Shown here piece by piece: positions 1 through 64,000 of a stretch of 64,000 nucleotides of DNA. The position numbers and the translations under genes were made by a program. Source of the DNA: a bacterium (lineage in GTDB: Bacteria > Hinthialibacterota > Hinthialibacteria > Hinthialibacterales > Hinthialibacteraceae); contig WGLV01000059.1 in NCBI GenBank assembly GCA_016125385.1, positions 1-64,000 on the forward strand. Direction: 5' to 3'. Below the pieces are notes generated by a model. It saw only the letters and a program-made list of their open reading frames with translations, searched no databases and was not told where the DNA came from. Each line of letters starts with the position of its first letter. Position 1 is the stretch's first letter.

Positions 1-8
1 AATCCCAT
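1..8 (-). CDS. start of a leftward gene, cut by window edge
   Basis: Only the first two codons and part of a third lie in the window (ATG at 8-6 on the minus strand). The start is inferred from a strong Shine-Dalgarno match, AAAGGAGAG on the minus strand at about 22-14, which ends about 6 bases before the ATG. Nothing can be said about the product. Confidence 0.4.
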
Positions 9-25
9 GGAGACTCTCCTTTGCG

Positions 26-45
26 GTCTAGTCACATAACTAGAC
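26..45. promoter_or_regulatory. perfect inverted repeat upstream of the leftward gene
   Basis: A 7-base perfect dyad (GTCTAGT, 6-base spacer, ACTAGAC) lies just upstream of the Shine-Dalgarno site of the gene that starts at position 8. The surrounding bases (45-60) are AT-rich and could hold its promoter. The position suits an operator or a 5' leader hairpin. No repressor can be named. Confidence 0.35.
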
Positions 46-139
46 TCTATAATAAAAGAAAAAGGAGCGAATTTCCAGCGAAAATTACACTCCCAGCAAT
101 TTTTATCTCTTTTTATCTAGTCAAAGGCCAAAGTCGAGA

Positions 140-163
140 GAGGGGCGGCGCAGGCCGCCCCTC
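140..163 (-). terminator. hairpin after the 318-residue membrane protein gene
   Basis: A perfect 10-base GC-rich stem (GAGGGGCGGC / GCCGCCCCTC) with a 4-base loop lies 16 bases past the stop codon of the leftward gene ending at 180. The T-tract on the minus strand is weak (CTCGACTTT), so this is a probable but not ideal intrinsic terminator. Confidence 0.5.
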
Positions 164-179
164 GGTGTTTCCAACGGAT

Positions 180-1136
180 TCACGCGTTGAAATCGGTCAC
201 GTCTTTCGCCCGCATGCGGCGGAGTTCAACTTCCGCGTACTGGCGCATCGTCATCGGCATCAGCGTTCCACCGAGAATGCCCCCTAACGCGCCACAATAC
301 AGAAATGCCCAGCCGGTGATGGCATAGGTTGAAGCGCTGAGCAAAAACACGATCCCAAGAATCAGACAGACGATGCTGCAAATAATCATCCCAATATATA
401 ATCCCATCACCAGCCTCTTACACTTACCGCGCGGAGTGCAATATCCGCCAACGCAGCCGATCGCCGCGCCCCAAAAGCCATAAAGCGTTCCGAGTATCCC
501 CCCCACCGCGCCGGGATGAAGCCAGCCACTGGGTTTGAACAAATTAACCTGCTGTTTTTCTTTCGAAAGTTCCATGCTCATGAATTTGACCGTACCAGGC
601 CCATCCATCCCAACTCCGATCGTAACCCGTGTGGGGCGCTCTCCTGCTTTGAGAAAAAAGGGAATCTGTTGAAAAGCCCCGTTTGATTGAGATAACGGGC
701 GATCGAGCCCTCGAGAAAAATAAGTTTTCCCGTCGGGAAACGTACAAAGCATTTCAAGGTAGGCTCTCTTCGGCGTTTTATATACCATCCAGTCCGCTTT
801 ATACCAGATAGCGGTATTTTCATATCCAGGGTCATCGAACGCTACCAGAGGGATTGAAACTGTTCCTTCACCGGAGTGCTCAATGTGAATAAAGCCTTTC
901 CACTTGAAGTCGATTCCATCGCCGGTCATCCCGCTTTGTACCCGGCCTTCATCCCACAGGAACACTTCAACGCCATCTGGCAGGCCTTCGCTGAATCCAG
1001 GCAGAGGTTGAGAAAGCGGAGTCTCCCGATCTTGATGCAAATCGAATAATGACTTGAACGTCTGGGTGGGGACGGGTGTTTGCGCCGCGGCGTTCAACAC
1101 CCCCAAAATAGTGCACAAAAACAAAATCCCTCTCAT
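180..1136 (-). CDS. secreted/membrane protein of unknown function, 318 aa
   Basis: I do not recognise this family. The N-terminus is a signal peptide (hydrophobic residues 4-17, then AAAQTP). Residues about 20-195 are a soluble, probably extracytoplasmic beta-rich region. The C-terminal 110 residues hold several glycine-rich membrane segments (around 213-235, 243-270 and 272-292) with repeated GxxxG spacing, and the last 25 residues are charged. The start overlaps the stop of the upstream DUF2089 gene by 4 bases (ATGA), so the two are almost certainly one operon. That pairing suggests the membrane protein is regulated by, or works with, the DUF2089 protein. Confidence 0.75.
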   Translation of the reverse strand: MRGILFLCTILGVLNAAAQTPVPTQTFKSLFDLHQDRETPLSQPLPGFSEGLPDGVEVFLWDEGRVQSGMTGDGIDFKWKGFIHIEHSGEGTVSIPLVAFDDPGYENTAIWYKADWMVYKTPKRAYLEMLCTFPDGKTYFSRGLDRPLSQSNGAFQQIPFFLKAGERPTRVTIGVGMDGPGTVKFMSMELSKEKQQVNLFKPSGWLHPGAVGGILGTLYGFWGAAIGCVGGYCTPRGKCKRLVMGLYIGMIICSIVCLILGIVFLLSASTYAITGWAFLYCGALGGILGGTLMPMTMRQYAEVELRRMRAKDVTDFNA

Positions 1137-1501
1137 GACGCTTCTCCTTCGACTGGAGCGGATTCGAGTCCCGCGAGTTTTTTCAATACGGATTGCACGT
1201 CGGTCTGTTTTTGTTTCACTACGTCGCGATGCGCTTGCAATAGCCGCCGGGCCGTCTCCGTCGGCAACGAGCCGTCGGCGATCATCAACTGGACGGCGCG
1301 GTGAAAGTCGTCCTCATACCCGCTGTGATCGGCCGCTTTGATTTTCTCGATCAAGCGGTCCAGCCGGGTGCGCACGGTGGGGTAGGAGATGCCGTATTCC
1401 TCCGCGAGCGCTTTGAGCGAGCCGGACGCAAGTACGAAACGCTTGAGGAACTGAATATCCTCGTCGGATAATGATTTGAGCCAGACTGGAATGGTGTTCA
1501 T
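1133..1501 (-). CDS. DUF2089-family helix-turn-helix protein
   Basis: The 122-residue protein opens with the DUF2089 signature: residues 5-60 carry LSDEDIQFLKRFVLASGSLK, then the helix-turn-helix segment EYGISYPTVRTRLDRLIEKI. This family is annotated as putative transcriptional regulators, often encoded beside small membrane proteins. The C-terminal half (about 85-122) is a charged helical tail. It is the first gene of a leftward pair and overlaps the membrane-protein gene by 4 bases. A DNA-binding role is inferred from the HTH; the target is unknown and could be its own promoter in the AT-rich gap 1502-1684. Confidence 0.85.
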   Translation of the reverse strand: MNTIPVWLKSLSDEDIQFLKRFVLASGSLKALAEEYGISYPTVRTRLDRLIEKIKAADHSGYEDDFHRAVQLMIADGSLPTETARRLLQAHRDVVKQKQTDVQSVLKKLAGLESAPVEGEAS

Positions 1502-1684
1502 AACGCCTCGGCATTAACTTTATTTATTTTTATTTTAATTATATTAAAGAAATTGTCAACAAAATTAAGAATTATTTTTGATATAATAAAAAAACCACGC
1601 TAACCCTTCAATTCAGAAAGCGTTTAAGCGGTGAAATATCAACGAATTAAGAAGAAGATCGAAAAAGGAGAGAGAATCGGGGAG

Positions 1685-1912
1685 TTACATCTTCAGTTTG
1701 CCCTGAATCTTTAACAGGACATAGACCACGCCAGTCAGCATGGTTAAGCCAATGAGTCTCAGCAGATTAAAAAAGCCTCGCGGGTTGTGTTTCATCGTCT
1801 GGTTCCTCGCATGCCAGTATAGATGTATACCCCCGCGCCATACAACACTCATCACCGGATTCAGCATGCCATTTTGGCTCAATTGTTCAGTAAGTGCTTG
1901 GATAATCATCAA
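1685..1912 (-). CDS. possible small membrane protein, 75 aa
   Basis: A small reading frame lies in an AT-rich gap between the DUF2089 gene and clpB. It has a fair Shine-Dalgarno site (GAGG, 4 bases before the ATG on the minus strand) and one clear C-terminal hydrophobic segment (residues about 46-68). No family is recognised, and it could be a chance frame. The ribosome-binding site and the membrane segment are the only arguments for it. Confidence 0.4.
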   Translation of the reverse strand: MMIIQALTEQLSQNGMLNPVMSVVWRGGIHLYWHARNQTMKHNPRGFFNLLRLIGLTMLTGVVYVLLKIQGKLKM

Positions 1913-2075
1913 ACCTCATTTCCCGAAACGATATCATAATCATTTATAAATCAACGCATTACAAGTTAAATAAAAAAAACAATTCATTTTTGTACGCTCT
2001 TTGCAATCAGATAAGAACAATAAAAAAAGATTGCTGGTTCCCGGCACGGATACCGTCCCGGGTTGGAGGTGAAGC

Positions 2076-4724
2076 ATGGACTTCAACCGTTTCACACAAA
2101 AATCACGTGAAGCCGTCATGAGCGCGCAGAATCTCGCCATCGAGAAAAGCCACATGGAAATCGATGTGGAGCATCTCGCGCTGGCATTGCTGCGTCAGGA
2201 AGACGGCCTGATTCCCCGGCTGTTGCGCAAGATCGGCGCGCCGTTGGAAAGCCTCGATCAACATCTGAGCGATGAGTTGAATCGGCGTCCCAAGGTGAGC
2301 GGCCCTGGACGCGATTCAGGCTCGGTTTACGCATCCAATCGGCTGAACCGTACACTGACCCAGGCTGAAAAAGAAGCGAAATCGCTGAAAGATGAATTTA
2401 TCAGCGTTGAACACCTGATGCTGGCGATGCTGTCCGGCTCGGTTTCCTCACCCGCCGTTGATTATTTCAAACAGGCTGGCGTAACGCGGGACGCGTTTCT
2501 GAAAGCGCTGATGGAAGTGCGCGGTAATCAGCGCGTCACCAGCGAATCGCCGGAAGCGACCTATGACGCGCTCTCCCGCTTCGGTCGTGAACTGGTGGCG
2601 GACGCGGCTGCGGGAAAACTCGATCCCGTCATCGGCCGCGATGGCGAGATTCGCCGCGTGATCCGCATCCTGTCGCGCAAAACGAAAAACAATCCAGTGT
2701 TGATCGGCGAGCCGGGCGTGGGCAAAACCGCCATCGTTGAGGGTCTCGCCCACCGCATCGTTCGCGGCGACGTGCCCGAAGGATTGAAGAACAAAAAAAT
2801 ATTCGCCCTCGATATGGGAGCGCTGGTGGCCGGCGCCAAATATCGCGGCGAGTTTGAAGAACGTCTCAAAGCGGTATTGACCGAAATCAAAAACAGCGAT
2901 GGAGAGATTCTTCTCTTTATCGACGAACTCCACACCATCGTGGGCGCGGGACGAGCCGAAGGCGCCATGGACGCGGGCAACATGCTTAAACCCATGCTGG
3001 CGCGCGGCGAGCTGCACTGCATCGGCGCCACCACACTCAATGAATACCGGCTGCATATCGAAAAAGACGCCGCGCTCGAACGCCGCTTCCAGCCGGTGCT
3101 GGTCGAACAGCCCAGCGTCGAAGACGCCATCTCGATTCTGCGCGGTCTGAAAGAGCGCTACGAGGTGCATCACGGCGTCAAGATTCAGGACAACGCGCTG
3201 GTCGCCGCCGCCACGCTCTCGAATCGATATATCACCGAACGATTTCTGCCTGACAAGGCGATCGACCTCGTTGACGAGGCCTGCGCCAAAATCCGCACGG
3301 AAATCGACTCGATGCCGACCGAGCTCGACGAAGTCTCGCGCAAGATCATGCGGCTTGAGATCGAAGAACAGGCGCTGGGTAAGGAAAAAGACGCCGCCAG
3401 CAAAGACCGCCTCGCCACGTTGCGCCGTGAACTGGCCGATCTGCGCGACCAGGCCAACAGCATGAAGGCGCAGTGGGAATCGGAAAAAAGTGCGATTCAG
3501 GGCATTCGCGATCTGCGTGAACAGATTGACGGGGTCAAACGCGAGATCGAACAGGCCGAACGCGATTACAACCTGTCGCGCGCGGCGGAATTGCGCCACG
3601 GCCGGCTGCCTGACTTGCAGCATCAGCTGGCGGATCGGGAAAAAGCGATGCTCGATCCCGTGAACGGCCAGCGTTTTCTCCGCGAAGAAGTCACCGAGGA
3701 GGAAATCGCCGAGATCATCTCCCGCTGGACCGGCATCCCCATGACGCGGCTGATGGAGGGCGAACGTGAAAAACTGTTACGCCTCGCCGACTTGCTGCAT
3801 GAACGCGTGATCGGGCAGGATGAAGCGGTCGACGCCGTCGCCGACGCGGTGGTCCGCGCCCGCGCGGGCATCAAAGACCCGCGCCGCCCAATCGGCTCCT
3901 TCATTTTCCTTGGCCCTACCGGCGTGGGAAAAACCGAACTGGCCCGTACGCTGGCGCACGCCCTGTTCGATTCGGAAGAGAATATGATCCGCATCGATAT
4001 GTCGGAATACATGGAGAAGCACAGCGTTTCCCGATTGATTGGCGCGCCTCCGGGTTACGTGGGCTTTGAAGAAGGTGGACAATTGACCGAAGCCGTTCGC
4101 CGGAAGCCGTATTCAGTAATACTCTTCGACGAGTTTGAAAAAGCGCATCACGACGTGTTTAACATCCTGTTGCAGATTCTCGACGATGGCCGGCTCACCG
4201 ATTCGCAGGGCCGCACCATCGATTTTAAAAACACGGTCGTCATCATGACCTCCAACATCGGCTCCGAACATCTGCTCGACGTTTCGATGCAGCGCGGCGA
4301 GATCAACCAGGAGGCGAGAGACCGGGTCATGAACGAACTACGGCTGCATTGCCGGCCGGAATTTCTCAACCGCGTCGACGACATCGTCATGTTCAAGACC
4401 CTGCGGCTGGAAGAGATCGAGCGCATCGTCGAACTGATGCTGAATGAACTGCGCTCCCGGCTTGAATCGCGGCGTCTCACCTTGACGGTTACGCCCGCCG
4501 CGATGGAACATCTCGCCGTATCGGGTTACGACCCGGTGTACGGTGCGCGCCCCCTGCGCCGGTTGATCCAGAAAGAACTGGAAAACCGCCTCGCGCGCGA
4601 GTTGATCAAAGGCGAGATTCTCGATGGCGCGGAGATCGAAGTAGACGTAAAAGAAGGCGAAATGACGATATCCCACCGAAATCCGGCGCTGGAAATCGGC
4701 GCGCAACAACCTGTGGTTGCGTAA
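2076..4724 (+). CDS. clpB: ClpB protein disaggregase (Hsp100)
   Basis: This is a full-length 882-residue ClpB, an ATP-driven ring that pulls proteins out of aggregates together with DnaK. Domains in order: two Clp N repeats (about 1-150); first AAA+ module with Walker A GEPGVGKT at 211-218 and Walker B near [10 protein letters not shown] (about 279-288); a long coiled-coil M domain (about 415-535), which separates ClpB from ClpA and ClpC; second AAA+ module with Walker A GPTGVGKT near 612 and Walker [11 protein letters not shown] near 682; and the D2-small C-terminal domain. The start is fixed by TTGGAGGTGAAGC just before the ATG. The gene stands alone and ends at a strong terminator. No CIRCE element or clear heat-shock promoter is visible upstream. 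Confidence 0.97.
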
Positions 4725-4739
4725 TTGATACGAATCTGA

Positions 4740-4769
4740 CGGGGCGGAGTTTTCCGCCCCGTTTTTTTT
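4740..4769 (+). terminator. intrinsic terminator after clpB
   Basis: A 9-base stem, CGGGGCGGA / TCCGCCCCG, with loop GTTT is followed directly by eight T. It begins 15 bases after the clpB stop codon. Confidence 0.92.
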
Positions 4770-4884
4770 CAGACGGCGCGCTTCATCCCTTAAAATCAAC
4801 CTCCACGGCGCCGATAGTTACTATGATGACTGTCTGTTGATTTACAACTCGGCGCGAAGCCCCGTTTTGGAGCATGATTTCCTC

Positions 4885-5649
4885 ATGATCGTCACCGATC
4901 GATTCATCTACCTGCATCTGCAAAAAACCGGCGGCACTCACCTGCGCGTGTTATTCAGAAAATATTTCCCCGAATTGCTGGAAGAACAGTTTCACCCCCG
5001 GCTCCCCAATGGCTATCTGCCGAAAAACAAAATCGTGCTGGGATCGATCAGAAATCCATGGGACTGGTATATCTCCCTCTGGGCCTACTCCTGCGAATCC
5101 GCCAGCGGTTTCCGAAACAAAGTCTACGCGGAGGATGACGACATCCCTGGCAAACCGATCGAACAATGGCGGGAATGTTTCGCCGATCCGATGGACTCCC
5201 AATGTTTTAAGATGTTTCTTCGCATGTTGTACGATCCGGAGCGGCGGCATGATTACCAGGAAAACTACGGAGTGAGTTCGGTATGGAACATCGTGGGCTA
5301 TTACACGTATATGTATCTGCGCATGTACTGGATGGTCATCAATCCGTTGTATCCTCCCAACCTGATTCAGAATTACAACCAGCTCAAATACGTCGACTCA
5401 AGCAACAACCTGATCAAGCACATCATTCGCTGTGAAACGCTTGAAGAGGATTTCGTCCGTTTCATGGCCGGACTCAATATTCCTCTCACCCAGCATGACG
5501 TCGATGAATTGATGGCCATGCCCAAATCGAATTCATCCCGCCATCGGCCCGCGATCGAATATTACGATGATGAGTCCATCCAGTGGGTGGCTGAAAAAGA
5601 AAAACTGATTATCGAAAAGTACGGTTATTCTCCCCCACAATCCGCTTGA
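4885..5649 (+). CDS. sulfotransferase-family protein
   Basis: The 254-residue protein has the features of PAPS-dependent sulfotransferases. Near the N-terminus FIYLHLQKTGGTHLRVLF holds the 5'-phosphosulfate-binding loop (KTGGTH), and about 35 residues later GSIRNPWDWYIS resembles the 3'-phosphate-binding motif (R-P-W-S). The acceptor, sugar or protein, cannot be read from sequence. I chose the ATG at 4885. An upstream TTG at 4837 would add 16 residues but has no ribosome-binding site. It lies between clpB and a hexose-phosphate mutase, so a role in sulfated surface glycan is possible but is only inference. Confidence 0.75.
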   Translation: MIVTDRFIYLHLQKTGGTHLRVLFRKYFPELLEEQFHPRLPNGYLPKNKIVLGSIRNPWDWYISLWAYSCESASGFRNKVYAEDDDIPGKPIEQWRECFADPMDSQCFKMFLRMLYDPERRHDYQENYGVSSVWNIVGYYTYMYLRMYWMVINPLYPPNLIQNYNQLKYVDSSNNLIKHIIRCETLEEDFVRFMAGLNIPLTQHDVDELMAMPKSNSSRHRPAIEYYDDESIQWVAEKEKLIIEKYGYSPPQSA

Positions 5650-5659
5650 AGCCGGCTTA

Positions 5660-5688
5660 TTCAGAATCGGGCGGGTTTCCCTTACAAT
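5660..5688 (+). promoter_or_regulatory. candidate sigma70 promoter of the phosphohexomutase gene
   Basis: TTCAGA and TACAAT are separated by exactly 17 bases and lie 33 bases upstream of the ATG at 5721. Both boxes are imperfect (4/6 and 5/6), so this is a prediction from spacing and consensus only. Confidence 0.4.
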
Positions 5689-5720
5689 AGAAGGCGAACC
5701 TCAAAACTGGAGGATTGCCT

Positions 5721-7082
5721 ATGAACGATTACAAGCCGCTACCCTGCTTCAAGGCTTACGACGTGCGCGGAAAAGTGCCCGACGAACTCAATCCGGACCT
5801 CGCCCGCAATATTGGACGAGCCATGGTGCAATTTCTTGGAGCCAAAACCATCGTCGTCGGCCGCGATGTGCGTGAATCGGGAGAAGAACTGAACGACGCA
5901 TTGATCGAAGGCCTGACTCGCGCCGGCGCCAACGTAACCGACATCGGTCTTTGTGGAACCGAGATGGTTTACTTCGCCACGTCTCATCTGAACGCCGACG
6001 GCGGAATCATGATCACCGCCAGCCATAACCCACCCGAATACAATGGAATGAAATTCGTCAGAGCCAACTCGCGCCCCATCAGCAGCGAGACCGGACTGAA
6101 AGATATCGAACGTCTGGCTTCCATCGGAGAATTTCAGGACGCTCCCTCGAAAGGGCGAGTCTCGACGCTCGACGTGATGAAGCCATATATCGAAAAAGTT
6201 CTTCATACGGTCGATATTCATACCCTCAAACCCTACAAACTCGTCGTGAACGCGGGCAATGGCTGCGCGGGGCCCGCTGTGGATCAACTGGAACCGCAAC
6301 TCCCCTTTGAACTGATCAAGGTCCATCATCAGCCCGATTCCAGCTTCCCCAATGGCGTTCCCAACCCCCTGCTGATGGAAAACCGGGAAGCGACGGCTTC
6401 GGTCGTTCGCCAGCAGGGCGCGGACGCGGGCATCGCTTGGGACGGCGATTACGACCGGTGTTTCTTTTTTGATGAAAACGGCGATTTTATCGAGGGGTAT
6501 TACATCGTTGGATTCCTCGCGGAAGCCATGCTTCGCAAAGAGCCCGGCGCTCATATCGTGTATGATCCTCGCCTGATCTGGAACACGATCGATGTGTGCG
6601 AGGAATTCAGCGGCGAAGGGGTTCAGTGCCGTTCAGGGCACGCCTTCATCAAGGAAAAGATGCGCGAGGTCGAAGCGATCTACGGAGGCGAGATGTCGGC
6701 GCATCATTATTTCCGCGACTTCACCTATTGCGACAGCGGGATGATTCCGTGGTTACTGGTCATGGAAGTCATGAGCAAAACCGGAAAGAAACTTTCTGAA
6801 CTGGTCGCGGATCGTATCGCCAAATACCCCTGCAGCGGTGAGATCAACCGCCGCCTGAAGGACCCCGACGCCGCGATTGACGCCGCATTGACCTATTTCA
6901 AGCCTCAGGCCAAATCGCTGGACGAAACCGACGGAGTCAGCCTCGAATTTGGAACGTGGCGATTCAACCTGCGCAAGTCGAACACAGAGCCGATTCTCCG
7001 GTTGAACGTCGAGTCGCGCGGGGACCGGAAATTACTGGACGAGAAAACAGCCGAACTTCTTAAAATAATTGATTCTGCATAA
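5721..7082 (+). CDS. phosphomannomutase/phosphoglucomutase
   Basis: A 453-residue alpha-D-phosphohexomutase that interconverts hexose 1- and 6-phosphates, feeding GDP-mannose or UDP-glucose synthesis. All four family signatures are present: the catalytic serine loop TASHNPPEYNGMK (near 103), the metal loop WDGDYDRCFFF (near 240), the sugar-binding loop GGEMSAHHYF (near 322) and the phosphate-binding RKSNTEPILRLN (near 418). Length and motifs fit the bacterial AlgC/ManB group. Substrate preference between mannose and glucose cannot be decided. The start is ATG 5721, preceded by GGAGG; a TTG six bases earlier is less likely. A hairpin follows about 50 bases after the stop. Confidence 0.93.
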   Translation: MNDYKPLPCFKAYDVRGKVPDELNPDLARNIGRAMVQFLGAKTIVVGRDVRESGEELNDALIEGLTRAGANVTDIGLCGTEMVYFATSHLNADGGIMITASHNPPEYNGMKFVRANSRPISSETGLKDIERLASIGEFQDAPSKGRVSTLDVMKPYIEKVLHTVDIHTLKPYKLVVNAGNGCAGPAVDQLEPQLPFELIKVHHQPDSSFPNGVPNPLLMENREATASVVRQQGADAGIAWDGDYDRCFFFDENGDFIEGYYIVGFLAEAMLRKEPGAHIVYDPRLIWNTIDVCEEFSGEGVQCRSGHAFIKEKMREVEAIYGGEMSAHHYFRDFTYCDSGMIPWLLVMEVMSKTGKKLSELVADRIAKYPCSGEINRRLKDPDAAIDAALTYFKPQAKSLDETDGVSLEFGTWRFNLRKSNTEPILRLNVESRGDRKLLDEKTAELLKIIDSA

Positions 7083-7419
7083 AATACACCATCCCAGTTC
7101 ACATCAAATCGATGAAAATTCTTACCATCAAGAGGCCGCTTTCAACATGAAAGCGGCTTCTTCACTTTCTAGCACTCTCGGGAAAGGTACAGGTAAAAAA
7201 CGATCATTTTTTCTGAAAATACTATTTTTCTATAGTTTAAGATTAAAAATTCTGGTACAATAACAAAAGAATATTGCATATATGGTATTATTTGTCAAAA
7301 TAAATACGGGATGAACTTCAAGCAAATCAGCGAAAATCAATAGAAAAACACTGGTTAACTCCTGTTCTATCCGAGATCTTATTTTGACGGCAAATTGAAT
7401 TGGTTTATAAAAAAATTGC
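7083..7419. other. gene-free stretch, AT-rich
   Basis: This 337-base gap holds a hairpin at 7135-7157 that probably ends the phosphohexomutase transcript. It is then strongly AT-rich up to the coiled-coil gene at 7420. An extended -10-like sequence, TGGTACAAT at about 7253-7261, is the best promoter candidate. No convincing reading frame was seen. Confidence 0.5.
7135..7162 (+). terminator. probable terminator of the phosphohexomutase gene
   Basis: A perfect 9-base stem, GCCGCTTTC / GAAAGCGGC, with loop AACAT is followed by TTCTTC. The T-tract is interrupted, so confidence is moderate. Confidence 0.55.
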
Positions 7420-8502
7420 ATGAATTCAACCTGTATCGCCAAAATATCATTCGACGACCTGTTTGACGAAACCGATCCGTCAAAGTTTGAGGAGCGTCTG
7501 TCAGGTTTTCTGAAAAACATCGTCGATTCCAGCTCACAGACCCACGGCGTGAGCTCGGACGCTCTGGTACGGATCGTCCACAATGGTGAGATTCTGTGGA
7601 TGACGCAACAGCAAGCCGACCAGTTTCTCCAGCAACATCGGGGAACATCGCAGGAATCGAGTCTTCGCGCAGCCGTCGAACGCGCCCTGAAAGGTGAAAG
7701 CCAGAACACGCGCCACGAACTGCTCGCCCTGCTGGGTACCGCGAAACTCTCCATTGAACATCTGAAAGACAACCCCGGCGTCTCCAAACTTGAACTTCAC
7801 GAGCTGAAGCCGTTTCTGCAACGGACTCAAAGCGAAATCGACGACATTCTGAAAGAAGTCGCTTCGATGGAGACACACGTGGCGAACGTTCGGCAAGACC
7901 AGCCCGCCATCCGTGAATATGAAGCGAAAGTCGGTGAAATGCTTGAGAAAAAGAAAGCCGATGACTGGGACGGCGCCCGCCGGATCGCCATGGAACTCCA
8001 GCAGAAAAAGAACTTTTACCTGTTGTGTTGCCGGTCGATTGAACCTGAAATTCGCGCCCTGTACCATCGCCGTCTCGATCTGCAGAAAATAAAAAAACGC
8101 CTGCTTAACGTCCACCGCAACCTGTGCGCGCACAAGGCTGGACGGCTCGAACTGGAAATCGGTGAAATTCGGGATCGAGTTCAAAGCCTCCAGCAGGGCG
8201 CCGCGGTGTCAAACAGCGCCAACACCGCCCGCGAAGTTGAAGAACTGTCAAAGAAGCTGGAAAAAAATCGCAAAGAAGCCGAAGCGTTGAATCGACAGAA
8301 CCGATACTTTGTACAGGAAGAAAACAGGACGCAGGCGGTGATCTCCGAAATCGCCTGTAACGTACTCAAACAACCCGAATTAGATATTTCACAACAGGTG
8401 GCTCATCTGCACTCTCGTCAAAAACTGGCTCCCACCCATTTCAGGACGTCCACCCAATCACGTTCCCGCATGGTGACGATGGAAAGACGAAAAGCGAATT
8501 GA
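7420..8502 (+). CDS. coiled-coil protein of unknown function, 360 aa
   Basis: No known family is recognised. The protein is soluble, with no signal peptide or membrane segment. A short acidic N-terminal region (1-75) is followed by long amphipathic helices rich in E, K, Q and R (about 95-320), which predict extended coiled coil, and then a basic tail. The segment from about 160 to 250 can be laid over the segment from about 85 to 185 of the next gene's product: a shared AI-x2-Y start, acidic/basic heptads, then I-x2-EI-x-AL-x-H and a later RL-x3-I. The two are therefore probably tandem paralogs. The ATG has no good Shine-Dalgarno site, so the start is uncertain. Confidence 0.7.
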   Translation: MNSTCIAKISFDDLFDETDPSKFEERLSGFLKNIVDSSSQTHGVSSDALVRIVHNGEILWMTQQQADQFLQQHRGTSQESSLRAAVERALKGESQNTRHELLALLGTAKLSIEHLKDNPGVSKLELHELKPFLQRTQSEIDDILKEVASMETHVANVRQDQPAIREYEAKVGEMLEKKKADDWDGARRIAMELQQKKNFYLLCCRSIEPEIRALYHRRLDLQKIKKRLLNVHRNLCAHKAGRLELEIGEIRDRVQSLQQGAAVSNSANTAREVEELSKKLEKNRKEAEALNRQNRYFVQEENRTQAVISEIACNVLKQPELDISQQVAHLHSRQKLAPTHFRTSTQSRSRMVTMERRKAN

Positions 8503-8524
8503 CATTCGCTTCCAAGTCTGGAAA

Positions 8525-9313
8525 ATGGGCTTTCGGAATCCATGCAGGAGTGAATGGCGTCTATTTATTTCCATGATGAAAAATCCGCTTCTTCAACGTT
8601 CGATTCGAGGGAACAATTCATTATTGGGCCGGTTGAATCTCCGGCTGGAATCGTGTGAATCGCTGATACAGCGCCTCCAGCAATCAGGCGTTCTCGATGC
8701 GGTGACCATGTTCGAGAGCTATAACGAACTCTCGGATATCGCCTCGGTCGCGGAAAATTGCGTTCAGCCTCTGATTGATCTGGAGCAGCAAATACTGGAA
8801 AAGAAGGAGGCGATTCCCGGTTACGATGAATTGTCGGACGCTCAGGACCGCATTCGCTTTCATCGGGATCGCGGCGAACATGACATCGCCGATACGCTGG
8901 AAAGCGAATGGGGCGAGCGGATCGAATCGTTTCAGACGATTCGTGCTGAGATCGACGCGCTGTTGCATCAGGCCCGGTTGTTCCGCTTTGATTTTCTTCG
9001 TCAACAGAGCCGCCTGACCGTTCTTGAGTACAAGTTGCTTACCCGGCTGGTCGCATCGGACGCACGCCGCCTGCTTGAGCGGATTCAATCCGGCGACAAC
9101 GGCGAATGGTCTGAATACAAGGCGCTTCTACAAACCTGGTCCGAACCGCCGGACGTCCAGCCTCGCACCATTCACCCATCCGATTCCATCGAACGAAAAA
9201 TCGCTCTGCTGGAAAATGAAATCATCTCAATCGAAGACGATATCAAAAACCGCCTGATGAAAAACAAAGCGGTGATCGATCGAATCAAAAACCTCATTCT
9301 GCAGCGCGCCTGA
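8525..9313 (+). CDS. coiled-coil protein of unknown function, paralog of the previous gene
   Basis: A 262-residue soluble, highly charged helical protein begins 22 bases after the previous stop and is probably co-transcribed with it. Its central part (about 85-185) matches the central part of the preceding protein in pattern and in several identical positions. The end (about 225-262) is another coiled coil. Two in-frame ATG codons at 8573 and 8576 would give a protein about 17 residues shorter. An AGGAG at 8547-8551 lies rather far upstream of these, so the start is unresolved. No function is proposed. Confidence 0.7.
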   Translation: MGFRNPCRSEWRLFISMMKNPLLQRSIRGNNSLLGRLNLRLESCESLIQRLQQSGVLDAVTMFESYNELSDIASVAENCVQPLIDLEQQILEKKEAIPGYDELSDAQDRIRFHRDRGEHDIADTLESEWGERIESFQTIRAEIDALLHQARLFRFDFLRQQSRLTVLEYKLLTRLVASDARRLLERIQSGDNGEWSEYKALLQTWSEPPDVQPRTIHPSDSIERKIALLENEIISIEDDIKNRLMKNKAVIDRIKNLILQRA

Positions 9314-9419
9314 ACTTGAAGATTCACTCTCTCGTTTCACTGATTTGATTCACTCCGATTTCGCGATGAAACAACACTCGATTTCATTCCGCTTCAATCT
9401 CTACAGCCCCTTTTATTAA

Positions 9420-9433
9420 GCCTGAATTCAGGC
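9420..9433. promoter_or_regulatory. 14-base perfect palindrome upstream of the candidate RNA promoter
   Basis: GCCTGAATTCAGGC is a self-complementary palindrome with no loop, 19 bases upstream of the TTGACG box at 9453. A loopless palindrome is more typical of a dimeric repressor or activator site than of an RNA hairpin. It could also occur by chance. Confidence 0.25.
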
Positions 9434-9452
9434 GGATTTCATAAAAAAAATG

Positions 9453-9481
9453 TTGACGTGAAGGAGCCGGGCGAGTAGAGT
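9453..9481 (+). promoter_or_regulatory. sigma70-type promoter
   Basis: TTGACG (5/6) and TAGAGT (4/6) are spaced by exactly 17 bases, the best promoter match seen in the window. The predicted start is near 9488. No protein-coding start follows for about 490 bases, which fits a non-coding transcript. Confidence 0.45.
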
Positions 9482-9487
9482 ATTGGT

Positions 9488-9746
9488 TGAAGGGACAAAG
9501 CGGCTGATTCCAGAGCGAACTCAGCCAAGGTTCCTACCGGGAGGGCGACAGGAATCGCCCAGTGAAGCACGGCGCCCCATCTATTTCGCCTGTTTCACCA
9601 AATAACCCCATCGCTAGAATGGGGACCACGGAAAGGGTTGGCGTTCTATGAATGGAGAAACGCCGCCGGATGAATGAAGAAGGAGCCATCCGAAATCGTT
9701 CCGATGGCTCCTTCTGGCGTTGAGGGCCCATTTTAGTTGTTTTTTT
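9488..9746 (+). ncRNA. candidate structured non-coding RNA
   Basis: Five hairpins follow the promoter: GGCTGA/TCAGCC (9502-9507 with 9521-9526), GGGCGA/TCGCCC (9543-9548 with 9555-9560), CCCCAT/ATGGGG (9606-9611 with 9619-9624), GGCGTT/AACGCC (9640-9645 with 9659-9664), and a perfect 12-base stem GAAGGAGCCATC/GATGGCTCCTTC (9679-9690 with 9703-9714). A T-run follows at 9740-9746. An imperfect pairing of 9481-9491 with 9594-9604 could close the first two hairpins into one domain. No signature of tmRNA, RNase P RNA, SRP RNA, 6S RNA or a riboswitch class was found. It could instead be a long 5' leader of the gene at 9979. Confidence 0.4.
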
Positions 9747-9978
9747 GCCTTGATTTAAACCACTCATTCAATTTCGATTTCATGCTGCAAATTCAGCCCC
9801 TTCACCAATCCTCATTTTTCGCGGTTTTCCCATTCCGAATGGCCGGTAAAATACGTATAATTCTGCGGAGTATTTTCGATCCGCTTGTAATAGCAGGTTG
9901 TATACGAATCGAAAATCAAACCCGATCGGAATCAGACGGCTCAGTCTGACAGGGATTAGCAAGAAGGACATCAACTGA

Positions 9979-11415
9979 ATGAAGTGGCCAACCATAATTC
10001 AAGGCGGAATGGGCGTAGGGGTTTCAAACTGGAACCTCGCCAAAACGGTATCCCGGCTGGGACATCTGGGCGTTGTTTCAGGAACGGCGCTTGATTCCGT
10101 CTTTGCTCGCCGTCTCCAGAACGGCGACCCGGGCGGACACCTGCGCCGTGCGTTAAATCATTTCCCCGTATCGGACATCGCGCACCGCGTTTACGAGAAA
10201 TATTTCATCCCCTGCGGCAAAGCGATCGATCAGGCGTTCAAACGCATCCCCATGTATACGCTGACGCCCAGCCGTCATCTGTTCGAAGTGACGCTGTGCG
10301 CTAATTTCGCGGAGGTCTTTCTGGCGAAAGAAGGACATTCAGGATGCGTGGGAATCAACTACCTCGAAAAAATTCAAATGCCCAACCTGGCTTCGATCTA
10401 CGGAGCCATGCTCGCGGGCGTGGATTATATTCTGATGGGCGCGGGCATCCCGCGTGAAATTCCCGGCATTCTCGATCTGTTTTCCAATCATGAAGACGCC
10501 ACGCTGCGGGTTCGAGTCGATAACGACGACGAAGCCTACCCGATGACGTTCTCTCCCAGAGACATCGTCGGCGAACTTCCCCACCCGCTGCATCGTCCCA
10601 ATTTTCTCGCCATCATTTCATCCGCCACGCTCGCGGTCACGCTGGCCCGCAAGTCATCCGGACAGGTCAATGGATTCGTCGTCGAAGGGTATGACGCGGG
10701 CGGGCACAACGCGCCTCCCCGTGGACACATGCTGCTCGACGAAAACGGCGAACCGGTTTACGGCGAGAAAGACGATATCGATCTCGCGAAAATCCGGGAC
10801 TTGGGCCTGCCTTTCTGGCTGGCGGGTTCGTATGGCGATCCCTATCGCGTTCAGGAAGCGCTCGATCAGGGCGCGGCCGGCGTACAACTGGGGACCCCGT
10901 TCGCATTCTGCCGCGAATCGGGTCTGGAAGATCATGTCAAGCAGCAGGTTCTCGACCAGATTAAATCCGGTGAAGTATATGTAAAAACCGACGCCAAGGC
11001 GTCACCCACCGGTTTCCCCTTCAAAGTCGTTCAGCTGGATGAAACTCTTTCGGAATTTGAAATGTATCAGCAACGCCCCCGCGTCTGCGACCTTGGCTAT
11101 CTGAGAACGCCGTTTAAAGATGAAGAAGGCCGCATCGGCTATCGTTGTCCATCCGAACCAGTTGAAGAATACCAGCGGAAGGGCGGCGATCCCGAAGCGA
11201 CTCGGGGCCGAAAGTGCCTTTGCAACGGTTTGTTCGCCAACATCGGTCTCCCTCAATTACAGCGCTCGGGTTATACCGAAAAGCCGTTGTTAACTTCCGG
11301 CAAAGAGATTTCTCTGATTCGACGTTTCATGCAGAACGGAGAGACGTCGTATTCCGCCGAAGACGTGATTCACGCGCTCTGCCCTCAACATCAGGTTGAG
11401 CCCGCCGTTGCATGA
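9979..11415 (+). CDS. nitronate monooxygenase-family flavoprotein
   Basis: This 478-residue protein belongs to the 2-nitropropane dioxygenase/nitronate monooxygenase TIM-barrel family, which binds FMN and oxidises alkyl nitronates. PfaD-type enoyl reductases share the fold. Visible features are the N-terminal IIQGGMGVGVSNWNLAKTVS, the glycine-rich VEGYDAGGHN region (near 235-245) and the phosphate-binding segment LAGSYGDP through GAAGVQLGTPFAF (about 278-310). The protein is longer than typical family members: the C-terminal 110 residues form an extension with several cysteines (RGRKCLCNGLFANIGL), a possible metal-binding part. The start has AAGAAGGA about 11 bases upstream. The true substrate is unknown. 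Confidence 0.85.
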   Translation: MKWPTIIQGGMGVGVSNWNLAKTVSRLGHLGVVSGTALDSVFARRLQNGDPGGHLRRALNHFPVSDIAHRVYEKYFIPCGKAIDQAFKRIPMYTLTPSRHLFEVTLCANFAEVFLAKEGHSGCVGINYLEKIQMPNLASIYGAMLAGVDYILMGAGIPREIPGILDLFSNHEDATLRVRVDNDDEAYPMTFSPRDIVGELPHPLHRPNFLAIISSATLAVTLARKSSGQVNGFVVEGYDAGGHNAPPRGHMLLDENGEPVYGEKDDIDLAKIRDLGLPFWLAGSYGDPYRVQEALDQGAAGVQLGTPFAFCRESGLEDHVKQQVLDQIKSGEVYVKTDAKASPTGFPFKVVQLDETLSEFEMYQQRPRVCDLGYLRTPFKDEEGRIGYRCPSEPVEEYQRKGGDPEATRGRKCLCNGLFANIGLPQLQRSGYTEKPLLTSGKEISLIRRFMQNGETSYSAEDVIHALCPQHQVEPAVA

Positions 11416-11440
11416 TTGGCTGGAATCTACGAACGAGTCC

Positions 11441-11472
11441 AACAGCCGCTTCATCGAAGCGGCTGTTTTTTT
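11441..11472 (+). terminator. intrinsic terminator after the nitronate monooxygenase gene
   Basis: ACAGCCGCTT / AAGCGGCTGT is a 10-base stem with loop CATCG, followed by seven T. It overlaps the last bases of the converging kinase gene, whose stop lies at 11471. Confidence 0.88.
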
Positions 11473-14400
11473 AATCGAGAATCCGCCGGATTTTCCGGAG
11501 GAGCACCCCCGCGGTGAATGGCTTCTGAAGAAATTGCAACCCGGTATCAAGCACGCCATGATGAACGATCGCGTTTTCCGTATAACCTGAAATGTACAAG
11601 ACCTTCATATCCGGTAAGATTTTCAACGCCTGATTGGCGAGTTCGCGCCCGCTGATTCCAGGCATGACGACGTCGGTCAGCAGCAGGTGAATGTCGCCTT
11701 TTTGTTTATTGATTGCCTGAAGCGCTTCATCTCCCCGTGAGGCGCTCAACACCCGATAACCATGTTGTTCGAGTGTTTGAACGATCAGTTCACGCACCAG
11801 CGTTTCATCCTCGACCACCAGCACGGTTTCATTTCCATTCAATTCCAGAATTTCAGGACGAGGCGTGTTTAAATCTTCCTCCTCGCCCTCAACCAGCGGC
11901 AGATAAATCTTGACCGAGGTTCCCTGCCCCGGCTCGCTGTAAATCCAGATGTTGCCGCCGCTCTGTTTGACGATGCCGTAAACCATCGATAATCCGAGCC
12001 CGGTTCCCTTGCCTTTTTCCTTGGTTGTGAAGAAGGGTTCGAACACGCGCTCGAGCGTATTCCGATCCATGCCCACGCCGTCGTCGCTGACGGCGAGCAT
12101 AACGTGAGGCCCCAAATGGGCTTCAGGATGACGCTTCACGTAGGCTTCATCCAGTTCGACGTTACTCGTTTCAATCGTCAGCGAGCCCCCATCCGGCATG
12201 GCGTCGCGGGAATTGATCGCGAGATTCACGAGCACCTGCTCGATCTGCCCCGCATCCGCGACGATCGAGCCCAAATTGGGATCGGGGATGGTTTTCAGTT
12301 CGATATTTTCGCCGATAAGCCGCCGCAACATGCCATCCATCTCAATGATGAGATCATTCAGATCGATCACACGAGGCTGCATCACCTGTTTACGGCTGAA
12401 CGCGAGCAGCTGCCGTGTCAGCGCCTCCGCCCGTTCTCCCGCTTTTTTGACTTCAAGTATATGTTTGCGCACGGGCGAGGCGGCATCGAGCATGGTGACC
12501 GCCATGTCGCTGTAGCCCAGAATGGCGACCAGCAGATTGTTAAAGTCATGCGCGATGCCGCCGGCCAGCCGGCCCACCGCGTCGATCTTCTGCGTTTGCC
12601 TCAACTGATCTTCGAGCTTTCGTTTTTCTTCTTCCGCCTGTTTTTGTTCGCTGACGTCGATCACGGCGAAAATGTTGATCTGCTGAGTCTCGATCGGGAT
12701 GCAACTCAAGTTGATGGTGCGCTGGTCCTGATTTTGATTGGCGATCTGCAATCCATCCCATTTCATTCGCGCTGGATCGCCGCTGACGATATCGTCGTAT
12801 ATCCGCTTCATCCAGTATTCACGCAGTACGGGGTCTGGAAACAGGTAGTGATAAAATGCGTTTCGGTCTTTCAGCACTTCGCGCGGCCATCCATGTATTT
12901 CGACGTACCGGTCGTTGATATAAAGCGCTTCTCCATTCAGGCGCTGATTGACGGCGATTCCGATCGGAAGGTTATTCAGAATCGTCTCGATAAAATCATT
13001 TCGTTCCGCGAGTTCATGCTCAAACAACTTGCGATCCGTGATATCGAGTTGCGACCCGGATGCTCGCACCGGTTTGCCTGATTCGTCCCGTTCAACCACC
13101 TTGCCGCGATCGAGCACCCATTTCCACTCGCCCGTTTTCGTCATGAGGCGGTATTCCATCTCGAACATGGGAGTTCGGCCACGCAAATGATCGTACCAGG
13201 CCCGTAAGATGGCGCGCTTGTCATCCGGATGGATCAGACTCAACCACATTTCAATGGATTGGGTGAACTCCGGCATGGAATACCCCAGCAGGTTCTCCCA
13301 TTGTTCATTGACGTACGCCAGACCGGTTTGTGGATACCAGTCCCATATCCCCAGATTCGCGCCCTGCAAAGCCAGCTCAAGCCGCAGCTGGCTTTCCTGC
13401 AGCGCCATCTCGGCGTTTTTCCGGTCCGTGATGTCGCGCCCGACTGACTGGTATTCGAGAACTTTGCCGGTTTCATCGAAAATGGCGCGATCGATCCAGT
13501 GTTGCCAAACAATCTCACCATGCCGCCAGGCGCGGTGTTCATCCTCACGCGTTGGATGATCTTTGGTAAGCGAGCGAATTTTTTCGACGACCGATTCCCG
13601 ATCCGCGTCCGGAATCAGATCGAGAAAATTGACGCCGATCACCTGCTTTCGAGTTAATCCGAAATACTGGCAATAAGCCTGATTCGCAAATTGGATCGTG
13701 AAGTCCCTGTTCCAGCGCACGACGAAATCCGTTTGATCTTCCACAATCGAACGGTACCGGGCTTCGCTATCACGCAACGCTCTTTCGGCGCGTTTCCGTT
13801 CCGTGACGTCCTCTCCTGAGCTCAGCGTACCGACAACGGCGCCGGATGAATCGTACAAAATCCTGTTGCGCCACAAAATCTCCCGGATTTCCCCGGACTG
13901 GGTCACAACGCCGTTTTCAAACCACTCGTATTTTTCCGTCTCGTTTTCAAGCAGTGTTTGAAATGCCTTGCTGAGTGTTTTTCGATCAGAGGGGGCGATG
14001 AACTTTTCAAACCATGGAAATCCTATAATTTCTTCTTCCGGATAACCGAGCGTCTGACATCCCATGCGGTTGATCAGCGTAACGACCCCGTTTCGGTCGA
14101 GAACGACAATAATCACCCCGGCGATATCCAGGTATTGCTGGGCTCGATCGCGTTCGTCCCGCAGGGCTGATTCCGTCATCTTCCATTCGGTGATGTCCTG
14201 AAGGATTCCGAGGCATCCGATGACGACGCCCTGTTCGTCACGGATCTGAACCGCCGCGTTTGCGATCCACTTTTCTTCGCCGCGTGTGGTTTCGATCCGG
14301 TAGTCGGCCCGCCAGTTGAGGCCTTCCTCGCTGCGAGCTCTTCTGACCGCTTCTTTTGGCTGCATTCCGGCGAATGGACCAACCATGATGATTTCCCGCA

Positions 14401-14815
14401 CCAGCGATTGCCAGGTCGCGGGGTTGAATTCTTCGGGCTTATACCCCGTAAGCGCTTCAACTTCCTCGCCGAAAAAGTCATAGGTGTTCGTCAGATAATT
14501 CTGATAATACGGAACCGCGTTGGCTAACTCGATCGCATCCCGGTACGCGTGCTCCCGGTATTCCAGCGTCTGACGTGAATGAGATGGATCCGCTGAGGTC
14601 GATTGGAGGGGGCTTGCTTGATCGAAACGTTCTCTGATTGCGCGCCAATAATACCCGGCGATCAATCCTATTCCGGCCGCCGCGATCGTCAGAAACCAAT
14701 CGCCGCCGGAAAGCCCAAGGCATGCTGGCGAAGGAGAAACAATCATTGATCGGGAGAACAGATCGGCTCTCAACAATTCATAAACATCGTTCAAAAAGAC
14801 ATAAGATGCAAACAT
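11471..14815 (-). CDS. multi-PAS hybrid sensor histidine kinase
   Basis: The 1114-residue kinase has a single N-terminal membrane segment (about residues 37-56), then about five PAS/PAC modules (starting near 80, 215, 350, 470 and 610). These are followed by the dimerisation/phosphoacceptor helix with GGIAHDFNNLLVAILGYS (His near 754), a HATPase domain with N-box NLAINSRDAMPDGG, DDGVGMD and FEPFFTTKEKGKGTGLGLS, and a C-terminal receiver (phosphoacceptor Asp in LLLTDVVMPG, near 1047). The HDFNN form of the H-box is typical of PAS-type hybrid kinases. With almost no periplasmic part, it probably senses cytoplasmic ligands or redox state through the PAS domains. An internal Met 24 residues in could be the real start. 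The partner regulator is unknown. Confidence 0.93.
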   Translation of the reverse strand: MFASYVFLNDVYELLRADLFSRSMIVSPSPACLGLSGGDWFLTIAAAGIGLIAGYYWRAIRERFDQASPLQSTSADPSHSRQTLEYREHAYRDAIELANAVPYYQNYLTNTYDFFGEEVEALTGYKPEEFNPATWQSLVREIIMVGPFAGMQPKEAVRRARSEEGLNWRADYRIETTRGEEKWIANAAVQIRDEQGVVIGCLGILQDITEWKMTESALRDERDRAQQYLDIAGVIIVVLDRNGVVTLINRMGCQTLGYPEEEIIGFPWFEKFIAPSDRKTLSKAFQTLLENETEKYEWFENGVVTQSGEIREILWRNRILYDSSGAVVGTLSSGEDVTERKRAERALRDSEARYRSIVEDQTDFVVRWNRDFTIQFANQAYCQYFGLTRKQVIGVNFLDLIPDADRESVVEKIRSLTKDHPTREDEHRAWRHGEIVWQHWIDRAIFDETGKVLEYQSVGRDITDRKNAEMALQESQLRLELALQGANLGIWDWYPQTGLAYVNEQWENLLGYSMPEFTQSIEMWLSLIHPDDKRAILRAWYDHLRGRTPMFEMEYRLMTKTGEWKWVLDRGKVVERDESGKPVRASGSQLDITDRKLFEHELAERNDFIETILNNLPIGIAVNQRLNGEALYINDRYVEIHGWPREVLKDRNAFYHYLFPDPVLREYWMKRIYDDIVSGDPARMKWDGLQIANQNQDQRTINLSCIPIETQQINIFAVIDVSEQKQAEEEKRKLEDQLRQTQKIDAVGRLAGGIAHDFNNLLVAILGYSDMAVTMLDAASPVRKHILEVKKAGERAEALTRQLLAFSRKQVMQPRVIDLNDLIIEMDGMLRRLIGENIELKTIPDPNLGSIVADAGQIEQVLVNLAINSRDAMPDGGSLTIETSNVELDEAYVKRHPEAHLGPHVMLAVSDDGVGMDRNTLERVFEPFFTTKEKGKGTGLGLSMVYGIVKQSGGNIWIYSEPGQGTSVKIYLPLVEGEEEDLNTPRPEILELNGNETVLVVEDETLVRELIVQTLEQHGYRVLSASRGDEALQAINKQKGDIHLLLTDVVMPGISGRELANQALKILPDMKVLYISGYTENAIVHHGVLDTGLQFLQKPFTAGVLLRKIRRILD

Positions 14816-14846
14816 CCGGCGGTTCCAATCAGGGCTATATCAGGCT

Positions 14847-17800
14847 TCACACAGTCCCGTTAGATGATTCAATTCGATATCGTTCAAACGACTCAAGAAG
14901 CAAAGCGATTTCACGATACGCATCATCCAGCAAGCCTCGAATTTCATCCATTTTTCCATTTTTCGCGGCAAGTTCCACCTGTACGAATGCGTCCGCGGCG
15001 CGGGCCGCATTAAACTGAACGGCGGCGCCTTTCATGCGATGAGCTTCATACGCAAGTGCATCCAGGTCTCCCCTCGCCAGAGCGTCATCCAGGCTGGTTC
15101 GCCATTCGCGGACGTTGTTCTGAAACACGTCGACCATTTCAATGAGCATACCACGATCGCCGCTCAGCCGGATCAGAACGGCGGAGGGATCGAACACTTG
15201 CTCTTTGTCGTCTTTCCCGTCCTCGATGAGGCCGGATTCGACGTCGAACTCCCCCATCTCGATGAAATGGGCGAGTTCATCATACAATTGGCTCGGATCG
15301 ACCGGCTTGGCGAGAAAAGCATCCATTCCAGCGGCGTAACATCGATCGCGGTCTTCTTTCATTGCGCTCGCCGTCATGGCGATGATAGGGGTCTTCCGTG
15401 TTGCTCCGTCCTCCAGTTGACGAATACGCCTCGTGGTTTCGAGTCCGTCCATTTCCGGCATCTGAACGTCCATCAGGATCAGGTCGGCCTGATTGTCGCG
15501 CCAATATTGAAAGGCTTCGACTCCATTCGAGGCGATGACGTACCGGCGCCCCCATTTTTGCAGAAGACGCGCGGCGTAGATCTGATTCACCTGGTTATCT
15601 TCGGCGATCAGGATCACGGGATCGCGCATTTTGATTAATGGCGTCTCATCACGAACTCCACGATCGACGAAATTCGGCATTCCAGCTGTGGCGGTGGGAT
15701 GCTCGTCGTGGCAATTGACAAAGGTGAGAGTGAAAAGAAAATCGCTGCCGAATCCACCCTCGCCTTCTGAAAATTCCGATGGACTCTGTACTCGAAGGCT
15801 CCCCCCCATCATCCGCACGATTTGAGACGCGATGGAAAGCCCCAGTCCCGTCCCGGAATGCCGGCGAACCGAGGAGGCGTCGACCTGTTCAAACGCCCTG
15901 AATATCGATTGCTGTTGATCGTCCGGAATCCCGCATCCCGTATCGGACACTCGGAACTGGACGGTCGTGTTATCTCGATCCATCCGTTCACATTCCGCGT
16001 TGATCGTAATCCGGCCGCGATCGGTGAATTTGAGCGCGTTGGAGGCCAGATTGTCGATCACCTGACGAAGCCGGACCAGATCGCCCATCATTTTTTCCGG
16101 TATTTGCGGATCGATCTCAACCACGAACTCAAGGCCCGCGTTGTGTGCGCGAATACGCCAACACTCAAACGAGGCATGCAGATCGTCATGAAGGGAGAAA
16201 GGAGCCGGTCGTAATTCCAACTTGCCCGCTTCGATTTTTGAAAAATCAAGAATGTCATTTATGATTGACAAGAGCGAGGACGCGGAATTTCGGCTTAAGG
16301 TCAGGTATTCATTGCGCTCTCCCGCGTCCCGGCTATCAAGCGCCAGTTCCGTCATGCCGATGATGCCATGCAGAGGGGTTCGTATCTCATGGCTGACATT
16401 GGCGAGAAATTCGCTTTTCACCCGATTGGCCACCTCGGCGGCTTCTTTCGCGATAAGCAGTTCCATCGTGCGTTCACGGACACGGCTTTCCAGATCGAGC
16501 TTCGCACGGCGCAGTACCCAGTGACTCCGAATAATGCTGTATAGAGCCCAGATCAATGCGGCAACGACTCCCAGCATCAATAACTGAAATTCTTTTTGTC
16601 TCCATAATGGCGGCAAGACTCGAAATGAAACCGTGGCGGGAGTCAAATCCACGTTTCGATCATGGTCTTCCGCTCGGACCTCAAACCGGTAATCGCCAGG
16701 CGGCAGCAATGGCGCCAGGATCGTGGATTCGCGCCGGAACGGCCCCCATGAGACCATTGGGGAGTTGACCTTTTGAGGGAGTATGCGCCATGAATAGTAC
16801 AATTTATCTTCAATCGTCGAACGCCACGGATCGCGCCCGGAAAAGATAAACACGCTGCGTTCTCCCGGTGCGATCGAACCCGGCGCTTCGTCGATGAAGG
16901 TTTCAGGAGCATCCGAATCGGCCTTGTACCAGGCGAGTCCTGTGTCTTCAATCAACGCCCAGATGACGCCTGCGGGATGTTCTCCCAATTTGATGACCTC
17001 ACGGTTCGACAACCCATCCGCCATGGTATACGCGCGCCAGTGACCGTCCCGGAACGATGAGATGCCTAAAGCGGGAGATCCGGCCCATAACGCGCCGTCC
17101 TGACTCTCGAACAACGCCGTCACTCGATTGCTGAGCAGGCCGTCTTTAGACTTGAGCCGCACGAATGATGAGCCATCGTAACGCAACACGCCTTCGCCCG
17201 ACGTGGCGAACCATAAATACCCGCTTTCGCCTTGGATAATCGATTCAATAAAATCTTTTTCTGAGAAAAACGGATCGATCCCGTGCAGTTCAAATTTCTG
17301 AACGCGCGCCGCCGTCCAGCGTTCGATATAACCTCTTGAACCAGCCCAGAGCACTCCATCCGCGTCTTCACCCATCGCGCTGATTTCACGATTGATGATT
17401 TCACCGCCAAAATCGCACTGTAGCCATTCTTCGCCAACCAGCCGGAAAACGCCCTTGAGACCATAGCAATAAACCTGTCCGGCCCGGCTGACGAACAACT
17501 TGAGAGGCATGGCTGAAAATGGTACGGAAAGGTCTTGAATAACAGAGCCGTCGCTAAGAGAAAACTGGACAAGCGAGGTCCAGAATAACACCCACGCCTT
17601 GCCGTCGATGGGAGCGCTCAATCCAATCGGCGCCCGTTGCTTTGATGGGAGTTTTGCAATCGCTTCCCACGTGTTGTCTTTTAGCTGGAGATACCTTCCT
17701 TTTAAATCAACCGCGTAGCAATCCTCCCCGGGGACAGCGTGCATTACACCGCCGTCAATCGTCTTTCCATCCGCGGTGGCTCGAACGATGTTCCAGCGGG

Positions 17801-18755
17801 GTTTCGCCAATCGATAGGCGCCATAGCGAGTTCCAACCCATATATCGCCTCGTGGGAGGCGCGAAATCGACTCTATAAAAGGATAGGGCAACGCCTCGGT
17901 AAACGGAACTCGCCTCCAGGCGTTGTTTTCGAAAACGAGGATCCCTTGTCTCGTTCCGACGAAAAGCTCTCCGTTGTGCCCGATTTCAACCGCGAAGACA
18001 TCCCGTCCAGCACGGGGAACACGCAGCCACTGGTAATTGGTGAGTTGAAAAAGATTAAATACGCCGGCGGCCCAGACGACGCCGCCTGGATCCTGAACCA
18101 ATGACTGAACATTATTTGGATCCTGAGGGGTCAGCCAAGGATAATCCCATCGTTGCCCATCAAACCGGGCCACTCCCTTACCATCAACGGCGGCCAGAAC
18201 ATCCCCCGATTGGAGCTGGATGATATCCCTGACGTGATGTTTCTCTGTAAAATCCTGCCCCAGAACCAGAGACCAGTTTCCTTTCAGACCACTCTCGCCG
18301 CTTAGAGGCTCAAATCGAATCAGCCACCCGTCTTCGAGCCCGAACCAGATTCGCCCGTCGATCTCACGAATACAAAAAACCGACACCACCGTGCCGGGAG
18401 GCAGACATTCGGGTTGAACGAGCGACCATGATTCCCCATCGAAAAACAGAATGCCCTCAGTTGTGCCAACCCATAGATTCCCATTGGAATCAAACAATAA
18501 TTTACGGATATCATTCCGGGGCAATGGATCGGGTTCGGTAAACGTTCGCCAATTGACGCCGTCGAAACGAGCGACGCCTCCTCCCCAGGTAGCGAACCAG
18601 ATCGAGCCATCGGGCGCCTGCTGGATGTCACGGACGATTTCGTAGGGGAGACCGTCTTCCGGACCGAAACGGCGGATCGTATAGGATTCAGCGGAGGGCG
18701 TAACGACCCCAAACAGGCTGAAGATAAGTGTAAGAATGGTCAGTCTGATCGCCAT
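14847..18755 (-). CDS. beta-propeller hybrid histidine kinase with receiver and HPt
   Basis: A roughly 1300-residue one-protein phosphorelay. From the N-terminus: signal peptide ([16 protein letters not shown]...), about 700 residues of two-component propeller repeats (blade motifs such as [17 protein letters not shown] and [16 protein letters not shown]), a Y_Y_Y-type domain, a membrane helix, HisKA ([16 protein letters not shown]), HATPase ([19 protein letters not shown]), a receiver ([12 protein letters not shown]) and an HPt domain ([13 protein letters not shown]). This layout resembles the hybrid two-component systems that sense polysaccharide fragments, but it ends in HPt rather than a DNA-binding domain, so a separate regulator must exist. 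The start at 18755 is chosen for its signal peptide; a longer start at 18800 is possible. Confidence 0.92.
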
Positions 18756-19014
18756 GAGCCGTTTTCGCCGCTGTGGATTTTGAATCGCACAAAAGGCCAT
18801 GTATTACAGAAACGAAACTCAACCCAACAAGTAATACCAAATCAATTGGCAGCGCATTTTTTCAAATATTATCGATAGTATAACCAATTTTAAACCAAAA
18901 AGCCTTCCCGCTCCCCAATTTCTCTTAAATTAGGGAATTAGTTTATTGGTTATGGAAACTTGTTGATTGATGAAGGAATCCAATAGAAGGGAAACGTGTT
19001 ACATACCGTCAATA

Positions 19015-20631
19015 TTACAGAGGAGCCAGATCATCTCCATCATCCGGATCATCAGATTGAAGCGAAGAAGATGAGGCGCGTAACAGCGGGTTTTTCATGA
19101 TTGTTTCAAGAACGCTATTGAAATACTGGGTTCGCGATTTCTGGGCGCCCTCATCCTTGCCCGCCAAATCGACGTTTTTATCAGGTGGACATTGAATCCT
19201 TGGGTAGGATCGGAACATCTCTTTGTCGAGATGAGCGCATTCTTCCATCATCAATTCATCGATATTGAGATTGATCAGCCACCCATAGTGATTAGCGAAT
19301 TCTTCGTCGATCTCGCGCTCGAACAAACTGAAATCTTTCTGCTGTTCAATCAGTTCGGGTATGTAATCGCGCCGGTAATGAACTTTCTCGTCCCGATCGG
19401 CGTTCCGCTCAAAATCGGTCCGGTTTTTCATCTTCGCCCAATAGCGCCTCGCGTCCTGAATTTTAACTTCTTCAACCGCCAGCATGGCGGGCGGCAGAAA
19501 ACCGCGTCCCAACAACGACGAAATCGAATTGATAAACGTGGCGAGATGCCGTGAATATTCCGTAATCGCATAGTGCCGGGCGTCGTTTGAAGCGCCATAG
19601 AATATCAGGTTTTTGGGGAACTGGGTGAATCCGGTTCGTAATGATTCATAGAACGGATTGATTTTTGTAAACACTTGAAATCTAAACAGGGGAGAAAGAT
19701 TCTCGTTGAGCAAAAACTCACGAATACGCCGGTTATCGGTTCGGTTAAACTCCACGGAGTCAGAGAACTGCCAGTTGTAAAAATACATAACCAGTCGTTC
19801 GATCTGATCGCTGCCGACCATGAAACCTGCCTTGCTCATCGAAGCCTCCAGCTCGCTCGCAAAAGCGGAGGATTCATGCAGGTCTTCAATCGATTCTTGA
19901 AGAATGCCGTCCAGCGTTCTTTTGACGATATAATTCAACGCTTTTTTCTGCTCGGCGGTTCCGGATGGCTTCTGTTTTTTGATCTCATCCTGGCAGGCGA
20001 ACAACCAGTGTTTCCAACCATCCAGCCCTTTCAGGGTATACATGGTCTCACCCTTATCGTTCTGAATAGGGAAGCCCGGCGTCTGAAGGCCGAGAATCGC
20101 CTTGCCCGAGTTGGTTATCAGCTGACGCAGCCGTAATACGCCTAACTGACCGATCGGATTTGATTTACCAACGCGCACGCCCCATTGTTTCAGATATTTT
20201 TCCGCGTTCGGTTGTGTGGAATTGAGAACTTCAAACATTATTTTCTTGATAATCGGCGTCGCACAGTTGGTAACTTGACCTCGCCGTTCAATGATCTTTA
20301 CAACCTGCTCGCGAACCGCGTTCGGATCGATCTTATCTCCCTTGGCGGATCGATTACACAGGTCTTCAAAATATTTCAAATCATCAGCCGCGAGCCAGAC
20401 GTTGTTTTTTTCAAACGCATTTTTAACAATCCGCTCCGCCCAGACCCGTTCGTTCACGTTTTTGCGCCACCCCCATTTATAAAATGGCGCTTCAGCTTCT
20501 TTAGACCATCCTTTCGCCAGCCCGAGATCGACCAATACCCGCTGCGAGACGCTTTTTTTCTGACTGCGCCTCACCATCAATACTGAAAGCAAAATCAATA
20601 AGAGAAGAATGATCAGAAAAGCCCAGATCAT
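19015..20631 (-). CDS. membrane-anchored protein of unknown function, about 538 aa
   Basis: I do not recognise this family. The protein starts with one strong hydrophobic segment (MIWAFLIILLLLILLSVLM) followed by RRSQKK, so it is probably anchored with its bulk in the cytoplasm. The rest is soluble, mixed helical and rich in aromatic and charged residues, and it ends in a very acidic serine-rich tail (SSSLQSDDPDDGDDLAPL). The ATG at 20631 is preferred over a TTG at 20661. It lies downstream of the Gfo/Idh gene and upstream of two hybrid kinases, all on the same strand. The 200-base gap to the kinase gives no clear link. Confidence 0.75.
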   Translation of the reverse strand: MIWAFLIILLLLILLSVLMVRRSQKKSVSQRVLVDLGLAKGWSKEAEAPFYKWGWRKNVNERVWAERIVKNAFEKNNVWLAADDLKYFEDLCNRSAKGDKIDPNAVREQVVKIIERRGQVTNCATPIIKKIMFEVLNSTQPNAEKYLKQWGVRVGKSNPIGQLGVLRLRQLITNSGKAILGLQTPGFPIQNDKGETMYTLKGLDGWKHWLFACQDEIKKQKPSGTAEQKKALNYIVKRTLDGILQESIEDLHESSAFASELEASMSKAGFMVGSDQIERLVMYFYNWQFSDSVEFNRTDNRRIREFLLNENLSPLFRFQVFTKINPFYESLRTGFTQFPKNLIFYGASNDARHYAITEYSRHLATFINSISSLLGRGFLPPAMLAVEEVKIQDARRYWAKMKNRTDFERNADRDEKVHYRRDYIPELIEQQKDFSLFEREIDEEFANHYGWLINLNIDELMMEECAHLDKEMFRSYPRIQCPPDKNVDLAGKDEGAQKSRTQYFNSVLETIMKNPLLRASSSSLQSDDPDDGDDLAPL

Positions 20632-20693
20632 GGAACTGTTATCTCTCGAAACTTTGATCAACTGGCGGAATGAGCGGTTTTAACGATGAAGGA

Positions 20694-20717
20694 GGGCGGC
20701 GAAACGAATCGCCGCCC
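20694..20717 (-). terminator. GC-rich hairpin between Gfo/Idh and membrane-protein genes
   Basis: A perfect 9-base stem, GGGCGGCGA / TCGCCGCCC, with a 6-base loop lies in the 195-base gap downstream of the leftward Gfo/Idh gene. There is no T-tract on the minus strand, so it may be a weak terminator or an RNA-stabilising hairpin. Confidence 0.35.
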
Positions 20718-20826
20718 AGCTGGAAAATACAAAGAAAAGGATACAAACCCAAACCGCATGCTTCAAGCTGGCAAGTGAAAAGTATATCTCACCTCGGTGG
20801 ATTTCCAGACTGGAGCGAAGAGTTTT

Positions 20827-22182
20827 TTACAGACTCCAGGGCTTCCGGTAATCGTAATGAAGCAATCGATTGGCGTCGTCATTTCCGATCACCCGCTCCG
20901 CTGCCGGATCCCATTCCAGGCGGGATTTTACGGCGAGTGAAATATTCGCCAGATGGCTGAAGGTCGTCGATCGATGCCCGGTTTCCAGATCGCAGTGGCA
21001 GGTTTCCCGTGACTTAACGCAATCGACGAAGTTACGGGCATGTTGTTCGGTTAGGTCGCCTTCATCCGAGGTCACAGACTCTTCCTTCAGCGGCGATCTC
21101 GTATCCTGAAACTGCCCTGGCTTCGAAGGCTGAATCCGGTACGATCTCTCATTGGAATAGAGATTACCCAACACGCCGCGAAGTTCGATCTCGCCATACG
21201 CCAACGCCTCGCCCCCGCTGGCTTCATATTGACCGAACGCCAGCAACATACCGGACGGCAACTCAAACGTCACTTCCATCGTATCGGGAATAGTTCGGTC
21301 GTCATGCAGCGCATATCGTCCGCCCATCGCACAGACCGAAACAGGCGCTTCATCGCCCGTCATCCAGCGAATCGCGTCAAAATAATGGACGCCCCAGTTC
21401 CCGACCTGCGATGAATACGAATTCCACCAGCGGAACTTATACAGTGACATATCGTCGCGATACTCGCGTTCGCCGCGCGGCCCCAGCCAGAGGTCCCAGT
21501 TCATGCCTTCGGGCGGATTACGCGGGTCGAATGAACCGATCCCGTCAGGATACATGTTACTGATGCGATACGCCCGCGCCATCGTAACCTTACCGATACC
21601 GCCCTCCTGTACTTTCGCGGCGAGTTGGTGATACATCTTCGACGAACGGCGATGCAGCCCGACCTGCGTCACGCGGCCCGTCTTGCGCGCGGTATCGATC
21701 ATCTTGCGGCCTTCTTCCACCGTGACGGAAAGCGGTTTCTCAACGTAGACGTCCTTGCCCGCCTGACAGGCGGCGATGGTCTGAATGGCGTGCCAGTGAT
21801 CGGGCGTGGCGATCACCACCGCGTCGATATCGTTGCGGTCAAGCACGCGGCGAAAATCCTCATAACGCGGCACGTCATAGTCAAACGTCTCGTTCAGAGC
21901 GGGAACGCGCGAACCCAGCGTCTCCAGCAGGTGGCCGTCCACCGAGCCGCGATCGCGTTCGCGGTACGGTTTATACACGTCGCAAAGCGCTGCGACGCGG
22001 ACGTCATCCTGCTTCATAAACGCTTCAAGCAACTGTGACCCCCGATTGCCCACTCCAATGAATCCAATAGAAACGCGATCGTTCGCGCCCAGCGCCTTTT
22101 GAATGGAAGAACCGGCGCCGGCGGCGGCGAGCGAAGTTTTCAGAAAGGCGCGGCGGCCTGTGGAAGAATTCGCCTGATTCAT
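20827..22182 (-). CDS. Tat-exported Gfo/Idh/MocA-family oxidoreductase
   Basis: A 451-residue NAD(P)-dependent sugar oxidoreductase of the glucose-fructose oxidoreductase/inositol dehydrogenase family. The N-terminus is a twin-arginine signal (TGRRAFLKTSLAAAGAG). The Rossmann motif VSIGFIGVGNRGS follows, and the EKPLSVTVEEGRKM segment holds the conserved EKP lysine. The C-terminal half is the substrate-binding beta sheet. The start at 22182 is fixed by AGGAG about 7 bases upstream and by the Tat signal; the longer frame back to 22368 would overlap the response regulator. It begins 46 bases after that regulator and may be read through from the chemosensory operon. Substrate unknown. Confidence 0.9.
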   Translation of the reverse strand: MNQANSSTGRRAFLKTSLAAAGAGSSIQKALGANDRVSIGFIGVGNRGSQLLEAFMKQDDVRVAALCDVYKPYRERDRGSVDGHLLETLGSRVPALNETFDYDVPRYEDFRRVLDRNDIDAVVIATPDHWHAIQTIAACQAGKDVYVEKPLSVTVEEGRKMIDTARKTGRVTQVGLHRRSSKMYHQLAAKVQEGGIGKVTMARAYRISNMYPDGIGSFDPRNPPEGMNWDLWLGPRGEREYRDDMSLYKFRWWNSYSSQVGNWGVHYFDAIRWMTGDEAPVSVCAMGGRYALHDDRTIPDTMEVTFELPSGMLLAFGQYEASGGEALAYGEIELRGVLGNLYSNERSYRIQPSKPGQFQDTRSPLKEESVTSDEGDLTEQHARNFVDCVKSRETCHCDLETGHRSTTFSHLANISLAVKSRLEWDPAAERVIGNDDANRLLHYDYRKPWSL

Positions 22183-22228
22183 AATTGGCTCCTGTGAATT
22201 TGATATGAGGCGGCTGCGGCATCCATGT

Positions 22229-23398
22229 TCAGGTGAAGATGAATTCAACCATTGAATAATCGTCATCCAGTTCATCCTGACCGCGTTCCTGCAATATCCG
22301 CTGTTTGATGCGATCCAGATCGGCCGCGGCGGACCGGCCCGATGGAGAGGCGATGGTAACGAATTCATTGAACGTCATCATTTCACCGCCCGGTTTGAAG
22401 ATTTCATACACGCCGTCGCTGAACAGCAGCAAGCGGCTCGACGGCGGAATAACGCGCGATTCAAGACCAAACTCCGACCGGGGCAACACCCCCACGATCA
22501 CGCCGGTCGAGGTAAGCCGGTCGGGGACGGGAGAGCCATCCGTGTACAGCAACGCGGGCGGATGCCCGCCGCTGGCGTATCGCAACTCGCGCGTCTCACG
22601 ATGTAATACGCCATACCAGATGGTGAAAATCAAGCCGTTCTGTTGATCCATGGGAAAGGTGAGATTCAATTTTTTCAGCACATCCGAGGGCTGGCGCAGA
22701 TCGGTATCGGGAAGCGCGCCGGACCGCAACGCGTTCATGATCGACACCGACAACAGCGCGGCGCCCACGCCGTGACCGACGACATCAAGCAGGTACATGG
22801 CGAAATGGTTCTCGTCCAGCCAATGATAGCCAAACGAATCGCCGCCCAGTTCTGTGGAGGGGATGAAACGCCAGTCGGCGCGGATGGGACCGTCCAGCAG
22901 CGGTTCGGGCAACAGCGATCGGACGTACGACGCCGCGTCGGACAGTTCACGCGCCAGGGCGTCGTAGGCTTCATTACGCTGGAGCATGTGGATATAAGCT
23001 TTTGAATGCGAGCGGATTCGCGCGGCGAGTTCAAGCGCGTCCGGCAACTTGACCAGATAATCGTTGGCGCCCAGCGAAAACGCTTCCGCCTTGACGGCTG
23101 GCTCCTCCTTGGTGGAAAGCACGATGATCGGAATTTCTTTCGTCTTATCATTCGCGCGGAAAAATTTCACCAGCGTCAACCCATCGATTTCAGGCATGAC
23201 GAGGTCCTGCAGAATAATCGACGGATGAATCCGTTCCGCGGCGGGAATCGCGTTAGCGGGGTCCTGACAATAATGCAATTCAATGTCGTCAAAACTCGAC
23301 AACATCCGCCGAACGGCTTCTCCGACCATCGCCTGGTCATCCACGAGAAGAACGGCGATTTTCGGTACGGAACCGCTCGGATGTTTCTGCGTCGTCAT
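22229..23398 (-). CDS. response regulator with PPM/SpoIIE-type phosphatase output (WspR-type receiver)
   Basis: The 389-residue protein has an N-terminal receiver (about 12-135) and a C-terminal PPM serine phosphatase of the RsbU/SpoIIE type (about 180-385). The receiver has VLLVDDQAMVGEAVRR, ILQDLVMPEIDGL and VLSTKEEPAVKAEAFSLGAN followed by DYLVKLPD, the pattern I know from WspR, the diguanylate cyclase that ends the Pseudomonas Wsp system. Here the GGDEF domain is replaced by a phosphatase with metal-binding aspartates in LGGDSFGYHW, YLLDVVGHGVGAALLS and LLFSDGVYE. The likely job is dephosphorylating an anti-sigma-factor antagonist, but none is encoded nearby. TAGGAGAT precedes the ATG. 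Confidence 0.92.
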   Translation of the reverse strand: MTTQKHPSGSVPKIAVLLVDDQAMVGEAVRRMLSSFDDIELHYCQDPANAIPAAERIHPSIILQDLVMPEIDGLTLVKFFRANDKTKEIPIIVLSTKEEPAVKAEAFSLGANDYLVKLPDALELAARIRSHSKAYIHMLQRNEAYDALARELSDAASYVRSLLPEPLLDGPIRADWRFIPSTELGGDSFGYHWLDENHFAMYLLDVVGHGVGAALLSVSIMNALRSGALPDTDLRQPSDVLKKLNLTFPMDQQNGLIFTIWYGVLHRETRELRYASGGHPPALLYTDGSPVPDRLTSTGVIVGVLPRSEFGLESRVIPPSSRLLLFSDGVYEIFKPGGEMMTFNEFVTIASPSGRSAAADLDRIKQRILQERGQDELDDDYSMVEFIFT

Positions 23399-23408
23399 TC
23401 AGAATCTC

Positions 23409-24437
23409 CTACACCAGACGTGCGTTGGCGATCGATTTTCGCAGGGCGGCGCCGATTTCATCCACCGGCAGTGAAAGGCCGGAGCCCCCCAGTTCAACCG
23501 CCGCCTTCGGCATGCCATACACCACGCTGGTTTCAGCGTCCTGCGTGATAGTCTTCCAGCCGGCTTGCTTCAGCGCGAGCAATCCTTTCGCGCCGTCTTT
23601 CCCCATGCCGCTCAGCAGGGCGGCGGCGCCCGGCGAGGGCCAGCGCTGTGCCGCGCTGTAAAAGAAAATATCGACCGAGGGGCGATACGGCGCGTCTACC
23701 GGCTCTCTCTGATAGTGCAACCGAAGATCGGGTCCGATGACAAGATGCTCGCTTCGCGCGGCCAGATAGGCGCACCCCGGCTCAATGACCTGATCTTCAA
23801 TAGCGCATCGCACCATCATTGCGCTTTGATTGCCGAGCCAGTCCGCCAAACCTCCAGCGAATTGGGGATCCACATGTTGAACCATCACCACCGCCGCGGG
23901 CGTATCGCCCGTCAGAGCGGAAAGCACGCTGGCCAGCGCGCGCGGACCTCCCGTCGAGGCGCCCAAAACGATCAGAGGCGTCGTCGGAGTATGGGCGGAA
24001 GAATGAGAGGGTTCATCGTTGATGACCTTTTTCGCGGAAGCGCCGCCGATCAGTTTTTCGAGGCGATCGAGTTTTTTGAGTAATTCGGCGCCCCCCTCCA
24101 GCGAACCATCGTCGCCCAGCGTCGGCGTACGCACCGCGTCGAGCGCGCCGTTACCCATCGCTTCAAATACTTTGGAAACGCTGCCTTCAACCGAAGCCGT
24201 AACGATCAGAATCGCACAGGGCGATTCGCTCATGATGCGGCGCGTCGCCTCCGCGCCGTCCATCACCGGCATCTGCAGATCCATCAGCACCACGTCGGGA
24301 TGATTCTCACGGCATCGCATCACCGCCTCTTCGCCGGTCGAAGCCGTCCAGACGATTTCATGGCGAGGCGTCGATTCGATCAGCCGCCGCATGGCCTCTA
24401 ACGCGATCCGTAAATCATTGACGACGCCCAGTTTCAT
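23409..24437 (-). CDS. CheB-type methylesterase (WspF-like)
   Basis: The 342-residue protein-glutamate methylesterase resets receptor adaptation. The receiver domain (1-120) starts MKLGVVNDLRIALEAMRRLI, matching WspF more than classical CheB in having VND where VDD is usual; the phosphoacceptor Asp lies in VVLMDLQMPVMDG. The catalytic domain (about 155-340) shows the serine in LGASTGGPRAL, the histidine in VVMVQHVDPQFAGGLA and the aspartate in LLSGMGKDGAKGL. It overlaps the cheA-like gene by 4 bases and is followed after 10 bases by the phosphatase regulator. In a Wsp system its phosphorylation dampens signalling. Confidence 0.94.
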   Translation of the reverse strand: MKLGVVNDLRIALEAMRRLIESTPRHEIVWTASTGEEAVMRCRENHPDVVLMDLQMPVMDGAEATRRIMSESPCAILIVTASVEGSVSKVFEAMGNGALDAVRTPTLGDDGSLEGGAELLKKLDRLEKLIGGASAKKVINDEPSHSSAHTPTTPLIVLGASTGGPRALASVLSALTGDTPAAVVMVQHVDPQFAGGLADWLGNQSAMMVRCAIEDQVIEPGCAYLAARSEHLVIGPDLRLHYQREPVDAPYRPSVDIFFYSAAQRWPSPGAAALLSGMGKDGAKGLLALKQAGWKTITQDAETSVVYGMPKAAVELGGSGLSLPVDEIGAALRKSIANARLV

Positions 24438-26701
24438 TCGAGTGAGTCTCCAATCAGATCGATCACCGCCCCTAGCAGGCTTTCGTCATGAAAACTGCTT
24501 TTAGTCAGATAATAATTCGCCCCGGCGTCGAGCCCCGCGCGCCGGTCTTCTTCACGGTCTTTGTATGAGACGATCATGACGGGCGTGTCGCGCAGGTTGG
24601 GGTCGGCCTTGATTGTTCTCACCAGTTCGATTCCATCCATGCGCGGCATGTCGATGTCGGTCACCACTAAATCAAAATGGGAGGATCGCAAAGCGTTCCA
24701 CCCATCGGCGCCATCGACGGCGGTCTGCACCTCGTAACCGTGATTGACAAGCAACTGGCGCTCGACTTCACGCACCGTGAGCGAATCGTCAACCACCAGT
24801 ACCCGTTTGCGAACCGCCGCGCGCATTTGCACGCCATTCATCGCGGTCTTTTCGAGGGCGTCTTCTCCGAGCATTTTTTCAAACGTGCGCAACAGATCGT
24901 CCACGTCCAGTATCAGGACCGGGCTGCCATCATCAAACAGCGAAACCGCGCTGAGGTTTTTTACCTTGCCCAGCCGGGGATCGAGCGGACGCACCACCAG
25001 ACGCCGTTCACCGATGAAGCGATCGACCACCAGGCCGTAAACGTGGATGCGATCGGATATCACCACCACCGGCCTTTCGGTTTCACTCCGGTCGGGGCCT
25101 GATAACTCAAGCGCCTGGCGGGCGGAGATCAAACCGATATGGCGTCCCCCGTGCGTGAAATACTCACGATCTTCCATCAATGAAACTTCGGCGGGAGACA
25201 GTTTGAGCAGACGCTCAATGCGCGCCAATGGAATCGCATAAGGTTCGCCAGCGATTTCAACGGCCAGCGCGCGCATGATCGAAAGCGTGATCGGCAATTG
25301 CATCTCGATGGTTAAACCACTGCCTGGCCGCGAGAACGCTCGCGTCATTCCGCCGATTTCACGCGCCACGTTATGAACGACATCAAGTCCAAATCCGCGT
25401 CCGGAAAGTTCCGTCACCGCGCCGGACGTCGTAAATCCGGGCAAAAACAGGAACTCGATCAGTTCCGCTTCCGTCAACCGTTCGGCGACTCCTGGCGGAG
25501 CGAGTTTTTTTATCAGCACCTTTTCACGGATTTTCTCGTAGTCCACGCCGCGGCCGTCGTCTTCAACCGTGACGCTCAACACGCCAGAACGGTGGCGGGC
25601 CTCCAGCCGGATCAGCCCCTCTTCTTTCTTGCCCGCCGCGAGCCGGGTCTCCGGCGATTCGATTCCATGATCGATGGCGTTGCGCAATAAATGATTCAAC
25701 GGCGCTTCGATGCGTTCGAGAATATCACGGTCGACCTGCGTGTCGTGACCGGAAATTTTGAAACGCGCTTTTTTACCGAGCGAGCGAGCCAGGTCGCGCA
25801 TCATGCGGGGGAACGCGCGGACGCCGTCGGCGAATGGCCGCATCTTGCTCTCGATCACGCCTCGATACAGTTGATTGGCGAGCCGCGCGCTGCGGCGGGC
25901 GTGCATCTCGAAATCGTTGTACAGCTCGATCGTGCCACGGTGCAACAGGTCGATCTGCTTTCTGATCTCCGCCGCTTCCGGTTCCGCCGTCTCTTCCAAT
26001 CCGGCTGAATGCAACAACTGATTCAATCGCCCCATCGCTTCTTCGATTCGCGCATTACGCTTTCGCAGCGACAGCAGCGACTTTGAAAATGGCCGCAGCC
26101 AGCGCGTTTCAACCAGCGTTTCACCTGCGACGCTCATCAGCCGCGCCAGATGTTCTTCCGACACTCTTACAAAGCGGCCAGCCGCTTTCCTTTCTTCCGG
26201 TTCGCTCTCATCCGGCGCCGCTACCAGCGCCGTTCCCTGCTCTTTTTTGATTTCAGCGGGGGAATTCGTTTCAGTACGGGGCCGGGCATCGATGGGCGAG
26301 CCGCTTGACGCGGAGCGGATGTTCTCGACGAGCCTTTGCAGTTCCGCGTCATGATTTTGAAGCCATGTTTCAATGGAATCGGCCGAAGCCGCGATCTGGT
26401 TGAGACAATCGACGCCGCGCAGCAGCAGATCGCAAATCTCACCGGTCAGCTTCAATCCCGATTCGAGCGCCGCGCTGAAACAATCCTCCATCGCGTGCGC
26501 GAGTTCGACGGCGGGTTCAATCCGGACGATACGCGCGGCGCCCTTGATGGAATGCGCGGACCGCATCAGCGAGCGTAACAAATCCGCGTCACTGGAATCG
26601 CGCTCGGCCACGACCAGGCCTTCGCTCAGAGCCGAAGCGTGCGATTCCGTCTCCATGCGAAAAAGATCGAGCATAGAAAAACCGCTCAAGTCGCCGCTCA
26701 A
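24434..26701 (-). CDS. hybrid CheA-type histidine kinase (WspE-like)
   Basis: The 755-residue kinase is the core of the chemosensory array. Domains: HPt (His50 in RSAHSIKGAARIV), a linker, dimerisation, CheA-type HATPase (HLLRNAIDHGIESP, DDGRGVDYEKI, LFLPGFTTSGAV, SGRGFGLDVV), a CheW-like coupling domain (about 490-620) and a C-terminal receiver (VLVVDDSLTVREVERQLL, DLVVTDIDMPRMDG). The N-terminal LDLFRMETESHASALSEGL and the fused receiver match WspE. It should phosphorylate the CheB-like protein and the phosphatase response regulator. Four-base overlaps on both sides couple its translation to the neighbours. Confidence 0.95.
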   Translation of the reverse strand: MSGDLSGFSMLDLFRMETESHASALSEGLVVAERDSSDADLLRSLMRSAHSIKGAARIVRIEPAVELAHAMEDCFSAALESGLKLTGEICDLLLRGVDCLNQIAASADSIETWLQNHDAELQRLVENIRSASSGSPIDARPRTETNSPAEIKKEQGTALVAAPDESEPEERKAAGRFVRVSEEHLARLMSVAGETLVETRWLRPFSKSLLSLRKRNARIEEAMGRLNQLLHSAGLEETAEPEAAEIRKQIDLLHRGTIELYNDFEMHARRSARLANQLYRGVIESKMRPFADGVRAFPRMMRDLARSLGKKARFKISGHDTQVDRDILERIEAPLNHLLRNAIDHGIESPETRLAAGKKEEGLIRLEARHRSGVLSVTVEDDGRGVDYEKIREKVLIKKLAPPGVAERLTEAELIEFLFLPGFTTSGAVTELSGRGFGLDVVHNVAREIGGMTRAFSRPGSGLTIEMQLPITLSIMRALAVEIAGEPYAIPLARIERLLKLSPAEVSLMEDREYFTHGGRHIGLISARQALELSGPDRSETERPVVVISDRIHVYGLVVDRFIGERRLVVRPLDPRLGKVKNLSAVSLFDDGSPVLILDVDDLLRTFEKMLGEDALEKTAMNGVQMRAAVRKRVLVVDDSLTVREVERQLLVNHGYEVQTAVDGADGWNALRSSHFDLVVTDIDMPRMDGIELVRTIKADPNLRDTPVMIVSYKDREEDRRAGLDAGANYYLTKSSFHDESLLGAVIDLIGDSLE

Positions 26702-27375
26702 TACACGCTCCTTTTCAGCGAATCGAACAACACCGACTCATTAATCAGGCCGATGCGATCGTCGTGGCATTGAAAAACTCCTTTGATGAACGGGCTCGCT
26801 GACTTTTCGATGGTCGAGGGCGGATCGGCGATTTCCGCCGGGTCAATGCGGTGAACGCCGTACATTTCGTCGGCATGAAAAGCCCATTGCTTCTCCCCCG
26901 CCCCGATCAACGCCACGCGTGGGTATGCCGTCTTGCCTTGGTGTGCATTACCCTCTTCCGCAAGAGCGACTCCCATCAGCCGCGCCAGTGAAACGTACAG
27001 GTGCAACTCGCCCGCCAGGTTAATCAGCCCAAGCAGAACCGGACTCTTCATGTGCGGGATGCGGCGCCAGGGTTGAGGTTCATAGACCTGATTGAACGCG
27101 TTCGCAGTCATCGCGAATCGTTCTCGGCCAAGGCGGAACAGTGTGACCGCAAAAGTCTTTTTTCGTGAAGACGCCTTGGGCGCGGCCGCCAGAGCAGTCC
27201 ATTCGCGCCCGTATTCAGGCGAGCGGGGGCGTTCCAGCAAACGCCGCCCCGCGTCCGTATAGGCCGGGCAGTTCCGGCAATGCACATGCTCCGCCAGCAA
27301 CGGGCAGCTCAGATCGCCAGCCACGCCGGCGACGTTCCAGCAATCATATGGAACGATTGAACTCATCTCGTTCAT
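26698..27375 (-). CDS. CheW-like coupling protein with cysteine motif (WspD-like)
   Basis: The 225-residue protein carries a CheW domain (about 70-225) after an N-terminal extension with the pattern CWNVAGVAGDLSCP and HCRNCPAY: four cysteines and a conserved tryptophan. This extension is characteristic of the second CheW of Wsp-type systems (WspD) and may bind a metal or cofactor. The CheW fold couples the receptor to the kinase. The start overlaps the CheR stop by 4 bases and the stop overlaps the kinase start by 4 bases. Confidence 0.9.
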   Translation of the reverse strand: MNEMSSIVPYDCWNVAGVAGDLSCPLLAEHVHCRNCPAYTDAGRRLLERPRSPEYGREWTALAAAPKASSRKKTFAVTLFRLGRERFAMTANAFNQVYEPQPWRRIPHMKSPVLLGLINLAGELHLYVSLARLMGVALAEEGNAHQGKTAYPRVALIGAGEKQWAFHADEMYGVHRIDPAEIADPPSTIEKSASPFIKGVFQCHDDRIGLINESVLFDSLKRSVY

Positions 27376-28631
27376 GACGGTTCACCTTGCGTTTGCGGCG
27401 TACGAGTCAACCGTTTTCGCAATCTTGCCGCGCCCGGGCCATCGCCGCCGCGCTCTCGCAATAAAGCCAGTTGCGCCAGTGCGCCTTCATGCGCGGGGTC
27501 AAGAAACAGTGTTTTCCGGTACGATTCTTCCGCGAGACGAGGATGGTCGAGCGCCTGCTCGATGACGCCCCTCAAGTAAAAAGCAGCCGCGCGGGGCCTC
27601 GGCTCTACGGTGATAAGCCGCGAAACAATTTCAAGCGCTTCTCCAAGATTGCCTTCATTCGCCAGCCGTTGTGCTTGAATCAGCGTATCCGTTTGTACGT
27701 CCATTGAACCGGTGAGTTGGGATTCACCCCGAGTCGGTTCAATATATCGAAAATTTGAATTACGGGTCTTCGCTGATTCCGTCCGTGTATTCAATAAAGA
27801 GTGGGGTGGAGGGGCCGATGGCGAGGGCGCTGCGGCTTTTGACGCTTCTACACTCCGGGTGCGGCGATACGCCGATGGCCAATTCGACCCAACCGGTTCA
27901 AATCGATCCGTGATTGACGACAATAATTCCACGGCGCCCATCAATAATAACCCATCGGGCTTGATCCAGCGTTCAAGCCGATCGATCGCACGGCGGCGAG
28001 CGTTTTCATTCAGATAGATCATCAGATTCCGGCAAAAGATGACATCGTACCAACCGGACTTAACCGGTTCGGGATCGCCGAACAGATTGGCCTGCCGGAA
28101 ATCGACCCATGACTTCAATTCATGATCGATCTCAAATTCATGAGAACGCGGATGAAGATACCGTTCTCGATGATGGAAATCTTCACGAATGGAATTTGAT
28201 CGATACACGCCCCGACGCGCTTTTTCGATGGAGCGCTCGCTGATATCGATTCCATGAATCTCAACCTGGCCGCGTTTCCATCCCGCCTCTTTCAAGGCGA
28301 TCGCGATGGAATACGCTTCTTCACCACTTGAACAGGGCAGACTCAATACCCGAAATCGTTCTATATGCTCCCATCGAGACAGCGCCCACTCCGTCAGCGC
28401 CGCGAACGCACCGCGTTCTCTGAAAAACCACGTCTCGGGTACGATAACCGATTCGATCAACGCCTGCCGCTCATCCGAGCCGGCTTGCAGCGTTGAGTAA
28501 TATGCTTCGGGAGAGAGACCGGTTTCGTGAAGGCGGCGATTGATGGCGCGGTCAATCGCGTCCTCGCCCAGCGCGCATGGATCGACGCCGATCCGCTCGC
28601 GAAGCCATTGCCGTATGCGATCATTCGCCAT
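27372..28631 (-). CDS. CheR-type methyltransferase with TPR tail (WspC-like)
   Basis: A 419-residue SAM-dependent receptor methyltransferase. The CheR domain (about 1-245) shows VIVPETWFFRERGAF, the SAM loop VLSLPCSSGEEAYSIAIAL and the acidic IHGIDISERSIEKARRG, followed by DVIFCRNLMIYL. After a Ser/Pro-rich linker, the C-terminal 110 residues form tetratricopeptide repeats (QRLANEGNLGEALEIV, AEESYRKTLFLDPAHEGALA). CheR plus TPR is the WspC layout. It methylates glutamates of the receptor encoded upstream, opposing the CheB-like protein. Its start overlaps the first CheW gene by 11 bases. Confidence 0.94.
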   Translation of the reverse strand: MANDRIRQWLRERIGVDPCALGEDAIDRAINRRLHETGLSPEAYYSTLQAGSDERQALIESVIVPETWFFRERGAFAALTEWALSRWEHIERFRVLSLPCSSGEEAYSIAIALKEAGWKRGQVEIHGIDISERSIEKARRGVYRSNSIREDFHHRERYLHPRSHEFEIDHELKSWVDFRQANLFGDPEPVKSGWYDVIFCRNLMIYLNENARRRAIDRLERWIKPDGLLLMGAVELLSSITDRFEPVGSNWPSAYRRTRSVEASKAAAPSPSAPPPHSLLNTRTESAKTRNSNFRYIEPTRGESQLTGSMDVQTDTLIQAQRLANEGNLGEALEIVSRLITVEPRPRAAAFYLRGVIEQALDHPRLAEESYRKTLFLDPAHEGALAQLALLRERGGDGPGAARLRKRLTRTPQTQGEPS

Positions 28632-29091
28632 GCTCGTTCACCAGACGCCGGTACAACGATTCCCTCACCGCCGGCGTCAACAACGATTCGATCTCAACGC
28701 GCTGAATCAGCCCCGCGCCATCTTTCAATACGCCCGCGAGATAGGGGGCGTCCGCACAGGAAACGCCCGATGGCTGTTCGGCGCCCTCGTCAAACCGCGC
28801 CGTATCGTTGACCTGTTCGGCTTCCATCGCGAGAAATCCCGCGTTTTCCAGCCGGAGAACGATTGTCCGGCTGTTGTACCAGTCGCGCCGGGGACGGCCC
28901 GTCAACATCACACACAGATCGACCACGGGCGCCGTTTCACCACGATAATCAATAATGCCGATCACGCCTTGCGGTGCATGCGGGATCGGCCGCGCTTCGA
29001 GCAGCGGCAGAATCTCCACAACGCGGCGTGCTTCAATCGCATAGCGTTGGCTTCCCGCTGAAAACAGCAGCATCAACGGCATGACTGTCAA
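28621..29091 (-). CDS. CheW-like coupling protein (WspB-like)
   Basis: A 156-residue single-domain CheW protein. It shows [38 protein letters not shown] and [13 protein letters not shown], the standard beta-barrel coupling fold and close in pattern to WspB. It links the receptor to the hybrid kinase. The start overlaps the receptor stop by 4 bases (ATGA). An ATG three codons later is also possible. Confidence 0.92.
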
Positions 29092-31430
29092 TGCTCCTTC
29101 ATTTTGAAACGGGAAAATTCATGCTGCAAACGTTGCGACGCCTCATTCAATTGGGCTGTAGCGTTGTTGAATTCCTTCAGCGAATTGGCGATTTGTTCGG
29201 CCCCTTCTGATAATTGAACCATCGCCTGCGTAATCTGCTGGGCTCCCTGCGACTGCAGGTTCATCCCTTCGAGCACGTTAGTGAAACGGGGACGGATTTC
29301 TTCCACGGTCTGGATGATCTCGCTCAATTGTCCACTGATCTCGCTGACCTCACCCACTCCATGCGTCACTTCTTTCGAAAACTTATCCATCTCCATGACA
29401 CCGGCGGAGACAGCGGAGAGCATCTCACGCACCATTTTTTCGATATCGAGAGTCGCCACCGCGGCCTGATCGGCCAGACGGCGGATCTCACGCGCCACCA
29501 CCGAAAACCCCTGTCCATATTCACCTGCTTTTTCCGCTTCGATGGCGGCGTTCAACGAAAGCAGGTTGGTCTGGTCGGCCACTTTGGTGATCGTGGTGAT
29601 GATACTGTTTATATTGTTCGCCTTGTCGTTAATCGCCGACAACTTCGCTGAAAATGAACCGGTCGCCTTCACCAGGCGGTGCATGGTTTCATCGATGCCG
29701 TTCAAGCCATGCCGGCCGGTTTCAGCGAGTTGCACGTTCCGGTTTCCCAGTTCGCCGACTTCGTTCATGGTGTTGACCAGTTCACGCGACGTGGCCGAAA
29801 TTTCTTTGGCGGTGGCCACGACTTCATTGGTCGACGATGCCTGTTCGGCGACGGTGGTTTCGAGTTGCCGCGCCGAAGCCGCGATCTGCGTCGTCGAGGT
29901 CGTCACCTGAACCCCCACGCGCTGAACCTGCGTCACCATGTTGGTGAGGTTATCCATCAGGCGGTTAAAATGACTGGCGAAAGCGCCCATCTCGCCCGAA
30001 CAGCGTTCGGGAATCCGGCGGCTGAGATCGGCTTCACCGGAGGCGAGGTCGGCCAGCTCGCGCGTGACCAGTTGAATGGAAAAAGAAATCGCGCGAATGA
30101 TCGGCCAGCCAAGCACGAACACGATCAGCAGAACCAGCCCGAGATTGATCAGGATGCCTCGACCGATCTGGTTGGCGAGACGAAACGCCTCGTTCTGATT
30201 CATCACCGCGAGAATGTACCAATCGAGCCCGGGAACATCCAGCGGCGAATACGCGCCGATCTGCGCTTCGCCGCGCTCATCGCGAAACACCGCGACGCCC
30301 GAGGTTCCCGAAACCGACGACTGGGCGATGTCTTTCGCCAGCAGCGGCGTCAACACGGAAGTATTCGTCCGGTCGATCATCTCGATCTGGCTGACCGGCG
30401 CGCCCGCGCGCCGCAACAGATCGAGATAACGGTCTTTGTTTTCGACCAGCCCGCGCACGTCGTTGCGCAGCGTACCGTCATGAGACACGATGTAAACCTG
30501 CCCGGTACGGCCCAGACCGGCTTCTTCCCATTGCCCCATGATGGTCATCATCTCGTTGATTTTTTCGATGGAAAGTTGAAACGCGAGTACGCCCGCCAGG
30601 CGCTCGCCGTCATAAATGGGCGAGGCGATAAACGCGGCGGGAATATTGCCCGACGGCCCGTAGCGTTCAAAATCGATAAACACCACATCGTCGGGCGAAG
30701 GCAATGCACAGGCCCGTTCAAACGCGCGCGCCAGCGGCCCATCGCTGAATGCTCCGGTTTTGAGATCGGCGCCGAAGTCGCATTCCTTCGCGGTCGAATA
30801 TACCACGACGCCCGAGTCGGCTTCGATCAGAAACAGATCGTAATAATCGAATCGTTTTGCGTAATCGGCGAATTGGGGATGAAAACGCAGATGATGGTGG
30901 TTATACAATACGTCGTACGGGGCCTCCTTCATCGCCGCGCGATCGGCCTGATCGGGATTCTCGACAATATACATATATTGCAGAATTCTCGACGCCGGGC
31001 TGGACGGCATCCATTGCAGATAAGAGTCCAGCGATACGCCGGGCGTTTTCTCAACCAGATTTTTATAATGTCCGGCCAGCGCCTGATCCCATTCCTCTTT
31101 ATTCTGGCGGTATTCCGGAGGCGGCAGATTTTCCAGCTGATGATATCCCTGTGAAAACGCCATCATGGCTTCCAGCGTCATCAGGTCTTTGGAAAGCGTA
31201 ATGATCTGCTGTTCGATGCGTGTGAAATAATCTTCGACCTGCGCCTTCTTGGTTTCACGCAAGATGGTAAGTTGATTGGTCGCCGCGTCTTCCAGCGTTG
31301 TTTTCGCCCGCCAGTAAGCCGCCGTCCCCATCACCGCGATCGGCGTCATGCCGATAAATAAAAGCAGAAAAATCAGTTTGGCGCGGATCGTCGTTTTATC
31401 CCACGAATGCAACGAGTTGGAAGGCGGCAT
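29088..31430 (-). CDS. methyl-accepting chemoreceptor with large extracytoplasmic domain
   Basis: A receptor of about 780 residues and the first gene of the chemosensory operon. A membrane helix (about 19-41) is followed by a roughly 380-residue periplasmic domain of the double-Cache type ([33 protein letters not shown]). A second helix (about 421-445), HAMP and the MCP signalling domain follow, with hairpin tip residues [20 protein letters not shown]. The ATG at 31430 has GGGAGA upstream; a longer frame from 31466 lacks one. Pseudomonas WspA, by contrast, has a small four-helix-bundle sensor, so this system senses something else, probably a small ligand. Confidence 0.93.
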
Positions 31431-31496
31431 GATTGGTTCTCCCAAACCAGTTCTTTTTTTCAGCACAACAAAGCCGGTTCTGCACCGATTTTCCGT

Positions 31497-31502
31497 ATTA
31501 TA
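31497..31502 (-). promoter_or_regulatory. candidate -10 box of the chemosensory operon
   Basis: A perfect TATAAT on the minus strand lies about 66 bases upstream of the receptor ATG, in the AT-rich divergent gap 31431-31632. No good -35 box is seen at the expected spacing, so the call is tentative. Confidence 0.3.
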
Positions 31503-31632
31503 CCGAAAAAAATATTCATACCGGGCGGGCGCGGTCTTTTTTTCACAATCCGCCGATCTTTTTCATTCACTATAGACAAGCCCTTATCCGGTTTGTCATA
31601 CTGGCGGAATGTTGAATGGGAGGGAAAGAAAA

Positions 31633-33153
31633 ATGAGATGGGTAACCGCTTTTTGTTTTTCCGCGCTCGCCCTGGCGCTTACGTTGTTAAAGGGCGTGGC
31701 CGCGTTCGCCGCTGAACTGCCCAACGTACTCATCATCATGTCCGACGATCACGCCGCCTATGTCAGCGGAGCTTATGGCAATCCCAAAGCGAGAACCCCC
31801 AACATCGACCGTCTGGCTCGCAACGGCGTCCGCTTCACCAACGCCTTCGTCAACTGCCCCATGTGTACTCCCTCCCGCCAGTCGCTCATCACGGGACGCC
31901 TGCCTCACTCGGTGGGCGTGACGCATCTCACCACGGCGTTGGGAGATGACCCCGTCACGCTGGCCGAAGTGTTCAAACAAAATGGCTACACCACCGCCGC
32001 GTATGGAAAAATGCACTTCAATAGCGCGCGCAAACACGGATTCGATGAACTGCTCGACCTGAAAGATCACAACCAGTATCTGAAAAATCATCCCGCGAAG
32101 GCGCTGCCCATCGATCTCGAAGTTCTGCCCGTATGGAAACCGTTCCGCGACCCGGCCCGCGTGTGGCTGAACGGCATGTACGTACCGTATGGCGCCTATG
32201 ACCGCGACATGGCTGGCACCTGGTTCACCGAACAGGCCGATGAATTCATGGAACGGCATCAGGACGACCCTTTTTTTCTTATCGTCAGTTTTTATGAGCC
32301 GCATTCGCCATTTCGCTTTCCGGTCGAATACCGCGGATCATTCGATCCGGATTCATTCACGGTTCCCGAAGTCGGTCCCCAGGACGACTGGCAGATTCCC
32401 GCGATCTTCCGCGATCTGTCGAAAGAGGATTTTCAGCGGATCACCGCCTCCTATTACACCTCGACGGAATACATGGACCATAATGTGGGCCGCGTACTCG
32501 ATTCGCTGGACCGTCGCGGGCTCAGCGACGACACGTTGGTCATCTATCTGGGAGACCACGGCTACAACCTTGGTCATCACGGCCGCGCTGAAAAACACGT
32601 CCACTATGAAGAATGCGTCCGCGCGCCGCTGATCGTCCGCGACCCACGAATGGACCGAAGCGGCGTTACGGTGGATGGGCTGGTCGAGTTCATCGATATC
32701 TTCCCCACCGTGACCGACTATTGCGGTTTCGATAATCCGCCTGATGTGGAAGGCCGCAGCCTGATGCCGCTTTTGGAAGGAACAACGGAAGATGGACGTG
32801 ATTTCGTCTTCAGTGAGTATTATGACAATGAAGAAGCGATGGTGCGCAACGCCCGGTATAAACTCATATACAGCACCGGCAAGCGCGAGCGGCAGGACGG
32901 CTACGCCACCGGACGTCCATTAACCGGGCGCTATCGTCTTTTTTACGACGTAGCGCACGATCCGCATGAAACCGTCAATCTGGCCGATATGCCTCAAATG
33001 CAACCGATGATAAATGACTTCGAAGTTGAAATGCTGCGGCGATTTGAAGCGAGTCATCCCGCCGCGATTTCAATACCCGCCGGCCTGAGCCGCGAAGAGC
33101 AGCTCGATTATTTTCTGACATGGCGCGAAGAAGGTCCTGAATCGAACCCCTGA
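31633..33153 (+). CDS. secreted type I sulfatase
   Basis: A 506-residue arylsulfatase-family enzyme that hydrolyses sulfate esters. It has a signal peptide (MRWVTAFCFSALALALTLL...AFAA), the N-terminal metal ligands in IIMSDDH, the formylglycine motif C78-T-P-S-R (then QSLITGRLP) and the second metal site VIYLGDHGYNLGHHG. The active cysteine must be oxidised to formylglycine by a maturase not encoded in this window. The ATG at 31633 follows GGGAGGGAAAG; an ATG 24 bases earlier is in frame but weaker. The next gene begins 16 bases later, so the two form a pair, probably acting on one sulfated glycan. Confidence 0.93.
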   Translation: MRWVTAFCFSALALALTLLKGVAAFAAELPNVLIIMSDDHAAYVSGAYGNPKARTPNIDRLARNGVRFTNAFVNCPMCTPSRQSLITGRLPHSVGVTHLTTALGDDPVTLAEVFKQNGYTTAAYGKMHFNSARKHGFDELLDLKDHNQYLKNHPAKALPIDLEVLPVWKPFRDPARVWLNGMYVPYGAYDRDMAGTWFTEQADEFMERHQDDPFFLIVSFYEPHSPFRFPVEYRGSFDPDSFTVPEVGPQDDWQIPAIFRDLSKEDFQRITASYYTSTEYMDHNVGRVLDSLDRRGLSDDTLVIYLGDHGYNLGHHGRAEKHVHYEECVRAPLIVRDPRMDRSGVTVDGLVEFIDIFPTVTDYCGFDNPPDVEGRSLMPLLEGTTEDGRDFVFSEYYDNEEAMVRNARYKLIYSTGKRERQDGYATGRPLTGRYRLFYDVAHDPHETVNLADMPQMQPMINDFEVEMLRRFEASHPAAISIPAGLSREEQLDYFLTWREEGPESNP

Positions 33154-33169
33154 TGAACGGGAGAAACGC

Positions 33170-34120
33170 ATGAAACGTCCGGCATGGCTCATACTGAGCG
33201 TGTTCTGTTCCATTGCCGTCAACGCCAGCGTCTTTGGCGGCGATGGCATTTTCGTCCCCGCACTGGATGGCGATCCGTGGGTCGTCGCCGGCAATCCCGA
33301 TTTGGGTCCATTGACCGGTGAAAAGCAACAACCGGTTGACTTTGGCGTGTGGCAAGCCTCCGATGGAAGCTGGCAGCTATGGTCCTGCATTCGTTCTACA
33401 AAAGAAACCGGCAACACACGGCTTTTCTACCGGTGGCAGGGTGACCAACTGGACCGCGATCATTGGACCCCCATGGGAGTCGCCATGCGCGCCGACGCCG
33501 CGTTGGGTGAAACGCCTGGCGGGCTTCAGGCGCCGCACGTCATACGCATCCGCGGCGAGTATTTTATGTTCTATGGCGACTGGGTGAATATTCGCATTGC
33601 GCGCGGCTGGGACGGCAAGACTTTCGCCCGCTGGCTTACGTCATTCAACCGCGATGGATTGTTCAACGAAGGAGCTGAATCGAACGCGCGCGATCCAATG
33701 GTGATCGACATTGATGGACTCTATCATTGCTATTACACCGCTCATCCCCAGAGAAAGGGCGCGGTTTATTGCCGAACCAGCATCGACCTGATCGAATGGA
33801 GTCCAGCAAAAATCGTAGCGTCGGGCGGGCAGGCCGGCACGGAATTCTACAGCGCGGAGTGTCCTCACGTGGTACGGCGCGGCGAGGATTTCTATCTATT
33901 GCGAACGCAACGGTATGGCGAAAACGCGATCACTCGCGTTTATCGCTCGACCGATCCGATGGAATTCGGCGTGAATGACGACCGCTGTCTGATTGGCTCG
34001 CTCCCCGTCGCCGCGCCTGAAATCATCCAATACGATGGACGGTGGTTTATCGCGTATCTGAAAAACGATCTGCACGGAATCCAGATCGCCCGGTTAAAGT
34101 GGGATGATGCCGCCCGATAG
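33170..34120 (+). CDS. secreted GH43-like five-bladed propeller protein
   Basis: A 316-residue protein with a signal peptide (MKRPAWLILSVFCSIAVNAS). The mature part looks like the five-bladed beta-propeller of glycoside hydrolase families 43/32/68. Blade-like repeats include FGVWQASDGSWQLWSCIRST, APHVIRIRGEYFMFYGDW, ARDPMVIDIDGLYHCYYTAH and SAECPHVVRRGEDFYLLRTQ. Acidic residues in ARDP and SAECP are in positions where GH43 enzymes have catalytic groups, but I cannot confirm activity. It is co-transcribed with the sulfatase and converges on the GGDEF gene, with stops 20 bases apart. Confidence 0.7.
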   Translation: MKRPAWLILSVFCSIAVNASVFGGDGIFVPALDGDPWVVAGNPDLGPLTGEKQQPVDFGVWQASDGSWQLWSCIRSTKETGNTRLFYRWQGDQLDRDHWTPMGVAMRADAALGETPGGLQAPHVIRIRGEYFMFYGDWVNIRIARGWDGKTFARWLTSFNRDGLFNEGAESNARDPMVIDIDGLYHCYYTAHPQRKGAVYCRTSIDLIEWSPAKIVASGGQAGTEFYSAECPHVVRRGEDFYLLRTQRYGENAITRVYRSTDPMEFGVNDDRCLIGSLPVAAPEIIQYDGRWFIAYLKNDLHGIQIARLKWDDAAR

Positions 34121-34140
34121 CCGATCGAGGGGCTCGCTTA

Positions 34141-35037
34141 TTACTCAAATTGAAAACGCGTAACGCAATTGCGGCCGCGGTCTTTTGACTGATATAAGGC
34201 TTGATCGGCTTCGAGAACGAGCCGCTCCAATGAATAATGAACGGGGTGCTGGTTGTCTGCCACGCCAATACTGATCGTCACGTTGATCGGATATTCACCC
34301 GCATTAAGCGGTTCGTCTTCAAAGCGCTTCCGGATACGCTCTCCCAGCGTCGCGGCGACATCCAGAGTGGCGCCCGGCGCGATAATCAGAAATTCTTCTC
34401 CACCGTACCGGCCCACGAAATCGTAGGCGCGCAGCGATAACGCCATTCTCTCAGCCGCCTGCCGCAGAACCTGATCGCCGGCGATGTGACCGTACGTATC
34501 GTTCACGTTTTTAAAATAATCCAGATCGATTAACAGGGCGCTGACGGGTTCTTTCATGCGCTCGGCGCGCGCCATGGCCTTCTGCGTGGTTTCCAGAATG
34601 GCGCTTCGATTATAAAGCCCGGTCAGCATATCGTGAGTCGCCGCGTGATGAAGCTGCTTGTGCAGATCGAGAATCCGGCGGCCAACCATCATGCGCGCAT
34701 GAAGAACGTCCTGATCGAAAGGTTTGATGACAAAGTCATCCGCTCCGGCTTCAAGACCGGTAACGATGTCTTCTTTTTTGTTTTTCCCCGTCAGGATAAT
34801 GATATAGGTATAAGGCCGGTACGATTGTTCGGCCCGGATCTTCCGGCAGAGTTCGATTCCATCCAGTCCCGGCATCATCCAGTCGAGGATGGCTAGATGA
34901 GGGGGATCGGGAACGCTTAAAACCTCCCAGGCCATCTCTCCATTGTTGGTTTCGATTACCTGGTAATTCCATTTCGCCAGCGTATTATGCAGGACATGCC
35001 TTGAAACAGCCTCATCTTCGGCGATCAATACTTTCAT
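34141..35037 (-). CDS. receiver-GGDEF diguanylate cyclase
   Basis: A roughly 298-residue response regulator: receiver (1-125; KVLIAEDEAVSRHVL, LAILDWMMPGLDG, phosphorylatable Asp) and GGDEF domain (about 135-295) with intact GRYGGEEFLIIAPG. The inhibitory I-site RxxD (RAYD) lies five residues before GGEEF, so product inhibition by cyclic di-GMP is expected. Its receiver lacks the WspR hallmarks seen in the phosphatase regulator at 22229-23398. The ATG at 35037 is chosen; a TTG three codons upstream is possible. It lies 2.7 kb from the Wsp-like operon on the same strand, separated by two opposite-strand genes. Confidence 0.94.
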   Translation of the reverse strand: MKVLIAEDEAVSRHVLHNTLAKWNYQVIETNNGEMAWEVLSVPDPPHLAILDWMMPGLDGIELCRKIRAEQSYRPYTYIIILTGKNKKEDIVTGLEAGADDFVIKPFDQDVLHARMMVGRRILDLHKQLHHAATHDMLTGLYNRSAILETTQKAMARAERMKEPVSALLIDLDYFKNVNDTYGHIAGDQVLRQAAERMALSLRAYDFVGRYGGEEFLIIAPGATLDVAATLGERIRKRFEDEPLNAGEYPINVTISIGVADNQHPVHYSLERLVLEADQALYQSKDRGRNCVTRFQFE

Positions 35038-35099
35038 ACTTTCCAATCACCTTTCCTGTAATACGCTCCGGGCGAATCAATCTGAAACCGGGAGGCCCT

Positions 35100-36647
35100 T
35101 TAATCTCCATCGCCATTCTGTTGAGGATGACGCCCATACAACTCCGTCAGTTCTCGCAATCGAGAAGCCAGCTCGGAGTCGAATTGCTCCGCGTCCATAC
35201 GCCACAGCCAGTTATCCGTCGCGCGGCCCGGCTGATTCATCCGCGCTTCCGTGCCCAATCCCAGAACGTCCTGCATGGGGAAGACGGCGATATTGGCCAC
35301 CGAAGCGGTGACGGCGCGGATAAAATCCCATTGCTCCTCATCGCCATTGGCTTTGACGTAACGCCGGGCGAACTCGATTTCGCGGTTTGCTTCTTCCACG
35401 GATCGGGTACTGTCATCGCGGCCCGCGCCGTTCAGCCACCCCACGATGGTGTCGTTGTCGTGCGTCCCGGTATACGCCGCCAGATTCCTGACGTAGTGAT
35501 GAGGCAGCGAGGTGTTGGTAGCATCGGAGCCAAAGGCGAACTGGATGATCGCCATGCCCGGCAGTTCAAAATGATTTCGCAACGCCTCAACTTCATCCGT
35601 TATGACGCCCAGGTTTTCAGCAATGATGGGCAGGTCTCCCAGTTCGCCGCCGAGGTGATCGAAAAACGCCGCGCCCGGCCCGGGGACCCAACGCCCATTA
35701 ATTGCGGTCTCCTCTGAAGCGGGCACTTCCCAATACGACTCAAATCCACGGAAATGATCGATCCGGACGATGTCGACGTCTTTCAGCGTCTCCCGCACGC
35801 GCGCCGTCCACCATTGAAATACGCGGTCGCGCTGTTCTTCCCACCGATACAGCGGGTTCCCCCACAATTGGCCGGTTTCACTGAAATAATCGGGAGGAAC
35901 GCCCGCGACCACCGTCGAATCTCCAGCCTCGTCGAGAAAAAAGAGAGGCCGGTTCGCCCAGACGTCGGCGCTGTCATGAGCGACGTAGATGGGGATGTCG
36001 CCCACGATCTGGATTCCATTCTGATTGGCGTACTGTTTCAGATGACGCCATTGACGGGCGAACATAAACTGCTTGAATTTCGCCGCCTGCATCCGGTCTG
36101 AGAGCCGCTCGCGCCATGATGACAGAGCCTGCGGCTCGCGCAGCGCGACGCCCTGTTCCCATTTCGTCCAGACGGCGCCTTCGTGAGCCTCTTTTAACGA
36201 GATGAACAGCGCATAGTCTTCAAGCCACCAACCGTTCTGCGAGCAGAAGTTTGAAAAACTCTCTCGCCATTCATCGGACGCCTGGTTTGAAAATCGCCGG
36301 GCCGCGCGCGAAAGCAAATCGTGCTTCCACGGAATCAGCTGACCAAAATCCACTTTCGTCTTGGGGAACACGGGAGCGGATGCCAAGTCGTCATCGGTAA
36401 GAAAATTCCACTCGGCCAGTTGTTCGAGATTGATCAGGAGCGGATTCCCCGCGAACGCCGAAAAGGATTGATAGGGAGAGTCGCCAAACCCGGTATGGCC
36501 CAGCGGCAAAACCTGCCAAAGGCTCTGCCTCGCCTCACAGAGAAAATCAACGAATTGATAGGCTGAACTCCCGATATCGCCGATACCGAAGCGTCCGGGC
36601 AACGAGGTGGGATGAAGCAAGATGCCGCTTGTACGTTTAAATTCCAT
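35100..36647 (-). CDS. malQ: 4-alpha-glucanotransferase (amylomaltase, GH77)
   Basis: A 515-residue GH77 enzyme that transfers alpha-1,4-glucan segments between malto-oligosaccharides, acting in cytoplasmic glycogen or maltodextrin metabolism. Signatures: GILLHPTSLPGRFGIGDIG at the N-terminus, the nucleophile region DIVRIDHFRGFESYWEVP, the acid/base glutamate in PIIAENLGVITDEV, and YTGTHDNDTIVGW. Length is normal for the short bacterial form. ATG 36647 is chosen over an in-frame start 18 bases upstream. It is a single gene with no other glycogen genes in the window. Confidence 0.95.
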   Translation of the reverse strand: MEFKRTSGILLHPTSLPGRFGIGDIGSSAYQFVDFLCEARQSLWQVLPLGHTGFGDSPYQSFSAFAGNPLLINLEQLAEWNFLTDDDLASAPVFPKTKVDFGQLIPWKHDLLSRAARRFSNQASDEWRESFSNFCSQNGWWLEDYALFISLKEAHEGAVWTKWEQGVALREPQALSSWRERLSDRMQAAKFKQFMFARQWRHLKQYANQNGIQIVGDIPIYVAHDSADVWANRPLFFLDEAGDSTVVAGVPPDYFSETGQLWGNPLYRWEEQRDRVFQWWTARVRETLKDVDIVRIDHFRGFESYWEVPASEETAINGRWVPGPGAAFFDHLGGELGDLPIIAENLGVITDEVEALRNHFELPGMAIIQFAFGSDATNTSLPHHYVRNLAAYTGTHDNDTIVGWLNGAGRDDSTRSVEEANREIEFARRYVKANGDEEQWDFIRAVTASVANIAVFPMQDVLGLGTEARMNQPGRATDNWLWRMDAEQFDSELASRLRELTELYGRHPQQNGDGD

Positions 36648-36923
36648 ACTCACTCTTTCGCGCAAATGAAAAGATTTGCATTCGTATTGTTCGTGAAAAA
36701 TCGATGTAAAAAACCGCTTTAACAGGGCAATATTACAGCGCCATTGACCACAATTAAATAAGTTTAAATAAGTATTATATCATCGGAATCTTCGAATCAA
36801 TCACCCCGATGAACTCCAATCACACGGATGGCGCTCGCGTCACTTCCAGCCATTTATCACGATATGTTACGATCCAAAAATCCCGGTCTTGATTAAAACC
36901 CGTTCAACACGAAAGAGGTCTCT

Positions 36924-38228
36924 ATGATGAATGCTCGGATTCTCACAAGATTTTCAATATGGTTCGCGGTCATCCTGATCGCGTCGAGCGCGTTCGCCGA
37001 CGTTCAACTGCAAGTCACGCCCGATCATGAAGATTGGGTATACGACATCGCCGAACCGGTCACTTTCAAGATTTCGTTAACGTCTGACGGTCAGCCGGTC
37101 AAATCAGCCAAAATCAGTTATCAGATCGGCCCCGAACAGATGCCCCTGTTTCAGGAAGGCTCGCTCGATATCGAAAATGGCTCGAGCGAGCTGAATTCTT
37201 ACGGCCTCGACCGGCCGGGCTTTCTCCGCTGCACGGTATACGCCGAGCTGGATGGAAAGAGATATCGTGGATTGGCCACCGCCGCGTATCAGCCGGATCG
37301 GATCCAGCCCGCTTCTCCCATGCCGGACGATTTTGATTCGTATTGGAAAGGCGAGTTGGAAAAACTTGAAAAAGTTCCTCTGGAACCCGTGCTCACGCCT
37401 CTGCCCGAATACAGCAATGACAAGGTCGACGCGTATCACGTCAGCTACGTGGCGGATGAGGGCGGCTGGAGGGGTTCATCGCGCTTTTATGGCATGCTCG
37501 CCGTCCCGAAAGGCGACGGTCCCTTCCCCGCCTTGTTGCAGGTGCCCGGCGCGGGAGTACGCGCGTACCGGCCGCAGACTTACTGGGCCGAACGCGGCGT
37601 CATCCATCTGACGGTGGGTATTCACGGCATCCCGGTGAATCTGCCCGACGAATTGTACAACAGCCTGGGCAACGGCGCGCTGAAGAACTACTTCTTCGCC
37701 AACCTCGACGACCGCGATCAATACTATTATCACCGCGTGTTTCTGGGGTGCGCCCGCGCGGTTGATTTCATCTTCCAGCTCGACAAGTTCGATGGAAAAA
37801 CGCTGGGAATTCACGGCGGCAGCCAGGGAGGCGCGCTCTCCATCACCACCGCCGCGCTTGAGCCGCGCATCCGTTTTGTCGCCTCAACCTACCCCGCGAT
37901 GTGCGATCATTATGGCTATCTTGAAGGACGGGCGGGCGGATGGCCTCACCTGTTCAAGTCGCGCGATTCGTTCAATTTCAAGGAAGACAAATTCAAAACG
38001 GCGCTCTATTACGATGTAGTCAATTTCGCGCGGCGCCTGACCGTTCCCGTGCTGATGGGATTCGGATACAACGATGAAACCTGCCCGCCGACCTCGATGT
38101 ACGCGGCTTACAACTCCATCCCCAGCGATAAAGAGCTTCAGATCGTTCAGCGCATGGGTCACGGTATGACCGACGAGCACGCCCGATACGCCGACCAGTG
38201 GCTCGTGAAACATTTGAAAGGCGAATAA
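36924..38228 (+). CDS. secreted acetyl xylan esterase-like (AXE1/CE7) hydrolase
   Basis: A 434-residue alpha/beta hydrolase with a signal peptide (residues about 10-25) and an N-terminal beta-sandwich extension of about 110 residues. The core matches the AXE1/CE7 family: FDSYWKGELEKLEKVPLEP, the nucleophile elbow GIHGGSQGGALS (Ser near 300), the aspartate region GFGYNDETCPPTSMY and the histidine in MGHGMTDEH. These enzymes remove acetyl groups from xylan or oligosaccharides. AGAGG precedes the start. It overlaps nothing but is followed 2 bases later by the next secreted protein gene, so the two are an operon in a pectin-type degradation cluster. Confidence 0.85.
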   Translation: MMNARILTRFSIWFAVILIASSAFADVQLQVTPDHEDWVYDIAEPVTFKISLTSDGQPVKSAKISYQIGPEQMPLFQEGSLDIENGSSELNSYGLDRPGFLRCTVYAELDGKRYRGLATAAYQPDRIQPASPMPDDFDSYWKGELEKLEKVPLEPVLTPLPEYSNDKVDAYHVSYVADEGGWRGSSRFYGMLAVPKGDGPFPALLQVPGAGVRAYRPQTYWAERGVIHLTVGIHGIPVNLPDELYNSLGNGALKNYFFANLDDRDQYYYHRVFLGCARAVDFIFQLDKFDGKTLGIHGGSQGGALSITTAALEPRIRFVASTYPAMCDHYGYLEGRAGGWPHLFKSRDSFNFKEDKFKTALYYDVVNFARRLTVPVLMGFGYNDETCPPTSMYAAYNSIPSDKELQIVQRMGHGMTDEHARYADQWLVKHLKGE

Positions 38229-38230
38229 TC

Positions 38231-39223
38231 ATGCGTTGCGCTCTCCGTCTTATCTGCGTCATCCCGATGCTCGCACTACTGGCGCTTCAGGCCCTCGCCC
38301 AGCCTCGGGGCGGCGCGCTGGATGGAGAGCGCTATCGCGTCATCGTCAGCTCGGACATTGGCGGCGGCGATGAAGACGACGACCAGTCGATGGTGCATTT
38401 TCTGTTGTATTCCGATCTGTTCGACGTCGAAGGCTTGGTCTCGTCTCCTCCCAAACAGGGCCGGCTCAGCGATATTCTCGAAGTAATCGATGTATACGAA
38501 AAAGATTACCCCGCGCTGAAAACGCATTCCAAACTCTACCCCTCTCCGGATGCGTTGCGTGCGATCTCCAGACAGGGCGCTGAAGAAGCCAACCCGGCGC
38601 CGGGCTATAGCTCATCGACCGAAGGCTCAAGCTGGATCGTGCAATGCGCCCGCAAAAATGATCCGCGCCCGCTGTACGTACTGGTGTGGGGCGGAATCAG
38701 CGACGTGGCGCAGGCGTTGCACGACGCGCCAGACATCAAGCCCAAACTGCGCGTCTATTACATCGCCAGTTGGAACCGGAGAAACGATCAGGCCTCGTTC
38801 GATTATATCGACCGTGAACATCCCGATTTATGGATCATCCAGTGCGAGACGACGTTTCGCGGCTGGTACGTTGGCGGAGCCGCTCCGGAAGATTTCGGCA
38901 ATCGGGAATTCGTAAAGCGCTATGTGAAAGAGATGGGCGCGCTGGGAGAGTATTTTTATCCCCTCAAAAACAGACAAATCAAAATGGGCGACACCCCGTC
39001 GGTCGCCTACCTGTTGCGCGGTGAACCGGAAGACCCGGAGTCTCCCAGTTGGGGTGGACGTTTTCAGCACAAGGAAGGCCGTCCAGACTGGTATGTCGAT
39101 CTGGACGGCCCTGAGTTTCAGGAGGGTGAATTTCCCGGCGCCAAAACCGTCAACCGGTGGCGCGAAGACTATCTGCGTGACTTTCAACGCCGGTTTGAAC
39201 GCGTCCACCCGGCGGAAAAGTAA
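38231..39223 (+). CDS. secreted DUF1593 (nucleoside hydrolase-like) protein
   Basis: A 330-residue protein with a signal peptide (MRCALRLICVIPMLALLALQ). It matches the DUF1593 / cellulose-binding Sde182 nucleoside hydrolase-like domain: VIVSSDIGGGDEDDDQSM has the acidic Asp cluster of nucleoside-hydrolase folds, followed by VEGLVSSPPKQGR and LVWGGISDVAQAL. Members are secreted and found in polysaccharide-degradation gene sets; the reaction is not established. The ATG at 38231 follows AAAGGCGA. It converges on the rhamnogalacturonan lyase gene with only 3 bases between stops. Confidence 0.85.
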   Translation: MRCALRLICVIPMLALLALQALAQPRGGALDGERYRVIVSSDIGGGDEDDDQSMVHFLLYSDLFDVEGLVSSPPKQGRLSDILEVIDVYEKDYPALKTHSKLYPSPDALRAISRQGAEEANPAPGYSSSTEGSSWIVQCARKNDPRPLYVLVWGGISDVAQALHDAPDIKPKLRVYYIASWNRRNDQASFDYIDREHPDLWIIQCETTFRGWYVGGAAPEDFGNREFVKRYVKEMGALGEYFYPLKNRQIKMGDTPSVAYLLRGEPEDPESPSWGGRFQHKEGRPDWYVDLDGPEFQEGEFPGAKTVNRWREDYLRDFQRRFERVHPAEK

Positions 39224-39226
39224 ACC

Positions 39227-40888
39227 TTACTCGCCCAGCTGCGCGGGATAGTAATACCCCATCGTCTGCGCCGCAACGCCTAACCGGTACTGATGATCCT
39301 GTAACAGGCACGGCCGGCGCGAATCCGCTTCGATGCGGGTGGTATAGATGCGCAATTCGCCGTCGCGCGAGGTGATGATTTCTTCCCGCCAGTCGCCCAG
39401 GCAATCCATCACCGCGACCAGTTTGCCTTCCAGCTTCTGCATGTCGTCCTGATCCCAATCACGGACGGCGCCGTTCGTCACCACTTCTTTCCGCGGATCG
39501 GCGTCCCACCAGACCGGGCGTGGAGACAGCGTACCTCCCTCGCGTTTTTCAATCAGTTCGCCGCTCGCGCTGTAAAACCAGCGCTCGTCCGAATCGCGCT
39601 CTCCGCTGTACGTTTCCATACCGGGATACTCAGCCAGCACGTCGCCGATCATGCCCTGATTGTGGATATGTTTGGTCGGTTGTTTATGCGTCCATAATTT
39701 CCGTCCGGTCTTGGCGTCGACCAGACAGACGCCGTCGGTATCCTGCCGCGTCTCAAAGCCGTAATAGATTTCCAGACCCGGATTCGATGGATCGATATCG
39801 GCCACATAACATACGTCGGGGTGTCCCATGCCGAGGGTCCACATCTCTTTCCCGTTATCATCGATCGTTTCCGAACCGATCACCAGCTCATCGCGCCCGT
39901 CAGCGTCGATGTCGGCGGTAATCAGGCCGTGCGATCCGCCGCCCCGGTATTTGGGCATGTCTTCCGTCGCTTCCCAAGTCCAGATCGGATTGAATTTCGA
40001 ATCGAGCGCCGCCGTGCGGATCAGCTTATACGTACCGCGCTGCATGATGAGCGAAGGGTTTTTTCCATCCAGATACGCGATCGTTAAAAAATTCCGGCAG
40101 GAGCGGTTATAATCGACGTAGCCTTCACGAGTGATCCAGTCGGTTTTCGCGACGGCTTTTCCGGTTTCGCCATCGAGTTTCACCAGGTATTCCGGTCCGG
40201 AATGCACCAGCCCTTTTTCATCGCGTGGATCGCCCTCGCCCGCTTTGCAGTACACCTCGGCTTTTCCATCGCCGTCCACGTCATACACTACCCAGGGCGA
40301 ATACCAGATCCCCGCCTCAATGGCCCAGCCCATGTCGTAGCGCCACAGCATTTCACCGTCGAGCGAATAGGCTTCGATTTTGTAGGTCGTCGGGCTTTTT
40401 TTCCAGTATCCGGGCTGTTGATAGGGATCGGTGTTGAAGTCGGGCTGCTTGATGAGAAACTCCAGCCGGCCGTCTCCATTCAGATCGCCAACGCCGATCT
40501 TCTGAAAATCGTAATCGCCGCCCAGTGGAATTTTCACATAGGGATCTTCGACTCCGTCCACTTCCAGCGCCGCTGTAGCGAGAACTTTATCGTCCCCCTC
40601 GCGCATCAGCCGCCAGGCATAGCGTTTGCCTTTTTCCACGTTCCGGTCGACCGCGTTCGTCGTGCGCTGATCGAATTCCACGGGCTGAGCGTCGCCGCCT
40701 TCCTCGATGCGAACAAGTTGAAAACGCGCCCCGGGTGCATCGTCTTTCAGCATACGCCAACCGATGTACGCCGAGCCGTCGCCGCGCTCTAGCGCGATCA
40801 TTCCCCGGTCGAGCTTTTCTTCTGATAGAGCGGGCAGCGCGATCAACATGACTAAACCAGCGAGTTGGATCAATCGATTTCGTAACAT
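39227..40888 (-). CDS. secreted rhamnogalacturonan lyase (PL11-type)
   Basis: The 553-residue protein has a signal peptide (MLRNRLIQLAGLVMLIALPA). It then shows a fibronectin-like N-terminal part (VERGDGSAYIGWRML... pattern, about 25-110) and the eight-bladed propeller of family 11 polysaccharide lyases. Calcium-type motifs repeat through the propeller: GDLNGDGRLEFLIKQPD, YDVDGDGKAEVYCK, ADIDADGRDELVIG. GGGSHGLI, HNQGMIGDVLAEYPG and QDHQYRLGVAAQTMGY are typical of PL11. These enzymes cleave the rhamnosyl-galacturonic acid backbone of rhamnogalacturonan I by beta-elimination. It is the strongest evidence for pectin use in this cluster. Confidence 0.92.
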   Translation of the reverse strand: MLRNRLIQLAGLVMLIALPALSEEKLDRGMIALERGDGSAYIGWRMLKDDAPGARFQLVRIEEGGDAQPVEFDQRTTNAVDRNVEKGKRYAWRLMREGDDKVLATAALEVDGVEDPYVKIPLGGDYDFQKIGVGDLNGDGRLEFLIKQPDFNTDPYQQPGYWKKSPTTYKIEAYSLDGEMLWRYDMGWAIEAGIWYSPWVVYDVDGDGKAEVYCKAGEGDPRDEKGLVHSGPEYLVKLDGETGKAVAKTDWITREGYVDYNRSCRNFLTIAYLDGKNPSLIMQRGTYKLIRTAALDSKFNPIWTWEATEDMPKYRGGGSHGLITADIDADGRDELVIGSETIDDNGKEMWTLGMGHPDVCYVADIDPSNPGLEIYYGFETRQDTDGVCLVDAKTGRKLWTHKQPTKHIHNQGMIGDVLAEYPGMETYSGERDSDERWFYSASGELIEKREGGTLSPRPVWWDADPRKEVVTNGAVRDWDQDDMQKLEGKLVAVMDCLGDWREEIITSRDGELRIYTTRIEADSRRPCLLQDHQYRLGVAAQTMGYYYPAQLGE

Positions 40889-40911
40889 GATTCCCCCCGA
40901 ATCATTAGAAT

Positions 40912-42348
40912 TTATTCTTCACCGGGTTTTGTGGCGTCGCGCTTTTCAGCGTCAGGCGCGTTGATTTCCGGCATCCAGCGTGACAGGTCGCGCCGAACAG
41001 GCTCGAATCGCGCGTCGCTCGCCAGATTCGTCCATTCGAGCGGATCGGCGTCATGATCGTAGAGTTCTTCCGAGCCGTCTTCATATCGAATATATCTCCA
41101 ACGTTCGGATCGAACGCTGTGATTGTTGCGGCCATACGTCGTGACGGCGGGCCGGTTCCATTCGCGCCGGGGGTCGTGAAGCAATGGCGTCAGGCTCACT
41201 CCCTCCAGCGCGGGGTTGGTTTTCAATCCGCACAATTCGACCAGCGTTGGATACACATCCAGAAGAGTTACGGTCCGATCGCATCGCGCTCCGTTTTGAG
41301 CGGAACCGGGAACCGACACGATGAATGGCATGCGGGTGGCTTCTTCCCACAAAGCGAATTTTCGCCAATGCAGTTTCTCGCCGAGATGCCAGCCATGATC
41401 CCCCCACAACACGATGATCGTATTATCCGCGTATTGGCTCTGTTCAAGCGCATCCAGCAGGCGCCCCAGCATGGCGTCGGTAAAGTGGATGCAGGCCAGG
41501 TACGACGCTACCGCTTTGCGCCAGTTGTGCGTTTCCGTAACTCTGCGATGATCGCCATCCGGCTTCGCCATTTTCACTCCCGCGGGCGGAACATCGTCGA
41601 GATCATTCTCATTCACGTTGGGCAACGTGATTGTCTCCGGGGGAAATTCATCGAAGTATTTCTTCGGGGCGTACCAGGGCAGATGCGGCCTGAATAATCC
41701 ACACGCCAGAAAGAACGGCTGATCGTGTTTTTGATTGAGAAAATCCGCGCCCCACTCAACCACTTTAAAATCGTCCATATCGTCATCGGCGGCGTCGACG
41801 GGACCCCAGTCGAAATGCGCCGTATTTTTAATTCCGTTCAGCGGCTTCACCGGCGGTTCGGGGTTGCTTCCCTGTTTTACGTATTCATCCCACGCGGGTG
41901 GATCGTATGAATATCCGCCATGAAACAGTTTTCCACGGCCGGCCGTGGAATATCCGTTTTGCTTGAACCACATCGGCAACGTGACCGCGTCCGGCATGGC
42001 GGGACGCCACGGCTGGCTGTTGAGATACACGCCCGAAGATGAGGGGCGGATTCCAGTCAGAAGGCTGGCCCGCGATGGATTGCAGGCCGGCGCCGAACAA
42101 TAACAGCGGGTGAATAACACGCCGCGATTCGCCAGACGGTCGAGATTGGGGGTTTTCGTATCGGGATGCCCTCCCAGACATCCGATCCAATCGTTGAGAT
42201 CGTCGACCGCGATGAACAACACGTTCGGCCGATCCGCGCTTCGCGCCAATCCCATGGAAACCTGATGGATGATTGGCAGGGCGGCGCCCTGAAACGAACG
42301 CTGGATGAACTCTCGCCGGTTCAAGGAGTCCCGTGACATACCCGACAC
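40912..42348 (-). CDS. exported sulfatase (iduronate-2-sulfatase-like), Tat signal
   Basis: The 478-residue type I sulfatase has a twin-arginine-like N-terminus (NRREFIQRSFQGAALP), unlike the Sec signal of the sulfatase at 31633. Metal ligands lie in VLFIAVDDLNDW. The formylglycine motif is C89-N-P-S-R followed by ASLLTGIRPSS, and the second site is VLWGDHGWHLGEK. DDLNDWIGCLGGHP is typical of the iduronate-2-sulfatase subgroup, but the substrate cannot be assigned from this. It lies 23 bases upstream of the lyase gene on the same strand and is probably co-transcribed with it, suggesting a sulfated pectin-like target. Confidence 0.93.
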   Translation of the reverse strand: MSGMSRDSLNRREFIQRSFQGAALPIIHQVSMGLARSADRPNVLFIAVDDLNDWIGCLGGHPDTKTPNLDRLANRGVLFTRCYCSAPACNPSRASLLTGIRPSSSGVYLNSQPWRPAMPDAVTLPMWFKQNGYSTAGRGKLFHGGYSYDPPAWDEYVKQGSNPEPPVKPLNGIKNTAHFDWGPVDAADDDMDDFKVVEWGADFLNQKHDQPFFLACGLFRPHLPWYAPKKYFDEFPPETITLPNVNENDLDDVPPAGVKMAKPDGDHRRVTETHNWRKAVASYLACIHFTDAMLGRLLDALEQSQYADNTIIVLWGDHGWHLGEKLHWRKFALWEEATRMPFIVSVPGSAQNGARCDRTVTLLDVYPTLVELCGLKTNPALEGVSLTPLLHDPRREWNRPAVTTYGRNNHSVRSERWRYIRYEDGSEELYDHDADPLEWTNLASDARFEPVRRDLSRWMPEINAPDAEKRDATKPGEE

Positions 42349-42446
42349 GTCCTTCTAGTTGATTTTGAGTCAGATCAAGAGATACCATACTCACACTTGC
42401 TTTGCAATTCATTAAAGTAGTTATTCATGGCTCACCCGGATTATTC

Positions 42447-43397
42447 ATGTTAAAAACCATCTGTAACGCATATACCAACCTTTTCGTGGTATGGGTCGTC
42501 CTGTTCGGCGCCATCGCGTACTTTCTTCCCGAACCGTTTCTGGCGATGAAACCCGGCATGAACTGGTTTTTCGCCATCACCATGTTCGGCATCGGCGTAG
42601 TGCTTGAACCGGATGATTTCATCCGCATCGGCCGCCATCCCGTCATCATCCTGACCGGCGTCATCTCGCAATACACGCTGATGCCGCTGGGCGCTTACGC
42701 CATTTCCACCGCGATGGGGCTGCCCAGAGAGATCGCCGCCGGGCTGATTCTGACCGGCGCGGCGCCGGGCGCCATGTCGAGCAATGTCCTCAGTTATGTG
42801 GCGAAAGCCGATACCGCCTATTCCGTCTCGCTGACCACCGCGTCCACGCTGCTCTGCCCGCTTTTGACGCCCGGGCTGACCCTGCTGTTGGCGGGAGCGA
42901 AAATGGATGTGGAATTCACGAAAATGATGATCGATATTTTATGGATGGTCATCGTTCCCCTGCTGGCGGGCTTTGGCGTGCGCCGCCTGGCGCCGGAACG
43001 AATCGGGCGCATTCTGTACATCTTCCCCGCCCTGTCAACCACCTTCATCGTGTTCGTTTGCAGCGTCGTAATCGCCAGCAACCGCGGCGCGCTGATTCAC
43101 ATTACCGGCGCGATCCTCCTCGCCGCGCTGGTTCTCAACGCCTACGGCATGGCGGCGGGTTATGGTGTAGGATGGCTGACTCGTATGAACGTCAGCCGGC
43201 GGCGAACGCTCTCCATCGAGATCGGCATGCAGAACGCCGGGCTGGGCGCGGTGCTCGCGCTGAAATACTTCGGCGATCGGGCGGCGTCGCCCGCCGCGCT
43301 GTTTGTTTTCGTCTGCATCATCACCGCCAGCGCCATGGCGTCATACTGGCGCAACCGTCCCATCGATGAAACCATCGCGGAAGGAGCCTCAGCATGA
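42447..43397 (+). CDS. bile acid:sodium symporter-family (BASS) transporter
   Basis: A 316-residue integral membrane protein with nine to ten hydrophobic helices and the BASS signatures MFGIGVVLEPDDF and GLILTGAAPGAMSSNVLSYV, then MQNAGLGAVLAL. These carriers take up organic acids or other solutes with sodium. In this cluster the cargo may be a uronate or aldonate breakdown product, which is inference. ATG 42447 is preferred over a TTG 45 bases upstream. The stop overlaps the start of the deacetylase gene by 4 bases. Confidence 0.9.
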   Translation: MLKTICNAYTNLFVVWVVLFGAIAYFLPEPFLAMKPGMNWFFAITMFGIGVVLEPDDFIRIGRHPVIILTGVISQYTLMPLGAYAISTAMGLPREIAAGLILTGAAPGAMSSNVLSYVAKADTAYSVSLTTASTLLCPLLTPGLTLLLAGAKMDVEFTKMMIDILWMVIVPLLAGFGVRRLAPERIGRILYIFPALSTTFIVFVCSVVIASNRGALIHITGAILLAALVLNAYGMAAGYGVGWLTRMNVSRRRTLSIEIGMQNAGLGAVLALKYFGDRAASPAALFVFVCIITASAMASYWRNRPIDETIAEGASA

Positions 43398-44251
43398 TCA
43401 AGCCATTCGCCTTCATCTTCTTTCTCGTCTTCGCCGCCGTTTCTTCATACGCCGCCGACGGACCGATCCGCCTGCTAGTCCGCGCCGACGATATTGGCGC
43501 CACGCATGACGTCAACACCGCCTGCATCCAAGCCTATACCGACGGCGTCGCGCGGTCCATCGAAGCGCTGGTTCCCGCGCCGTGGTTCAACCTCGCCGCC
43601 AAAATGCTGAACGAACATCCCGAGATCGACGTGGGCGTTCATCTCTGCCTCACCAGCGAATGGGAAAACCTGAAATGGCGGCCTGTCACGCCCGCAACCA
43701 CGTTCGTTGATGCGATGGGTAATTTTCTGCCCATGACCAGCCAGCGGCCCGACTTTCCTCCCAACACAGGATTCATACAGGCCAATCCGGATCCAGACGA
43801 GGTTGAACGCGAGCTGCGCGCTCAGATCGAGATCGCGAAAAAAGCAATTCACAACGTCACTCACCTGTCCGCGCACATGGGGACGGCGACCTGTATGCCC
43901 GAACTGAAAGAGATCACCGGCCGGCTCGCCGAGGAATACGATCTTCCTATCGAACTGCCCGTGCAACTTTCCCGCTTCCCCAGCTGGAGCGGGGCGGACA
44001 AAACGCCCGGCGAGAAAACCGCCGCTCTGGTGAACGCGCTTGAAACCATCGGCCCCGGCACATACCTGATCGTCGAGCACCCCGGCCTCGATACGCCTGA
44101 AATGCAGGATATCGGCCATAAGGGGTATGAAAACGTCGCGGCAGACCGGGCGGGCGTACTGTTCGCCTACTGCAGCCCGGAGGTTAAAAGCGTGATCGAG
44201 CGCCGCGGCATCCAACTGGTCAGCTACGCGGATCTGTTGCGCAAGGATTAA
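43394..44251 (+). CDS. secreted ChbG/YdjC-type carbohydrate deacetylase
   Basis: A 285-residue protein with a signal peptide (MIKPFAFIFFLVFAAVSSYA). It belongs to the YdjC/ChbG family: the metal site LLVRADDIGATHDVN gives the two aspartates, and EIDVGVHLCLTSEW and VTHLSAHMGTATCM give the histidines. Family members remove acetyl groups from chito-oligosaccharides or other acetylated sugars. A signal peptide is less usual in the family and suggests action in the periplasm. It is coupled to the transporter gene (4-base overlap) and followed 3 bases later by the kinase gene. Confidence 0.88.
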   Translation: MIKPFAFIFFLVFAAVSSYAADGPIRLLVRADDIGATHDVNTACIQAYTDGVARSIEALVPAPWFNLAAKMLNEHPEIDVGVHLCLTSEWENLKWRPVTPATTFVDAMGNFLPMTSQRPDFPPNTGFIQANPDPDEVERELRAQIEIAKKAIHNVTHLSAHMGTATCMPELKEITGRLAEEYDLPIELPVQLSRFPSWSGADKTPGEKTAALVNALETIGPGTYLIVEHPGLDTPEMQDIGHKGYENVAADRAGVLFAYCSPEVKSVIERRGIQLVSYADLLRKD

Positions 44252-44254
44252 ACA

Positions 44255-45238
44255 ATGGCCGATCTCGTCACGTTGGGCGAGGTCATGATCGGCCTCTCGC
44301 CGCCGAACCGCCAGCGGCTTGAACAGGCGAGGTCGCTTCAAATCCGGCTTGCGGGAGGCGAGTACAACGTCGCGGCGGGCTTCTCGCGGCTGGGCGGTTC
44401 AAGCATCTTCGTTTCGCGGCTGCCGCAAAACCCTCTGGGGCGTATGACCGCTCTGAAGTGCCGCGAACACGGCGTTGACGCCTCGCGAATCGTGAGCTCA
44501 CCCGATGAGCGCATGGGACTGTTCTTTATAGAGCACGGCGCCGCGCCGCGCGCGACCTCGGTGTTGTACGACCGCAGGTCGTCGGCCTTCAGCCGGGCTC
44601 GTCCCGGTGATTTCGACTGGCCCGCGATTTTTCATGGCGCGCGCTGGTTTCACCTGACGGGCATTACTCCCGCGCTGTCTGAATCCGCGAAACAATGCGC
44701 CTGGGCCGCGCTGAACGCGGCGCGCGAAGCGGGCGTTTCGATCAGCATCGACATTAACTACCGCGCCGCGTTGTGGAGCAAAGTAGACGCCCGGCGCTGC
44801 ATGACGCCGATGATCGAGGGAGCGGAGCTGTTTTTCACCAGCCTCGACGAAACGAGATCGATCCTCCGCATCGACGGCGATGAAGAAGAGGCGGCAGAGC
44901 GCCTGATGGACAGCCTCAGCGTCGGGATGGTGCTTTTCACGCGGCGTGAAACCCATTCCAGTCAGCGCCACATCTGGTCGGCATGCGCGTATACTCGTGA
45001 GGGCGTACATCGTTCGCGAGAGTACGATCTCGAAGTCGTCGACCGTATCGGCGGTGGAGACGCCTTCATCGCGGGCTTCCTCTTCGGGCAGCTCAACTAT
45101 GACGCACCCCGCGCCCTGGATCTGGGCGCCGCCTTCTGCGCGCTCAAACATACCACGCCCGGCGATCTGAACTGGGCGACGCTCGAAGAGACGCAACGCC
45201 TGGCGTTCGAAAGTGGTTCATTACGCATCGATCGCTAA
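44255..45238 (+). CDS. PfkB-family sugar kinase, probable 2-keto-3-deoxygluconate/galactonate kinase
   Basis: A 327-residue ribokinase-fold enzyme. N-terminal LVTLGEVMIGLSPPNR and LAGGEYNVAAGFSRLGG, the internal ISIDINYRAALW and the catalytic RIGGGDAFIAGFLFG (GxGD motif) are typical of 2-keto-3-deoxygluconate kinases (KdgK). It would phosphorylate the keto-deoxy acid made by the dehydratase encoded next, before aldol cleavage; no matching aldolase is in the window. It has no signal peptide, so it acts in the cytoplasm. Exact epimer preference (gluconate or galactonate) is undecided. Confidence 0.87.
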   Translation: MADLVTLGEVMIGLSPPNRQRLEQARSLQIRLAGGEYNVAAGFSRLGGSSIFVSRLPQNPLGRMTALKCREHGVDASRIVSSPDERMGLFFIEHGAAPRATSVLYDRRSSAFSRARPGDFDWPAIFHGARWFHLTGITPALSESAKQCAWAALNAAREAGVSISIDINYRAALWSKVDARRCMTPMIEGAELFFTSLDETRSILRIDGDEEEAAERLMDSLSVGMVLFTRRETHSSQRHIWSACAYTREGVHRSREYDLEVVDRIGGGDAFIAGFLFGQLNYDAPRALDLGAAFCALKHTTPGDLNWATLEETQRLAFESGSLRIDR

Positions 45239-45288
45239 TCGGCATCATCCTGTACGGCCGCCACAATCTTTATTAACGGGAGTTGACG

Positions 45289-46530
45289 ATGAAAACGGAT
45301 TCAGGATTGCAGAACCCCATCCAGCGCCGGCGCGTGATCGCCGGACTTTTCGGCGCGGGCGCCCTTGCCTTATCTCCTCCCGCCCGCGCTCAATCGGATG
45401 GCGCTCCGGTTGCGCCCAAAGACAACATCAAGATCACTCGGCTCGAAACGTTTCTGGTCAAACCGCGCTGGCTTTTCTTAAAAATCCACACCGACGCGGG
45501 CATCGTCGGGCTTGGCGAACCCATCGTCGAAGGCCGCGCAAGGACCTGCGCCGAAGCGGTCGCCGAAATCGAACCCTACCTGATTGGCAAAGATCCTCGC
45601 CGCGTCGTTCATCACTGGCAGGCGATATACCGTCACGCTTTTTACCGCGGAGGCCCGGTGTTAACCAGTGCGCTGAGCGGCATCGACCAGGCGCTGTGGG
45701 ATATCAAGGGCAAGGCGCTTGGCGTCCCCGTTTATGAATTGCTGGGCGGACCCACCCGTGATCGCATCCGGGTTTACGCGCGCGGCGACTCGCCCGAGCG
45801 CCTGATCGAAAATAAAAAGGCGGGTTTCACCACGTTCAAAACCGGCGTCGCAAAAGAACGTCCCGCCCGAATCGTCGAAACGCCAGCCTTCGTCGCTCAC
45901 GCCGCCGAAGCCTTCGCCCGGCTGCGTGAAGCCGCCGGTCCTGAATGCGATATCGGCATCGACTTTCACGGCGCCATCTCTCCACAAACCGCGAAACTCC
46001 TCATCAAAGCGCTTGAGCCATATCAGCCCATGTTTATCGAAGAGCCGGTGAACTGCCAGGAAGCTGACGTCATGGCTGAAATCGCGCGCGGCACCTACCT
46101 GCCCATCGCCACGGGCGAACGCATCTTCACCAAGTGGGGTTTTCGTGAAATTCTCGAAAAACAGGCGGCTTCGATCCTTCAGCCCGATCTCTGTCACGCC
46201 GGCGGCATCACCGAAGTACGCCTCATCGCGGGCATGGCTGAAGCCTTCTACGCCGCCGTCGCGCCGCATAATCCGCTGGGGCCGATCTCGCTGGCGGCAG
46301 GCCTTCAGATCGCGGCGTCGATCCCCAATTTCCTCTGTCAGGAACAGGCCAGTCTGGGCGAGGGCTATCTCAAGAAACCGTTCGAAATCAAAAACGGATA
46401 CGTCGATCTTCCCACCGGGCCCGGACTGGGCATTGAACTCGACGAAGACCAGCTTGCTGGAAAAATCGATCACGACTGGCGCAATCCCGAAACCTACGAC
46501 GCCGATGACGGCTCCGTCGTCGATTGGTAA
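45289..46530 (+). CDS. D-galactonate dehydratase-like enolase-superfamily enzyme with Tat-like signal
   Basis: A 413-residue mandelate-racemase-subgroup enzyme close to DgoD: RWLFLKIHTDAGIVGLGEP, the VEGRARTCAEAV segment, HAFYRGGPVLTSALSG and IDQALWDIKGKALGVPVYEL. Metal ligands are visible in IGIDFHGAIS (Asp and the acid/base His), MFIEEPVNCQ (Glu) and IATGERIFTKW (Glu), with the second His in LCHAGGIT or APHNPLGPI. It would dehydrate a hexonate to 2-keto-3-deoxyhexonate. The N-terminus (IQRRRVIAGLFGAGALALSP) looks like a twin-arginine signal, odd for a catabolic dehydratase. ATG 45289 has GGGAG upstream. Confidence 0.9.
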   Translation: MKTDSGLQNPIQRRRVIAGLFGAGALALSPPARAQSDGAPVAPKDNIKITRLETFLVKPRWLFLKIHTDAGIVGLGEPIVEGRARTCAEAVAEIEPYLIGKDPRRVVHHWQAIYRHAFYRGGPVLTSALSGIDQALWDIKGKALGVPVYELLGGPTRDRIRVYARGDSPERLIENKKAGFTTFKTGVAKERPARIVETPAFVAHAAEAFARLREAAGPECDIGIDFHGAISPQTAKLLIKALEPYQPMFIEEPVNCQEADVMAEIARGTYLPIATGERIFTKWGFREILEKQAASILQPDLCHAGGITEVRLIAGMAEAFYAAVAPHNPLGPISLAAGLQIAASIPNFLCQEQASLGEGYLKKPFEIKNGYVDLPTGPGLGIELDEDQLAGKIDHDWRNPETYDADDGSVVDW

Positions 46531-46646
46531 AACAAACATACAATCGCTGCGATTCAAACTCTGCGATAAAACGGCCGCGAGTCTTGGTCCTGAGAGAAAA
46601 ATATGGTGGGATAGGTTACTGGATAAACCAAAATGGGGTAGGAAAT

Positions 46647-47960
46647 ATGACCAAATTAACGATTAACCGCAGACGGTGGTTACAAGGCGCCGCCGCGCTT
46701 GCCGCGCCCGCCATCGTTCCATTCAAGGTATTTGGCGCCGATGCCCCCAGTGAAAAGACTACCATCGCATTCATCGGCGTAGGAAACAACGGCAGCAACT
46801 ACCTTGGTCCTTTTTTGCAGGATGACCGCGTCCGAGTCGTCGCCGTATGCGACGTCAACAAGGAAGGCCCCGGATATTGGGACGGATCCATTCGGGGACG
46901 CGAACCCGCCCGCCGCCGGGTGAATGACTTTTACGGCGGCGAAGGCTGTGACGGGTATGAAGACTTTCGCGACGTGCTGGCCCGCAAAGATATCGATTGC
47001 GTTTACATCGCCGTACCCGATCACTGGCACGCGCCGATCGCGATCGCCGCCGCACGCGCGAAAAAAGATATCTATTGCCAGAAACCGCTCTCTCTTACCA
47101 TCCATGAAGGGCGGCGCATGGTGGAAGAAGTTACGCAGGCGGGCGTCGTTTGGCAGACCGGTAGTCAGCAGCGCTCCGATTCCAATTTCCGTATCGTGTG
47201 CGAGTTGGTACGGAACGGGCGTATCGGAAAACTGCATACGGTTCGTTGCGGCTTACCGGGTGGAATCCCCGATTACGGCAAAACGGCTGACCAGACCGAT
47301 CCCGTTCCGGTTCCCGACGGATTCAATTATGACCGCTGGCTGGGCCCCGCTCCGGAAGCGTATTACTGTCCCGCGCGCGTCGGCGTCAACTTCCGCTGGA
47401 ATTATGACTACTCAGGCGGTCAGGTCACGGACTGGGGCGGACATCATCCCGATATCGCTCAGTGGGGTATGGGTACGGAACTCACAGGCCCCATCGCGAT
47501 CAAAAAACCGAAAGCGAAATTCGCCGAACATCCGGTCTACAACACCGCCGTCGACTATCATTTTGAATGCGTTTATGAAAATGGAGTCACCCTGATTATT
47601 TCAAATAAAGAACGTGGCGGCGTGACCTTTGAAGGGGAAAATGGAACGCTCTGGGCCAACCGGGGTCAACACGACGCCGATCCGAAATCGCTGCTTGATG
47701 ACCCGATTCCTGAAAATGGAATCCACTTGTACAAGAGCGACGATCACGTTAAAAACTTCGTCGACTGCGTATTCTCGCGCCAACCGACGGTCGCGCCCAT
47801 CGAAGTAGCTCACCGTTCGATCACGCTCGCGCATCTCGGCAACATCGCCATGCGAACCGGCCGGGAGTTAACGTGGGATCCGGTCAAAGAACAGATCGTG
47901 GGTGACTCCGGAGCGAACGACATGCTTGACCGTCCCCATCGCGCGCCCTGGACGGTATAA
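46647..47960 (+). CDS. Tat-exported Gfo/Idh/MocA-family oxidoreductase
   Basis: The second oxidoreductase of this family in the window, 437 residues. Twin-arginine signal INRRRWLQGAAALAAPAIVP, Rossmann motif TIAFIGVGNNGSNYL, DCVYIAVPDHWHAP and the lysine motif QKPLSLTIHEGRRM, then a WGGHHPDIAQWG segment typical of the secreted subgroup. It shares the layout of the protein at 20827 but differs widely in sequence, so they are not a recent duplication. The ATG at 46647 follows GGTAGGA; an upstream frame from 46524 overlaps the dehydratase. Last gene of the sugar cluster. Confidence 0.9.
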   Translation: MTKLTINRRRWLQGAAALAAPAIVPFKVFGADAPSEKTTIAFIGVGNNGSNYLGPFLQDDRVRVVAVCDVNKEGPGYWDGSIRGREPARRRVNDFYGGEGCDGYEDFRDVLARKDIDCVYIAVPDHWHAPIAIAAARAKKDIYCQKPLSLTIHEGRRMVEEVTQAGVVWQTGSQQRSDSNFRIVCELVRNGRIGKLHTVRCGLPGGIPDYGKTADQTDPVPVPDGFNYDRWLGPAPEAYYCPARVGVNFRWNYDYSGGQVTDWGGHHPDIAQWGMGTELTGPIAIKKPKAKFAEHPVYNTAVDYHFECVYENGVTLIISNKERGGVTFEGENGTLWANRGQHDADPKSLLDDPIPENGIHLYKSDDHVKNFVDCVFSRQPTVAPIEVAHRSITLAHLGNIAMRTGRELTWDPVKEQIVGDSGANDMLDRPHRAPWTV

Positions 47961-48046
47961 TAAGTACACCACTGAATATGGTTCGGGATGAGGCGTCTCG
48001 CCTCGTTCCGGGCCATTCATCCGTGCAATACGCCAAGAGAGCCGTC

Positions 48047-48337
48047 ATGTCTGATCAAAACACCGAAAGTTTGACTCAACACGATTTGCTGGAGATGTGG
48101 CGTTGTCCGCAGCTGGGCGGCCCCGTCACGTTTAACTACTGCCGCCGCATGAACGGCGGCCTTCCCTGTTATACGCTCCATCGATGCTGGGATGCCCGCA
48201 TCAACGTGGATCGGTACCTGCAGGAAAATTTTTCAGAGGAAGAGATCGCACAGGCCATGCGGAAACCGGAGAACATGCGGTTGCAAAGCATTTTCGACGT
48301 CATCGCTTCAGTGAAGAAACGGCAATCCGGCGAGTAA
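48047..48337 (+). CDS. small four-cysteine protein of unknown function
   Basis: A 96-residue cytoplasmic protein. Cysteines at 20, 32, 41 and 47 lie in a spaced pattern (WRCPQLGGPVTFNYCRR, then GGLPCYTLHRCWD) that I have seen in small uncharacterised proteins of other bacteria. They could bind zinc or an iron-sulfur cluster, which is inference. The second half is helical and charged. The ATG at 48047 is preferred; a frame open from 47978 lacks a ribosome-binding site. The last 38 bases overlap the 3' end of the caspase-like gene on the other strand. Confidence 0.7.
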   Translation: MSDQNTESLTQHDLLEMWRCPQLGGPVTFNYCRRMNGGLPCYTLHRCWDARINVDRYLQENFSEEEIAQAMRKPENMRLQSIFDVIASVKKRQSGE

Positions 48338-48998
48338 GCCAGCCCTCGCTCTGAAAACAAACGCCTTCCGGAGCAGTTTCACGCCGCGCTTCAGCCATCG
48401 CATCGGGCAGTGATATTTCACCCGCCATCCGCTTCACCGCGTCCCAGAAGGGGAGGCTGGTTCCCCGACAGGTCTTCGTTTCATCAGCCTTGCTTTTATC
48501 GCTGGCGATCCAGTACTCGCCGTGCGCTATTCGCGCCAATTCATCCAGCAAATCCGGCGCGAAACAGACATCGACATAAGCCAGTACTGCTTTCTGTACG
48601 AAAATATCTGACAACTCATCCCCGATGAACGGCCCGTCATTCAGCATCAGGCAGGCTCTCCGCCCTTCCCGTTCAAACAGCTGACTGCCGTGCCCGGTGA
48701 TGTAGATCACTACGCCATCCGCTCCGCTTTTCTCAATCCGATCAATCGCCGCTCTCGCTTCGCCTAGATTCGCCATCTCGTAGTCCATACCGGCGGTGAT
48801 AATGGTATCAATCCCATTTGCGCGCAACGCGCTTTCAGCGTGAATCATATTCTCGACGTGACGCGGAGAGGGGTCGTTATTGATCAGCAGCGCCGCCCAT
48901 CGCGGTCTGGAATCAGGCCGCGTCAAAGCGAACAACGCCGCCGTTCCCGCAAAAGCGAGTACGGCGGCGAGTATAAGCACGGACGCTCGTTTTTTCAT
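48300..48998 (-). CDS. membrane-anchored caspase-like (clan CD) peptidase, last gene of the Tad locus
   Basis: A 232-residue protein with an N-terminal membrane anchor or signal (about residues 6-26). The rest fits the caspase/legumain fold: strand WAALLINND, helix, then GVVIYITGHGSQL with His103 and LAYVDVCFAPDLLDEL with Cys145, a plausible His-Cys catalytic dyad. WIASDKSKADET and GTSLPFWDAV fit the later strand and helix. Its start overlaps the TadG-like gene by 4 bases, so it belongs to the pilus operon. It might process a pilus component or act on the envelope. Substrate unknown; C13/C14 assignment comes from motif order only. Confidence 0.65.
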   Translation of the reverse strand: MKKRASVLILAAVLAFAGTAALFALTRPDSRPRWAALLINNDPSPRHVENMIHAESALRANGIDTIITAGMDYEMANLGEARAAIDRIEKSGADGVVIYITGHGSQLFEREGRRACLMLNDGPFIGDELSDIFVQKAVLAYVDVCFAPDLLDELARIAHGEYWIASDKSKADETKTCRGTSLPFWDAVKRMAGEISLPDAMAEARRETAPEGVCFQSEGWLTRRIAVSSLKR

Positions 48999-50230
48999 CG
49001 CGTCAGTGACAGCGTATAGACCAGTTCGGAATGAGGCGCGTTCGCGTCAACGAGCCCGGAATCAACCACCACTTGCGACGGCTGAACCACGAAACGCTTG
49101 TAACTGTCATTGCTGGGCCAGAATGAATCCATCACCGTTACCGCCTTAAACTCGGTCGCCATGTAATATTGCTGGATCGAGCAGCAGGTTTCGGCTTCAG
49201 GATGATCGCTCATCGGTTCGGTGAACGCATCGGGATCGGCGTACGCCGTCGGGTTGGATGAACTGATCGCATCATAAAGCGGCATGATGCGCGACTGACC
49301 GCGTATGCCTCGCAGCGACGTGTGCCAGGTGCTCGACATCCAGTTTTCACCTGGCAGCCATTGACTGAACCCACCGCCGGAAGGCTGAAAACGTAATCCA
49401 TGAACGAAATTCAAATCGGCTTGATTCATGCCGTGATCGATCTGGTTATCGACGTACCCCGTATTGATCGCCGCGGCGACGAATATCGTTCCCACATTTC
49501 CACGCGTGCCAGGGACGCCAATGTTCCACCGATAGGGATAAAGCGTGAGTTCGGGAATTCCATCCGAGCCGGATTTCACCACGCCATTCACAATTTTGTA
49601 ATTATCCGGTCCCTGCCCGCCATCAATCGCGGCCGCCCAGGCGCCGTCATACGCCGCGAATGGCAGCATGGGCAGCGTCTCGCCCGCTCCAAGCGAAAAC
49701 CCCACGATCCGGTCTTCCAGCGTCGCTGTCGAGCGAGCCTGCACAGAGACCTGCTGCGCGCCGGAAAAATTTCCCAGAAGCATGTTTACCGGTCCATTGA
49801 TCGAAGAAGAAAGCTCCAGTTTCACTTCAACGGAATTATATTGTCCCGCGCCGGTATTCAGCGTATCGCTCAGACTCAATGGATCATCGATATATCCAAC
49901 AACCACGCCGCCTCCCGCCGCGTTTCCATCGTTGCGGTCGATGGCAAGCGCCTTTTTCGATGCCTTGTTGTAGCCCGCGAATTGCTCGGCGTAATTACGC
50001 GCTTCGCTGATATCGTCCGACATATTGTTCGAATTGGTTAAGATATCTTCGTCGGCCAGTTGCGCCGCCGCCGCCAGCGACGCCGAATCCGCCGCGTTTT
50101 GCAACTCGGTTTTCGCCGAGACCATCAAACCGATATCCAACGCGAACGACAGCATGATAAAAAACAACGTCATACATACCGCGATCATCACCAGGGCCGC
50201 GCCCCGCTCACTCCGCCGGCGTTTGTTCAT
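48995..50230 (-). CDS. TadG-like pilus assembly protein
   Basis: A 411-residue protein with the Tad pseudopilin-like start: basic NKRRRSERGAAL followed by a hydrophobic helix (about 12-34) and TELQNAADSASLAAAAQL, the usual TadE/TadG signature. The long periplasmic part is beta-rich and lacks a recognisable von Willebrand domain. Such proteins help assemble or anchor Flp pili. It overlaps the AAA ATPase gene upstream and the caspase-like gene downstream by 4 bases each. Confidence 0.85.
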   Translation of the reverse strand: MNKRRRSERGAALVMIAVCMTLFFIMLSFALDIGLMVSAKTELQNAADSASLAAAAQLADEDILTNSNNMSDDISEARNYAEQFAGYNKASKKALAIDRNDGNAAGGGVVVGYIDDPLSLSDTLNTGAGQYNSVEVKLELSSSINGPVNMLLGNFSGAQQVSVQARSTATLEDRIVGFSLGAGETLPMLPFAAYDGAWAAAIDGGQGPDNYKIVNGVVKSGSDGIPELTLYPYRWNIGVPGTRGNVGTIFVAAAINTGYVDNQIDHGMNQADLNFVHGLRFQPSGGGFSQWLPGENWMSSTWHTSLRGIRGQSRIMPLYDAISSSNPTAYADPDAFTEPMSDHPEAETCCSIQQYYMATEFKAVTVMDSFWPSNDSYKRFVVQPSQVVVDSGLVDANAPHSELVYTLSLTR

Positions 50231-51621
50231 GATTCTTCCTCCTGCTTCGGCTTCAAGCCTTTTTTCAATTCTTCAAAATATCGCCCGGCGATTCGATCAA
50301 CGCGGTTGGAATCAATTGCAACAGGTTCACGATTAAATCGGCACTCATCCGCGATCAGGTCGGTCAGATCACGGGGGTCGCAGGCGCGCAGCATGCGGCC
50401 CGTCTTCAGATAAAACCGTTCGACGAACGATTCAAAATCAAAATCGCCGATCGGAATGTTCTTTTTTTCGCATTCCTGATAAAAAATCGACCGGTAAGCC
50501 TCCGCCGAAGGCGCGCCAATAAAAACCTTGTACCGGATCCGGCGCAGGAAGGCATCGTCGGCCAGGTCGGATGGATCGAGGTTGGTTGCGAACACTACGA
50601 ACTGCTCGAATGGAATCGAAAATTTCTTGCCGGTGTGCAGCGTCAGAAAATCGATTCGATCCTCCAGCGGGATGATCCAGCGATTGAGCAGGTCCTTGGG
50701 TTTCACCATCTGCCGCCCGAAGTCGTCGATGGTGAAAACGCCGCCGTTCGCCTTCATCTGCAGCGGCGCTTCATAAAAACGCGTGGTCGCGTTGTAGCGC
50801 AGATCGAGCATGTCGAGCGTCAACTCGCCGCCCACCGTCACCGCCGGACGCCGGCACATCACCCAGCGGCGGTCGCCGCTTCCCGCGTTTTTGAATATCG
50901 AATCGGAGGGTTCGCTGTTTTCATCACGTAAGGGATGATGATGAACTGGATCAAAAACACGGATGATGCTTCCCCCCACCAGCACGGCGTGAGGAATGCC
51001 GACCTGACCGCCGCTTTCATCGAGAAAACGCGCGATCATCTTGGCGATGGTGCTTTTTCCCGTCCCCGGAGGTCCATACAGAAAACATGATTTGCCAGAG
51101 CGGATCGCAGGCCCCACCTGATGGAATAATGAATCGTCAAGAACGAAGTTTCGCCATGAGGCGCGTAACAATTCTTCCGTGATTTCAATCGTCCCCAACC
51201 CATGCTCTCTGACATAAGATTCATATTGCGTCAGAGGAACCGGGGCGGGGCCGGTGTAGGTATCGGATTCCAGCAACTGAAGGGCGAAACCTCGCCCTCG
51301 TTCGGTCAGACTGAAGCGGTCGGAAGCGTTACCCATACCCCGCCCGCCTCGTTTTTCCGCCTTGGTCGATTGCAGAAGGTCGTCAAGCAGATCGTCAATC
51401 AACAGAAACGGAAGACGCAGCTTCTCCGCGATCTCCAACCCGGTCAACACGCCAAAGCGTAACAGGTGTTTCACGATCAGATCGCTGATGTACGAATCGG
51501 ATAGTCCAGTGTCTTCCCGAGAAGTGGGCGCGGGGAGTTCGTTCCGGCGCAATCCGAAATCATGTAGATCCGAACCGTTTACGCCTCGATGGATTCCGTT
51601 GGCGACGGCGGGCGCTTCCAT
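50227..51621 (-). CDS. AAA+ ATPase of the Tad locus, with N-terminal winged-helix-like domain
   Basis: A 464-residue ATPase with Walker A FLYGPPGTGKSTIAKMIA (near 180), Walker B region GGVFTIDDFGRQ (near 285), sensor-1 VVFATNLDPSD and an arginine-finger type FLRRIRYKVFIG. Residues 30-110 resemble a winged helix (LLRFGVLTGLEIAEKLRLPF), possibly a protein- or nucleic-acid-contact domain. It is coupled to the TadG-like gene by a 4-base overlap and lies 9 bases after the OmpA gene. It is distinct from the secretion ATPase TadA; a MoxR-like chaperone or regulatory role in pilus assembly is inference. Confidence 0.82.
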   Translation of the reverse strand: MEAPAVANGIHRGVNGSDLHDFGLRRNELPAPTSREDTGLSDSYISDLIVKHLLRFGVLTGLEIAEKLRLPFLLIDDLLDDLLQSTKAEKRGGRGMGNASDRFSLTERGRGFALQLLESDTYTGPAPVPLTQYESYVREHGLGTIEITEELLRASWRNFVLDDSLFHQVGPAIRSGKSCFLYGPPGTGKSTIAKMIARFLDESGGQVGIPHAVLVGGSIIRVFDPVHHHPLRDENSEPSDSIFKNAGSGDRRWVMCRRPAVTVGGELTLDMLDLRYNATTRFYEAPLQMKANGGVFTIDDFGRQMVKPKDLLNRWIIPLEDRIDFLTLHTGKKFSIPFEQFVVFATNLDPSDLADDAFLRRIRYKVFIGAPSAEAYRSIFYQECEKKNIPIGDFDFESFVERFYLKTGRMLRACDPRDLTDLIADECRFNREPVAIDSNRVDRIAGRYFEELKKGLKPKQEEES

Positions 51622-51630
51622 GATACGCCC

Positions 51631-52242
51631 TCAGCTTCCCGCTTGTTCCGTATCCACGGATTGAAGCAAAAACGTCCCGGGAGATTTCTTCTTGTCCTTG
51701 TTACGCGCTTTCTCCAGCGCACGGACTCCGTCATCTCCGCTCATACCTTCACCCTGTGGAAACGATTTAATAATTACCGCGCGATTCTGTGCGCGGCCCG
51801 CGTCGCTGAAGTTCGATGCCGAGGCTCGCGTTTCTCCAAATGATTTCACCACCATGCGTTCTTCCCACACCCCGGCGCTTCGCAGATAATCGGCGGCGGC
51901 GAGCGCGCGCTGATATCCCAGGCGCAGGTTGAATTCGTCGGTATTGTTATGGTCGGCGTGCCCTTCGATAACCACGGGACCGCTGAGCTGACTCAACCGC
52001 TCGGCGATGCCGTCGAGGTCGCGGCGTGCGTCGTCCGTCAGCGCGGCGCTGTCGTATTCAAAATACACGCTTCCGGCGACCGGTTCGTACTTCGGCGCCT
52101 GAGCGATCATCGCCTCGAACGGGGCGTTTACCGAACGGCGTAACGCCTTCGAACCGGTATCGTTCCAATCAGTCACTTTTACTTCCTGACATCCCAACGC
52201 GAGACACATCAGAAATATGGCTGGTATCAAAGTCCGCATCAT
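51631..52242 (-). CDS. OmpA-family peptidoglycan-binding lipoprotein
   Basis: A 203-residue lipoprotein: signal peptide ending in LALGC (lipobox Cys18) and an OmpA C-terminal domain (about 60-165) with VYFEYDSAALTDDARRDL and VIEGHADHNNTDEFNLRLGY, the peptidoglycan-binding signature. It ends in a charged tail with NKDKKKSP. In Tad loci such proteins probably fix the secretion apparatus to the cell wall. GGAGG lies just upstream; either of two adjacent ATG codons (52242 or 52239) could be used. Confidence 0.9.
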   Translation of the reverse strand: MMRTLIPAIFLMCLALGCQEVKVTDWNDTGSKALRRSVNAPFEAMIAQAPKYEPVAGSVYFEYDSAALTDDARRDLDGIAERLSQLSGPVVIEGHADHNNTDEFNLRLGYQRALAAADYLRSAGVWEERMVVKSFGETRASASNFSDAGRAQNRAVIIKSFPQGEGMSGDDGVRALEKARNKDKKKSPGTFLLQSVDTEQAGS

Positions 52243-52260
52243 TCGCCTCCATCGGCTTCT

Positions 52261-53178
52261 TTATTTCATGAAGGTATCCATGATCTTGATCGCCGCCGGT
52301 CCGCCCAGCACCACGAAAATCGCGGGAAAAATAAACAGCACCAGCGGAAAGATCAGTTTCACGGTGGTTTTGGCGGCCATCTCTTCCGCCCGTTGTTTGC
52401 GCCGGGTGCGCATGTCGTCGGAATGGACGCGTAACGCCTGCGCGAGGCTCGAACCGAACCGGTCGGCCTGAATCAACACGCAGGTCAGCGATTTCAGGTC
52501 GCTGACCCCGGTACGGTCGCCCAGCTCGCGAAGCGCGATTTCACGCTCGTGACCGAGCCGGATCATCGCGCAGGTGATCTGAAACTCGCGGCTCAAAACC
52601 GGAGAACTCATGTGGAATTCGTCGCTGACCTTCTGCATGGCCGCGTCGAGCCCCAGGCCCGCCTCGATACACACCACCAGCAGATCGAGCGCGTCGGGCA
52701 GCGCGCAAAAAATCGCCTCATGCCGCTTTCGCTTGATCCACCACAAGACGACGTCCGGCACGAACATCCCAACGCCCGCCACAAACGCCATCGGCAGGAC
52801 GCCCTGAATCATCGGCTTGTCGAGAAACAGGTAGATTCCAATCACCAGCAGCGGGGGAAATGTCATCAGCAGAATGCGTACTCCCCAATAGATGTAATAC
52901 GCCGTTTCGGTATAAAACCCCGCGTACATCAGGCGGCGTTTGACGTCGTCGCGTTGTTTTTCTTCTTTCGGCGCCACGCGCTGCCCCAGCGTAGCGAAAA
53001 CGCCATACTGACTCGCCGCCGTCATCGATTCTTCACGCCCCAGGCTCACGCCGCGGCGGTTCAACCGGTCGATGCGGTCATCAATCGGATGACGCAAGAC
53101 GCCCGTGATCGCCGCCAGCGATAACACGGCGAAAAACGCCGCGCCGAAACTCAAGGTCAAAATGAATAGTTCGTTCAT
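52261..53178 (-). CDS. tadC: TadC inner-membrane platform protein
   Basis: A 305-residue GspF/TadC-type protein. An N-terminal helix (about 5-25), two helices around 95-140 and a C-terminal helix (about 275-297) surround the T2SSF domain, which includes ALPDALDLLVVCIEAGLGLD and QADRFGSSLAQALRVHSDDM. It forms the pilus assembly platform with TadB and is driven by the TadA ATPase. Its start overlaps the tadB stop by 4 bases. Confidence 0.93.
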   Translation of the reverse strand: MNELFILTLSFGAAFFAVLSLAAITGVLRHPIDDRIDRLNRRGVSLGREESMTAASQYGVFATLGQRVAPKEEKQRDDVKRRLMYAGFYTETAYYIYWGVRILLMTFPPLLVIGIYLFLDKPMIQGVLPMAFVAGVGMFVPDVVLWWIKRKRHEAIFCALPDALDLLVVCIEAGLGLDAAMQKVSDEFHMSSPVLSREFQITCAMIRLGHEREIALRELGDRTGVSDLKSLTCVLIQADRFGSSLAQALRVHSDDMRTRRKQRAEEMAAKTTVKLIFPLVLFIFPAIFVVLGGPAAIKIMDTFMK

Positions 53179-54146
53179 ATTCTGATATTCACGATCTTTC
53201 GGATGAGCAACATGCCGACCACCTGCATGCCGGCGGCGAAATACATCATCTTGCGTCCCAGTTCGGTCGTGATCAGCACCTTGATGTAATCAGGGTTCAT
53301 CAGCAGGATCACGAAAAAGACGAATACCGGCAGCGCGCTCAAAACCCATCCCGAGAGCCGGCCTTCAGCGGTCAGCGCCTTGACCTGCCCCTGAATCTTG
53401 AAGCGGTCGCGAATCACGCCCGCCAGACCATCCAGCACTTCGGCCAGGTCTCCGCCTGTCTGCTGGTGAATCATTACGGTCAGAATAAAGAAACGCACGT
53501 CGAGAATCGGCACGCGCGCCGCCAGAGCGGCGAGCGAATCTTCAAGCGGAAGCCCCATCTGCACTTCATGAAAAATTTGCCCGAATTCCGTCGAAACCGG
53601 CGCGGGCGTTTCCGTCGAAACCATGTACAGTCCCATCGAAAACGGGTGACCAGCGCGTAACGAACGGCTGACGATTTCCAGCGACTGGGCGAAATTTTCT
53701 TCAAACCGTTTCAGCCGTTTGCTTCGGCGCATCAAAATGCCCATATACCGAAGCGCCGCCATGAAAAGCATCCCACCCAGGGCGTACAACAGATTGTGCG
53801 TGATAAACCATACGGCGGCGCCGCCGATCAGCGTCCAGAATACCGTCCCGATAAACCAGGGTTGAACGCCATTCGGCAATCCCGCCTGTTCAAACAACAG
53901 AGGAAGGTTCATTAGCGGCGGAAACCGCGAAAAAATCGGATATTTCTCTGAATCCTTCTGCTGTTTTAACAACTCCAGCGCCTGCTTTTGAAACGCGGCC
54001 GATTTCGCCGCCTTGTCCAGCTTATCCAGGCGCCGCTCCACCAGCCGCGATTCGGATTTCGCGAACCCCATCAGCGCCATGAACAGGCAGAAGATGAAGG
54101 CGGTGGTGGCGAAAAAAACAATCACGACGGCGGCGGCGGGACTCAT
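53175..54146 (-). CDS. tadB: TadB inner-membrane platform protein
   Basis: A 323-residue GspF-domain protein: N-terminal helix (about 5-27), two central helices (about 100-135), the T2SSF motif [20 protein letters not shown] and a C-terminal pair of helices. [20 protein letters not shown] is typical of TadB. It partners TadC. GGGAGGGG precedes the ATG inside the end of tadA, which it overlaps by 4 bases. Confidence 0.93.
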
Positions 54147-55486
54147 CCATCCCCTCCCACTCGCATCTTGTCGCCCGCGAGAAACAGGCTGGGCGAAAGC
54201 CGGAGCCCGGCTGCTTCGAAGCGTTTCATGCAGCGCGGCCGCACGCCGGTCGATTTAAACGCGCCATGCACGCCGCCGTTTTCATCGACGCCCCTCTGCT
54301 CGAATTCAAAGATGTCCTGCATGGTGATGACTTCGCCTTCCATACCAACCACTTCCGAAATCTTCATCACCCGGCGGCGCCCGTCCGTCAGCCGCGAAGC
54401 CTGAATGATCAGATCGACCGCCGAACTGATCTGCTGACGAACCACGCGAACGGGGATGTCGAGTCCGCTCATCGAAACCATCATTTCGATCCGGCTGAGA
54501 CCGTCGCGCGGCGTATTGGCGTGAATGGTGGTCAGCGAGCCCTCGTGACCGGTGTTCATCGCCTGCAACATGTCGAGCGCCTCGGCGCCGCGAACCTCGC
54601 CCACGATGATGCGGTCGGGCCGCATGCGAAGCGTGTTGAACAACAGGTCGCGCTGAGTGATCGCGCCGTGGTTTTCAATATTGGGAGGGCGCGTCTCAAG
54701 CCTTACCACGTGAGGCTGCTGAAGAATCAGTTCCGCTGAATCTTCGATGGTGATGATGCGCTCATCCGGCGGGATGAATGAAGTCAATATGTTCAACAGC
54801 GTGGTTTTACCGGATCCGGTTCCACCGGAGATGATCATATTGAGTTTGGCGCGTACGGCGCCTTCGAGAAATTCAACCATTTCGGGCGTAATCGACTGGT
54901 TCTCAATCAAACTGTCCAGCGTCAGCGGATTCACGCCAAAACGGCGGATCGACAACGCCGGGCCATTGAGCGCCAACGGTGGAATGATCGCGTTAACGCG
55001 CGACCCGTCGGGCAGGCGCGCGTCGACCATCGGCGACGCTTCGTCGACCCGGCGGCCGATGCGGGATACGATGCGGTCAATGATCTGCAGCAGATGGCGG
55101 TCGTCTCGAAACGACACTTCCACCTTGCTGAGTTTGCCCTTGCGCTCGATAAAAATTTCATCGAAACGATTCACAAGAATATCGGAGATATCAGGGTCTT
55201 TCAGCAATTGCTCCAGCGGACCGAATCCAAAAACTTCATCCAGCACTTCATCGGTCAACTGACGGCGCTCGGCGCCATTGAGCGGCGCGGGATTCGTCGC
55301 GATCAGATCGCTGAGCACCGGCTTGACCTGGCGTTTGATCGCTTCCTTATTCTGTTCGGTGACCCGTTCCAGATCGAGCCGTTCGATCAACTGGCGGTGA
55401 ACCGCCTGTTTCAGTTCCTGATAGACGGCGCGGCGGTCGCGGCCATTGGAACCGGGGTCGAGATTTTTTGCGAGCGCCTGATTCAT
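54143..55486 (-). CDS. tadA: TadA/CpaF secretion ATPase
   Basis: A 447-residue hexameric ATPase powering Flp pilus assembly. It has the CpaF N-terminal helical domain ([14 protein letters not shown]), [13 protein letters not shown], Walker [17 protein letters not shown] (near 220), the Asp box [17 protein letters not shown], Walker [21 protein letters not shown] and the His box [20 protein letters not shown]. The C-terminal tail after position 395 is longer than usual and ends in RVGGDG. It starts 6 bases after tadZ. Confidence 0.96.
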
Positions 55487-55492
55487 GATTGA

Positions 55493-56734
55493 TTACCCCA
55501 GGTTCTCCAACAGTTTGATGTTTCCCGCTGGATTAAGCGCGGGCAGTTCATTCGAAGCCAGCGGCGCCGGTTTCACGTCATCGGCTTTACGCAACTGATC
55601 GGCCAGTTTGTCTATATCGCGCCCCGCCTTGCTCCAGCGGGAAACCGAGCGCAACGGCACGCCCCGGTCGATCGCCATCCGGGCGCGTTTTTCGTCTTCG
55701 CGGATGAAGTACGCCTTCCTCCGATTGATAGCGCGTTGAATGCGATCCTTCGAAAGCGGACATCGCGATGAGTAGCCATTCACCGCGACGGTCAGTTGTT
55801 GCATGTCGAAGCCGATCTCGCCCAGCCAGTTCAGTTTTCGGCTGGCGAGAAAAACGCCGGGCAGATCGGGTTTCACCGTCAGAACCAGGTGGCGCAGATA
55901 CGGCGCGGCCAGCGTGACGATTTCTTCATCGTGGCCCAGATCGATCACCACGTAGGGATACATCTGCTGCAATTCATAAATAAGATGGCAGAGTTCATCG
56001 TTGCTCAATTGCGGCGGATATTGATCGAACGGTTGAAGCAATAAACTCAGTCCGCTGTCGTGGCGAGTGGTAATGCTGTCGATTAACGTCCGGTCGAGCC
56101 GGTCGGCGGTCTCGCTGAGATCCATCAGGGAATAGCTGGGCTGCAAGTCGAAATAGACGCTCATGTCGCCCTGGGCGAAATGAAAATCGACCAGCATCAC
56201 CGGCCCGTGCTTGAGTAGCGAATGAGCGAGGTTGCAGGCCAGCGTAGTGGTTCCGCTTCCGCCGCGCGCGCCCCATACGCCAATCACCCGCCCCTGGTTG
56301 GACGGAGCGCTCTGACGAGACGCCCGGCGTTCGCGCAGGCGGTCGATGGAGGGGATGAAATCCTCGATCTTCAGCGGAAGAGTGAGAAACTCATCCGCGC
56401 CCGCCCGGAAACAATGCAGAATCAGATCGGGGTCGGGCGACGCGCCCAGCATGACCACGTGAATATCAACCGAAAGCGCCTTGATGCTTTTGATGAAATT
56501 TTCCGTGGTGACGTTCTGCTCCTGAACGGTAATGAAGACGAAATCGGGCCGCTCGCGCTCAACCAGCGACGAAGCGAGAAAACGTGACGTGGTTTCACCC
56601 GTGACGTCGACCAGCCGCGACTGAGTCAACGTCTGCACGATCTTGCTCAAGTCGTGATGGTGAGGATCGACCACCACCGCGCTGAGCGCGTTCGACTTTC
56701 CATCCTGCTTTGAGCCGATCCCTGTCAGGTTCAT
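55493..56734 (-). CDS. tadZ: TadZ/CpaE pilus localisation ATPase
   Basis: A roughly 413-residue protein. The N-terminal 130 residues form an atypical receiver-like domain (SAVVVDPHHHDLSKIVQTL), followed by a ParA/MinD-type ATPase with deviant Walker motif GVWGARGGSGTTTLACNLAH (lysine replaced by threonine in the usual GKT). The end (PLRSVSRWSKAGRDIDKLAD) is typical of CpaE. It positions the pilus machine at the cell pole or membrane. ATG 56734 has GGGAG upstream; an in-frame ATG 30 bases earlier does not. Confidence 0.9.
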   Translation of the reverse strand: MNLTGIGSKQDGKSNALSAVVVDPHHHDLSKIVQTLTQSRLVDVTGETTSRFLASSLVERERPDFVFITVQEQNVTTENFIKSIKALSVDIHVVMLGASPDPDLILHCFRAGADEFLTLPLKIEDFIPSIDRLRERRASRQSAPSNQGRVIGVWGARGGSGTTTLACNLAHSLLKHGPVMLVDFHFAQGDMSVYFDLQPSYSLMDLSETADRLDRTLIDSITTRHDSGLSLLLQPFDQYPPQLSNDELCHLIYELQQMYPYVVIDLGHDEEIVTLAAPYLRHLVLTVKPDLPGVFLASRKLNWLGEIGFDMQQLTVAVNGYSSRCPLSKDRIQRAINRRKAYFIREDEKRARMAIDRGVPLRSVSRWSKAGRDIDKLADQLRKADDVKPAPLASNELPALNPAGNIKLLENLG

Positions 56735-56775
56735 GATTCGCTCCCGGGCGCCTTCCATTTCCATCTTCCAACCGT

Positions 56776-58356
56776 TTACCGATGAGGACGCTTGCGGATT
56801 GGCCGTTCACGATCCTCTTCGGCTTTCACGACATTACGTTCCGCCGACCGAATGTCTTCGGAACGTATCGGTTTCGCCAGTTGCGGCAGTTCTGAACTGG
56901 CGATCTCAACCCGTGGGGACGCCGTCATCGAGGGCGATGTCATAGAAACATCGCCCGCACCCGCGTTGGCGTTCTTCGTTCGAGGCGCGGCGGCTTGCGG
57001 AGGCAGTTCACTGCTTTCGATTTCAGGGGAGTTCAGCGCCTTGCGCAGTTGTTGATCGATCGCCTTATATTCATCTTCGGTCATGGCGTCGTATTCGATC
57101 TCGGACGGCATGGGCGCGCCTTCCGCCTGATCGAGCGGAGCGATCAGGTGAGGCGTAACCATGATGAGCAATTCGGTTTCTTTATCTTCCAGCTGCTTCG
57201 CTTTAAACAGACCGCCCAGCAGTGGAATATCGCCCACTCCGGGAATCTTCTGGCGCGTAAGCTGTTTCTGTTTGCTGATCAGGCCCGCCACCGCGAAAGT
57301 CTGACCATCGCCCAGTTTGACGATGGTGTGAGCGCGGCGAGTGACGATGCTCGGAATCACGAAACCCGCCAGTTGCAGGCCGTGCGAAAAATCGAGATCG
57401 CTGACTTCAGAGGTCAGATCGAGCTGAATCTGATCCACATCGGTAACCAGCGGGCTGAAATCGAGTTTTACCCCGAATTCCTTGTATTCGATTGTGATCG
57501 AGTTGTTCGCTCCCGCCTGAACCACCGGGATGGGAAACTCGCCTCCAGCCAGAAAACTCGCCTTCTCGCCGCTGCGGGCGATCAGGTTCGGCTCGGCGAG
57601 AATCTGCAATAATCCCTTCTCCTGCATGGCGCGGACGAAGGCGTCGATGTTGCTGTTAGGAAAACCGAAAAACAACGTAACCGCGTCGCTGATATCAAGG
57701 CCGTCTCCGGTCAAGTTGCCCGACATGAGATTCCCCATCGTCGAACCACCGTACGCCGTATTGTCGAGATAGCGGAAATTGATTCCCTTCTCGTCACGGA
57801 ACGAGCGCGCCACTTCGGCGACCTTCACCTTCAGTAATACCTGGTGATTGCCCGGCGTTTCGAGCAGGTTGAGTACGCTGGGCGCGTAAGCGGCGGCGAT
57901 ATCCATCGCCTTTTCGACGCGGTCGATGCTATGCACCGCGCCGTTCAGCGCCACGCCGTTTTCCGTCGAGAGCACCTCGATCCCGTCGTCCGGCATCAGT
58001 TCATTGATGCGGTTCTGAATCTGCTCCGTATTCCACTCGACGCTCACGTCGATAGGCCGGGTCTTATCGTCTTCCGTCCAGACCAGCAGCGTCGTCTCAC
58101 CCACCTGTTTCGCCGTAACCAGAATCTGTTGAGGATCGATAATCTGCACGTCGGCGATCTCGGGGGCGACGACGGAAACGCGCGTCGCGGGTTCGTTGAG
58201 TTTGATCAACTGGGATTTATTGACGGTCAACTTGAGAGTTTCGTTGTTGGGAAGCAGCTGTTTGATGGTAGGCAGCGCGTACCCCGGTCCACTCAGCGCC
58301 GCGACGATCGCCAGAATCGCGATCAACGCCGGATATCTTCGTTTGCAGTCGCCCAT
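56776..58356 (-). CDS. cpaC: RcpA/CpaC outer-membrane secretin
   Basis: A 526-residue pilus secretin: signal peptide (about 8-28), pilus N-domain with KSQLIKLNEPATRVSVVAPE, a BON-like part with NGVALNGAVHSIDRVEKAMD, and the secretin core (LAEPNLIARSGEKASFLAGG, FAVAGLISKQKQLTRQKIPG, GDIPLLGGLFK). The tail after 420 is a charged, disordered extension with two Glu-Leu-Pro repeats, longer than needed for the pore. It makes the outer-membrane channel for the Flp pilus. GAGG precedes the ATG. Confidence 0.95.
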   Translation of the reverse strand: MGDCKRRYPALIAILAIVAALSGPGYALPTIKQLLPNNETLKLTVNKSQLIKLNEPATRVSVVAPEIADVQIIDPQQILVTAKQVGETTLLVWTEDDKTRPIDVSVEWNTEQIQNRINELMPDDGIEVLSTENGVALNGAVHSIDRVEKAMDIAAAYAPSVLNLLETPGNHQVLLKVKVAEVARSFRDEKGINFRYLDNTAYGGSTMGNLMSGNLTGDGLDISDAVTLFFGFPNSNIDAFVRAMQEKGLLQILAEPNLIARSGEKASFLAGGEFPIPVVQAGANNSITIEYKEFGVKLDFSPLVTDVDQIQLDLTSEVSDLDFSHGLQLAGFVIPSIVTRRAHTIVKLGDGQTFAVAGLISKQKQLTRQKIPGVGDIPLLGGLFKAKQLEDKETELLIMVTPHLIAPLDQAEGAPMPSEIEYDAMTEDEYKAIDQQLRKALNSPEIESSELPPQAAAPRTKNANAGAGDVSMTSPSMTASPRVEIASSELPQLAKPIRSEDIRSAERNVVKAEEDRERPIRKRPHR

Positions 58357-58464
58357 GTCTAACCTCGCTCATGCCCTGGATTCGAACAACGCGTTTCATG
58401 TCATTCGATCGTCTCGCTAGCGCATGAAAATTTTTTGTCTCAACCACGCAACACATAAAATCAA

Positions 58465-59301
58465 TCAGAACGCGACTTCGGAACGCTCCGCGCCGCGATA
58501 CACTTCAACCACGCGAACCGGACGCTTCGGAGCCTCTTCTTTGGGCTCCTCAATCACCTGAACCGGTTCGGGCAGACGTTCTTCTTTTTTGGTTTGAGGA
58601 ATCAGGCTGGTCAGCGAGACGCCTTCGGTGGTCTGCTGATCGCGGTCGTTTATACCGCGCAATACCAGCCGGATCACGCCGGCGTTCGCCGCCAGCGTCA
58701 ACCGCTCCGCCTGATCGAGCGTAACCAGTACGGTTACGGTCGGCGTCAATTGGGGTTTGCTCTCATCGTCTTCCAGTTCCTGCCCGGTGGCGATGACTTC
58801 CACGTTTTGCAGAATCGTTTTGGTTATGGTCTCGCGGGTTTCCGCCTCGACGTCAACAGTGGTCAAAATGTCAACACGGTGCCCAGGCCGGACGAATCCC
58901 GCCACGCTGACCGCGTCATCAACTCGAAGCGTAATGGCGCGATACCCTTCAGGAATCAGGGTGGGCAGTCCACCCGCCGCGCCCGGCGCGGTCAAGCGGT
59001 CACTGACGATCGCCTCACCAGGAAAAATAGAGGAACGGGCGTAGCGCCCGGTCACATCATCCATCGTTGAAAACATGCCCGGATTCAGCGACTCCGCCGG
59101 CATATCCACGGTTTTCACCTGTTCGGCGCGGACCTCGGTTCCGGCGGGGATCTTCTCCACCGCCACCACCACGCTTGACATCTGGGGGCCTTCGACCGCG
59201 ACGGTCTGTTGTTGTTTGATGTATTTCATCACCGTCGCGCTGGCCAGCAGGCCCGATAAAATCGCGACGATCAGAACGATGAATGCGCCGGCTTTCGACA
59301 T
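58465..59301 (-). CDS. cpaB: RcpC/CpaB pilus assembly protein
   Basis: A 278-residue protein with an N-terminal helix (about 6-27), a SAF domain (VVVAVEKIPAGTEVRAEQVK, IFPGEAIVSDRL) and the CpaB core ITLRVDDAVSVAGFVRPGHR followed by VDILTTV. The C-terminal 50 residues are Lys/Glu/Pro-rich and ordered poorly. It is a periplasmic partner of the secretin. GGGAG lies upstream of the ATG. The gap to the secretin gene is 108 bases, with no terminator seen. Confidence 0.93.
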   Translation of the reverse strand: MSKAGAFIVLIVAILSGLLASATVMKYIKQQQTVAVEGPQMSSVVVAVEKIPAGTEVRAEQVKTVDMPAESLNPGMFSTMDDVTGRYARSSIFPGEAIVSDRLTAPGAAGGLPTLIPEGYRAITLRVDDAVSVAGFVRPGHRVDILTTVDVEAETRETITKTILQNVEVIATGQELEDDESKPQLTPTVTVLVTLDQAERLTLAANAGVIRLVLRGINDRDQQTTEGVSLTSLIPQTKKEERLPEPVQVIEEPKEEAPKRPVRVVEVYRGAERSEVAF

Positions 59302-59343
59302 GATCGTCTCCCTTGGGTCCGGTTTCGTCCGCTCAAACGCAAA

Positions 59344-59769
59344 TCAGACGAAACCTTCTTTTCTCATCACCACTTCGCCTTGAATCTGCCGTCCCGCCAG
59401 ACCGGGCACGATGCCGCCAACCCAGGCGATCGACTCATAAGTAACCCGAACTCGTACGGTGATGGGGTCGTTTCGATTCGCCGACGACACGTCGGCGGGT
59501 GATATTTCAATGACTTCCGACGAGATTCCCGCTCCAGTCAGCACTTCGGCGATTTTCGCGTTGACCTGCCCCGTACTGGCTCCGGGCAACACCGCGACTC
59601 TCGCCCCTTCGCGCGCCGCGGTGTTCAATAGATGCTGAACGCTCATCACGCGGCCGAACTCGACAATGCCAAATAACAAAAGAAGGATGATGGGCGCAAC
59701 GACCGCGAATTCGACCGTCGCGCTTCCTGTCTCGCGATTCCATAAAGAGGCGAGCGCGGGTTTAATCAT
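59344..59769 (-). CDS. tadE: TadE-like minor pseudopilin
   Basis: A 141-residue protein with the TadE signature: ETGSATVEFAVVAPIILLLL, then FGRVMSVQHLLNTAAREGAR. The conserved Glu at +5 relative to the processing site fits cleavage by the prepilin peptidase encoded just upstream. I chose ATG 59769, preceded by GGGAG; a longer frame to 59991 has an out-of-character Arg-rich extension that lies inside the peptidase gene. It overlaps the peptidase stop by 4 bases. Confidence 0.9.
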   Translation of the reverse strand: MIKPALASLWNRETGSATVEFAVVAPIILLLLFGIVEFGRVMSVQHLLNTAAREGARVAVLPGASTGQVNAKIAEVLTGAGISSEVIEISPADVSSANRNDPITVRVRVTYESIAWVGGIVPGLAGRQIQGEVVMRKEGFV

Positions 59770-60287
59770 CCCAAGAGGCTCCCGATCAGAAAGTAAGCGT
59801 AAAACCCGAATGCGATGGGTACCCCGTAAGGCAACAGAATTCGCTCCGGCGCGTTTTCGACGCCGTCCTGCATGGGCCGCAGCGTCATCAGATTGACGCC
59901 AGCCGCCTGAGCCACGGCGGCGCGCTCGCGCCACTGGCCGCTGCGGTAGATGGAATACGCGCCCATCGCCCCGCCGATCATCGCGATCCACACGAAGCCT
60001 TGCAGCGTAGCGGTGGCTCCGATCCAGGCGCCGGTCGCCGCCATCAGTTTGACGTCGCCCGCGCCCATACCGCCCAGCGCGTATAAAACGATCAGCGTCG
60101 CCAGCCCCGCGAAGGCGCCCAGCAGGCTGAATCCCAATCCCGCCACGCCGCCGGTCATCACGTGAAACGCCAGGCCGCAGAGCAGCGCGGAATAGGTCAG
60201 CCAGTTCGGTACGCGGTGTTCTTTCCAGTCGATATACGCCGCGACGGTCAACAGTATGATCGCGGCCGTGGTTTCAAGATTCATCAT
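59766..60287 (-). CDS. cpaA: prepilin peptidase (TadV/CpaA type)
   Basis: A 173-residue, polytopic aspartic peptidase of the short type without a methylase domain. Catalytic aspartates are Asp20 in AAYIDWKEHRVPN and Asp78 in the GxGD motif GGMGAGDVKLM. It cleaves the leaders of Flp and TadE/TadG. GGGAG lies 5 bases upstream of ATG 60287; a second ATG follows immediately. It is separated from flp by about 215 bases that contain a nested hairpin. Confidence 0.93.
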   Translation of the reverse strand: MMNLETTAAIILLTVAAYIDWKEHRVPNWLTYSALLCGLAFHVMTGGVAGLGFSLLGAFAGLATLIVLYALGGMGAGDVKLMAATGAWIGATATLQGFVWIAMIGGAMGAYSIYRSGQWRERAAVAQAAGVNLMTLRPMQDGVENAPERILLPYGVPIAFGFYAYFLIGSLLG

Positions 60288-60354
60288 GTCAACTCCCGTT
60301 TGCATCGCCCGTGATTTACGCTCTACGCGTTATGACGTCCTGAGAGAATTGGGC

Positions 60355-60489
60355 TGGAAGGAAGGAGGCCGGCGGTTTCGGCTTAATCAAAGCCGTGATC
60401 TCCAGCGCGTCCTTCCTTCCACCAAAAACATCAATCCACACATTCCCGGGGAGGAATTTTTGATTCGCGGCCAATCAAACGCCTGGCCG
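60355..60489. promoter_or_regulatory. nested hairpins between flp and cpaA
   Basis: Downstream of flp, the leftward transcript meets a 6-base hairpin (CGGCCA/TGGCCG, 60468-60473 with 60484-60489). It then meets a large structure: a perfect 12-base outer stem TGGAAGGAAGGA / TCCTTCCTTCCA (60355-60366 with 60410-60421) enclosing an inner hairpin CGGCTT/AAGCCG (60379-60395). There is no T-tract. The place, between the major pilin gene and the assembly genes, suits an attenuator or an mRNA-stabilising structure that keeps pilin mRNA in excess. Confidence 0.45.
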
Positions 60490-60502
60490 ATCGAAATCAA
60501 AC

Positions 60503-60691
60503 TCAGCTGGTGGGCAGACCGGTGATGGTGCCGGCGGTGCCGTTGAACCAACCCTGAAGCGCGCCGCTGAACGCGGTAATCGCCGCGATGCAGCTGATGA
60601 TGATCAGAGCCACCACCACCGCGTACTCCACAGCCGTCGGACCATCTTCACTCGTAACGAAATGTTTGAAAGACTGGTAGAACTTGTTCAT
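60503..60691 (-). CDS. flp: Flp/Fap-type major pilin
   Basis: A 62-residue prepilin: short leader (MNKFYQSFKHFVTSEDG), then the processing site and hydrophobic helix GPTAVEYAVVVALIIISCIA with Glu at +5 of the mature protein and the Tyr typical of Flp pilins. Cleavage after Gly17 leaves Pro at +1, a form I associate with planctomycete-type Flp proteins. It is the first gene of the Tad locus, with GGGAG before the ATG. Confidence 0.95.
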   Translation of the reverse strand: MNKFYQSFKHFVTSEDGPTAVEYAVVVALIIISCIAAITAFSGALQGWFNGTAGTITGLPTS

Positions 60692-61113
60692 GGTACTGCT
60701 CCCTTCTCTTTACAGGCTGGTTAAATTCCTTACATAAACAAGTAAGGATAATGGATAAAAAAATTGGGGTGCTCCAGGAATCCGCAAAGAATTGATTCCC
60801 AATGAATTAGATGGGGATTATTTCTTATTCGCCTTATCAACCCTGGCAAAGAGAGACCTCGAAAGGTCAACGCATTCATTAAAACAATTTCACAAATCAT
60901 CAATCAACATTACAAAAGCAAGTAAAACACAATCGAATGCTTTCGTCAATACGTTTTTTCATTCCAGGTCATTTTTTCTTCAGAAATACTATAAAAATTT
61001 GTTACATATCATCCTTTCTCATATTGAGCCTGAATCGTAACTGAAGGCCAGCCAACAGGTTGAATCAAGACATCCAGATGAAGCCCGAAATCCAAATGCG
61101 GAACTGAATCCAC
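60692..61113. other. gene-free upstream region of the Tad locus
   Basis: This 420-base AT-rich stretch holds the presumed flp promoter region and an inverted repeat at 60728-60747, then nothing recognisable up to the terminator of the repeat-protein gene. A small frame at 60792-61040 has neither a ribosome-binding site nor a credible sequence. Confidence 0.5.
60728..60747. promoter_or_regulatory. inverted repeat in the flp leader
   Basis: CCTTAC and GTAAGG form a perfect 6-base dyad with an 8-base spacer, 37 bases upstream of the flp ATG. It may be an operator or a 5' leader hairpin affecting pilin expression. Confidence 0.3.
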
Positions 61114-61142
61114 AAAAAAAGGGCGTCCATCTCTGGACGCCC
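61114..61142 (-). terminator. intrinsic terminator of the emfourin-like repeat protein gene
   Basis: A 9-base stem, GGGCGTCCA / TGGACGCCC, with loop TCTC on the plus strand; read leftward it is followed by seven T (plus-strand A-run 61114-61120). Confidence 0.88.
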
Positions 61143-61198
61143 ATGAAAAAAACGGTAAGCAGCAATGCTTTTGAATTCGTGATCCTGTTGAAAACCGC

Positions 61199-63469
61199 TT
61201 AATAGGCCCGCCAATCGGAGACCGCCGTCACCGCGTCGCGTGTTTTCAGATCGACCTGGCCATCCACGATGGAGTTCAGTAAGTCGATCAAAGCCTGCAC
61301 GTCATCCGGAGCATCGGCGCCCTGCTCGACGCGGACGGTTTCGCTTCGTGACAGCGACACTGTGAACATGTATCCATCCGGATAGGGCTGTTCGTTCCGG
61401 TATTCCGTGCTCAGTCCAGAGAAATCGATCGCGTTGACGAGTTCATTGATGCGATCCAGAAGGGCGTCCGGCGCCACGCCGTTGCCCTTGGCGTCGATTA
61501 CGCCTTCACTCCAGTAATTGGCGTTTCCAGACCGATCGAGCGTAAGGTGGACGATGGAACCGGAGTATCCACCTTGGCGGTCAAACGTGATCCCGCTGAA
61601 TCCCGGCTCGGCTTCGCCGGATATCAGTGCGATACGCCCATCCACAATCTGCTCGAGCAGATCGATCAACCCGCCCAGCGCCTTGGGAACCTCGGCGCCC
61701 TGCTCGGCCATTACGGTTTCACTGCGTGACAACGAAATGGTGTAGGTATAGCCGTCCGCGATGGGTGGGTCGCTTTTGTATGACGGTTCCAGTTCGTCAA
61801 AGTTGATTTCATTCAGCAGGTCCAATACCTGGATCAGCGTCTCTTTGGGGACGATGCCGCTCTCGTCGCTATCGATCGCACCGTTGCCGGTAATTCTAGC
61901 CGAGCCGTCATCGTTCAGCGTTAACTGACGAGTCCAGCCGGCGAAACCGCCGCTACGGATAAAGGTGATCGTGCGATAGGTCTCTGGATCGGGGTTCGGC
62001 TCGGGTTCGATCAATGCGATACGCCCGTCCGCGATTTGCTCGAGAACGCCGATTAATCCACCCAGCGCTTTGGGAACCTCGGCGCCCTGCTCGACCATCA
62101 CGGTTTCGCTGCGTGACAACGAGACGGTATAGTGATAGCCGTCCGCGACAGGCGGATCGGTTTTGTACGACGGTTCCAGCTCGTCAAAGTTGATTTCGTT
62201 CAGCAGGTCCAATACCTGAACCAGCGTCTCTTTGGGGATGATGCCGCTCACATCGCTGTCCATCGCGCCGCGAACCGTGATCCGCGCCGAACCGTCATCA
62301 TTCAGCGTCAACTGATGGGTCCAGCCAATCAGACCACCGCTGCGAACAAACGTAATCGAGCGATGCGCCACGGGATCGACGCTATCTCCAACGGCGACGT
62401 AACCTTCATAAAACGGGACGCCATTGACGCTTCCCCGGATGGGATGCCGTCCTTCGGGAAGCGCCGCCTCGCCGATTTCAGCGGTAAACGGCGTTAATAC
62501 GTCCAGCACGGGGCCTTCCGTTTTTTTCACCGTCATCGAAACGATCAGTTGGGCGGGAATCGACTTGGTCATCGCCAGACTGCTTTCGGTGATTTCATAT
62601 CCCGTCGTGGGGAAGACGCCCTTTACGAAAACCTTGAAAGTCTCGCCCGGCGCTGGGTTGGCCGGTTCGGTATAGAGTTTCATGTCAAACGCAACCGGGT
62701 CCGGCTTGGGTTCTTCTTTCCCCGCGACGTAAACGACTTCTTTCGCGAAGGGCGCGCCGTTAATCAATCCCCATACCAGGTGCTCGCCCTCGCTCAGTCT
62801 CGCCTTTCCCGCAATGACGCGGAACGGAGTAATGACCTCGGCGTGTGGCTCGGTAGGCTCCGTTACCATCAGCGATACCGCCAATTGCTCGGGAATCGAT
62901 TCCATGACTTCGAGTCTGGCGCTATCGATCGTCCAACCCGCCGAGGGGAACTCACCCACCACGTAAAACGTCACTTCGTCTTCCACCGTGGGCCGCGCCG
63001 GATCAATCACCAGCTTGGCGGGAACTGGACTGGGATCGGGCAAAATCGGCTTATCCGCGCCGACCTCGAACTTGGTGTACGCGAGTTGAAGCCCATTGAC
63101 CTTGAGGATCACGGCGTAGTAGCCCTTTTCCAGCGTACCCAGCGGATAAGCGCTTTTGGTTTCGGTTAACACATCGGCGCCGGCTTCGCTGGTCTGTTTC
63201 ATTTCATAATTGAGGGTGATTTCCGCCCCGCCTTGATCCATCTTTACAATGTCGGGCGCCTGCGGCGGGATGAGCGAATAAGCGGCGTTCGGCAGCAGAC
63301 CATATACGATGGCGCTGACCTCATCGCCCGGCTGAGGCGACTCGGGCACGACGTGAACCTCGGCCCGGTAAAATGGCGCCTGGGTCAGGTCTCCGTCACC
63401 TGCGTACGCAAACTGAAACAACAAAGCAGCGGCGATCGCAATCATTAAAATAATCCAGCGCACTACCAT
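61199..63469 (-). CDS. secreted repeat protein with three emfourin-like domains
   Basis: A roughly 756-residue secreted protein with signal peptide MVVRWIILMIAIAAALLFQF. The N-terminal half has three beta-sandwich-like repeats of about 105 residues (patterns ARPTVEDEVTFYVVGEFP and ANPAPGETFKVFVKGVFP). The C-terminal half has three repeats of about 128 residues of the form ITFIRSGGFAGWTRQLTLND ... LDLLNEINFDELE ... YTYTISLSRSETV ... GGLIDLLEQI. These resemble emfourin, the small inhibitor of M4 metalloproteases, in the RSGGFAG start and the closing LIxLLxxI helix. Two copies are nearly identical, so the array grew recently. AAGGAGAG precedes ATG 63469; a longer frame from 63538 lacks this. Inhibitor function is inference. 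Confidence 0.75.
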   Translation of the reverse strand: MVVRWIILMIAIAAALLFQFAYAGDGDLTQAPFYRAEVHVVPESPQPGDEVSAIVYGLLPNAAYSLIPPQAPDIVKMDQGGAEITLNYEMKQTSEAGADVLTETKSAYPLGTLEKGYYAVILKVNGLQLAYTKFEVGADKPILPDPSPVPAKLVIDPARPTVEDEVTFYVVGEFPSAGWTIDSARLEVMESIPEQLAVSLMVTEPTEPHAEVITPFRVIAGKARLSEGEHLVWGLINGAPFAKEVVYVAGKEEPKPDPVAFDMKLYTEPANPAPGETFKVFVKGVFPTTGYEITESSLAMTKSIPAQLIVSMTVKKTEGPVLDVLTPFTAEIGEAALPEGRHPIRGSVNGVPFYEGYVAVGDSVDPVAHRSITFVRSGGLIGWTHQLTLNDDGSARITVRGAMDSDVSGIIPKETLVQVLDLLNEINFDELEPSYKTDPPVADGYHYTVSLSRSETVMVEQGAEVPKALGGLIGVLEQIADGRIALIEPEPNPDPETYRTITFIRSGGFAGWTRQLTLNDDGSARITGNGAIDSDESGIVPKETLIQVLDLLNEINFDELEPSYKSDPPIADGYTYTISLSRSETVMAEQGAEVPKALGGLIDLLEQIVDGRIALISGEAEPGFSGITFDRQGGYSGSIVHLTLDRSGNANYWSEGVIDAKGNGVAPDALLDRINELVNAIDFSGLSTEYRNEQPYPDGYMFTVSLSRSETVRVEQGADAPDDVQALIDLLNSIVDGQVDLKTRDAVTAVSDWRAY

Positions 63470-63606
63470 TGAAACTCTCCTTCGATCGTTCAAAAAAATA
63501 ACGTGCTTCTTTGGGTATATATCCCGCCGCCGGGCCAATCTTTCAGGATTGTTGAAAATTTCCCCTCATTCCCGTCACATCAGCAGCCAATTGAAGCCCC
63601 ATACAC

Positions 63607-63638
63607 AAAAAAAGGCCCGGAGCCGTAGCCCCGGGCCT
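63607..63638 (-). terminator. intrinsic terminator of the truncated right-edge gene
   Basis: Stem AGGCCCGG / CCGGGCCT with an inner GGCTACGGCT-type loop, followed leftward by seven T (A-run 63607-63613 on the plus strand). It lies 26 bases past the stop of the gene at 63664. Confidence 0.87.
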
Positions 63639-63663
63639 CTCGATCTCTTGGAAGAAACCGAAC

Positions 63664-64000
63664 TTAATACAGCATCCAGCCTTTGACACCCACCGAAGTG
63701 CCTTCAAATACCGGATTCTTGAAGATACCTTGCGAAAGCGAACCGTCTTCGTGCGATGTGACCGCGATACCGACGTAGATCGGATCGGTCATCACGACGT
63801 TGTGTTCGAACTGGTAATGCTCTTCCCCTTCGTACACAAACCACTGAATGAACGCATCGCCTTCACGGGACAGAATGATCGTTCCACCCGGCGTATAAAC
63901 GTCGAGACCGGGTTTATTCACGCCGGCCGCGGCCGGATTGTACTGATCGTTCCAGTCAATCGGCTGCAGGATGGATGAGGCTTCATCCCAATTGGCGCCG
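63664..64000 (-). CDS. 3' end of a secreted concanavalin-like domain protein (cut by window edge)
   Basis: The reading frame is open from its stop at 63664 through to the window edge without a start codon that must be used, so this is a C-terminal fragment of at least 112 residues. FIQWFVYEGEEHYQFEHNVV and DPIYVGIAVTSHEDGSLSQG resemble the closing part of LamG/DUF1349-type jelly-roll domains (YVGLAVTSH-x-DG pattern). The rest of the protein and its function cannot be seen. A GTG at 63921 is in frame but is unlikely to be the real start, because coding-like sequence continues upstream. Confidence 0.7.
   Translation of the reverse strand, partial: GANWDEASSILQPIDWNDQYNPAAAGVNKPGLDVYTPGGTIILSREGDAFIQWFVYEGEEHYQFEHNVVMTDPIYVGIAVTSHEDGSLSQGIFKNPVFEGTSVGVKGWMLY

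Follow-up and report, generated by a model that had tools for sequence, protein, structure and literature searches.

The question raised by this locus is whether the stretch between a coiled-coil gene and a nitronate monooxygenase gene, within an analysed window of 64,000 nucleotides of contig sequence, encodes a structured RNA of a new kind, and whether such an RNA serves the gene downstream or acts on its own. A sequence-only reading had proposed a novel structured RNA here, on the strength of a promoter match followed by five hairpins spread over some 215 bases and the lack of any recognisable RNA signature. A single sequence would leave that case open; at the level of the family, it is now held with high confidence that an uncatalogued structured RNA family is present. 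This part of the proposal is borne out by homologues, compensatory changes, a conserved promoter of its own, and the lack of a matching Rfam family, while the view of the RNA as purely non-coding is not, because a conserved ORF of 8-10 codons lies inside it.

In what follows, G000 denotes the genome with the window, G001 that of a sister genus, and G001 to G005 the other searched genomes of the same bacterial family. The first covariance model, R1, was built from two sequences, the copies of G000 and G001, the latter being 71% identical and situated at the equivalent position upstream of a nitronate monooxygenase gene. Searching with R1 returned full-length copies in G004 (G004a; 81 bits), G002 (64 bits), and G003 (57 bits), as well as a divergent second copy in G004 (G004b). 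Two side-by-side copies in G005 (G005a and G005b) and one partial copy at a contig edge in G002 (G002b) were added by the models R2 and R3, bringing the comparative basis to nine copies, eight complete and one partial, in all six searched genomes of the family. Two scans, covering 386 and 385 genomes, were centred on G000 and G011 and overlapped for the most part; neither produced a credible copy outside the family, so that the other ~380 genomes covered are without the RNA. The strongest R3 match outside the family, in G135, was rejected as a terminator-like hairpin only; weak R3 matches in G011 and G013 were rejected as fragments, and the remaining sub-threshold R3 matches outside the family were likewise not accepted. 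When GTDB contigs were searched for the exact pattern of the H1-H2 core, three sites came up, none of which matched R1.

The observation that no known RNA signature is present also held. No Rfam 15 covariance model scored above its gathering cut-off in the window, at the homologous loci, or in relaxed scans; the relaxed scan of 9300-9990 returned Yfr11, HgcE, VrrA, and others at E values of 0.5-10, which is chance level. Three well-known structured RNAs were located elsewhere in the genome. tmRNA, too, is structured and has a short reading frame inside it, but here no tRNA-like domain is seen and the frame has its own Shine-Dalgarno sequence and ATG; the window has no RF00023 match, and the tmRNA of the genome lies at C12:3177-3531. 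6S RNA and RNase P RNA resemble the present RNA in being structured, free-standing RNAs of bacteria, and their size is similar or larger. Neither RF00013 nor RF00010 matches in the window; the RNase P RNA of the genome is at C15:1162-1526, and its best 6S match, at G000:C2:127699-127877 (L052), reaches 37.6 bits, below the cut-off. Together with its counterpart at G001:C76:71743-71920 (L053; 36.2 bits), it fails a Rfam cut-off that relatives pass, and the two are candidates for divergent 6S RNAs. As a separate observation, the best tmRNA match in G004 covers a tRNA-sized stretch at 33.7 bits, compared with 193-221 bits in the sister genomes, and the gene may be missing from that assembly.

The structured RNA extends over 9486-9717 of the plus strand according to the models R1 to R3, which match in all six genomes; the transcript would start at about 9488, giving an RNA gene of about 230-250 nt. 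The sigma70-type promoter noticed earlier, TTGACG-17-TAGAGT, is indeed present at 9453-9481 of the same strand. On its own the match means little, because only nine of twelve consensus positions agree and 1.3 sites of this quality are expected by chance in the local scan; its conservation in the homologues, adjoining the RNA, is strong. At the equivalent place, -35 and -10 elements with 17 nt between them fit in G001, where the TTGACA-17 block is conserved, and in G002, G003, and G004a (spacers of 17 and 18 nt scoring about equally in G002 and G004a), while G004b carries TATAAT there, so that promoter-like sites adjoin the RNA in the core copies and in G004b. The G005 copies have TTGCCA-18-TATAAT, located further upstream than in the other copies. 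In G005a (L073, minus strand, about 170 nt upstream of 1736; G005:C14) this promoter lies about 150 nt 5' of the model start, with a second P1/H1-like element after it; the 5' region appears extended, and the 5' domain may be duplicated. At the other end, the T-run reported after the hairpins is a T7 run at 9740-9746 (plus strand), a possible 3' end, though it lies 25 nt beyond the last stem and is not conserved in the nearest homologue; in its place, TTT(T) stands 3-5 nt past H6 in most other copies.

The plus strand folds at -105.2 kcal/mol, compared with -84.5 kcal/mol for 200 dinucleotide shuffles (z = -4.0), and its minimum-energy fold contains P1, H1, H2, H3, H5, and H6. Four helical elements (P1/H1, H2, H3, and H4) make up the 5' 140 nt. 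P1 (9491-9496 with 9530-9535) closes the 5' domain and has changed on both sides in all six of its pairs (matched-arm permutation p = 0.0001); inside it lies H1 (9502-9510 with 9517-9526, one bulge), with double changes in five of nine pairs. H2, GGGCGA-N6-UCGCCC at 9543-9560, is near-invariant in sequence in the core copies. A GGA in its loop in the window copy is not conserved, and CsrA-type GGA loops were set aside. H3 consists of an outer stem (9564-9568/9592-9596) and an inner stem (9572-9574/9587-9589), with double changes in seven of eight pairs; the inner stem is capped by a GUGA tetraloop in the other core copies but not in that of the window. H4 (9606-9611 with 9619-9624) shows double changes in five of six pairs. 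H5 (9640-9645 with 9659-9664), which carries the start codon described below in its loop, keeps its pairing in 91% of alignment cells and is mostly invariant, with one compensatory pair, in G005a. Last comes the perfect 12-base stem of the original description, H6, a terminator-like hairpin (GAAGGAGCCAUC/GAUGGCUCCUUC) at 9679-9690/9703-9714, paired in 99% of cells with arms that are largely invariant in sequence among the copies.

Compensatory changes can already be read between the copies of G000 and G001, P1 showing A-U to U-A and G-C to A-U, and H3 showing A-U to G-C and G-C to C-G. MAFFT, applied to these two sequences, puts H4 and H5 out of register, and reading by hand gives pairing stems for both; the counts were taken from an eight-copy alignment, A8. 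In A8, which was fitted to the covariance model and so favours the structure, 93.4% of cells pair and 28 of 53 pairs have changed on both sides, compared with a shuffled mean of 14.1 (sd 2.5), none of 500 shuffles reaching 28; the covariation score is 0.414 versus 0.194, and sliding the partners by 1-3 columns lowers the double-change pairs to 4-9. When arms were extracted by hand and the 3' arms swapped between copies, P1 (p = 0.0001) and H1, H3, and H4 (p about 0.016) stood out, H2 and H5 being invariant and H6 nearly so. Taken on the aligned sequences, five helices are supported by covariation, and two of the checks that the sequence-only reading had proposed, for conserved homologues and for compensatory changes, turned out in favour of the RNA.

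The same comparison overturned the statement that no ORF with a start signal lies inside. A Shine-Dalgarno sequence, AAAGG at 9632-9636, stands 11 nt 5' of a micro-ORF at 9648-9677 (both plus strand), ATG AAT GGA GAA ACG CCG CCG GAT GAA TGA, encoding MNGETPPDE, and this is the sole reading frame common to the copies. An ATG frame is found in all eight complete copies, with the stop in one alignment column, 1-2 nt before H6; the ATG and stop columns are both common to six of the eight, which encode 8-10 residues. AAAGG stands at 6-11 nt in the six core and near-core copies, and AAAGG or GGAGG lies 6-11 nt before the ATG in seven of the eight, the spacing being longer (15-17 nt) in G005b. ORFs of 18, 27, 30, and 33 nt all preserve the frame, with UGA and UAA interchanging as stops. 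In addition to the window peptide, the copies encode MIGETPPDV (G001), MHKIDAPPEG (G002), MRVQETPTNG (G003), MYNDKTPTET (G004a), MSNTPPEV (G004b), MPMDS (G005a), and MLPSI (G005b), mostly following the pattern M...TP[P/T].. from which the G005 peptides diverge; of the eight complete copies, four have PPD or PPE within the frame. The TP[P/T] core overlaps the 3' arm of H5, and part of its conservation may therefore be structural, at the level of the RNA. For a single copy, shuffles with H5 fixed produced such a frame with a probability of about 0.01, which rose to about 0.05 when the ATG was fixed as well. These figures do not simply multiply because the copies are related. In the partial copy G002b (L077, G002:C169; MLVEDTPPKDV...), read by eye, the usual stop is lost and the frame runs to a UAA in the H6 loop. 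Judged from this comparison, the micro-ORF is probably translated. The conserved shape and the conserved start-to-stop message together therefore look like an uncatalogued RNA that works by brief translation.

Two known systems come closest by layout, although the RNA is a member of neither. In mccA, a ribosome bound to the 7-codon ORF causes transcription to terminate at the next hairpin, and the product is an abundant ribosome-bound short mRNA (PMC6495379). As in mccA, an ORF of at most about 10 codons with a Shine-Dalgarno sequence is followed directly by a terminator-like hairpin, G002b being the exception, but here no maturation genes follow and the ORF comes after a large conserved 5' fold. 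The mccA peptide ends in Asn, unlike the peptide here, and no mccB-like peptide adenylation gene lies beside the RNA, judging from the translations of neighbouring ORFs. The Downstream-peptide or yfr6 RNA (RF01704) likewise places a structured 5' region before a short conserved ORF in an autonomous transcript of ~250 nt, with indels in multiples of three bases (PMC2864571); it differs in its ORF of 17-100 codons, as against 5-10 here, in its helices, and in its lineage, and the RF01704 model does not match. The general kind for an RNA with a predicted translated ORF is that of the dual-function sRNAs, a coding ORF being predicted in about 10% of sRNAs by a survey of ORFs of 10-50 residues (PMC5521070). 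The present RNA shares with them a promoter of its own and a conserved RNA structure, and would share an embedded translated ORF; it differs in its 5-10 residues and in a stop placed against the 3' hairpin.

One of the other explanations is that the RNA serves the nitronate monooxygenase gene as a cis-acting leader; it does precede that gene, by 265-290 nt, in both G000 and G001. In G002 and G004a, however, the next gene downstream of the RNA is convergent, in G003, G004b, and G005 the genes beside it are unrelated to those of the window, and the upstream regions of the monooxygenase genes in G002 to G005 are without the RNA. No same-direction gene recurs downstream, as would be expected of a cis-acting leader or riboswitch for one gene class, and ORF translations reveal no neighbour common to the copies beyond the monooxygenase gene; even the relative of the upstream coiled-coil gene sits on another contig in G001. 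The monooxygenase gene of the window has a TATAAT at 9856-9861, past the RNA and 123 nt upstream of its start, matched in G001 (L026 2272-2277; 123-144 nt upstream in the two genomes), and it therefore probably has its own promoter. As the flanking genes differ between genomes, the RNA is regarded as an autonomous gene, and the leader, which the sequence-only reading had kept as an alternative, is largely refuted and has become extremely improbable. Two observations on the surroundings may be recorded here. Downstream of the monooxygenase gene, the minus strand at 11471-14815 encodes, judged by its translation alone, a large sensor histidine kinase with multiple PAS domains and a receiver-like region at its C-terminus. 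The interval upstream of the monooxygenase gene in G003 (G003:C7, L030 about 2930-3430, minus strand) has a TATAAT box and, after it, a long stretch rich in GC and in hairpins that matches neither the present family nor Rfam, possibly a separate RNA.

The remaining explanations differ in what they make of the frame. The RNA could be purely non-coding, acting in trans or by binding a protein, with the frame a by-product of the H5 loop and an unpaired UGA or UAA before H6; most of the signal does reside in the fold, the peptide is not conserved in G005, and G002b has no stop at the usual place. Against this are a frame kept at four lengths, the exchange of stops, normally spaced Shine-Dalgarno sequences in seven copies, and the lack of any other common frame, and the explanation is considered unlikely. 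A riboswitch-type device in which a ligand-sensing 5' domain controls the micro-peptide, after the manner of the Downstream-peptide RNAs, would account for a complex 5' fold with a Shine-Dalgarno sequence and short ORF in a free-standing transcript of ~250 nt, and the short ORFs and three-base indels described for those RNAs lend it some support. It is nonetheless rather unlikely, for outside the H2 region and the GUGA loop the 5' domain shows only moderate conservation of its unpaired positions, Rfam gives no match, and the peptide is far below the 17-100 residues of those RNAs. Should the peptide itself be the product, as a signal or a modified antibiotic precursor like that of mccA, the fold would only ensure high expression. 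The size and hairpin layout similar to mccA and the TP[P/T] core of most copies fit such a gene, but no biosynthesis or export gene is common to the neighbourhoods, expression alone would not call for a conserved fold of this size, and the G005 peptides are unrelated, which makes this very unlikely.

The reading preferred here, given about an even chance, is that of a free-standing, family-specific RNA combining a conserved fold with a mini-messenger, in other words a translation-dependent (dual-function) regulatory RNA in which a ribosome at the stop codon controls H6. Transcription would start near 9488 and the 5' 140 nt would fold into P1/H1, H2, H3, and H4, after which the Shine-Dalgarno sequence and the start codon in the H5 loop would open the frame of 8-10 codons whose stop abuts H6. 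If this frame is translated, a ribosome at its stop codon would cover the 5' arm of H6 and set whether the hairpin forms, which may determine the end and the stability of the transcript, as the ribosome on mccA does, and/or may free the invariant CUCCUUC arm, which could pair with Shine-Dalgarno sequences. Whereas P1, H3, and H4 covary freely, the arms of H6 (GAAGGAG/CUCCUUC) keep their sequence, a contrast that suggests a role of these arms beyond pairing. PPD and PPE motifs are among the EF-P-dependent ribosome pauses (PMC4140641), and a pause at such a motif would put the ribosome over the 5' arm of H6. Several points count against this reading: no alternative pairing was identified for the ribosome to toggle, H6 is without a strong T-run in several copies, the G005 peptides diverge, and the stop of G002b lies in the H6 loop. 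Argued by analogy, this particular interplay of ribosome and hairpin is put forward tentatively, and an action of the freed CUCCUUC on other mRNAs is speculation. A bolder reading would make this an RNA class that senses translation itself, the speed or release of the ribosome on the minigene switching the 3' end of the RNA or freeing the anti-Shine-Dalgarno arm for other mRNAs; a minigene of 8-10 codons, often with a Pro-Pro-Asp/Glu step of the sort where ribosomes stall if EF-P is missing, does stand directly before a hairpin with Shine-Dalgarno-like and anti-Shine-Dalgarno-like arms, but this reading is thought improbable.

The finding adds to the RNA repertoire of a sparsely sampled bacterial lineage a family that is supported by covariation and absent from Rfam. 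It also indicates that a frame of 5-10 codons, of a size overlooked by gene finders, can be a fixed part of a structured RNA. If it is true that the ribosome on the minigene controls H6, the RNA would represent, in free-standing and trans-acting form, a device so far known as a cis element in mccA-type operons.
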